Origin: Odontesthes bonariensis
Taxonomy: Eukaryota; Chordata; Actinopteri; Atheriniformes; Atherinopsidae
Length of the DNA stretch: 64,000 bases
Direction of reading: 5' to 3'
Assembly (NCBI RefSeq): GCF_027942865.1
Contig: NC_134515.1
Location: 14,175,227-14,239,226, forward strand
Shown here: in pieces, positions 1 through 64,000 of the stretch
Numbering within the stretch: position 1 is the stretch's first letter
Layout: each line of letters opens with the position of its first letter
The notes under the pieces: model-generated
What the model was told of the DNA's origin: nothing
The model's input: the letters and a program-made list of their open reading frames with translations, nothing else
The model's database searches: none
Program-made: the position numbers and the translations under genes

Positions 1-1110
1 GTCATACTTGGCGATGTAGACGCTGGTCTTTGGTAACACATTGAGCTTAAACACAAAAAATTGTAAAAGTTTTTCAACTGTATTATTGTAAAGCTGCAAT
101 CAAAAAAATACAATATTTATCTTAACATTTCACATAGTCATTCTCCCTCAGTGATTTTCTCCATTTCTCGCGGTATTATACATCCAACATTACTAAACGT
201 CTTACCTCAGAGGTTCATTGCTGAGGTTTGAAGGTTCATCCTTGGACATGTCACTTGTCATGCTTGGCAATGGAGACACTGGTCTTTGGTAACACATTGA
301 GCTTAAACACAAAAAATTGTAAAAGTTTTTCAACTGTATTATTGTAAAGCTGCAATCAAAAAAATACAATATTTATCTTAACATTTCACATAGTCATTCT
401 CCCTCAGTGATTTTCTCCATTTCTCGCGGTATTATACATCCAACATTACTAAACGTCTTACCTCAGAGGTTCATTGCTGAAGTTTGAAGGTTCATCTTTG
501 GACATGTCACTTGTCATGCTTGGCGATGTAGACGCTGGTCTTTGGTGCGACATTGAGCTTCAACACAAAAAAATTTAAAAGTTTTTAAATTGTAATATTG
601 TGGAGCTTCAATGAAGAATTTGCAATATTTATTTTAACATTTCACATAGTCATTCTCCCTCAGTGATTTTCTCCATTTCTCGCGGTATTATACATCCAAC
701 ATTACTAAACGTCTTACCTCAGAGGTTCATTGCTGAAGTTTGAAGGTTCATTCTTGGACATGTCACTTGTCATGCTTGGCGATGTAGACGCTGGTCTTTG
801 GTGCGACATTGAGCTTCAACACAAAAAATTGTAAAAGTTTTTCAATAGTATTATTGTAAAGCTGCAATGAAAAAAATACAATATTTATCTTAACATTTCA
901 CATAGTCATTCTCCCTCAGTGATTTTCTCCATTTCTCGCTGTATTACATCCAACATTACTAAACGTGTTACCTCAGAGGTTCATTGCTGAAGTTTGAAGG
1001 TTCATCCTTGGACATGTCACTTGTCATGCTTGGCGATGGAGACGCTGGTCTTTGGTGCCTCGTTGAGCTTCAACACAAAAAATTGTAAAAAGGTTTTCTT
1101 AAAAAAAACT
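1..1110. repeat. Tandem repeat, about 256-bp unit, 4.3 copies
   Basis: The same block recurs at 1, 257, 513, 769 and 1023, so the period is 254-256 bp. Each unit runs from a GTCATRCTTGGCGATG-type start, through an A/T-rich middle, to a conserved CATTCTCCCTCAGTG stretch and a TTGCTGAAGTTTGAAGG stretch. Copies are mostly over 90% alike by eye. The fifth copy is partial and decays into unique sequence near 1110. The array begins at the window edge and probably continues to the left. No unit has a long conserved reading frame, so this is satellite-like DNA. Confidence 0.93.
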
Positions 1111-1767
1111 AAAATTTTTTCAAAGCTTTTAAATTGTAATATTGATGTGCTCCAAGGAATGACAATTGCCTTCTACCCCAATTGTAACCTCCTTTTTATC
1201 AGGTAAGTATGACTACAACGAACAAAATAGTATATACTCAAACAGACCAGTACCAGAATATCTAGGATTCCGCTGTTAGAGTCCATGGAGTGAATGCCAA
1301 TATTGAGACACACACACACAGTTTAGTTTGCAAATAACATCTATTTATATATTTTCTCCCAAAACAGAAACATGGCTATAAGCATTCAATGCAGAACAAT
1401 GAAAATAAGAAAATAACAAAGGAAAAAACAATGAACAGCGCACATAAAAAACAAAATGTATCCTCTGTTGTTTTGGGTTGAGTCTTCATTTATGAGCTTA
1501 GTGTCAGCTCAAGTGTTCGTTGGGGCCCTTTAATTTGAGTGAGTATCCATATATCCAGAGCTGGCCCAAGGCATAAGCAAACTAAGCGTCTGTTTGGGGT
1601 CCCGTGGCCACTAGGGGGCCCCCATGAGAAATTAACAAAAAAAAAAAAAACATTTTTGCATGTATGAGTGATGATTTCTATCTGATAAAAAAGATATATT
1701 ATTGTATAGAAAAACAATTTTATGTCAATGGAGTGTTGTTGCTGATGATATAGGCCTAGTGAAAATC
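1111..1767. other. No gene seen
   Basis: AT-rich spacer with a short CA run near 1307-1320 and a poly(A) tract near 1637-1650. No splice-flanked reading frame or known family is visible. It may include eroded transposon sequence leading into the hAT-like remnant that follows. Confidence 0.5.
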
Positions 1768-2024
1768 CTTTGAGGACTGTAGGGGACAAAGACAACGGTG
1801 CAAAAAGTGCTTTTTATGTGCCTTGTGGAGCCCATAGCTTAAATCTAGTGGTTTCTGATGCTGCTAAAGTGTCCATGGATGCCACTGGCTTCTTTGGAAA
1901 TGTGGAAAATGCCTATGAGATGCCTGGTGAGCCACAATCTGATGCCATGAAGAGGCTGGACCTTTTTTTAATGCCGTGGTTGACTGTACCATCCAGTCTT
2001 TGGAGGACTGCTTTTAGTCCCTAG
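1768..2024 (+). pseudogene. hAT-like (ZMYM1-type) transposase remnant
   Basis: The + frame from 1770 encodes a segment around PCGAHSLNLVVSDAAK and then FFGNVENAY. This matches the conserved core of hAT-type transposase-like proteins annotated in fish as zinc finger MYM-type 1-like. Only about 84 codons survive, and neither the N-terminal zinc fingers nor the C-terminal dimerisation domain is present. The family normally has 600 or more residues, so this is a dead fragment. Element boundaries are not visible. Confidence 0.72.
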
Positions 2025-3984
2025 GGGAGATTCAGAAGCATTTTTAGACTGAAACATCCCATAGTTTTCCCCTCTTTTAATTTCTAAAATGATATTATGT
2101 ACAGGTGACGTTATTGCGGTCATTAACTTGTGTTTCCCTGTTCCATCAGGTACCCTTTGAATGGTGTTTGTTTTGTTGTCCCCTCTTTTCTGTCTTGTCA
2201 AACCCCAGCTGGTCGAGGCGGATGGCCACCCTTCCTGAGTCTGGTTCTGCCAGAGGTTTCTTCCTGTTAAAAAGGAGTCGTTCCTTTCCACAGTCGCCTC
2301 AGGCACGCTCAGGACGGGAGATTGGACTGAAGACAAGTTTCGGTGCAATCTGTTGGTTTCCTTAGCTCGGAAATTGTTTTTGAATTGGCTAATTTCCATT
2401 CAGACATCTTGTAGAATACTTTCTTTTTTTTTAATTCACTCTAAGTTCAATCATCAAATAGAAATCAAAATAGGCTAAAAATATTTTCCAGTACAACTTT
2501 ACAATACTTAGCATGTATTAGTTTTCCTAGAAGAAGCAGATTGAAATACCATTTGACTTACTTGCCAGCTGTTGTATCCTCGTCCTCAGACATGCTGGTT
2601 TTAGGAGTTGTTTCAGATGTTTTCTGCTCTTCAGTAAGACCATGCTGTGATTTTATCTTGTTGATATTTGTGACATAAAGTCACATCCTTGGAAGTAGGC
2701 TTGAAACAGACTTACTGTATCCATGTCAAGATTCAAGTTCAAATATAACTTTTCTGATGAATATTCTCTGAAATGTATTCAGTTCTGCTGACTAACAGAA
2801 GGATTACCTCTGTTCTGACAAAGTCTATCACTAGACATCTTAAGGAAGTAAACTGAGTAGTTAATGTTTAACATCAACATGACTGTAATATGAGGACCTT
2901 GGCCTTGTTATCCAAATTGCTGTCATTTCCTGCATTAAAATTTTGTGCACACATTCATGGATCTGCCAGACTTTATCATGTGACCCCTTTGTGACCCTAT
3001 CAACAATTTGGCATTTTTCTTTTGTACAGAAATACCTCCCTATAACCATTGAATAGATTACCATTAAAAGCTTGGTAATCAGGCACTCTGACACACACCT
3101 TTTCTATTAACATTAATATCAACATGTTCTAACTAGTGTTATGACGGTGATTATTTGGCTGAAAAAATTGTTGCAACAGAGAGTGTTAATCATAGGGAAA
3201 TGCAATCAAAGACAAGGATAATGATCAAACTTAGTCATTTATTTACTGTTCATCAAATACTGTGGAACACAAACCAAAATCAAATGTCTGTGCGAGGCAA
3301 AAGTTTGTCAGCTCCTAGAATTAGCCGTCAAATTTAAGATGGAATTGAATGAAGGTATTTTTATTAAATTAGACCAGGTTCATGTGAGTGCGGGTGCCCT
3401 GTTTTATCTAAAAAGGCACATACCCATTGGCCTAAAAACATTAACCCTTGCCTTATATTCCTTTAACAGCATATGCATCCCCTGTCTGTTAATGATCCTG
3501 TAAAATAAAGCAGGTAAACAAAACAAAAAAACAGGGAGAATACAAACAGTTTGAATTTGATCTTTTTTTTCCCCAAGATGAAGTTAGATTCATACTTTGT
3601 AATCTTGTGGGTTCAAAATACTATTTCACAAGATATAATTTAATTCCTTTTTTTGATTTCTTTGAACGCTAGTCTCTTGTATATACATAGTCATTACAAG
3701 AGACCAGCCACTGTTAACCTAAATATAACCTGGCTTCTTTAAATACAACCAGATCCTCTATATGTCTGATTTGTGAATCATTTAGATGCTCTTTAAAACA
3801 CCAAAATGTTATGCTTTAAAAGTTAGAACAGGTACCAGTGGTGTTTGCTTGGATAATGAATACTTCCCACTTTGATGGCATGACATTTTTTTTCTTGTGG
3901 GACCTTTGACATTTGTGCTTATTAGTAGCTAAAAATGGATGCATCATCACACATGATGCCTTTTCTTTTCTATATACACCACCT
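2025..3984. other. No gene seen
   Basis: AT-rich intergenic DNA. Short open frames occur on both strands but show no family similarity, codon bias or plausible splice context. A 10-bp inverted repeat (GTCTCTTGTA/TACAAGAGAC) lies near 3672-3704. Confidence 0.5.
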
Positions 3985-4757
3985 CTTTGTTCTCAGTCAC
4001 ACACATAACTTTTCAAATCACTGCTATGCAGATGATACCCAACTGTACTCATAATTCCCACAAGATGACCCCACGATTCCAGCATGAATCTCAGCTTGCC
4101 TCTCTGACATCTTCACATGGATGAAGGAACTTATCCTCTTCAAGCTGCACAGTGGTAGCACCGTTGCCTCACAGCAAGAGGGAATCCCGGCTGGGGCCTT
4201 CCTGTGTGGAGTTTACATGTTCTCCCTGTGTATGTATGCGTGGGTTCTCTCTGGGTACTACGGCTTCGTCCCACCATCCAAAAAACATGCCTATCAGGTT
4301 AACTGGTGACTTTAAATTGACCCTAGGAGTGTGTGGGGGTGTGGATGGTTGTTTGTCTCATTTGTCTCTATGTAACAACATGAGAAAAAAAAATCAGGCT
4401 GTGACTGACTCAGAATGTCACCTGGCTCTTGGTAGAGGCCATGGTTATCTCCCACTTCAACTACTGTAATACTGTTCTAGTAGGTCTCCCTACCTGCACA
4501 GTTAAACTCCTACAAATGTTTTAGAACACAGCAGCACATCTGGTTTTTGATCAACCAAAAGGGACATATTTGACTCTATTGTCACTCCATTACAAATTTA
4601 ATTAAACTGGCAACCCATGGCTGCCAGAAAAAAAATCAAGTCAATAATGCTTGACGACTGTTGGGTTTCCACCAAGCAATATCAACTCAGTCATACAAGC
4701 TACATGCGACTTCTTTTGCGTAAAAGCATCCGCTAAATATTTGATTCTAAATCTAAA
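3985..4757 (+). mobile_element. L2/Maui-like LINE 3' fragment, dead, with nested SINE
   Basis: The + frame near 4017 reads the reverse-transcriptase motif HCYADDTQLY, with stop codons a few residues later. It continues with SACLSDIFTWMKE, typical of L2/CR1-clade elements. After an interrupting SINE at 4146-4382, the same element resumes with a VISHFNYCNTVLVGLP-like segment around 4441-4500. Near 4720 there is a 3' tail like AAAAGCATCCGCTAAAT, the usual L2 3' end. Several in-frame stops show it is inactive. The nested SINE inserted after the LINE. Confidence 0.78.
4146..4382 (+). mobile_element. tRNA-derived SINE-like repeat, copy 1
   Basis: It contains the common fish repeat with TTGCCTCACAGCAAGAGG, CTGGGGCCTTCCTGTGTGGA and CATGTTCTCCCTGTG motifs, ending with a TGGTTGTTTGTCTC stretch. 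It is the same family as the fuller copy at 39877-40237, in which a B-box-like GGGTTTGAATCC is visible. This copy sits inside the LINE remnant, so the nesting order is clear. The apparent peptides across it are repeat translations, not a gene. Confidence 0.8.
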
Positions 4758-7700
4758 AGCATGTTCCTTCTAAGCTCACTTTGTTGTGTGAGCAGAAGTT
4801 GTTGTCTGAATAATGTAGAAAAAGTCAAATATAGAGAATGTTAGAGAGACAAGACAAAGCAAATTCCCTGGAGACATAAACCTTACATTGGCATTTTGCC
4901 GTGATGAAAACAGAGATCACAAATGTATCAAAAGTTCTTGCGAAATTCAATGATTGGTCACCAAGAATACAGATGTAAGAAGAGAAGAACCATTGCTGAT
5001 GAATAGCCTGGATGATGTCTAAAAGAGCATTAGGAAGGTGAAACGGAGAACAATGTAAATGAAGGAGTCATTCAGCATATTTCACCACTTGCTATTACAT
5101 ACACTGTATGCATACTGCTTCTGATTTAGTATGAAGAATTAAACCATTAAACTAACCGTACTGATAATGTGTAACATCCTCTGGTCCCTTAACTGGATTT
5201 TCAAGGATAAATATTTACAATGAAGAAGATCAACATCTGTCTAAAAGTTGGAAGGAGCCAGATTAAACAGTTTTAACTGAGTGCAAATGTAGGGAAGGTG
5301 TGTATCATTCCTTTGGTATTCATGACCCTTTGAAGCATAACAAAGTTGAATGTTGTTTTGTTTGTTTGTTTTCTCCACCACTGATATAGAGCACTGTATG
5401 CTACCTTTTGGCTGCAGTCATAGTACACTAGGTGGTTCTGAATATGGCCATGTCTTTGGATGGAATATGTGACAAATCTCCCGATACAGTAAGTTCTGTT
5501 TGATGTCCGAATTAACTGCATTTGGGTGTCTCTTTAACGTCATATAACTTCGGTCACTTTGGTAGCAGTAATATGATTAATCAGAAACAAGGGTTAGATT
5601 GCACTTTCTGTAACATTAAGATCATTTTCATTAGGCACTAGAAGAAGACTAGAAGTCAGATGATGAATCACTTTGGTCCAAGAAAATTAAATTAAAGTAC
5701 ATTTTTGGATGTCCTTGATGATCTGATGATTATTTATCTTGTGTCAATACTAAAAAATACCTTGCCTGTATTATGCAAGACTTCCAGTGTCTCAAAAACA
5801 GCCTCCACTTGACCTCAGGGAGGACCTATTTAAAAAAGCAGAGTATATTGAAATGACCTTCAGATTGACTGTCAACATTATGACATATGGTTTCTGATTA
5901 ACCATATTGCTGCAATCAACGTGACGGTTGTCTCATTCCACCCAAGGATAGCTTAATTTTGGCAGGACACATGCACTGTAACCCATATTTTTATTGCTCC
6001 CTTTATTGATTCCTGCTGTTATCTTTTAAAAATATTCCTCCTACCTTCCATGTGTGGGAAAGGTGGAATATACTTCACAGATTATATGAGTATTTGTTTG
6101 TACAGCATACAATTTAGCTTTTCATGGCAATCATTTTGCATGTTTTTTTCCAAGTAAAGTTAACTCATTGGATGTTACGGTACAAAAAACATGATTTAAC
6201 AAAGTGACAAATGAGGTGGTATAAAAAAATGTACACAATCCAGGTCAGATCAGTTCTGAGTCCTTCCCACTGTAGAAATAATGTAACCTACAGCATAAAC
6301 TATTGTCCTTTCAGAATAGAATAGAAAAATACTTTATTCACAAGAAGTCCCAACACAAGAATGAACTCTCCGATTTTATCTGTATGCCCTCTTTTTTGTG
6401 TACATAACAGTATGAATCCACCAATTACTTAAAAAATAAATGACTAAATTAAATAAGCAGACTTCTTACTGTTGGTAGCAGGCAGCACCAATACTATAAT
6501 GCATAGAGTAAAAAGAGAGTAGGGGTATATCTCTTATGGTTGAATAGAATAAAATAAGTAAAAACAGAAAACATTTCTTGTTGAGTGCAAGGAATGTTGA
6601 GGTAAAATTCTGAACATTTTCAGGCATTACAGGGTTAGGGTAAGCCATTATGAATCAATTACAGAATTAAATACTTTTGTACTTAACTTTCCTTGAAAGA
6701 AAAGTTTATTAGAATTAATTTTCTGAAAATGGGGACACAAATAAAGTAAATGTATCCAATTAACAAAGAGACAAAAAGGTGGACTACAGCCACTGCTGTA
6801 TTTGGGTCAAAATCATGGAGCCAAAAGCTGAGTAAGATATGCTTGTACAGTGCATGCCCAAGCACTCCACTAAGATACAGTCTGCCAACCTTTTTGAGTA
6901 ATGAATTTCATCCCATTTGATGCAAGTAATTACTCAAAAAGGGTTGGCAGGCTGTATCTTAGCATTGTGTGTGGATTTATAAGAAAACTCTCCTACTTCG
7001 TCATCTTGATTGCATGTCTGAAACGGCATACCTTCATCCTGTGTCTCTTTACAGTTTGTCTGGTAAACCACATGACGATTAGTGGATCACTGGCCCCTGT
7101 GCTATAATCTGTGGGACGGAGCAGCTCTGAAAGGGCACTTGTGGATAATTGTTCGGGTCGTGTTTAGCCGCACACTGTGCGATAGCACTCCTGCCTTTCC
7201 ACTTTTTCTCCGTTTGTTCGTGTTTGCAAGTGTGTGTCGTGTAGCGGGTGTTCCCAGGTGGCTGAAAGGGATTTGGGTGTCTAAATGTTTCCAGTGGAAG
7301 AATTTAACCTTTGGCCTCTAAAGGAAAGTGCTCTGCATTCATCAGTAAGAAAGTGGACAAAACCTCATGCACACTTACAGTCATGAGCAAACACGCTAAT
7401 AAGCACATATGGGAATACATACACTTAGTTAGGAGGTTGCCATGATGATTCATGAGGACATAGTGCATTTCATTCCCCTTGAGGGAAGATCTTTGACCCC
7501 TGCAGTTGCAACAAGCAGTTTAGTTCTAGTCGATCACATCCGTACTGTCGTCTGTGAGTTCTCTGCTTTCACCTCACTCTCATCCTCCCCTCTTCACCTC
7601 CCTCTCACCTTAGTCTTTGTCTCCTTCGTGGTGTTTTTGCTCCAGTCGCTACGCCGTCTCAGAGAATACACACACAAAACCAAGAGTTACGTGTTACGTT

Positions 7701-7780
7701 AAATGTTTCTTCTTATGTCATGTAAAAGTTTTCACCTCATTTTTTATCTTTCATCCTCTCACAATCATTGTGAAATAACG
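4758..7780. other. No gene seen; one long inverted repeat
   Basis: AT-rich spacer without recognisable coding sequence. A hairpin-forming inverted repeat at 6870-6962 is listed separately. A short AGAATAGAAAAATACTTTATT stretch near 6315 looks like a remnant of a retrotransposon 3' end but is too short to assign. Confidence 0.5.
6870..6962. repeat. Inverted repeat, 33/34-bp arms, 26-bp loop
   Basis: The left arm (6870-6902) begins CTAAGATACAG and ends TTTTTGAGTAAT. The right arm (6929-6962) is its reverse complement with one substitution and one extra base. The 26-bp spacer begins GAATTTCATCCC. The size fits either a very short MITE or a foldback RNA precursor. No flanking target duplication is obvious. 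Confidence 0.85.
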
Positions 7781-8235
7781 TCACCCCTGTGGCGGTGGAA
7801 GACAGAAGAGGGCCCGAATGCAGACGGCAAACCAGAGGCTTATTTAAAACTGAAACCGAAGACACAGCAGAAAAACATACACTAAACTGTGAAAACAACA
7901 ACCAAAAAATAATAACTTACAGAACAAAACAGATAAAACTAGACAGGCGGAGGACAGAACTACAGAGAATAACAAAGTAGAGCAGAACGGGAAGGATCTG
8001 ACAATAACTGAGGCAAACTGGAGAACTGATGAGTAAGACTGCAGCTGTGACAGATTGACAACAAGTGAGTGTGGAGCAGACCAGAAACTGAACTGAGACT
8101 ACATCAATTAAAAATACAGATAGCTATGAAACAACAGCAAGAATAACAACAAAGGCAAACCATAAGAGGGGCTATAAACAAAAAGGCAAATGAAGAATAG
8201 ACGAACACAAACAAAGAATAAATCCTGATTCAAAC
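7781..8235. repeat. Probable interspersed repeat, A/C-rich, unassigned
   Basis: It starts with CACCCCTGTGGCGGTGGAAG, then GGGCCCGAATGCAGACGG and AGGCTTATTTAAAAC, followed by a long A- and C-rich stretch poor in T. Similar leaders (a pathway of AATGCAGAC then TTATTTAAA) occur in dispersed fish repeats. Family and ends are not resolved. It abuts a SINE fragment at 8236. Confidence 0.35.
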
Positions 8236-8309
8236 CATCCATCCATCCACTTTCTATACCCGCTTAATCCGTCGGGGATTAGCTGGAGCCTATCCCAGCG
8301 GTCATCGGG
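8236..8309 (-). mobile_element. SINE-like repeat fragment, copy 2a (tail end)
   Basis: It contains CATCCATCCAC, TTTCTATACCCGCTTAAT and GGAGCCTATCCCAGC. In the full copy at 39877-40237 these are the left end as read on the + strand. The match stops at the sequence ending ATCGGG (8309). Confidence 0.8.
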
Positions 8310-8670
8310 CTAATTCAAACCAATAACTCAAAATACTAAGAACACACCCAGAACAAGTTTGTGATTTACCTTATAGCATCAGCTTTAGTTTGACTAAAAG
8401 CTAGCAGTTGCTGTTTCAGAGCTCTGATGTGATAGATGTTCTGCTCTTCAAAGAGGACAGACTGCAAGCTAAGCACAGCTGCACTGAATGTTTGAAGTTA
8501 AGCTCTTCACAGTGTCAGACACAAGTTGTCACCCTGGAACAATTCACAGTTAAATGTGATATTTTTGTACTTTCCACTAACATTATCAGGATTCCATCTA
8601 AGAGTTATAGATGCTGTCATCTCTGCCATCTCATTAGCTGAGCTACAGCTAAAGACAATCCTGAAGACAA

Positions 8671-8798
8671 TCCCAGCTGCCATTGGGCGAGATGCAGAGT
8701 ACGACTCGGACAGGTCGTCAGACCATCGCAGGGCCAACACAGAGACAAGAGACCAACCACCACTGAATCACCAATTAACCTAACATATATGTGATTGT
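8671..8798 (-). mobile_element. SINE-like repeat fragment, copy 2b
   Basis: It picks up the same SINE family with TCCCAGCTGCCATTGGG, then GACAGGTCGTCAGACCATC, CAGGGCCAACACAGAGACA and ACCAATTAACCTAACAT. It starts with a 17-bp stretch resembling the end of copy 2a (14 of 17 identical). Copies 2a and 2b could be one element split by the 361 bp between them. Confidence 0.75.
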
Positions 8799-10792
<1,994 letters not shown>

Positions 10793-11460
10793 ATACCATA
10801 CAATCACTGCTGCAGCTGTGGGCGTCATCAATTAAAATAAATCAGTTTAAAGACACATGGAGCAGATTGGCTGCAAATCTAACATCTCTGCAATCCTGCT
10901 GCTGTGTTAAATGTAATCACAACTGACTGTAAAAATTAGGGTAAAAACCACAAAACAGAATTCAGCTATTCGAAAGACAAAAACATTTGTTTTGAAACTT
11001 TAGATATGACTTTAACAGGAGGAATATTTCTGTGCTCTTTTTGGTATTTTTGGTATGATGTTTATGTTCCTATCCATCATGCAGTACAATCAGGAAGCTG
11101 TCCATTGGTCCGAAATCCATTCAGCTACAAGAATAATCTGTAGCAAACATACAGAAAGTCATCCAGGAAGTGTAACAGAAGTGTAAAGATGCTGCAAAGT
11201 TGGACATGTGGTGATTTAAATTGTTAAATTGTTAAACTTCTGCGGTTGTGAGACATCTATGTTTGCTGTTGTTTGAGCAGCAAGTCAGAAATATGCACAT
11301 TCATGAAGACAAGGAGAGTGTGTGGTTCATGTATTTTGATTTTCATCTTTTTGTCAGCAGGATTACTCCAGATCTTGAGTATGGATTTACATGAAGACTT
11401 TAGCAGTGCTTCTTTGTGTTCATTGGTTCATGTGTGTGTAGTAAAAGAATGTGAATTCCT
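10793..11460. other. No gene seen
   Basis: Intergenic sequence with no recognisable coding or repeat features. Confidence 0.5.
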
Positions 11461-11469
11461 GATTACTGG

Positions 11470-11976
11470 TAGCCTGGCTGACGCGTCCACAATCTCGATG
11501 AGATGGTGGTCTGGGAACTAGGTGTGCATTTTCTCGTATTTGAGGCGTGGTTTACGAATGCCTAGAGCCGTTTATTGGGCGCTACGAATATCTATCAAAT
11601 GGCGTCTGGTTCTTCCCATGCTGCTTTGCGCACGATTCATAGCCAATTGTATCACTTATACCAGATGACGACAGAAATTCGACTAGGAAGAAGAAGAAAA
11701 AAAGTAAAATAAAAGTAAACTTGCGCTCTAAGCTACTTAAAACACTTTCTAAGGCTGCATCGAACGGTAACGTTGTGTCCTCTGCCATGTTTGATTTACA
11801 CTCTACAAGCTTCGGTGTCGCGCATAGACGTCGTCATCGCCTTGCTGACCCCCCCCCCCCCCCCCCCCCCCTCCCGTTCTGTGATTGGTTCCCAAACTCA
11901 GGCAAAAATAAGGGCGGTGGTTTCCAGGCTTTGCAGTGAGAATTGCGCGCAAAGCAGCATGGGAATTCCCAGGCTA
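11470..11976. mobile_element. 507-bp non-autonomous DNA transposon with 9-bp flanking duplication
   Basis: GATTACTGG occurs at 11461-11469 and again at 11977-11985, directly flanking the block. The ends are inverted: TAGCCTGG on the left and CCAGGCTA on the right. No transposase is encoded. A duplication of 8-9 bp fits hAT, P or Mutator-like elements; the family is not decided. The block is more CpG-rich than its surroundings and holds a 23-bp C run at 11849-11871. Confidence 0.82.
11849..11871. repeat. Poly(C) run, 23 bp
   Basis: Uninterrupted C tract inside the 507-bp transposon. Length in the assembly may be unreliable. It follows a CGTCGTCATCG stretch. Confidence 0.95.
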
Positions 11977-11985
11977 GATTACTGG

Positions 11986-13194
11986 GGCAAATTAAGAGAT
12001 TTATGCGTTCAGAGAGAAAACTTTTAAGAAATTAAGAAAAAAGGAGAAGATGCTGGATGGACAAAGATATGATGAAGGCAAAAGAACCTTTGATTATTTT
12101 TTTCACCTGGAAAAAATGATTGAATTCACTGTGCATTTTATAGTCAGCTAAATATAATAAATGCAAACAAATAGTCATTTATGATGATGAAAATACACGT
12201 AATCAGTGCTCTCCTTTCTATTTCTCCTCTTATTGAAATCTGATACCTCTGTCTGGATCTGCCATCAGAGGTACAACCGCGTGTTGTCTGAACTGTTGAC
12301 CTTAGACCTTCAGCCTGGGGTCATGGCTGTCAGGAGCAACAGCAGCAGAACACCAGTGTGGTTACAAGTTGTTTCAAAGATGAGCAGTCAGTAAGACGGA
12401 GAGTTGTTTCTTTTTAATTCATTAGTCTACCCCACAGGGATTTCTGAGAGTCTCCAGAGGTCAAACAGGTCCCTAGCAAAGTAAGGAGAGGCATATTCTC
12501 ACAGTTTGTATGATAATGAGAAAGTAGAGCAGGCAGATGCAACATGTTCAATAAACGATTTTTTTTAACCATTAAATTGTCTCTGCTGCCCTCTAAAGGT
12601 TGAAAGGGGGAACAACATTTCAAAATGTAAAGGAATCAATGACAGCTCTTTCAGAGTGGATAAAACAATGAGTGCATCCTTGTTTGAATACAGTTCTGGG
12701 TTACGTTTTCCAACAAAAGGCAGGCAGGCATTCTACCTTACATGTTTTTATCCACTATGGTGGAAAACAAGCACTTAGTGACAGTTCATTTCTGAAAGTG
12801 ATGTCCTTAAGAAATAAGGGGGAATTGAGACAAGGCTGAGTTATGCCAAATGACAAAGGACTCAAATGAATATCCGTGGCTACAGGTCTTATGGACGAAT
12901 ACTTAAAGAAATGGTAAGAAAGCTTGTCTGAGAGGCTTCAGACACTAACACTAAAAAGTCATTCTAAATGTACCTGTACTGTTGTCCCACACCTGTAAAG
13001 CATCAGGTACTATTACATTACATGGAGTTCCACTAGCAGCAATAATAAAAATTTAAAAAAAAAAACAAGACACAAGCCACTAAGGGATGCTGATACTGGT
13101 GGAGCTGCCAGTAGGAAACTTCTACCTGAGGCTGAAGTACTTAACTCTGATGAAGCCAAAGAAAGACCTGAATCCCAGACCGAAGAAGAGCAGA

Positions 13195-13197
<3 letters not shown>
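11986..13197. other. No gene seen
   Basis: Intergenic. Short frames on both strands have no family similarity. Confidence 0.5.
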
Positions 13198-13278
<81 letters not shown>

Positions 13279-13286
13279 TATGTATA
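13198..13286. repeat. (TA)n microsatellite
   Basis: About 89 bp of alternating TA with a TG interruption near 13260 and a TGTATA end. Ile-Tyr repeat peptides over it are artefacts. Confidence 0.98.
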
Positions 13287-13739
13287 CTCCAAGGTTTTTG
13301 GAAAAGTTGGCAACCCTGAAACATGGAGTGACACAATGTAAATTCAGCCCTGTATATACTCATATAAAGCAGTGTTTGAAACTCAGTGTTGCTCTCTGGT
13401 GGCAACCCACTGTTGTCTATAAATCGGAGTATGTTTATTTTTTGTTTTGTGAATAATGGATTAGCATGAAAACAAAATAAACAGAGCTGAGTGGTCTTTG
13501 AAATCTGAAAGATCTGCTATCAATTTGCAAAGCTCTGTAATTATTCTGTAATTGATTAAAATAATCATTTTCAATCACTAATAATCATACAACCAGCGGG
13601 TCTACTTTCTCTGAGTAAGGAATATTTCAAGACGAATTTCCATTGTTTGCCAAACCAACAGAGAGCCCACGGCTCGTTTAATCTGAAAATCATTGAGCGG
13701 AACTAGTAGTTACGAACTTCCGGAGACAAACACCGCTGT

Positions 13740-14168
13740 TTCTGAACTATGAGGCAGAATGAACAGCTGGAACAGTGGACAGGCTGACCACGTTGTTCAG
13801 TTCAAAGTGTAAGTACAACAAATGATAATTGGCACACACGCCAATGTGTTTCATTCACCACGTCATGACATTAAATAACCGCGTTGTGGAAACGATTTTT
13901 AAGCTAACTTTGCATCTGGCTGGCTGGGTAACGCGTAGTAGCATCGCCAGTTACCTTTTGTTTTGAAAGCGTCAGGGTTATTCTTTCCAGTATTATTTGT
14001 TAATTTCACATCTCACGTTTGGTGGTTTTATTAATCCTGCTGCTCGTTTAACTCAATTCAGACGTTTACTTCAACGACAGGGATGTTGCAGTAATAACTA
14101 ACTAACCAGTCATTTCTGACATTTCTTTTCCTTTTTCCCCCCTCTCATTGTCATTCTCACTGTGCAGG
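13740..14168 (+). other. Possible 5' UTR exon and intron of the Tc1-derived gene
   Basis: A candidate exon around 13740-13808 ends TTCAAAGT before a consensus GTAAGT donor. A pyrimidine-rich tract then ends CTGTGCAG near 14167, a good acceptor. The exon holds only short upstream frames (for example one starting ATGAACAGC), which stop soon after the junction, so translation most likely begins at 14311. The transcription start is not identifiable. Confidence 0.45.
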
Positions 14169-14310
14169 ACACATTGAGCTTCAAGAGATCTTCCTTTTCC
14201 CAGAATGTCTCTGATTTTTTTATACAACATTATGGAAACCCCCTACAATATGTCACAGCAGCTTCAGAGCTGGCTGCTTGGCTGTCAGGTGGCGTTGTCC
14301 TTCAGCTTCA

Positions 14311-14979
14311 ATGGAGAGCCACCACGTCAACGGGAACAGCATGAGTGACCTGACCGAGTTTGAAAGATGCCAGATAGTTGCTGCACGGCTGTCAGGTGCA
14401 TCCGTCACAAAGACTGCGCAGCTGTTCAATGTGGCAAGGGGGACAGTATCAAGGGTCATGACTGTTTACATCAAACAAGGACGAACAGCATCTGCAAAGA
14501 AGAACAGCGGCCGCAAGTCAAAGCTCACTGAGGAGGATCGACAGACACTTCTCAGGATAGTTGATGAACACCCCGAGTATACAGCCTCAAAAATAACCAC
14601 AGAGCTGAACAGACTCCTGTCTTGCTGTGTCTCGGTGAAGACTATAAGGCGAGAGCTGCACAAAGCTGGTATTTTCAGAGGAGCACCCAGTAGAAAACCA
14701 GAGGCAGGGGCTGATACACAAAAGCCATATGGAGCGAACGCTAATCCTGACAAGGAGTATGATGTTCAAAATCCCAGTGAAGATATTACGCAACCTGAAA
14801 TGCGAGCAGTTGGTTTACAAAAGTCTGCGGGAGGTGAAGCAGCATTTAAGGCTCAGGCTGCAGGCCAAAGGAACGTTTCAGAAAAGTCTGAACCGAGAAT
14901 ACAGTCAGAAGTATCTGAGTATAGCTCTCAAACGCTTGGTGAAGGCTGGACGAGACGGGAGAGGAGGATCCCGTTTTAA
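14311..14979 (+). CDS. Tc1-type transposase DNA-binding domain protein, possibly domesticated
   Basis: 222-aa product. Residues about 15-130 resemble the bipartite helix-turn-helix DNA-binding region of Tc1/mariner transposases: [18 protein letters not shown], then [29 protein letters not shown], and [13 protein letters not shown]. The catalytic DDE domain that should follow is absent; the C-terminus is hydrophilic and unlike transposase. I chose the ATG at 14311 (A at -3 is absent, G at +4); the frame is also open upstream to a TTG at 14278. A possible untranslated exon lies near 13740-13817 (donor GTAAGT at 13809) with an acceptor CTGTGCAG before 14169. AATAAA lies 52 bp after the stop. From 14648 to 14992 a second + frame is also open and codon-rich in CTG, CAG, GAG and AAG, so the true C-terminus is uncertain. 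No terminal inverted repeats were seen. Domestication is inference. Confidence 0.68.
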
Positions 14980-15030
14980 AGAAACATCATGACAAAAAAA
15001 CAGAAATGGAACTCCAGTGTAGTTATAAGG

Positions 15031-15036
15031 AATAAA
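15031..15036 (+). terminator. Polyadenylation signal AATAAA
   Basis: Canonical AATAAA 52 bp after the stop codon of the Tc1-derived ORF, followed by GCTGTTGTTATATT, a plausible downstream U/GU-rich element. Confidence 0.6.
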
Positions 15037-15039
15037 GCT

Positions 15040-15652
15040 GTTGTTATATTCACACTGTCTAATACATCTAGACTTAAGGATGTTAAGGGAATCCGCATCA
15101 TGCCTTCACTACATAAAGTCACCACATGTTACTGTACTCATTCGTACCAGGAACTGCTGTGAAGCGACGTTGCTAGAGACGGCATGCAGAGAATTACTGT
15201 TGGGAATTTCTGTTTATATTTTCCAGATGCTGAAGTCCTAGCTGATTGAATACATTAGTGTACATTAGTGTTTGTACCGCATGAAAAGAAAAATTGCACT
15301 TAAAAATATAAAAGTTGTCACTTTTCTTTTGTTAAAGTCAAAGTTACTCCTATCCATCAACATTGGTTGTGTTTCTGGTAGGTTATTTCGCAGTTGTGCA
15401 CCTTTCAAGATTGTTTGATAATGACAAAAATACAATAGCACCATTCATCCTCCACAACACTGCAATGTTTAATGTAAGTTACACCTTTCTAAACAATTGT
15501 TCTCAAATATCCTCATTAAAATCTGTTAAGTTTAAGATAAATAAACAAATGTAATACACATTAGTGCATATTAGTTTCAATAACACATCACAATCCTGTA
15601 TCCTGGTGTAATGTAAGCAAATTTTTTTATACATTTTTATTGACAGGTTTTC
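15040..15652. other. No gene seen
   Basis: AT-rich spacer between the Tc1-derived gene and the MITE. Short frames have no similarity. TACATTAGTG occurs twice in tandem near 15252-15270. Confidence 0.5.
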
Positions 15653-16069
15653 TTAAAGGGCTAGTTTGCCTCTTTTGACATGAAGCTGTATGACATCCCA
15701 TATTGCCACCTGCCGATAGCTGCGCCTGTTAAGGTGTTTGCTGCTCGGAAGCAGGGGACTGCTCGGTCTGCACGCAGTGATACAAAGGGGGAGAAAATAG
15801 CACCAAGCAATTGTGAGGTCTGACCTTTTTCCTGCACAACGATTGTGTGATGCAAATGTATTACTCTTTTGGACACATATTGTTTTGAGAAGCAAAACGC
15901 TTTATTTTTGCAACCCCAGCCAACTACCGGACTACCTTCGCCAACGCCAAAACGAGGCCGGAACTCGGCTCACTGGACGCAGCAGGGGGTAAGTCAAATT
16001 TCATTAATGATATTGCTAATATGGGATGTCATAGAGCTTCATGTCAAAAGAGGCGAACTATCCCTTTAA
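15653..16069. mobile_element. 417-bp MITE with about 49-bp terminal inverted repeats, TTAA-flanked
   Basis: The left end (from 15657) reads AGGGCTAGTTTGCCTCTTTT and continues GACATGAAGCTGTATGACATC. The right end, read on the - strand from 16065, is AGGGATAGTTCGCCTCTTTT and continues GACATGAAGCTCTATGACATC. About 45 of 49 positions pair. TTAA sits at 15653-15656 and 16066-16069, as in piggyBac-type insertions, although the terminal sequence also resembles Harbinger-type fish MITEs. No transposase is encoded. Its right end is about 107 bp upstream of the selenok start codon. Confidence 0.93.
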
Positions 16070-16176
16070 GGGCTGCGCCTGCGCAATACAAAGACGCATC
16101 GACAGACCCGGAAGCGTTACGTCAAGCGTAAACACCACAAACACAGCTGTGAAAGCTGTGCTTCACTTTCTGAAAG

Positions 16177-18109
16177 ATGGTGTACGTGTCGAACGGTGAG
16201 TGGTTTATCCTATCTTTACAACTATATGTCTCAAACAAATTAATGAATATATAGCCTCCAAGTGGATACAGCACTATATTTAGAAAATTTTAAAAAAATG
16301 TAATGGCAGAGGAGGATTGGGCTTATTTTTAGCAAATTAGCTTTTTTGTTAGCTTAGCCTGGCTGAGTCCGTGGAGCAAGAAGGACTCGAATTAATATTA
16401 TGTAATAAACATTGAGCAAACAAAACATTCAGGCTCAGATTTAGTTTAAACGATCGTCTTTTTGACGATGAGACTAAAATGTAAACCCGAAGCTGCGTTT
16501 GGAAACGAGCCATGATGTGTTGTTTCACATATGTAGCCTGATCCTTTTTACATGTGTGCACTGAATGTCACTTTTAGAGGAGCAAAGTTGAATAAACTGC
16601 TAACTGGTGGTCTCAAAGAGGAAAGTTCACAAAGTTTTAATGTTGTTCATTTCCACCATTCACTCCCTGCTGTCTGACATTAACTCTCTATGCGTCTGTC
16701 AGGTCAGGTCCTGGACAGTAGGGCACAGTCACCATGGCGACTGTCCTTACTGATTGATCTTTTCTGGGGAGCAGTGGAGTTTATCGGCCTCTTGTAAGTT
16801 GAGGACCACCTTTTGCTCTAGAATGGATCCGTGTGTGTGTTTTGTAAGGTGAACAATTTTCACTGGGTGAACAATTTTCTCGTTTGTTAATTATTTCGCA
16901 TTGTACCATGCTCAGTCTTCAGTGACAGCTTTGATCTTCAGCAGTTATGTTTACGGCAATCTCAATTTAAGGCAGATTAGAGTGTCTTTTGATGTATAGA
17001 TATTGTGTTTGAGAATGAAAGGAAATTGTTTTTGTTTAATCACAACACTGATATTCACACTGATCTTCTTTGTACAGTTTTAAGACAATAATTCACCCTG
17101 ATATGTCAAAGGATGGAACCAGTGCTTCATCACGCTTCAGTGACGGCAGAGGGTAAGTCCCAGTCATTTTGCTACTGTCAAAAGCACAACAGGTACATGT
17201 CCAATAGGGCCTCCTATTTTAAACATTAAAGCCATCCTAATTTGATATACATGTCACCGGTAAGAGGCATTTTAGTGTTTTTAACTTTAACTGCACAGGG
17301 GGATAAAAAGTGTATACTGTGTTATCGGTCTTACTGCTAACTAATTAAAACATTATTCACAACCAAAAGAATTGTTGAATTTCAACAGAGAACTGCAGAG
17401 TAGCCAACTTGTGCATCTGTGTGTGAATTTGCCCCATATATATACCATTGATCCTTCTCACCATTGTTCTTTCTATCGCTACTTTTGTAGTCCTCCAGGT
17501 CCCCCTGGTGGCAGGAGGCGAATGGGAAGAATAACCCATGGTGCAGGTCCTAACGCTCCACCAATGGGTGGAGGAGGATGAGGAAGGTGAGGAATAGTTT
17601 TTCCTTAAACCGTAGTCATATCAACCACTTTTGATTTATCTGAACCTTCTACTTTAGAAAACTTGATCATATGAGGTGTAAGCCTGAGACAGAGAAACTT
17701 CTGGAAATGAACTGAAAACTTGCATGTTAGCTCCTCTTTCAACAACACTGACTAATGAATCGTAATGTTTTTGCATTCACAAGCATACCTCCTGGAAACA
17801 TTTGCATTGTAGTCTGTTCTTTTAGCTTTACATTTATGTATTTGGTGGTTTGCTCTCTGTATTTTGTCTGTGTTGTTACATCTGTGACTTCTTAATTTGC
17901 TTGCTCTATTTGTATTTGTTTACTCAAACTGTAGTTCCTTGAACACTAAGGGCCACTGCAGAAATGACTTAGTTTAGTCTAATAACTTGCCAAAAATGTT
18001 CTGAATAGTATTATTTAAGCTGTCTTTGAAGTACCTATCTGATTATTTTAAGATGATATGAATATAAGATATAACCTCAACACTGTATCGCCTTCACTTC
18101 TCTAGGTAA
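16177..18109 (+). CDS. selenok: Selenoprotein K
   Basis: Small ER-membrane selenoprotein; in mammals it works with the palmitoyltransferase DHHC6 and in ER-associated degradation. Coding exons: 16177-16195, 16703-16793, 17078-17152, 17491-17586 and 18106-18109, with matching GT/AG sites and phases. The product is 94 aa, the same length as human. It begins MVYVSNGQVLDSRAQSPW, has one membrane segment at about 20-40 (SLLIDLFWGAVEFIGLFF), then a Gly/Pro/Arg-rich tail with RRMGRITHGAG. The UGA at 17579-17581 follows GGGG and encodes Sec92; Gly93 and Arg94 follow, with the arginine codon split by intron 4. TAA in exon 5 is the stop. If intron 4 is retained, the next stop also comes right after Gly-Arg, so the protein would be unchanged. 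A SECIS lies in exon 5. actr8 converges from the right. Confidence 0.97.
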
Positions 18110-18204
18110 ACGCCTACACATGCAGTGTAGGCGTGGGGCCATGCAGTGTTTTCTGAGAACACAAAGGTGTTGACGTCACAACAACTGAAGCCCCTCTTCA
18201 TCAG

Positions 18205-18290
18205 CTGCCACTGCCACGAGCAGTTTCATGATGCCTTTCTGGGAATTCCTACATGTAGGGGCCAGAATGGCTGATACAGTAGCTGTCTGC
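18205..18290 (+). promoter_or_regulatory. SECIS element of selenok
   Basis: In the 3' UTR exon, ATGA (18228-18231) and TGAT (18272-18275) form the expected non-Watson-Crick quartet. The helix between them pairs GCCTTTCTGG (18233-18242) with CCAGAATGGC (18262-18271), with one mismatch. The apical part carries an AA pair in GGGAATTC and a small CTAC/GTAG mini-stem, suggesting a type II SECIS. This recruits SBP2 and eEFSec to decode the UGA at 17579. Confidence 0.88.
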
Positions 18291-18443
18291 ACCACTTCCT
18301 CCCTTTTTCTTTTTTTTTTTTTTCCTGCTTTTGACCTTCCAATTCAGCAACATCATTGTCTTAGATATTTGTACCAGTGGAATTCCAGGTCATCCCTCCC
18401 TGGAATCCTATTAGTTTGTCTTTGTTTTGTATTCTTCTGTTGG

Positions 18444-18449
18444 AATAAA
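18444..18449 (+). terminator. Polyadenylation signal of selenok
   Basis: AATAAA in GGAATAAAGATTT, about 335 bp after the stop and downstream of the SECIS, so the mature 3' UTR would retain it. The next gene on the opposite strand ends at 18992. Confidence 0.8.
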
Positions 18450-18991
18450 GATTTACTCGCGAGTTTGGTTCGTTAAATTTTTTCCACAACTATATAATAA
18501 CAAACTGGTGTCGTGTATTTGTTACTGTTCTTCAGTGTTAATCATATTATGCAATGCTTAATCTGAAGGATTGGTCATTTGGTGTCTTGAGGGGAAAGTA
18601 CATTAAGGATATTACTTAGCTGCAACAGTTATGAAACAATTTAACTCACTCTCAAAGCAGTTTTTTTTTTTTTAAACCCACATCCTGATAAAGTATTTTC
18701 TTCGAAATACAACAACTTTATCCAAGTGTGGCTGGTTTTACAATTTACAACTCAGACCTTTGTGAACATTGGAGAAGTACAGCACTATTTACAGTTCATC
18801 ACCTATTTAGCTGCCGCTCCTGTTACACTGAAAAGTTACGAAATAACCAGACCTGTGTTCCAAACGGCCAACACACAGATACTGCTTTACCAACTGTATA
18901 CATTTCATCGAGTCAGACATCTGAATTGTCCTTTTTTTCCAGTCAGCCCGTATCACCGCGTGATTCTCAGCTTCAAGTAAAATGCACGTGT

Positions 18992-21900
18992 TCACCAGAC
19001 GAAGGCAGCTCTTTCTCGGAGCATGCGGACACCAAAGCGCTGCCACTCCCTGTGATGGATCCACATCTCCTGCGTGGTGTCCAGACACGCCAGCACTGCT
19101 CCCCCTTTCCACGATATCAGCCGGGGGTCCATGTCCTACACCACATGCACATCGGTACACAACGCATAAGAAGATTAATGTGAAGTATTATGTCGCTCAT
19201 CCTTTCAGCACATGCATTGGTGCGTAAACATTTGTGAATACTTTAAAATTTCTGAATAAGTTTGGCCTAAAACAATCACAAAAACTGCCTTTGAGAGTTC
19301 TTCCACCCACGAAACACAGTGGTTGAAATATCATGGTTTGGGTGTATTTAGCATCATCAAAGAGAGAACGGTGTATTATCATCAACATAACAATCATTTC
19401 TAAATTCTACCAATGAATTCCACAGGAAAATGTCAGGTTGTCAGTCTATGAAATGAATCTCAAAAGAAAGTGAATCATGCACAAAGAAAACAAGTTATTC
19501 TACCAGAGAATGGTTTTAAATATGAAAAACGTGAAATCATCGTTTTGAAAAGGCCCAGTCAACGTTGCAACGATACAACAGAAATTCTGGGAATGACGTG
19601 AAACATTTATGTGAGGAAACCCACCAACATCCAAAAAAAAAAATCAAAAGGGTTCACAAATGTACAAGCACCACCTGATTTCGGTAAGTTGTGTGTAAAC
19701 TCAACAAAGCTTAATAGAACGAAGGTCCCTGTGTTATTCTGATAGCTACAACGTAACTTTTGGTACCTTTGGCCGTGTTATAACTTCCACGTTGTCGACC
19801 AGCCTTCTGAAGGAGGGAGGCATTTTGTTGATGATACGATGAAGCAAAAATTCCTGAGCACCGTGAAACATAAGCCCTCCTCCCACAACCAGGATGGAGC
19901 TGTACATCTTTCGTTTGGTTTCATCCGATGCTGCCGATGAAAAACACAAGGCAAGCTAAAAGAAAGAACACCGTAAGCGCTGTGAAACAGCTGACTTCTT
20001 CTCCTGCTCTAGTTCTTGCTGAGTTGGTTTTTTTTATATGTTATGAAAGAGGTTTACATAGCTCATACTTTTTTCTTTTTGAAGTACATTTTTAAATTTT
20101 TAAATGTTACTTATCGGTCCTTTCCTCACTCAACCGTCTACTTTCTTACCACAGCAGTCGATACTATGCAGGATCGCCTTGTCCAGTCCCAATGCTTTGC
20201 TCTCAAACTGGCTCATGATGGCAGTTTTCCGGGAGAGGTGAGCAGACATGGACTCTTCCACTTCTCCAGCCCCTGTCAGACACTCTCCCTGGTTTGGCCC
20301 CAGCTCCATATCTCCCTGTGTCCCTGCTCCCCCAGCTCCGCTGCCACAGCCCCTGGGCAGGTCTGACATTTCACCAATGCCACCCTGACTGCTCATCTCA
20401 CCATCCAAACCTCCACCTGGTCTGGAAACAGCCTTCCGGTCAGCAGCAGATTTGGATGACTGTTGAAGAAAATGGTAGAATAAGTAAAAACGAAATCATT
20501 TATCGGAATAAATTTGGTTTTAATCTGATGAGTGAAGCGAGTTCACATCTTTGTTTTACCTGGTCTTGTTTGCTCTGCGTGGTCAACAGGTAGTGTTCAT
20601 CATGAGGATCCTCTGAGTCGCCTTGGGAACGGTACTGAAGAGATGTCATCTTCTGACCTACGATGCCAAATGTGGTTGGGTAGAAAAGACCCATGGGTGC
20701 CTACAGAAGAGACACAAACACAAGTGTTATTGCTGAGGGTAATTGTGGAGTACAGACTAAATAATGTAAAAAGTAATTTGGCACCCATCCTAAACAGCAT
20801 GTTTTTTTTTTTTTTTAAATCACAGTTTGAAAGAGACACCTGTAATTTTTCATCCCCAAGGCGAATCTGGTACAAAAGAGCAGGGGCTTCTGGGAAACGG
20901 GTCTGAAATTCATGATCTTGTAATCCTGATATGTCCTGTTGGAAAAGAAAACACTTGGGAATAATGTGAGTAACTGCAAACTTCTCTATCAGTTTGCGTA
21001 CACCAGTGCGAATGCCACTTTGAGGGTGATCAGAGTAGAAGAAATATCTCGCCAAAAACTCCCACTTGACCAACACACACTTGATTTAGATGGCAAAATG
21101 TCTCTTTCAGATGCTGCAGCAGCTGACAGTCGAGTCTGTTGGGCAGCTGACAGTCTCTGTAGGGAAACCCTGCCCTCTGCAGGAGCCAGAAGAAAGCTCG
21201 GGTCACATCTGAGCCACCGTATGCCAAACACAACCTGCGGTCCAAAAGCCAGACAGAAGAGACCACAAACACATAGGGTCGAAAATGCAAGACACCACAG
21301 TCAATTTTTCCATTTTGATATCTGTGCCCTTGTTCTGGGTATTTTGTGTGAACTGTCCCACCTGGAGTTCCGATGGGATACTCCATCCTCTACACAGCAG
21401 ACACTAGTCTTCTGGTCTCCCACATCCACTACACAAGCGCTGCTTAACCCACTGCCAAACGTAGCACACACTGACTCCTGGTGCACAATGATTGCTAAAC
21501 ACAAACACATATACACACAGTATTTAAAGAAAGTTGATAGCAGGTAATAAAGGTTTAAATGTATCTTTGCCTGGTTAGGGCACTGAATTATAACAGTGTA
21601 GACTGTACAACAGTTTATACGTGTGCTGGTGTCCTGTGCATACTCATACATATGTGTGTCATACCTGAGAAGCCCAGATTAAGCAGCAGCATGTTGACAA
21701 CTTCCTTGATGTGCTGTCTGTTGTAGATGTCAGGGACCAACAGGATGCATCTGTAATACTGGCAGCCAATAACAAAAAAAATCAAAGAAATAATACAAGA
21801 AAAGAATTTCCACCATCAGTGTTGTTTGATTTAATTTCAGTGTTTACTGAACGGAGCTCCAAAGCGTGCTCTGTGGAGCCCTTACTATATACAACTGCAT

Positions 21901-24191
21901 TCTTGCTGCTTCCAGATTCCATTATTATCAACCTTTCTGTTTCCGTCTTCTTTCAACATGTACTGTTTTCTAGCTTCAATATGAAGAATGAGTAGAGTTC
22001 CACCTTTAAATCTTTCAGGGGGATCTCCAGATGCTTCTGAATGATATGACTCCAGATGGTCTCCAGATCGGCCAAGACTGCGGTCAGCGAGCCTCCCGGA
22101 CCGGAGTGCACGTTGAGCTGCCCTCTGACCATGGGACAGTGAATGTTGTAACAATCTGAAGGATTCACATGAAGCGCCTGCACGATGGAAGGATGGAGAA
22201 GGGTGCATAAAAATGGATCGCCCAGACAAAGAGTTCAGGTGATGCAAACTGTTCAAGATTTTTTTTTTTTTTTTTTTTTTTGTTAAATGTGCACTGACCT
22301 CCTCTCCCACCATATAAGGAGGTTGATGGCTTGTGTTAGTCCACTTCACTCTGGAGCTGCTGTCCAGTACTGCCGGACGGATCTGACAGTTATACGCTCT
22401 GGCCTAAACATACACACATAATCACGGCAGCTGGTGTAAGAAATATATATTGTCACCAATTAAAGCGCCATGCTCCTTCTTCCGGGCATAGATACCACAT
22501 TATATGTCAGCCAACCTTTTCCTATTTACTAAAGCACGATATTCACAACATATCACACTCAAATAGGTCACTATTTGACCTGGTTTCTTCATCCCACAAG
22601 CTACAGTAGAATCACTTCTCTGCTGGCTGTGAATGTTGCAGAATTACATTTACGCTTCAATCTGTTTCTTCCCCCATTTCTCTCTTTCAGAAACAAACCT
22701 GCTCGGCAGAAACGGGAGTTCTCCGCACACCGTTCGACATCTTCTTCGACCAGATGGCCTGCTCGACCATTTTGAGGCCATTCTGTCGCTGCTCGTTACT
22801 CTCTGGTTTCTGCTGGACAGAGAGTTGAAATAAGTGAAAACTGATACCACTGTGAGGTGACAACAGTATTGTTAGCCTATCTGGTAAAGACTGGCTTACA
22901 TTTAGACCTTCTCTCAACAGCCACGCGTCTTCATATCTGGACTGTCCGCTTTGCTTGTGTCTGCGCGCGATAACGTGAGGCACCATAACCGGGAGAGTGT
23001 CTGTTGCTCGACCAATGCGGAGCGTTCTTGAACCGGGGTGGATGACGATGATGAAATTGCTCTGTATTTGCTAAGAGAGAGGGAAGAACTTTACATTTTC
23101 CCGTGAACACAATAAACCCCTTCATTGTTGTGCACAAAGGGTGAGGAAAAAATATGAGGAGATCTATACATGTTGCTGCTACTATAACAGCATCCAACCT
23201 TCTGAGAACACTTTCCCCAAGGAACACTGGTGCAAATGACTCATTATTCAGTCACAAGAACGGCGACGGCTGAAATCATTGCTCTGTACAGGACAAGCTA
23301 AACTTAGATGACATGTTGTTTATGAAATCCCCCTTTAATAATATCTGCAACATTAGAATTAAAGTTAAAGCATAACAAAAGAGCGTGTTGAGATCAAACG
23401 AGCACAGATGTCTGTGAGATGCCCACTCTGACTCAGGCCATGACTTGTTTGTGCAAAAAGTAGAAATTTCTGTCAAACTTTTTGAGAAAAAAAAAAAGAT
23501 ACCAGGTCCAAAAAAGGTGGTCCAAACTTTTAAACAGGTACTCCTGTTGAGATGTGGTGACCGTGAGGGCCACTACAGAGTTTGTACTGCCCTATGATGG
23601 GGGCACAGTTAAACTACAGTTAAACTACTTAAAAGGCCACCCGAACCAAGCCAGTAAAATACAATCGTCTGAATAACAGAGCCATGGACCTCCTCAGCTG
23701 CATTTCTATTGTTAATCAGAATGTGTGATAATTACATATCAATATAAACTCGATATATTTCAGGTTTTGCGGTAATCTGACTGTGGTCAAATAAAGCATC
23801 TTAAGACATCACCATGTAACTATCTAATAAGAACGACCGATAAACACTTTATAAACACCATAAGCATCATATTGAGCTCAATGTGCCAAATTTAAAGACA
23901 GGAGTTTAAGTGGCGGATATTTTGTGCACGTCAGTGCCGACGAAAACTGTTCCAGTGCAAACTATGAATGTTATAGTACATACAAGTTTACAAGGACTGT
24001 CGTTCATGTTTTAGAATCTAGCGGGTAAAGCACTTGGCTTTCCATCTCACCTCCTGCAGAGAGTCGGGGATGGCCGCAGGAGTGATGGGTCTTTTCACCC
24101 CGCGCTGCTGCTCCTTCTCCTTCTCTTTCTCTTTCTCTCGCTCCTTTTCCTTCTCCTTCCCGTTGTCCTGTTCCTTCTCAGCCTGAGTCAT
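18992..24191 (-). CDS. actr8: Actin-related protein 8 (INO80 complex subunit)
   Basis: Nuclear actin-related protein that, with ARP4 and actin, forms the HSA-bound module of the INO80 chromatin remodeller. Thirteen coding exons, in transcript order: 24051-24191, 22900-23070, 22699-22809, 22299-22403, 22004-22177, 21665-21758, 21362-21494, 21081-21234, 20840-20935, 20560-20700, 20150-20459, 19767-19930, 18992-19135. All joins keep frame and give 645 aa (human about 624). It begins MTQAEKEQDNGKEKE, a Lys/Glu-rich run, then GVKRPITPAAIPDSLQE. Family blocks include IIVIHPGS, HVIARRHKQSGQ, SGLSSACVVDVGDQKTSVCC, SSILVVGGGLMFHGAQEFL and the C-terminal RMLRERAAFVW. Exon 11 encodes the variable insertion typical of ARP8, here rich in Gly and Ser. 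The gene is tail-to-tail with selenok. Confidence 0.97.
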
Positions 24192-25216
24192 CGCCACTAT
24201 TTTTGGACAAAATGATCAGAATGAACGACTTCTCGACCTCTTGGTCCACGTTCAACAACAGGCAGGCGTCCTGACTTCTGTTGGAGCAGTGGTAGATTCT
24301 ACTTCCGTGTTTAATCACGTGGTACAAATGCCTTATTTCTATTTGTCGAAAGTGTTTCTTGTTTTCGCCGCTTCTTGCGTTTTATTGAATAGTAAATACG
24401 TTACAATTGACTCCAAAAACACATGTCCCGTTTCCAGTCACACATGATTTTTTAAGTTGTCTCCTATCATGAAAACAGCAGAGCATAAGGGAGTTATGTT
24501 TGCATCTGATAAAACACAATTTTCCTTATGGACACTGTCAGTTGCACTACAGTATTGATACCTCTATTTTATTATTCATTCCTGGACAAACTGTACTCCA
24601 AATATGTGTGTTATTCACATACATTTTTATTTTTTTATCCATCTTGTAATTTCAACTTTATATTTATGTGGTGTCTCTAAAATGTGTTCCATACTGAACT
24701 TCTGTTTATGTTTAAATATTGCTTTACTGTACTAATCACTTCTTGTTCTGTCGGTTGGAAAAATCGTTTTAACTAAGGCAGCAGTGAGATTGATTACTGA
24801 ATCCGAGCAGATTTGTGGCTTTGTGTAACACCATAAACCTCTTAGAAAATAAGAAAAAATATACACTTTGAGCAGCAAATGGGCATTTACTAAACACAGA
24901 TTTAAAAAAAGCAGAAGCAATTGTATTCATACATAGAGATCATCCTATAATACTGGGTTAAATACAGTCAGCGCCTGTAGAAACTACTGAAATGTCTGAA
25001 AATGTAAATGTCTGAGGGAAATATACCCTGTACAGGACAGCTGTAACAACTCATTTTATACCTTAATAAGAATTTACAATAAATAATTTGTCACGAGTCA
25101 TCAAGTTGTTGCAATAAGACACACTGCTGTTTTTCTTAGGTCTCATCTTGCTGATGGTGGGAGTAAAGTGGAACTCTTGTCTATGTGGTGGAAATTGCTG
25201 GTGAAAGTGTCCTCTT
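24192..25216. other. Spacer: actr8 upstream region and HIPK-like 3' flank
   Basis: No gene seen. The right half should hold the 3' UTR of the HIPK-like gene (- strand); the left end is the actr8 promoter/5' UTR. Reverse-strand AATAAA candidates lie at about 24378 and 24570. No TATA box is evident near 24191, as usual for housekeeping genes. Confidence 0.5.
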
Positions 25217-26695
25217 TCACTTCTTTCCTCTGCAGCTTGTGATGGAGTTGAATATCCTGGAGAAGAAGTTTTGAATCCTTTTAAAAGGTTTCTTGTGGGT
25301 TTTTACTTCAACAGGATCAGAGGCTTTCACTTCTTTGCATGCAGTGGATTCATTCTCTGCCGCAGTGAGCTTCTCATGGGTCCCGTCAGTCGTGACGTTT
25401 GCCGATGGTTCACCTTTGCTGACGGCTGTTGCACTCTCAGCTCTGTCTTCAGATTCTTTATCAATAGGATAAAGGGGCCTCACTGTTATAATGGTTCTTC
25501 TGTTCCACCTGCCGTCTTTGGAGCATTTTCCAGCTGACTTCATCTCTGTCTTCCCTCGATGACAACTTTTCAAAGTTGTTTGTTCTGAGTTTAGATAAGA
25601 GGGTTCATTTTCTTTGAAGGAAGAGGCTGGGAGTTTCATAGTGAGGAAATTGTGTCCAAGAGCTTCTCTGGGAGTGATCCGTTTACCCTGATCCACAGTC
25701 AGCATCTGCTTGAGCAGGCTTATAAATGCTTGTGTACATTCAGAGGGATCCAAAGGCTCTGGGTTCATCTTTGGCAGATCATCGAGTGAGTATAGACTGT
25801 TATAGATGCCCTGAAGCTCCTCTGTACTGAAGCCTGTCGCGTTTGTGTATTCAGCTGGTGTATTCAGCCTAAATATACGGTCAGGGGAGTCTTGGACCTG
25901 AGTAAAAAAGTGCTTTACTTTGAATCCTGATTTCAGGAGATCCTTTGTTGGTTGACATTGCAACTGTACAACTATCCTTACCACCTCGTACTCACAGTGT
26001 GTAGGATAGAGATTCTGGCCAAGATACATGTAGGCCAAAGTACATCCAAGAGACCATATATCTATACCTTCATCCATTGGAATCCCCAGGATGATCTCAG
26101 GAGCCCTGTAACCAATAGCCTGAAGGGTGCCTCCCCACCACAGCTTGGATGTCTTTGTAGCCAATCCAAAATCAACCAGCTTTACCTTGTAGGACTGAGA
26201 CTGATGGTTCACAAGCATTATATTGTCTGGCTTTATGTCACCATGAACCATGCTGATGCTTTTCAGTGCGTCCAAAGCCACCAGCATCTGCTGAGCAATC
26301 ACTCTGATATCAGAAACAAGGAGTGGCATGAAATTTTTGCTTTTGATTAGGTCAAAAATACTTAAATCCAGTTTTTCAAAAACCAGACAGAAGTGACCTT
26401 TAAATTTGAAGTGCTCCCTGAACTTCACCAAGTTGTTCTTGTCAGGGTCAAGCTGTCTGAGTTTGTTCAGCATTCTGGCCTCTCTTCTGCCTTCTCTGAA
26501 AAGGTCTTTTCGTATAATTTTCACTGCCACAATCTCTTCTGTATCCAGTTTTGTGCACTTGGCCACTTTTCCAAAACCGCCCTCACCGAGGAAATCATCA
26601 ATGTGGTATCCACTTGAATTTCCAGTCAGAACAACGTTTTTCTGTACAGTATACAGTGGTTTCTCTCTTCTCTTGGTATTTTTTGAAGCTGCCAT
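25217..26695 (-). CDS. Homeodomain-interacting protein kinase-like Ser/Thr kinase, single coding exon
   Basis: 492-aa product from the ATG at 26695 (G at -3 and G at +4); the frame is open 71 codons further, but an acceptor TTTACTTTCAG at about 26883 suggests that part is 5' UTR. Kinase domain about 30-352: GEGGFG loop 38-43, VAVK lysine 59, HGDIKPDN with catalytic Asp153, DFG 175-177, APE 198-200, then IDIWSLGCTLAYMYLG. The CMGC/HIPK signature is clear (HIPKs have HAD rather than HRD). The activation-loop STYLQ tyrosine of HIPKs is replaced: the loop reads GGTLQAIGYRAPE. The long nuclear and homeodomain-binding tails of HIPK1-3 are missing; the C-terminus is hydrophilic and ends in a basic KKPFKRIQNFFSR stretch. 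Fish genomes carry many short HIPK-like genes; this is one, inserted between actr8 and il17rb. Activity looks intact. Confidence 0.9.
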   Translation of the reverse strand: MAASKNTKRREKPLYTVQKNVVLTGNSSGYHIDDFLGEGGFGKVAKCTKLDTEEIVAVKIIRKDLFREGRREARMLNKLRQLDPDKNNLVKFREHFKFKGHFCLVFEKLDLSIFDLIKSKNFMPLLVSDIRVIAQQMLVALDALKSISMVHGDIKPDNIMLVNHQSQSYKVKLVDFGLATKTSKLWWGGTLQAIGYRAPEIILGIPMDEGIDIWSLGCTLAYMYLGQNLYPTHCEYEVVRIVVQLQCQPTKDLLKSGFKVKHFFTQVQDSPDRIFRLNTPAEYTNATGFSTEELQGIYNSLYSLDDLPKMNPEPLDPSECTQAFISLLKQMLTVDQGKRITPREALGHNFLTMKLPASSFKENEPSYLNSEQTTLKSCHRGKTEMKSAGKCSKDGRWNRRTIITVRPLYPIDKESEDRAESATAVSKGEPSANVTTDGTHEKLTAAENESTACKEVKASDPVEVKTHKKPFKRIQNFFSRIFNSITSCRGKK

Positions 26696-26882
26696 TTCTG
26701 AAGGTTGTCTATGGTCAAAAGAATGCAAGTCTTCTCTCAACTCAACGGATCTTCTCCAACAATGGTCATACAAACATGGGAATTTGGTCTGTGCTTGCTG
26801 TGGTTTCAAAGGAATGTTTACATTTGAGTTTTGGTGGCGATGAGGCCACGTTCGGAATACCCCGCCCACCGTTGCTGTGATA

Positions 26883-28392
26883 CTGAAAGTAAACAAAAAT
26901 AAAGACATTTTATGTTATAAGTAACGGGTACAAAGTGGATGTCCAAAAAACAACTTAAAAAAATTGACAACATAATCAAAAATCCGAAAACCTGTCTCGG
27001 GTGAAATGTGCCCACATGGACACGTACAGGTCGCTTAATGACATGACCGGGTGATCGTGTCACGTGGTACAAGCATGAAATACAATAAAATGCCATCAAA
27101 TCATGCTGAAGTTTGAATATAATTCGTGTATTGTTTAAACATGGTTTCAATGCATGAAGTTTCTTGGCGTCCCGCGTGCGCTGACGACCAGCGCTGAATA
27201 TCTGATGATCTCGGAATCATTTTTAAAAAGCGGATGATACGTCAGCATCGTATCTATGTTTACAGAAATATGCACGATTGAGGTCATATCATGGACTGTT
27301 TTTTCCATTTATTGTATTCATCATATTAAGATAAAATGATAATAATGAATTTTGAATGACAGAGGGGCCAGAAGGTTAACTCTGTGATCTAGTGACCCCT
27401 TGTGGTTGTCATATTCTACCAGGGAGAAGTGGGACAACTGGACAACTTCCCAGTCAATCAGAAGGCAAACAAATGTACATGAGCAAAAACGTCTTACTGC
27501 ATTTTACAACAGTGTGTGAATATGATAGTGAAAAAGAATTTCATGGTCTAAAACACTGCACTAAGATATAATATATAAGCGTGTGTGAATGAGTGAAAAA
27601 GACTTGTGCAGGATTAGAAAAGCAGTGTAAAAATACAGTCCATGCATCATTCATATCCGCAACAATCTAAGTCCTTACATTTTTGCAGCGTGGTATTAAG
27701 TAGAACCCATACGGACAACTCAAAAGGGAAAATTCCTGTTTGAGGTCAGAATCTGCTCACAGTGAGGCAACAATTATAAACACCCTTTCAGTTTTTACTA
27801 GATGAACAAATCAAACTGTCATAGGGCAAAGTCTTGAGTATTGTTGTAAGAGGAACCATTTCCTCTTCTGCGGCCCACTTTTTTCAACTGAAGAGATATT
27901 CAAATACTTAAGATGATATACACAAATGCAACAAATGAATAGTTTTTAGGATAGTTTTTATTTCTTAAATATAAATGGGAAAAAAAAGGGCAAACAGAAG
28001 TTGTATTTGTTTTTGAGTCACTTTTGTCTCGGTGCTTGCATACCCCCCCCTTGAACCAGTCTGCCATTTCTCTATCACAATGACAACAGTCAAAACACCA
28101 ACAGATCACGTCTGCTTTTGTTTGCTGTTCTTTGGAAATTCGCTTGTATTTGCCTTTCGCAAGAAGTTATCATAAAACACAGATCAAAACAAACACTGCC
28201 CACTGACAGAGAACATGGGATTTTGTTGTGTGTGTGTGAGAGTAAAAATGAAAGTGTGTAAAACAAGAAGAGGGAGGATGAATTAAATTACTTTTACAAA
28301 AAGGTTAAGATCATGAAAAAACAAGTTATCCACAAATCAACTCTTCTGACCCTCTCATATTTATCTATCAGTCTCAACCTTCTTAAGCGGGT
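26883..28392. other. Spacer between HIPK-like gene and il17rb; il17rb 3' flank
   Basis: No coding sequence recognised. The left part should hold the HIPK-like promoter and any upstream untranslated exon. The right part should hold the il17rb 3' UTR, with a reverse-strand AATAAA candidate near 27957. A run of 8 C lies near 28043. Confidence 0.5.
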
Positions 28393-31300
28393 TCAAACAA
28401 GGTTGAAATCAGATTTAAGCGGTTGCATCTCTCTGGGCTCACCCCCCCTTAGCTGTCCTATAGCTTCCTTTAACTTCACTGTACTATTTTCACTGTAGGA
28501 AATCCCTGGCCTAAACACCAAGTCTAATATCTTTTTCTCCCCCTGCCTGTGAGCCTGAAGAGATCTGCAAAGTTTTTTCAAATCCTTCATCAGACAAAAG
28601 GTCTTGCATGACCTCAGTTCCGGCGGCAAAGCATGTCGATCCTTCTGCTCGCTCAGTTGCACCACCCAGAACTTGGCCAACTCACTGGTGCTCTTTGCAT
28701 GGCCTGCCACCATGTTAAGAATCAGAGGGTAAAGGTCATGAGCTGCAGCTGGGATGGACAGTTCTGGGAGGCCGTGGTTGGGAAGAGAATTGAGCAGCGA
28801 AGAAGCCTGAAGAGGAGAGAGAGAGTGCAAGATATTGATTTTAACAGTTTTAATCAACCCACTCAGTAGTAGCTACCACACACTGTTAACAACACAACTG
28901 TTTAGCCTTGAGCACACTGCTTTAAGAAAGTTTTCTGAGTACTTTCTGTGAGGAATCCACCAATTTTAAAATTCTGCACTAATACTAATGTTAAAAATGA
29001 TCATTTGTCTGATGTTGTATACTCAACAAACAATTTTTTTGTCATTTATTTTTCCATATGTCAGGGAAACAATGAAACCTGCTTTACAAAAAAATAACCA
29101 TACAGTACTGAAAGTATATTTCAGCTTTTCATCAAACACTAAATGAGCACAAATTCATTCACCAAAATGTATGAAAAAAATCTTTTTTATAACCTTTTAC
29201 ACAAAAAAAAGTATTCAAAATTTAACTGTTTCAAAATATTTTTGCTGGCCTGTTAAACTATCACCAACTCAGTGACTTTTCAGTCCTTACATGGTCCCAC
29301 ACAAGTTGTCAGTGCCCAGAAAAAGTAAATTTAAATAAATTTCATCAGTTCCGGGGCATAGTAACAATGGTACAAGCGGGACACACCTAGGGTTGCAAAG
29401 GGGCGGAAAATTTCCGGTAAATTTCCATGGGAAGTTAAGCTTGGGAATTTTGGATATATTCCATATTGGAAACTTTCCATGGGAATGATGGGAATTATGG
29501 GAACTAATGGGAATTTAGGAGAACTAACTGGGAATATATTATATCCAAGCATAAATATAAATAGAATTCATAAGAAAACACCCATACAAAATGTTTTCAA
29601 CAGATATTTCAACAGATTTATTTGTAAGTGGAGTTGAACACGTTCTAATTACTTGTTTCATGGATGAACAAAAACAGGAGTGTTGGGTTCAATATTACCC
29701 ATCCCCTAACCACACTCATTCAAAAATCTTCCTCCAAAACGTCCCATTAAACATGCAAATCTTCCTTCAAGCAATCCTCTGCATTTTTGCTCAGTCAATA
29801 GACTCAAAACTTACTTCACTTTGTTAAGTCAACAGGCTCAAATGTGTGCCTTCAATAGTCTTTGTGCTTCAGGCTCAAAAGTGTGGTCCAGTCTTCTAGA
29901 AATCTTCTGTACATGTGATGGAGGCATGCACAGTGCCAGTAGGGGGTGTGGTCTCAATAGCCATGCAGTAAGCAGTGTGCTCTGTGCATGTGAATGGCAT
30001 GGATATTCAAGTGTATTTGAATAGCATCTGTTTGTTTTTGTCAAGATTATGCTAAAATATACTTTCCTCAACTATATTTAAGTTCCCTAGAAGAGCCAAC
30101 CTTCAATTTAGAAAAAATTCCCAGTTTATTCCCATAAATTCCTATTAATTCCCTTAAATTCCCATGGAAAGTTTCCGTCTTTGAAAATTCCAGGAATTTT
30201 GCAGCCCTAGACACACCAGATAAATATCAACCACTATCATCGGTCAATGCTGTCCTGTTTGCTGACTGCAGTAAACCAGCTGAGTGTGAGGGCATTAATG
30301 CGTCCCTGCTTTTTGTGCTTCTTGATTTAAAGGTGAAGGAGTCTGGTCGATTAAGTGAAATCATGTTGTTAAATCCTAAGACAGCAAAAGGTAATGAATA
30401 CAAAGGAGAGACAACTTACACTCTCTACCTGTGGGGAGACAATGATCACACGGTGTGCACCCTTTTCATGCTCTGCGAGCCATCGCATTGGGCCCAGCTC
30501 TGCGATCTTTTCCTGCTGCCACATGTCGATAGCTACAGTGCAGCCGCCATGCAACTGCAGCATCTCTGCCAGAACCATCACTGCCCTCTGGAAAGCTGAA
30601 TCCTTAGCAGGGTACACCACAAGCACAGACACTGGTACTATGGAAGGTGCAGGCGGGTTGTTGAAGCATAAAGATAAGGTAGGTTTGTGTTTACAAATTT
30701 TATCTGGGAAGCAAAAAAAGAGAAGAAAATATAAGCAAAAGGTCAATGACCTTCTGCAGATTTTGTTCAAAAAATTCTTCCTCTCACTGATTGAATGTAA
30801 ATTCAAGTGTTGTATTTACAGATTACGTAGCAGGAACACAGGGTGGTCAAAGTGGCCAGTAATCCAAAGATGATGACTGTAACAGTCAGGTCTGCAAAGA
30901 CAAACACAAGCACACGTGACACACAGACACATTTTAACAAACATAACATGAGACTTAGCTGATTCGGTGTATGTACAGACAGAGCTTTGAGTAACTATCT
31001 TACATGGAGGAGTGGGCTCAGTAGTGCTCTCAACTAAAGGAGAAAATAAAAAGGACAGTTAAAGATAGAATATCACCACATCATTGTGAAGTATTAAAAC
31101 AAGTACAGTTTCACGATCAGAAAAGAAATAAGTCCCAGGCACTCAAAAGTAGAACAGGAAGAAGGTATTAAATTAAAAAGCCTTTAATGACTTTGGCTAA
31201 TCATAATAAAATGCCAACATGTTTCAACCACCTCCGTGGTCTTCATCAGGGCAAAGCAGAAGACAAAGAATGAACAACGGTTAAAACGGTTTAACCCCAC

Positions 31301-34300
31301 ACCTGGATCAGGTGTATAATTAGTGTGCCACCAATACAATTGGGAGAGTAAGGCGCACCTATCATAGACGGGGGGGGGGGGCATAGATCACAATACAATA
31401 ATTGTTGTCAAAGTTACAGCATGACAAAACAATAAACCCCTTAGATATTCAAAATAGCAAATGGGCAGATAATGACATCAAAACAACATACAGACAAAAT
31501 ATCATAAAAAACATTTAAACTCGATATCTTCATTGAGGCCTGGATACCTAAGCGCATCTAACTGGTGGATCCAAAACGTCTCACGTTGGTTGAGTGTCGC
31601 GCAGTGTCGGAGCTCTTTTGTAGCTAGCATGGTTGCCGCGTTTTTTAAAAAAATGTTTTTTTAAATGAACTTTATTGAAGCATGGTTGCCGCGTCTGTCA
31701 CAGCGGTGTCGCACCGTGACGTCAAAATGACGTTTCAGGCATGGCGCTTCCCTTGAAAAAAAACGGCGCTCGGCGCAGCGCGTTGTCGTGCACCAGTCGA
31801 TTTTTGTAACTTGGCGGCGCCGAGCACAACGAACCGGATGGACCGATGTGAGACCAGGCTCAGTGAGGAGGCGTTTGTACAGGCAGCTGTACGAAACTGC
31901 AGTGAAACAGAACAGGGAGCACATAAACTCCCCAAACTGATGCACAGAGATTGGCAGAACTTTGGGGAAAGAGGGAGAGTTCTGTAAGAATGTGTGGAAG
32001 AAGCTACGGGACAGATACGTGAAGGCAAAGAAGAGGGCAGAGACTCTGTTGATGCCGGGGGCTTCTGACCTTCACCTCTATTAACTGAATTAAAACATTA
32101 AAATGATCCGAAAACTGCAGCAGTATCATTAATTACTGTATTCCTGTTCTTGACAGCGGCATTGTTTTCTTCTCCACTTTCCTGGTTGTAGAGTAGCGGT
32201 AACCTTAACGTAGCAGCGCCACCTATGTGACGGAGAAAATTGCAACTACTGGCGCAACGACTTGCGCCACTATACATGGCGGGCACGAAATTGTGACGTC
32301 ATCAACACCGCTCGCGCTAGCAGACGCGGCAACCATGCTAGAGCCTTAACGGGGGTTCAGGAAAGATCTGTTGCAGATCAGGGTCCGAGTTAATAATGGC
32401 CCAATTATTCCTGATGATCCGTGTAACCTGTTTGGCCTCGGAGCTGTATTGTGTAACAAAAAAGGGGCGAGATTGTTTATTTCGATTAAGGCTCTTTTTA
32501 ATCAGAGTGTCTGAGCGCTTCAGAGCCTGCGCTCTTAACCGGGCTTGCGCCACCGTATCAGGCTTGTAGGCTCTCTTCCTGAAGCGGTCAGTCATGTCAT
32601 TGGCCTGTCTTGCAAACTCTGCCTCATTGCAATACAGTTTCACCTTGGACATCTTTCAACTCCATATGTGCCTTATGGTGTTTGAAATCTCCAGGAACTG
32701 CCATTAATCCTCAACCATTTCAGTCCATTTCATACTGACATGTACTAAGATTTTCTTTCAATAGTCTTAAATACATTTTCTGTGTTTTGTTATTTTTGCA
32801 AACTCACACAGAGCAGAGCCAGCTGACTTGCTCTCAATGGAACTGATTGCTCACCTGTGATTCCCTTAAGAGGCATTGTGGATGTAACACTCACTACAGA
32901 AAATGAAAGAAAGAAAGACTTTAACGTTCGACGTGTGCTGAGTTTTGATGAAAACTGTAGTTTCAATATTATGTGCAATTAGTAAACCATAGTTTTATAG
33001 TAGACATTCCCCACATACTATTGACTCTTAGTATTTTTAAAAGTACTCCACAAATTAATGAAAACTCTCAAATAAAAATATGAATACTGTACACCAGACA
33101 TATCTGTAATGTCTGTTTTTATGCTTAAACATGACTTATTTTTTCTGGGCTACTATAAAGTTGCAAATTGAAAAAAATAATTAAAAACTGTACTTACGCT
33201 GCGTCGCTCTACGCTGGACAACAATTTGGGCAACCTTGGAAGTGGGGCCACTTCCAAGTGGAGGAAGTGGGACATTTTGAACTTCTATTTGGTAGAAGCC
33301 AGGGGTCACTTTTACCAAAACATTAAACCATACCTAGATTTGAAAAGAAGAAAGTATTTGCACTGAATACAAACTTCTCCACGGATCAGCCCCATGCTGT
33401 GCAAACAAATGCTGCTTAAACATATTAAAAAATAATTCACAATTAGTAGTAGTGAAGACCCTGTTCATACCTGCTCAAACCCAGTGAGGTTTGCTTCGGT
33501 AAAAGAAGGACTGTATTGACAATTTTGGGATGGTTCCCCCGAAATTTCCATCCATGTACTTGTCAGGCTATTGATGCTAGCTGCAGAGAAAAAGCACAGG
33601 TTTTATAGACGTCAAAACATCTGCCTGGGTTTTAGATATTACACATCTGTATCCACCACAGGGATCCTATGGGAAGAGACTAACTGTAGTGAAGGTTATT
33701 TATCCATATTTGATCTATTCATTCAAACATGTAACAAGATCTTTAATTCCACATAATTTTGACCACTTTTATGTCTTTCTACCATAAAGGGCTCCTCCTG
33801 TCTCATATCCGCAATGACTTTGATAAACAGGATTGAATATAGGATTTATCTATGAATTTGATCAATTTAGTTATGTTTAAAATTCAGAAAAAAAAAGTTT
33901 AACTATCAGATGACACATTGTATTTTGGCATGTATATAACGCGCACTCAACACAGATGTACAGAATATAAAGTGCAGGATGCTGATGTCAAGTCTGCAGC
34001 GTTTTAAAATGCACTGGGAAAACTATCTTGAAGCCAGAGTCAATAACACCTAAAACTTCTCTCCTACCATCAACGTTAATAGCCCAGCTTATGTTCAGGA
34101 AGTCTTTTTCTCCTTCTTTCACCAGGTTCAGGTTCAGGTCAGCCACCACGGATGGGGGGTTATCACTTGTTGAGGGAAAAGCTAGAACAACAAAAGACTA
34201 TCAACTTCATTATACTGTTATCATTTTCACGTTCTGTTATTCAAATAGCTTTTCAGCTTTAATTAAGCTGCTGAAATATATTGTTATTTCTGTAAAAAAA

Positions 34301-35323
34301 AACAACACAACAACATATACAATAGAATATACAATTATGTCAGAGGCTTTTGATAACAATGGCCTCCTAGAAACCGGATAAAAAGTACTTAAAATGGTCT
34401 AAAATCTTGAGTGTGGCTTCTCCAAATGGGGTGAACAGTAGCATGTTTAAAGTGAGAGTGCAATTTTAATGGCAACTGTGCATTTCAGAGTTGACAGAAA
34501 TATTTCAGTGAAGTGGACCTGTATTGACCGTGAGCAGAAGCCAACATCAAGCTCCCCTTGTTCAGTCTTAAAATGCAAGTCAACTATTTGGCAAGGCAAG
34601 AAACCTATGACAAAGAGAATGATTTTAAAAAGGTGATTTGGCTTGTGACACTAATCAGCAGTCCAATTAAAGGTATGACTTTTCCTCACTTTTGTTGTTG
34701 TTTTTGTTTTTTTACTGTATGTCAATAACAGGACATGACATGTTTTTTAGGCAAGTTTAAACAAGACTTATTAAAAAGACTGACCAGTTATTTTACAGTG
34801 AGACGAGGTTTTGGTGACGGAGGCTGCATAAGCCTGGCAAAAGTGAATAGTAAAATGTTCTGATTTTGTTGAAATCCCAGAGAACATTCACCATTACATT
34901 CAACGCCCCCTGAAGTCATTGTGATTAAATCTGGAGAAGCTTTTTCCAGTTAAATTTAACTTTAAAATTTCAAGTTCGTTAAATATAATACATAAAGCTC
35001 GAAAAACGTATCTAAACATATACATTTTACTTTCATATTAAGTTCTAACTTTATGTTAATTTCGTTAGATTATAGGGGAAATACTGGAGTTTGACACGAT
35101 TAAGAGCAGATTCCCTCCCAAAGAATGAAGAACAAACATAACGCCTACTTACCATAATACTCTTCACACTCCACTCTCTGCAAAGCAATACCAGAAATAA
35201 ATTCAGGTCTAAGGTAATATCAATTTTACTTTCAATCAAAACATAAAGTCAAAATCTTACAATTTGATGTGATGTCACCTGAGCCGCGACATAATAGAGA
35301 AACCCCAGGGTGAATCCCAACAT
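28393..35323 (-). CDS. il17rb: Interleukin-17 receptor B
   Basis: Type I membrane receptor for IL-17 family ligands (IL-17B and IL-17E/IL-25 in mammals), signalling through a cytoplasmic SEFIR domain and Act1. Ten coding exons, in transcript order: 35279-35323, 35153-35177, 34068-34181, 33471-33580, 33198-33333, 32855-32893, 31004-31033, 30820-30891, 30429-30703, 28393-28806. Joins are in frame; 419 aa. It starts with a signal peptide (MLGFTLGFLYYVAAQ), then one fibronectin-III-like region (NISWAINVDAS, PGFYQIEVQNVP). A short stalk with SVTSTMP and STTEPTPP follows, then a membrane segment (LTVTVIIFGLLATLTTL) and the SEFIR domain, split between the last two exons (VSVLVVYPAKDS, MWQQEKIAELGPMRWL, HRVIIVSPQ, SELAKFWVVQLSEQ). 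Human IL17RB has 502 aa; the missing length matches the second ectodomain module. Assignment also rests on the actr8 and chdh neighbours. Confidence 0.92.
29388..30209. mobile_element. 822-bp hAT-type MITE in the last intron of il17rb
   Basis: Perfect 8-bp direct repeats GACACACC lie at 29380-29387 and 30210-30217. The ends are inverted: TAGGGTTGCAAA on the left against TTTTGCAGCCCTA on the right. Sub-terminal GGGAATT/AATTCCC repeats occur near both ends. No transposase is encoded. The 8-bp duplication is diagnostic of hAT. It lies within the intron between the two SEFIR exons. Confidence 0.93.
31130..32655 (-). mobile_element. Penelope-like element fragment, interrupted, in an il17rb intron
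   Basis: The - strand ORF at 32338-32652 (about 104 aa) resembles the C-terminal side of a Penelope-like reverse transcriptase: YCNEAEFARQANDMTDRF, then RIIRNNWAIINSDPDL. About 31520-31620 (-) encodes a segment with NQRETFWIHQLDALRYPGLN, like the end of the GIY-YIG endonuclease domain. The region 31130-31260 carries a TTCATCAGGG stretch near a block typical of element ends. Most of the element is gone, and a DNA transposon sits in the middle. The host is the intron between exons 6 and 7 of il17rb. Confidence 0.72.
31628..32337. mobile_element. 710-bp DNA transposon nested in the Penelope-like fragment
   Basis: Inverted ends CATGGTTGCCGCG and CGCGGCAACCATG are flanked on both sides by CTAG (31624-31627 and 32338-32341). 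A partial second copy of the end (GCATGGTTGCCGCGTCTG) lies at about 31679. The + strand encodes a remnant around CKNVWKKLRDRYVKAKKRAE near 31985-32045, which resembles the MADF/Myb-like protein of PIF/Harbinger elements. The Penelope-like match stops on both sides at this element, so it inserted later. Confidence 0.8.
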
Positions 35324-35344
35324 CTTCAGCTCCTGTCTCACCTA

Positions 35345-37546
35345 AAAAATGAAAATGAAAACAATTGAATGGAAAAACTGCAACGAACGAAAGCTTATTT
35401 TACCATGTAACAGTAGATCTTAATGTAGCACAGAGAAGCTGGAGCTCGCTTTATAGACACAAAGCCCCGCCCACGAGAGTCACGGACTTTCTTCTGCGTC
35501 GTTTAACGCTTTTCCATTTACATTACTAGGAAAACAGGTAAGGACCGCTTTATTCTGCTGCTCACTTCAACAGCTCGCTGTATATTTTAGTTTGGGTCTG
35601 AAGCAAACAACTCCTACACTAGTTCGGCTTTAGTAGATTTATTCAGCGATTTCCCTGTCCTACTGTCCTCTATTACATTTGACAACTTCAGACAGAGCTA
35701 ACGGGTAGTTAGCCGTTTAACAGTAAATCTAAATGAACGCATGGGTTCGCTCCCCAAAGAAGTCTCAGCTGCACTGTCACCAACTACTGCTTAACCACTA
35801 TAGATTTTGTATGTAATTTATACGGCTTTAATAGCTTATGAAACATTGAAACTATATATTAGTCGTGCAAAAATGTGTCAAGAAACGCAGACGTATCGAT
35901 ACTGTAGACTGCCTGAGGTTACGAAATTGGCCTCCCGTCGTAAACATTTAATGCAAAACTTCAAAGTAAAAGTTTGAACGTTGGCACAAGTTGTTAATTC
36001 TGCCCATACATTTTTAGACGTACTGGTTGTCGTTTCAGACTTTTGCGAATTCAGTGTGACACTAAAGCCAATAGTGAGTAGTCAGATAACAGAACAGACT
36101 ACTGTGACCTACTTATTATTCCTTATCGTGGCCTTATTGATTCCATCCCCTCCTGTGAACTGTGAAATGCGATACTGAATAGCCTTCAAACAGTGTTGCT
36201 AGATCTAATAAGAGAAACAATTTTTTAGATATATGGACAAGCCCAAAATATTCAACTTGCCTTTAAAAACAGCAACCCCCCCAAACAAGGGACCTTACAG
36301 GCAACCATGTAGGAAAGAAAGGCCACCTACTTGATCTATATTTATGTATGGCCGAATGAATAGGAGTTCTTTGAACATGCATCCAGCAGTCAGTGGTGAG
36401 GATGTATTTAGATTTGCATTAGTAAAAGTAGCAGTATGCTCTGTAAAAATATAAGTAAAAGTAGAATACTGGGCAAATGTCCTGAGCCAGCCCTCATTAC
36501 TTTTTACATATTACCAGTAAAATAAAAAGTAGGTGCAACAATTTATGAGTGTTGTGAGTGTTGAGTGGCTTAAATACAAAAACAGAACAAAAAGTAAAAC
36601 TCCAGCATTCAAAATCCTACTTGTGCAAAAATATAAAAAGAAAAGACTGACTTATTATATAGTAAGCAACTATGATAAAATCATTTTTATCTTGCTTTAG
36701 TAATCCAAATCCACACAAAACCAGCTACTAAAACCTGAATATGAATAAAGTTGAGTAGAAATGTTACTAAAAATATAGTAAATTAAGAGCAGAAAGAAGC
36801 ATAACATACAAGTATTGTAAATCGACTCGCATATGTTTAAGTTAGCCTACATTTTATTACATTCAAAGTAAAACAAAAGAGAAGGCCGAGGAAACGGAGT
36901 GGTGATTGATCCTGGACCTGTATACGGGGAACAATCCTAACTGAGCAGCCTCACAGTGGAAACGAGGCCACAAACATCACATGAATACAGATATTTCATA
37001 AGCGACTTCATAAAAAAGCAAGCCCAAAGTTTCCCTTGATAAGCAGACCTGGCAGCCCTGTCCTCGGATTAAACATTTACGAGAGCCGATAGTTTATTGC
37101 AGGTCTTGTGACGCGGTATGTGAAGCGAACCTGAAGCTGACGCACACAAAATTCTGACTTTTTTTTTAAGCTGTCTTGGCCTGATCTTGCAATCTTATCA
37201 GACTGAATCCTGAATGTTGCAATTAAACAAGGTTATACAGAAACTTTAACATGTGGTGTTGACTAACAGGGAGAAACAACTTATCATGAAGACATGACTA
37301 ATAATTGAGGCTCCAAGCAACATCTCATTCTTTCTTTACCTCGTGATGATATTAGAATGTCGTGTGACTCAGAAGAGAAAGGAGTGGCATAAGTAATATT
37401 ATATTATATTAAATTATGTTCTATGATAAATATTTGTTACTTTCAGACATGTTCATTTCATTCAGTGCCATCAGATTTAAAAGTTTTCGTCCTTTTCCAA
37501 CCATATGTTGTTGTGATTCCCAGTAAATTAGGAAAGTCTCTCCAGA
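35345..37546. promoter_or_regulatory. Divergent spacer between il17rb (-) and chdh (+)
   Basis: The two genes are head-to-head, so both promoters should lie in these 2.2 kb. No clear TATA box was assigned. A CpG-containing stretch at about 35460-35520 (with GCCCCGCCCACGAG, an Sp1-type GC box) sits close to il17rb. A reverse-strand acceptor at about 35342 suggests a 5' UTR intron for il17rb. About 36410-36800 carries GTAAAAGTAG-type dispersed-repeat sequence. No further coding exon is recognised. Confidence 0.5.
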
Positions 37547-40500
37547 ATGCTGCCTTTGGCCAAGCTTGGCCAAACTGGAGCCCGAAGAGTTGTGACGGGG
37601 ACTCGGGGGACATTTATGAAGGACAGAAGGGGCATCTTTACCTGTTTGACGAAATGTCACTTCATCCCCAAGACGAGACAGATAGGCCCTCTGTTTTCCT
37701 GCTCGTCCTTAAACCCCGACAGATGCTTTACTGCCTCAGCCTCTCATTGGAATCAGAAAACACCGTCCTACAGCTATGTGATTATCGGGGCAGGCTCAGC
37801 AGGCTGCGTCCTTGCCAACCGCCTCACAGAGGATGCCCACGAGTCTGTGCTGCTGCTGGAGGCTGGGCCTAAGGACATGTGGCTCAGCAGCTTAAGACTC
37901 TCGTGGAAGATCCACATGCCAGCTGCGCTGACCTACAATCTCTGTGATAACAAGTACAGTAATCAAATCATTTCCTTTTTTCTTTCACTTTATATTAAAG
38001 TAAATCATCCGTGTTTGACTTTAACTATTGATCCAATTCCGTCATGTTATTAAAGTATTTTCATTCAGACCTGATAATCAGACGGACCTTTTCCTTTTGT
38101 ATGCTATATTTCTTTTTAATTCTTCAGGTATAATTGGTACTACCACACTTTGCCTCAGGCACACATGGACAACCGGGTGATGTACTGGCCAAGGGGCCGT
38201 GTTTGGGGGGGGTCCTCCTCGCTCAATGCCATGGTGTACATCCGCGGGCATGCTGAAGACTACAACCGCTGGCAGAGGGAGGGAGCAGAGGGCTGGGATT
38301 ATGACCACTGTCTGCCGTACTTTAGGAAAGCTCAGTGCCACGAGCTGGGAGAAAATAGGTAGGTACACCAAATTGTTATGCTTTTTAATCGTTTCCAAAT
38401 TTGTCTGATGTGCATGAACACGGTTTGAAGAGAATCTTTTATTCCTGAAATGTCAGTGCCTTAATATGGAAACCTCATCAAGTTTCAAAAGTCATCATGG
38501 GTGACTCAGACATGTTAATGCATACTGTCATGCAGAACCTGAATACATGAATTTGCCAAAAGTCAAATGCCAAAGGTCACCGGTCTTATGTTGGAAAAAG
38601 AAACTGGGAAATCAGGAAGCTCATGCAAATTATGACCGTGTAAATTTGAGCTCATCTGTGGTTTGCAAACAAATGTTTTCCCAGAATTTCTTCAGGGAAT
38701 TAGACTTCCTGACATATTAGATCGTGCCTGACATTTCCCATATAAATGGAAAGTACGAATGTGCTGTTATCTTTAATAGCATCAGCCAGTGGAAATCTAC
38801 GTAGTTAAATCTGTGTGAGCCTGTATCTTTGTGTTTGAATGCCTTTGGGAATTTTTGGGGGTGTTTTTACTCGGGAGGGTTGGGCATGTCAGCATGTGTG
38901 TTGGTTGCTTGTAGTTAGGGCTGGATCGAGGGTGTGGTGTCCTCAGCACCTTGCCTTCCTCAGAGGCCGTAGGTTGTTTTCTCTACAGCTGTAGCAGCTG
39001 GTTTTCTGGTTTTGCTTTGGTTTTACTTGTACATTTGTTGTTTTCTATCTTTTGTATCTTTGTCTCCTTTCTGTTCACTCTCCCCCGTCTATTGTCCTCC
39101 CCCGTCCGGATCAGCATTTACATATAATTTTAACAATGAACAACTTAAAAAGAAAATAGTATCATGGCAAAGCGAATGTGTTTGGGGCAGCACGGCACTC
39201 AGGCCATCATTCTGCTTGCCGTGATGCTGGACTGGACACGGTAAAAAAAAAAAATAGAAATCTTAACTTGGTGTTTCCTCTTTGTTTTGCAGGTACAGGG
39301 GTGGCAGTGGACCTCTCCATGTGTCCAGAGGAAAGACCAACCATTCCCTTCACAAGGCTTTCATTGAGGCAGGGCAGCAGGCAGGATACCCTTTCACTGA
39401 TGACATGAACGGATACCAGCAGGAAGGCCTGGGCTGGATGGACATGACCATTCATAAAGGTTAATGGAATCATCTCAAAGTAACCATTGAGAACACTTAA
39501 ATGCTTTAGTTGCAGTACTTACTGATCAAATTATTTTGTTTATCAGGTTAAGTGCTTCAGCACATTTAGTTGTGAACAAATTAATCTTAAAGATGTGGGA
39601 AATTTAACTAAGAATTTAAGGATTATTCGTAAACTACTTAATGTGTCTGGGATGGTTGTGTGTTCATTTAATTGAAGAGCTGATTGAGAGGTAGAGTGTA
39701 CTAGTGTATTAGTGGATCCGTCAAAGGTGGGTGTAAATGATTTCTTAACATGTTTAGACAGGCTGGAACAGCATTCCTGCAAAGTTCAAACATACAAGAA
39801 GACATTAGCAGAGGGATTATACTAAATCAGCTTGTATCAAAATGATTGAAAGGGGGAATTTTAATAACCAAAACATCCATCCATTTTCTATACCCACTTA
39901 ATCCAACTGCAGGGTTGCGGGGGGCTGGAGCCTATCCCAGCTGTCTTTGCGCGAGAGACACACTGGACAGGTTGCCAGTCCATCACAGGGCCACACAGAG
40001 ACAAACGACCACACACACGCTCACGCTCACACTCACACCGAGGGACAATTTAGAGTCTCCAATTAACCTGACATGCATGTTTTTGGACAGTGGGAGGAAG
40101 CCGGAGTACGCGGAGAGAACCCACGCATACACAGGGAGAACATGCAAACTCCACATAGAAAGGCCCCAGCTAGGATTCAAACCCGGAACCCTCTTGCTGT
40201 GAGGTGATGGTGCTAACCACAACACCACCGTGCAGCCCACAAACAAAACAACTGAAGACTAATAGTATATTTATAAAGTTTTAAGTATGTATCACTGCCA
40301 CTTGAGTTTGGCACACCAGTATTATTTCGAGCGTCTGATGAAACTCATCATCCTGTTGGACAGTGAGCTTAAACATGCCATTAAAGCAACCAAGGTTTAT
40401 ATTCAACCTTTTCACAATCAAAAGTTAGATTTTTGGGTATTTTTTTCTTTTTGGTAAAGCTGAAAACTGGCACTACTGAATAATAAATATACATTCATTG

Positions 40501-43500
40501 ATAAATTGATAAATTCAAAGAGAATGCAGAACCTGAAGAAGAAAAAGTGTTACTGTCCTTATACTTGCATTATAGACGTTTGTTAACCATTGTTTTAATA
40601 CAGTATTATCAATGCCTCATTACCCAAATCTGTTCAGGGAAGAGGTGGAGCACCGCCAGCGCCTATCTGAGACCTGCCCTGAGTCGACCCAATCTGAAGA
40701 CAGAGGTGCGCTGCTTGACCACCAAGATCTTGTTCGATGGCAATCGTGCTGTGGGAGTGGAATACACACAAAATGGACAGAAGAAGAGAGTAAGAAGCAT
40801 AAATGTTACAAGACTTTTTTTTAAGGAAAATTTGGAATGGAAATTGATTTAAAATGTACCTTTTTATCTTTTGGCCAAATGCTTTTAATTTGTCTACTCA
40901 CTCAGTGTTACTTAATTGATTGAGGTTTTACAATGCTTTTACTCGTGTCTGTTCATCACCTCACAGACTCACTCGGGTTTTTCTATCCTGTGTTCAGGTG
41001 TTTGCTGAAAAAGAAGTGATACTGAGCGGAGGAGCCATTAATTCCCCTCAGCTTCTCATGCTGTCGGGAGTGGGAAACGCCGATGACCTGAAAGAACTCA
41101 GCATCCCTGTCGTCCAGCATTTACCAGGTGCATTGTGTGGTTATGTTGCAGCTGAAGCAGACTGTTAACGCGGAATTGATATAGATTTCTGAACAGGACA
41201 TTTCTATTCACCTTTGGCCCAGATTTGGAGCAAACTGTGTTATAATTGTCTCTCTGTGTCGTCCTGTTGTCTGTTATTGCTCAGGTGTTGGCAGTAACCT
41301 GCAGGATCACTTGGAGCTTTACGTCCAGCAGCAGTGTACTCAGCCCGTCACCCTGTATAAGGCGCAGAAACCTTTCCAGATGATAAAGATAGGCCTGGAG
41401 TGGCTCACCCTGTTCACTGGTAATCTTGAATATCAGTCATAAAAATGAATGTGTACATACAGTTAATGGATCCTGAGAAGACATTTATAACTCACTTTAC
41501 CCAGCCCAGCTGTTGTCACCTTTCATTTCATGGACGATATACTTGCTAAGAAATTTAATTTTCTGCTTGACTGCATTGATGCTGCAGGTGTGTGGAGCTT
41601 GTTTTCGTGTTTTACCACCATAGCCCAAAGCCGCTGTTTTAGCAACTTTGCCAAGACTTATTGCTGAGAAGGACTTGTTCAGATTTCCTATGAAATGTTC
41701 CATTAACTGACACTCTGCAGATTAATGCTAATCCTGGCGGGATGTGACGGGATGTGACTAAGCAACATTAATCAATCATGGGCAGACTTACACTATACCA
41801 ACTTCTAATTTAGACTTTGGTGTGGTCTGGTAACTCTTCATCTCACTTGCCATGATGTTAATCCCCCAGGTTATGGAGCAACAGCTCACTTGGAGAGTGG
41901 CGGGTTTATACGCAGCCGGGCAAAGGCCCCCCATCCTGACATTCAGTTTCATTTTTTGCCATCACAAGTAATCGACCATGGACGAGTTGCTTCGAAGATA
42001 GAGGCTTATCAGGTATGAAAAACACCAGCACCTTCCAGGGAAAAGAGATTCCTTTTGTTCTGTTCCTTGAAATTACCTGAGAAGTTGTCTTGTTATTAGC
42101 GTCTTCCAGAGAAGTGTGCCATACAGTTGCTGATAAGAATTCTTTGTGAAACGATTCCTTTGCATGCTCCTTCCTCATGAGTCTACAAAATAAACACAGA
42201 GATGTCATGCTTTCTTACTTGAATAAGACATATAGCTTATGTAGAGATTTATTTTGAGGAAAAACGTAAGCGTAACTATGACTGACTGCAATTGTACACA
42301 AACTAGGGCTAAAGCCTTACATATGTTAAAATGGTTATTATAATCATTCCGCCTTGACTTTTTGTACTATACAAGCATTGCAAAGTAATAAGTCAAAAAA
42401 ACCTTCTAAACTAATATGAAACATCAGAAACCTGCGTTTGACAGCATTAAGTTGTCCTCTAAATTAATCTTGAACAGAGCAAAAAGTAGATTTTTAGGTT
42501 GAAATGATAATTTGTTGAAAAATGGTGATTGCAGCCTCGAGTCTTGAATGATTCTACAATGATTCTACAAGCTTTGCACATCTTTTATCACAGTCCTCTT
42601 GGCAGGATGGGAAGTGTCACCACACAGACATTTGGAGGTCTCTGGGGATGGTTTACTGGGCTCAGGTCCAGACTCTAGTGGGTCACTCCAAGACTTTTTC
42701 TGAGTTTTTCCAAAGCCTGTCATAAAGTGTGTCATTCTGTGTCTTCTTGACAGTATGCCTCTCTTGCTGAAATGTTAACTTTCACCCTAGCCTGAGCGCT
42801 CTGGAAAATGTTCTCAGTCAGGAGTCCCCTGAAACTTTTTTCTGCGGCAAAGGGTAAAATGCAGTCAACTGTATAAGCGTGAATCCACAATCTTTGGGAC
42901 AAAAGCTGGGTTAGGCCCCAAAATAACCTTTGTATTGTCTGGGGAAAACTGAGTGCAGCCTGATGGGTAGACTTTAGCTGAAACTAAAGCTAACAATCAT
43001 GCAAGAAGAAAAACAGAGGGCAATAAGAATTCTCTATTGATCAGCCCCAGCAGCCTCTGGCATTGTTTAAGAGTAGACGCTGTGAAACCATGCCAGATCT
43101 CCACTGCATGATCTCCACTGTCTCCGGGGAGAGAAAAGTCCTGAACTGGAGAGAGTCTGTGTAAGGGCGTATTCACACCTACCTCGTTTGGTCCGGACCA
43201 AACGACCAAACGGACCAGATTTTCGTTGGTTCGGACCTTTTGGGATGGTCTGAATACAAACCACCGAACTCTGGTCCGGACCAAACAAGCGGACCGAGAC
43301 CGAGCTGAAAGGTCGGACTCGGTCCGGATCAAACGAACCCTGGTGCGGATCTTTTGGAGGTGTGAAAGCAGACCGGACCTAATCCCAGACTTTTTGCTTT
43401 TTTGTACCTCGGGAGCATCCGTCGTTTGTCTGCTGCTAGGTAACAGAACAGAGCGTCGTTCTTCTAATTACTAGACCGGCTGTGGTAAAGCTAACGAAAG

Positions 43501-44613
43501 ACCGAATCAGCATTCTCCTCCGTAGCCGCCTTGCCCTTTGTCGTCGTTGTTGATAAATTACTTGTACAGCAGCATAGTAATTACACAGTTGTGAAAATAG
43601 CAAAACGTTGAAAAAACATATAGTTTTGATTATATTAAAAGCAATAACGGCACGGAAAGCGTCCATGAATACATTCACTTTTGAACTTAGCACTTTGTGT
43701 TGCGCGTGTCGATTCTGACCAATAGCCGAACGACTTCAGGGCGCGTGGCTTTGTTGACATATTTTGGTCCGTTTACTGAAATGTACAGTCTGAAAGCAAA
43801 CCGCACCAAAATGAAAAAAAAAGGTTCGGACCAAAGCAAGTGAACTATCGGACTTTCCTGGTGTGAATACGCCCTTAATGACATGTCAGTTTGAATGCTT
43901 GAGAAATTAAATGAGTGTCAGATGGATTTCTGGTGGACAAGTGATTGTTTTGTGTTGCAGGTTCATGTTGGACCCATGAGAAGCACTAGTATCGGCTGGA
44001 TGAAGCTGAAGAGCAACAACCCTCTGGATCATCCAATTCTTCAACCAAACTATCTCTCCACTGGTAAGATCCAACTGGTATCTCAGCAATGTGGGAAACT
44101 CCGAGTTAAAACATGGAGTCTGTTTGGAACCCTACTATTTCAGCGGAATCTTGTCTGGGCAGAGTCTGGTGTTTACTGTATCTCCTTCTTGCAGATACTG
44201 ACGTGTGGGAGTTCAGGGAATGTGTCAAACTCTCCAGAGAGATTTTTGCTCAGAAGGCCTTCGATCCATTTCGTGGTCCAGAAGTCCGGCCTGGTCCTCA
44301 AGTCCAGTCTGATGCCGAGATCGATGCCTTTGTCCGCCAAAAAGCCGACAGCGCCTACCACCCATCCTGCACCTGCAAGATGGGTTCACCCTCAGACCCG
44401 ATGGCAGTCGTCGACTCGAACACGCGTGTACTGGGTCTGGAGCAGCTGCGTGTGGTGGACGCCTCCATCATGCCCAGCGTTGTCAGCGGAAACCTGAACG
44501 CTCCAACCATCATGATTGCAGAGAAGACCGCCGATATTATCAGAGGTCGTCCTCCTCTCGTCGACCCCGGGGTTCCAGTGTACCAGCCTCCAACTCTTGA
44601 CACTCAGAGGTGA
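37547..44613 (+). CDS. chdh: Choline dehydrogenase, mitochondrial
   Basis: GMC-family flavoenzyme of the inner mitochondrial membrane; it oxidises choline to betaine aldehyde, the first step to glycine betaine. Nine coding exons: 37547-37953, 38128-38358, 39293-39459, 40638-40789, 40998-41127, 41285-41419, 41870-42012, 43961-44063, 44195-44613. Joins keep frame; 628 aa against 594 in human, the excess being at the N-terminus. The first ~65 residues are basic and lack acidic clusters, fitting a mitochondrial presequence; a second ATG at residue 24 is possible. The FAD fold GAGSAG is at 81-86, then [35 protein letters not shown], the HPSCTCKMG block with the presumed catalytic His545, and [10 protein letters not shown] with presumed Asn589. 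It is divergent with il17rb and convergent with cacna1d. Introns hold a SINE and a 712-bp transposon. Confidence 0.96.
39877..40237 (-). mobile_element. tRNA-derived SINE-like repeat, fullest copy, in chdh intron 3
   Basis: Read on the - strand it starts GGGCTGCACGGTGG, has TGGTTAGCACC (A-box-like) and GGGTTTGAATCC (B-box-like). It continues through CTGGGGCCTTTCTATGTGGA, CATGTTCTCCCTGTG and GGTTAATTGGAGACTC, and ends with GGATAGGCTCCAGC and ATGGATGGAT. About 360 bp. Two more copies or fragments occur at 4146 and 8236/8671. Confidence 0.88.
43164..43875. mobile_element. 712-bp MITE-like DNA transposon in chdh intron 7
   Basis: The ends are exact inverted copies: AGGGCGTATTCACACC on the left and GGTGTGAATACGCCCT on the right, each bordered by TA (43162-43163 and 43876-43877). 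The interior near the left end repeats GGTCCGGACC and GGACCAAAC motifs in both orientations. No transposase is encoded. A TA duplication suggests Tc1/mariner or a related family. Confidence 0.88.
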
Positions 44614-46158
44614 ACAGAGTGAGGGAGCCGAAGACGAGCTTTACGGGTATGAGTAGAGGGTACGTGAAGGTCAGACAGAGTACCCAACACAGTTATATGA
44701 TGAGAGCAGTGGTGAATGACTGGTCTTTGGTTGGGAGATGATTACTGAATCTCTGATCTCATAATGTGAATTTTTTATTTTTATTTCACCTCGTGACAAC
44801 GTTGATTTGCTTTTAAATTATTCAGTGCTACAAACAATGTTGTATATGGTCCATTTTAGCAGTTTGATAAGGCTCTGTCCCTGGCACTGATCAGGTTTTT
44901 GTACTTTATCACACTTGCCTTCACTTAATTCAGCTGTCCCACAAGCCCCGTGAACACGTCCTTCCCATCTCACTCTTTTAAATGTACATTCTGCTTTCGC
45001 CAGATGCACAATAATTACAAAATGTATTTACAGAAAACGTAAACCTGGCAGTGCCTTATTGAATAGAAACTATCAATTGCATTGATATTGCATTTGAGTA
45101 AATATATCCTGATGTTGATAATCTCACAGACTAAACAAACGCATAAGGCTGCAGAATAATTTGAGCCCAATTTTAACCTGACAGAAATGCTATCTGAGGC
45201 TGGTGAGGTTTAATGGTTCGGATACTAATTTTAACTCTGATACCCTGAGGTAATCCACAGCCAATTTGAGTATTTTAACTGTTATTTAACAGACTAAACC
45301 CATTATAAGATTTCGAGGGATCAAGTAAATGTTAACAGCTGCATTCAGTCAAGAGCAAAAGTCCTGGGTAGTCATTTCTCTTGTCTGGTGATCACCGATC
45401 AAACAACCTCAACAGCAGTTTGTGTTTTTTCTGTTCATATCTGTTGTGGCCATGGAAACGCTTATCTCACTTCCTGAAAACTTGCAGGTTCAACAGTTTT
45501 GATGGCCCATTGTTTTCATGGGTTTGATGCACATGTTTCATAGAAGAATTAAGAAAATCTGGAAGGTTACATTTACTTAAATACCTTTGTAGTTTGTATG
45601 AGTCGTATCTGCAGCCTGATAACAAATCAGTACACATGGCTTCATGTTAACAGTATTTTTACTTTGTTTTCAAGAGCTGTATGCAAAGACTAAAACTGGG
45701 AATACTGTACTTACTTGTTTCCATGCAACAATTATGAGCAAAAAAGCTTTGCATAATTACTGTTTATTAACATATACAAGAGATGAGTTGGATGGAAAAG
45801 AAGGCAGCTAGACTTTGGTTCAGAGTCGGTAAAGAAAATGAGCTGCCTTTCTGATTCCTTAACACTACCACAGTGCAGTTTAAGCCATAACGCTACCAAA
45901 TGTGTGTTTTTCTTCTTTTGAACAGTGGATGTCTTTAAGAGGTACAAACAGTTGAAGTAACAGTCACCATTATATCTGTATTATAGCACATGCAGAAGGT
46001 TCTTTTTACACATTTACCTTTGAAGTTGAGTCCTCAGATTTCTCACAGTTGTGAGTTCTCTTGTGTTCTGGGCCAGAGTGAAAGCTGTGGAATCAGTAGT
46101 CTATGTATGCTTAGTAATTGTATCTTTTAAAAATCTTACTAACCATCTTAAAATACAC

Positions 46159-46231
<73 letters not shown>

Positions 46232-49200
46232 TAAAAGCTTATTCAAATCCAAGTGCACCTTAAAATGAAGAAAACTAACAAAACAAAAAAGGTTCTCCGG
46301 GATCTTCTCGTCGATGCACGTATTCTTTTTCTTTAATGTATATTGTGGATGTTTACAGAGATGCTTTTGTTGATTGTGCAAATGAAAATGATGAAGTTTT
46401 TAAATAGGATCTAATCATTGGTGCCTTTAAAATCCTTACACTGTGATGTATACAACATGTGACTAATGAAGTAGGTTTCAGTTTGGGGCTGTCAGGATTG
46501 ACACATGTTGAGATTTTAGGGTCAGTTCAAGTGACATTGATTCAAATTAATCAGCTTACGTCATCAGCTATATTGGACAGTGCAAACTGCTACAGTGAAT
46601 TATTATTGCATGCCATTTTGTTTCTTAGTCTTAGTTATTATATTGTGACTATTGTTTACATTATAATGCAGTATTATACAAAGACGTGTAAATCATTTCC
46701 ATTCTAATGAAGGAGTACAGATGTGAATCGGTGAGAATGGATGAGAAAGGGAAGTTACTGTGAACATTGTCAAAGCCTTGTTTTGTTTTTTTCTCTGTAT
46801 TGACAGTCGACAAGCTGTCCTGACCTTGTCCTCGTGACTTTATTCAGAGATTCATTTTAGAAAAAAATCAGCGATCCGCCGTCATTTCAGGCAAAAATTC
46901 AAATGTACAAAACAGGGTTTTTGCTTTTATTGGTACAAAATCCAAGATACTAGAACTTATGCTACGAAGAAGATGGAGCTCATTTTTTCATTTTTTTTTT
47001 TATACAATGAATAGGTAGAAAGCAGAAATCTTCAAGTTTATCACTTACTTTTTACAGACACTGTACAGATTTTATACATCATCATAATTTCATAGACATC
47101 TGTAAAGCAGTGGAACAGTAGAAAAAATAAAGCTGTGTTGCACAACAAAGCTTCGTGTTTTTGGACTCTACAAATGATTGTGTTCTGTCAGTTTCTGAGA
47201 AAGTAGACTGTTCAGTATCATGTAGTGGTGGCCTGTGATTTCTTTTTTATAATAGATAAAATTGTAAACCAATCATTGACAAATTTTAAGGAATAAAACA
47301 GCTGGTGTTTTTTTTTTCCAATCTCTGTATAAATACTAATGTTTTACTCCAACAACATGCTTCCTGTGTGCTAAATATGGCTTGTAAAGTGTTCAAACTT
47401 CCTCCAAAAGATAGTTTTCAAGCTTCAGAGTAATTTACATTAAAATTAAATCGGGTGCATTTACATAAACCCGCTTCTTTTTTTTTAAATGTTGGTTACT
47501 AACTGACTTGTCTGTTTAGCAATATAGAAATCTGAAAAAAAAAAAAAAAAGATTTCAGGGGTCAAATTTTGCTTCTCAAATCACTATCAACCAATCGTAA
47601 CTTGAGATTTTGGAACCCATGAGGTAACCAATTGCAATCACAGCAAAAAGATACATGTAAATATTTCACATCATGTCTGCTTTTTTGCAAACGCAGCCAT
47701 AGCCACATTTTCCCTGACACACTAACAGACCTGGATAGTAACAGAGGTGATGATACTAAAATTTGAGAGAATTTACATGCTGGTAGAAATTGCATAAATC
47801 TTGCCTATTCGCCGTATCAGCAACTAAAACTTGTTTGTATGTGAGTAAAGAGAAGAAGTGTGTGTGTTTAGTGTGCGAGGACAGTAATCCAAATGAATGT
47901 GTATGTAATCACAACATCCAACAGCAAACTGTCTATTCAGGATCTCCTATTAGTCACGTTCAAACCTTTTGTCATGACTGTACAAAATAAATGGTGCACA
48001 TTTAAACAACTTCAGCAGTAACACATACAATCCAGATGTGTCTGGAATTATGTATGTGTGTGTGTGTGTGTGTGTGTAACTGCACTCAATGATCCCTCAT
48101 TTTGGTTTTATATTTCTTCATGTTTCAATATTCAAAGAAGCCCTTTGATTGCACAGATCAAACAGTATTTGGAAAAAAAAAATGGATAAACTGCCCTGTA
48201 ACATCCCAGCAGCACGTGTTAGTTTTCAAAAGTTAACCTGAAGACATGATTACAGTTGGCAGTGGTACACAATGTCTGGTTAGTGACTGAGGAAATGCAA
48301 AGTGTTGCCTCTCTTAAGTGATTGTACCAGCAGGCTTGTTGTTCTCTCTTTATGAACTGACTATATGAAATCTATAAAATGAATATCAGGAAATGTGGTA
48401 ACTTGAGTTTTCCCTTTGCGTTGTGGACGTGTTGGCAATAAACCATCTACGTGTTGTCATCTATGTGCTTTTGTTTGACTGATAAAACCAGCAAAGACCT
48501 GCTTTGGAGCGATTCGGCTTAATTTCACATGGCAGCACTTTGAAGCTGTTGAGGCAAACATTGCCTCAGAGAAATCCTACTGTAATGATGATGACTATGG
48601 TTATTTGATTCTGTAAGCAGGTGGGTAAAACTCTGTAAAACACATTTAGGTCTTGTGCTAAGGTGAGAGGGCCATGCCACAACATCATCACAAACTGTAT
48701 GCGTCATACAGAAAGAATATATCTACAGTTGTTTTTTTTCTCAGTACAAACTCATTTCCACAATGTCAAGGAGATCTGTGTAAAGTGAAGCATTGCATAA
48801 TCTGAGTTGCAAGTAAAAATGGAATCAGTTTTCAGTCCTTGCACAATCCGAAATGTTTGAGTTCAGCGTACTGAGCATTATCATAAAACTCTAACGTGGG
48901 GATGGAAACAGAAGGATATGCCTGAGGACAACGTCTTTTTTCACTGATATGTTTTTTTTTCTTTTTCAAGTCAAAAATGGAGACAAGCAATGTTTCACCC
49001 TGAAGTCCTGAACTCGATTAAAACGTACCAGCTGTGATGGCTTTTCATCAGCTTGATTGAGATGAGCTGAAATAAACTAACAATTTTGTATTATATATAT
49101 ATATATATATATATTTATATACACATATATAAAATGTATGTACATGTATATCAAGTTTTGTCTGTAATTTGCATCAAACAATTGAGGATGTAATGTGAAG

Positions 49201-50044
49201 ACCAGCAGCTGTTACTTTGACTTATAAAAACATATATACATGTAATTCAACTGAGTATGGGAATTCTGGGAATCATTGAATGGCCAAAGACATTTTGCAG
49301 TACAGCTCACACATTTAGCTTCCCTTTAGGATCACACCACACACTGGCCTGTCATTGGTGTTCGTTTCTGACATTTAAACTGGACACCAGACTGAAAGCT
49401 ATGGAGAAAACCTTTCTAAACTTATTCATAGAAAAACTGTTTTTTAGTAAGTCTATCCTATTTTATATGCTCCAGTCTGCTGGTGATTAAAGTAGTGGCA
49501 CATTTTCCTTTTGTTTTTTTGGCTGCTTATGTTGGGTAAACATTTGAGGGTTTATGGCCTTGTTTGTGTAAAGTTGTAAGGTTTTAGAACAGTGCAGCTA
49601 GACAATGACAGGCCTACTTGCACACAATGCTTCATGGATACAAATCCCACAAATTAAAGCTGAGTTAGATCATCCTTAGTGAATGCCGGGAAAATCAACT
49701 TTACAAGCTTTTATGCCATATAAAGATGGTAATAAAAAGAAAATAACTTCCAGTTAGTGTCCTTAATTCCTACTCAACAAGAGGCTGGCTGGCAAGTAGA
49801 TTCAAGCCCTGTGGTTTCAATATTTGCAGAACTTTTCCATACCTGTAAATTCAGCCATGTGTCTGTCGTTGCCATTTTCCACTCAACAGAAAGAGAAAAC
49901 AAGGCACTTTGCTCTCGTATTCATCCCCGTTTCATTGTTTCTGTTCTTTGCAGGATGCACTTGAACAGAGACATCCTGTCACTGTAGAACAGTAGTAAAA
50001 ACAGAATTGAAAAAATCCTAAATATAATCCAGTATGAGCCGCTG
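44614..50044. other. Convergent 3' flanks of chdh (+) and cacna1d (-)
   Basis: No coding sequence recognised over 5.4 kb. It should hold the chdh 3' UTR on the left and the cacna1d 3' UTR on the right, where long 3' UTRs are usual. It includes (TA)n at 46162-46229, a (TG)n run near 48055-48078 and a (TA)n run near 49093-49114. The poly(A) sites are not resolved. Confidence 0.5.
46162..46229. repeat. (TA)n microsatellite
   Basis: Sixty-eight bp of alternating T and A in the spacer between chdh and cacna1d. Confidence 0.97.
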
Positions 50045-63587
<13,543 letters not shown>

Positions 63588-63878
63588 CTGCAAGCACAGG
63601 CAACAAAGAGACACAGAAAAGAAGAAGAATAGGGACAACAAAGCAAAGAGGAAGAGGAGGTAGAAAAAAGAAAAAACTGTGAAAGACAGACATCGAAGTA
63701 CATCAACAAGTTGAGCTTTAATATGAAAGAGTAAGGAAGTCAGTCTTCTTACATTTCAGTAAATTTGTTTTGTAGATTTGTTTAGATGAATTATGAAATG
63801 ATCAGGGCAGACTTTAAAGAAATGATTGGCAGTGCTTTTTAGTTACACTGTTACTGTTCAGTTGCATGGTGCTTATAA

Positions 63879-63948
63879 ATCAAATTATAGCTGATTGGTT
63901 CTAAGATTGCTGTGGTGAAATCTTAGAACCCATCAGCTATAATTTGAT
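63879..63948. repeat. Near-perfect hairpin: 30-bp arms, 10-nt loop
   Basis: The left arm (63879-63908) begins ATCAAATTATAG and ends TTCTAAGATT. The right arm (63919-63948) is its reverse complement at 29 of 30 positions. The loop is GCTGTGGTGA. It lies in the cacna1d intron at the right edge. It could be a tiny MITE or a foldback RNA; no target duplication was found. Confidence 0.9.
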
Positions 63949-64000
63949 AATTCATCCTCTGGATACTACAGAGAATGTTTTGGGACTTCCTGAGTAGCCA

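Follow-up and report, generated by a model that had tools for sequence, protein, structure and literature searches.

An old Tc1 transposase has probably left its N-terminal, DNA-binding half to the host as a gene just upstream of selenok (exaptation), a reading to which we give a probability of roughly 0.6 from the sequence of the DNA analysed here (64,000 nucleotides, hereafter the window). We prefer this reading because the open reading frame (ORF) in question is single copy by DNA search, has no DDE catalytic domain, shows a strong contrast between synonymous and nonsynonymous divergence (pS and pN) from transposon copies, and lies behind a CpG-rich stretch with an ETS-type pattern that resembles the one at selenok. 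A preliminary description of this locus had also proposed exaptation, and had argued for it from an intact helix-turn-helix (HTH) region. Exaptation stands as the best-supported reading, but not for that reason, since 67 of the 119 other scored HTH-spanning matches in the same genome likewise have no stop inside the HTH (for 45 of these 67, the open frame has fewer than 222 codons). An open HTH on its own is weak evidence for exaptation; the locus stands out by combining a lack of DNA-level siblings, of a DDE domain and of repeats with saturated synonymous change and a tail that is open as well. Transcription, translation, DNA binding and function of the encoded protein of 222 amino acids (aa) are what we infer from these features.

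The ORF consists of two HTH units and a tail:

14311-14979, plus strand: ORF of 222 aa, Tc1 DNA-binding half plus tail (from the ORF list, Pfam and NCBIfam)
14341, plus strand: alternative start of the ORF, which would give 212 aa
14347-14472, plus strand: first HTH (HTH1), residues 13-54, matching HTH_38 and HTH_23, with 56-68% identity to 20 scored places in the genome
14530-14703, plus strand: second HTH, residues 74-131, matching HTH_Tnp_Tc3_2
14707-14976, plus strand: C-terminal tail of 90 aa, hydrophilic and acidic overall (pI 5.1)

The frame is free of stops from 14215 onwards (counted from stop to stop) and is the second longest open frame in the 64-kb window, for which about 0.006 open frames of this length would be expected from the window's stop frequency. 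Its end had earlier been placed at 14992, which is in fact the end of an overlapping ORF in the +1 frame (14729-14992); the 222-aa ORF itself ends at 14979.

An uninterrupted bipartite HTH region of Tc1 type, as described before, was recovered by Pfam, with HTH_32, HTH_Tnp_Tc3_2, HTH_38, HTH_23 and HTH_7 above their cut-offs (HTH_Tnp_Tc3_2 at residues 79-131 with 32.3 bits against a cut-off of 31.5) and HTH_SB and HTH_Tnp_IS630 far under theirs. The NCBIfam model for IS630 transposases aligns with its positions 2-119 of 299 to residues 19-130 (E 1.2e-15; 57.7 bits, where the cut-off for a whole protein would be 100), and this alignment ends at the very point where the DDE domain should start; the IS481, ISNCY and IS3 models gave weaker matches over the same part. 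A chain of Sleeping Beauty, whose type is DD34E, matched weakly at residues 72-129 (E 0.4). Single-sequence structure prediction, of low confidence (mean pLDDT 46), gave the HTH part five helices and left the tail as coil.

The absence of a DDE catalytic domain, also reported in the preliminary description, held both for the read-through frames around the ORF and for genome-derived DDE queries across the window. Nine read-through frames (plus strand 12809-14310 and 14981-16180, minus strand 14707-16180) yielded a single chance row at E 0.18 to something other than DDE, and with DDE queries cut from the same genome, the whole window had no row at E ≤ 0.01 and three rows at E ≤ 1, all of them beyond 19 kb. 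A frameshifted DDE domain downstream of the HTH, which we considered as a candidate, was rejected on the basis of these searches. Terminal inverted repeats had not been seen before either, and we found none that convinced us in 13290-16016, where the best inverted pairs were one of 23 nt at 74% and others that were shorter. Two plus-strand read-through frames of 1-13501 matched no family, and of the pattern-scan matches in viral contigs (10) and genome contigs (65) none was confirmed.

The tail matched nothing in Pfam, so that no recognised host domain is fused to the HTH, and none of the 149 other scored whole-protein matches in the genome passes residue 170. It is open in frame 0 and also in the +1 frame, whose protein resembles a linker-histone-like or winged-helix domain by eye. 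This candidate was rejected, with Pfam blank for the 87-aa ORF in that frame and synonymous shuffles in favour of frame 0; a 114-aa version of the +1 frame gave only unconvincing rows against the PDB (best E 0.071). When the tail region was shuffled synonymously with the frame-0 protein kept, frame 1 remained open in 8-15% of the shuffles, whereas with the frame-1 protein kept frame 0 was open in 0 of 20,000 (codons preserved) or 0.025% (uniform synonymous codons). Because of this asymmetry, the +1-frame ORF is best read as a by-product of frame 0. Codon preference favoured frame 0 in the HTH (0.202 vs 0.120 and 0.131 in the other two frames) and did not do so in the tail (0.118 in frame 0, 0.174 in frame 1 and 0.152 in frame 2), on a scale on which 99% of noncoding 90-codon frames fall below 0.129 and whose small training set gave a score of -0.002 to a true kinase exon that had been left out. 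GC3 is only 0.49 across the HTH and 0.36 across the tail.

To place the ORF among its relatives, we searched a single assembly, the 945-Mb genome to which the window belongs (contig C15), which the preliminary description and the gene content mark as that of a fish. The check for near-identical copies elsewhere that the preliminary description had proposed turned up no DNA-level sibling: A DNA search with the ORF, of a kind that by the tool's own warning can miss common words, returned its own locus only, and the same search with 13290-15650 added 28 short matches elsewhere, all within the first 50 bases of the query. At the protein level, 150 of 987 candidates were scored, which leaves 149 rows besides the ORF's own locus; 20 of these are confined to the first HTH, with 56-68% identity, and the other 129 extend over longer stretches at 25-40%. 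We fetched 26 relatives, namely 15 of the 20, 5 of the 129 and 6 more of the 129 that were picked among stop-free matches with open frames below 222 codons. Behind the HTH, 25 of the 26 have DDE sequence, or 23 of 24 without L042 and L034, from which the two main DDE queries had been cut; it is present only as short pieces in L036 and L028, and the one exception, L043, is described below. The 15 copies from the nearest family (L026-L040) are 96-99% identical to their own consensus over 135 bases and form a young multicopy Tc1 family in which the second HTH is missing and the first is joined straight to DDE sequence, so that internally deleted Tc1 copies appear to have spread. Two further Tc1 copies with DDE remnants and with stops or frameshifts visible by eye were noticed in stretches sampled arbitrarily, in L014 (5601-7200, minus strand) and L004 (1201-3000, plus strand).

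Since the copies of this nearest family lack the second HTH, their consensus could be compared with the first HTH of the ORF only (45 codons, 135 nt). The two differ at 43 of 135 nt, distributed as 10, 6 and 27 over codon positions 1, 2 and 3, which corresponds to a pS of 0.743 (saturated) and a pN of 0.171. These differences amount to 15 amino-acid changes, against a neutral mean of 25.4 and never fewer than 19 when as many changes were placed at random in 2000 simulations, and 64% of the simulations contained a stop. As a control, the 15 copies were set against their own consensus, which gave a pooled pS of 0.021 and pN of 0.018 (11 synonymous and 27 nonsynonymous differences), as expected if these young transposon copies decay without constraint. 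From the contrast between pS and pN we conclude that constraint acted along the lineage that links the ORF to the transposon family, with the phases before and after insertion inseparable: constraint within the mobile lineage would give the same pattern. Residues that are common to two Tc1 families were not significantly better kept in the ORF than others (9 of 12 vs 19 of 29, P 0.42). Against the other Tc1 family (L041-L045), the HTH of the ORF is likewise saturated (pS 0.70-0.86, pN 0.48-0.52).

Several features upstream and downstream of the ORF resemble those of a gene:

13651-14100, no strand: CpG-rich putative promoter region, CpG observed/expected 1.0
13716-13723, plus strand: putative ETS-type site ACTTCCGG, a pattern match, one of 4 in 64 kb
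13725-13808, plus strand: predicted 5' UTR exon 1, placed by its donor and the CpG/ETS position, with 13725 as its assumed start
13809-14167, plus strand: predicted intron of 359 bp, donor AAAGT/GTAAGT, pyrimidine tract and acceptor GCAG/G
14205-14348, plus strand: upstream ORF of 47 aa that overlaps the main start, with AUGs at 14205, 14232 and 14250
15031-15036, plus strand: polyadenylation signal AATAAA

Both the intron in the 5' UTR and the polyadenylation signal had been pointed out before and could be located again, the former as a plausible candidate with consensus sites (GTAAGT donor at 13809, GCAG acceptor ending at 14167) and the latter about 50 bases after the end of the ORF at 14979. 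For the CpG-rich region, the 400-bp windows that begin at 13651 and 13701 are exceeded by only 33-34 of 1273 overlapping windows (median 0.37); among separate CpG peaks it ranks eighth, and several higher ones lie elsewhere in the window. Its neighbour in this ranking is a stretch upstream of selenok (15851-16250, observed/expected 1.03), and another match to the ETS-type pattern lies at 16108, also 5' of selenok. That selenok adjoins the ORF downstream, as described earlier, is borne out by the frame from 16603, which scores above the cut-off for PF10961. If selenok starts at 16178, as the protein's first residues suggest, the ORF lies around 1.2 kb upstream of it on the same strand.

The spliced model contains five AUGs 5' of the ORF, three of them within the upstream ORF that overlaps the main start, and these three (14205, 14232 and 14250) each have an A at -3, while the main AUG at 14311 has a T there. 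The 222-aa ORF could be translated only through leaky scanning, from a different start site or from a different splice form, and the overlapping upstream AUGs count against simple translation. Inside the putative 5' UTR, 14224-14291 (plus strand) shows a weak likeness to the start of the first HTH, possibly as a decayed partial duplicate. Shuffled sequences aligned equally well to the ORF in 28 of 2000 trials and to the transposon consensus in 186 of 2000, and under stricter scoring in 3 of 500 and 52 of 500, respectively.

The reading that has to be weighed most carefully against a host gene is that of a truncated, dead Tc1 copy without function whose frame is open by chance and whose family is otherwise gone or entered the genome only once. 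We consider this unlikely, even though stop-free HTH frames are common among the other matches (67 of 119), the divergence of the first HTH may date from the mobile phase of the family, and the upstream AUGs and the lack of support for the tail by codon preference would both fit a sequence that is not translated. From a young insertion, terminal repeats, a DDE domain and siblings would be expected, and none of these were found. For an old insertion, the chance of having no stop would be 0.008 at 0.2 neutral substitutions per site, and the chance of an intact frame falls to about 2e-7 once frameshifts are added at an assumed 0.1 indel per substitution; the tail, moreover, is open as well.

A host transcript of another kind would also account for some of these observations: the HTH stretch might be transcribed as one exon in a gene that is larger or alternatively spliced, or as part of a noncoding transcript adjacent to selenok. 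The upstream AUGs that overlap the main start would agree with this, as would the +1 frame, which is open over the tail with a slightly better codon preference than frame 0 (0.174 vs 0.118). Yet the synonymous shuffles favour frame 0 in the tail, the 87-aa ORF of the +1 frame belongs to no Pfam family and its 114-aa version has only unconvincing PDB rows, and the stop codon and AATAAA lie in the same exon as the ORF, which together make this explanation distinctly improbable.

For the preferred reading, a host gene made from the DNA-binding half of a transposase, the following course of events can be proposed. The catalytic domain and the terminal repeats would have disappeared from an old Tc1 insertion, and the truncated insertion would have gained a promoter of CpG/ETS type and a 5' UTR exon. 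Tc1 transposases bind a bipartite site with the two HTHs of their paired-type domain, and the protein encoded by the ORF most likely still binds DNA at such a site via its two HTH units, while its predicted make-up would render cutting of DNA impossible. The likeliest action would be the occupancy of sites without cleavage, either at sequences like Tc1 ends or at host sites derived from them, and the 222-aa protein might serve as a small repressor or recruiter to which the tail could add contacts or contribute nothing.

A second ORF of similar composition is the exception among the fetched relatives that was mentioned above:

C4:14226292-14226714, minus strand: ORF of L043, 140 aa, HTH-only, GC3 0.73

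Pfam places HTH_32, HTH_28, HTH_23, HTH_29 and HTH_38 above cut-off in this ORF and HTH_SB and HTH_Tnp_Tc3_2 just below, while the search for DDE gave no row at E ≤ 0.01 and a single chance row at E 0.035 on the opposite strand. It differs from four transposon copies of its own family with a pS of 0.805-0.817 and a pN of 0.296-0.316, whereas those four differ among themselves with a pS of 0.04-0.12 and a pN of 0.09-0.12. L043 resembles the ORF in the window in being HTH-only and DDE-less and in its saturated synonymous divergence from transposon copies, but it comes from another Tc1 family (ELSEFQRG type), is only 40% identical to the HTH in the window and has a high GC3. It is a tentative suggestion, and one that we hold to be somewhat doubtful, that with these two ORFs a single teleost genome might carry two or more Tc1 DNA-binding proteins free of catalysis, each domesticated on its own from a different family, which regulate Tc1 ends, or host sites that descend from such ends, by occupying the DNA.

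Compared with the transposases of the Tc1/IS630 group, the ORF in the window shares the bipartite HTH half (HTH_Tnp_Tc3_2; IS630 model positions 2-119) and differs in having no catalytic domain or terminal repeats, in being single copy by DNA search and in its own C-terminal tail. The capture of transposase DNA-binding domains is already known, and the ORF is unusual in that its Tc1 HTH stands alone and has no recognised partner domain. Host-transposase fusion genes such as KRABINER and SETMAR contain a captured transposase DNA-binding domain (PMC12062965), and from these the ORF differs as a stand-alone HTH plus tail without a recognised host domain. The same paper describes Caenorhabditis F-box A2 genes with a Tc1/mariner HTH outside a transposase and predominantly purifying selection, in which the HTH is N-terminal, simple tri-helical and fused to an F-box, with an isolated HTH in 3 of 44 C. 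elegans HTH proteins (PMC12062965). Both cases have the HTH outside a transposase, but the F-box A2 genes are from nematodes and F-box-fused, whereas the HTH in the window is bipartite and stand-alone. Among the domesticated genes of the wider IS630-Tc1-mariner group, the pogo-derived vertebrate genes TIGD2-7, JRK, JRKL, CENPB, CENPBD1, POGK and POGZ are all described as retaining the DDE domain (PMC7386202), which is absent from the ORF in the window. In pike, a transposase element that carries HTH_Tnp_Tc3_2 and is present in many copies is reported close to the amh genes (PMC6726246), and two further papers were included in the comparison (PMC10027918, PMC7325037). A search of open-licence literature found no paper on a Tc1 transposase and selenok together, and none that by its title deals with the gene in the window, which does not prove that there is none. 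New regulators have repeatedly arisen from transposase DNA-binding domains. The ORF beside selenok, a conserved selenoprotein gene, together with L043 and the 149 other scored HTH matches, of which the fetched ones are mostly transposon copies, would allow a direct test of whether proteins of this kind act on host genes or hold their source transposons in check.

The remainder of the window provides some further observations on the neighbouring genes. Rfam reported no family at gathering score over the window (1-64000), and hence no SECIS element was detected for selenok. A 53-nt inverted repeat (15652-15704/16018-16070, 94% complementary, arms 313 nt apart) ends just before selenok and looks like a MITE that inserted upstream of this gene. 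Further downstream follow an actin-family match on the minus strand, a Pkinase ORF, exons with SEFIR and with GMC oxidoreductase domains and the C-terminus of a calcium channel; all but the kinase fit known genes, namely actr8, il17rb, chdh and cacna1d, respectively. The Pkinase ORF is long and single-exon (25217-26914, minus strand) and lies between the actin-family and SEFIR genes; it is presumably HIPK-like and, going by the human gene order, unexpected at this place.
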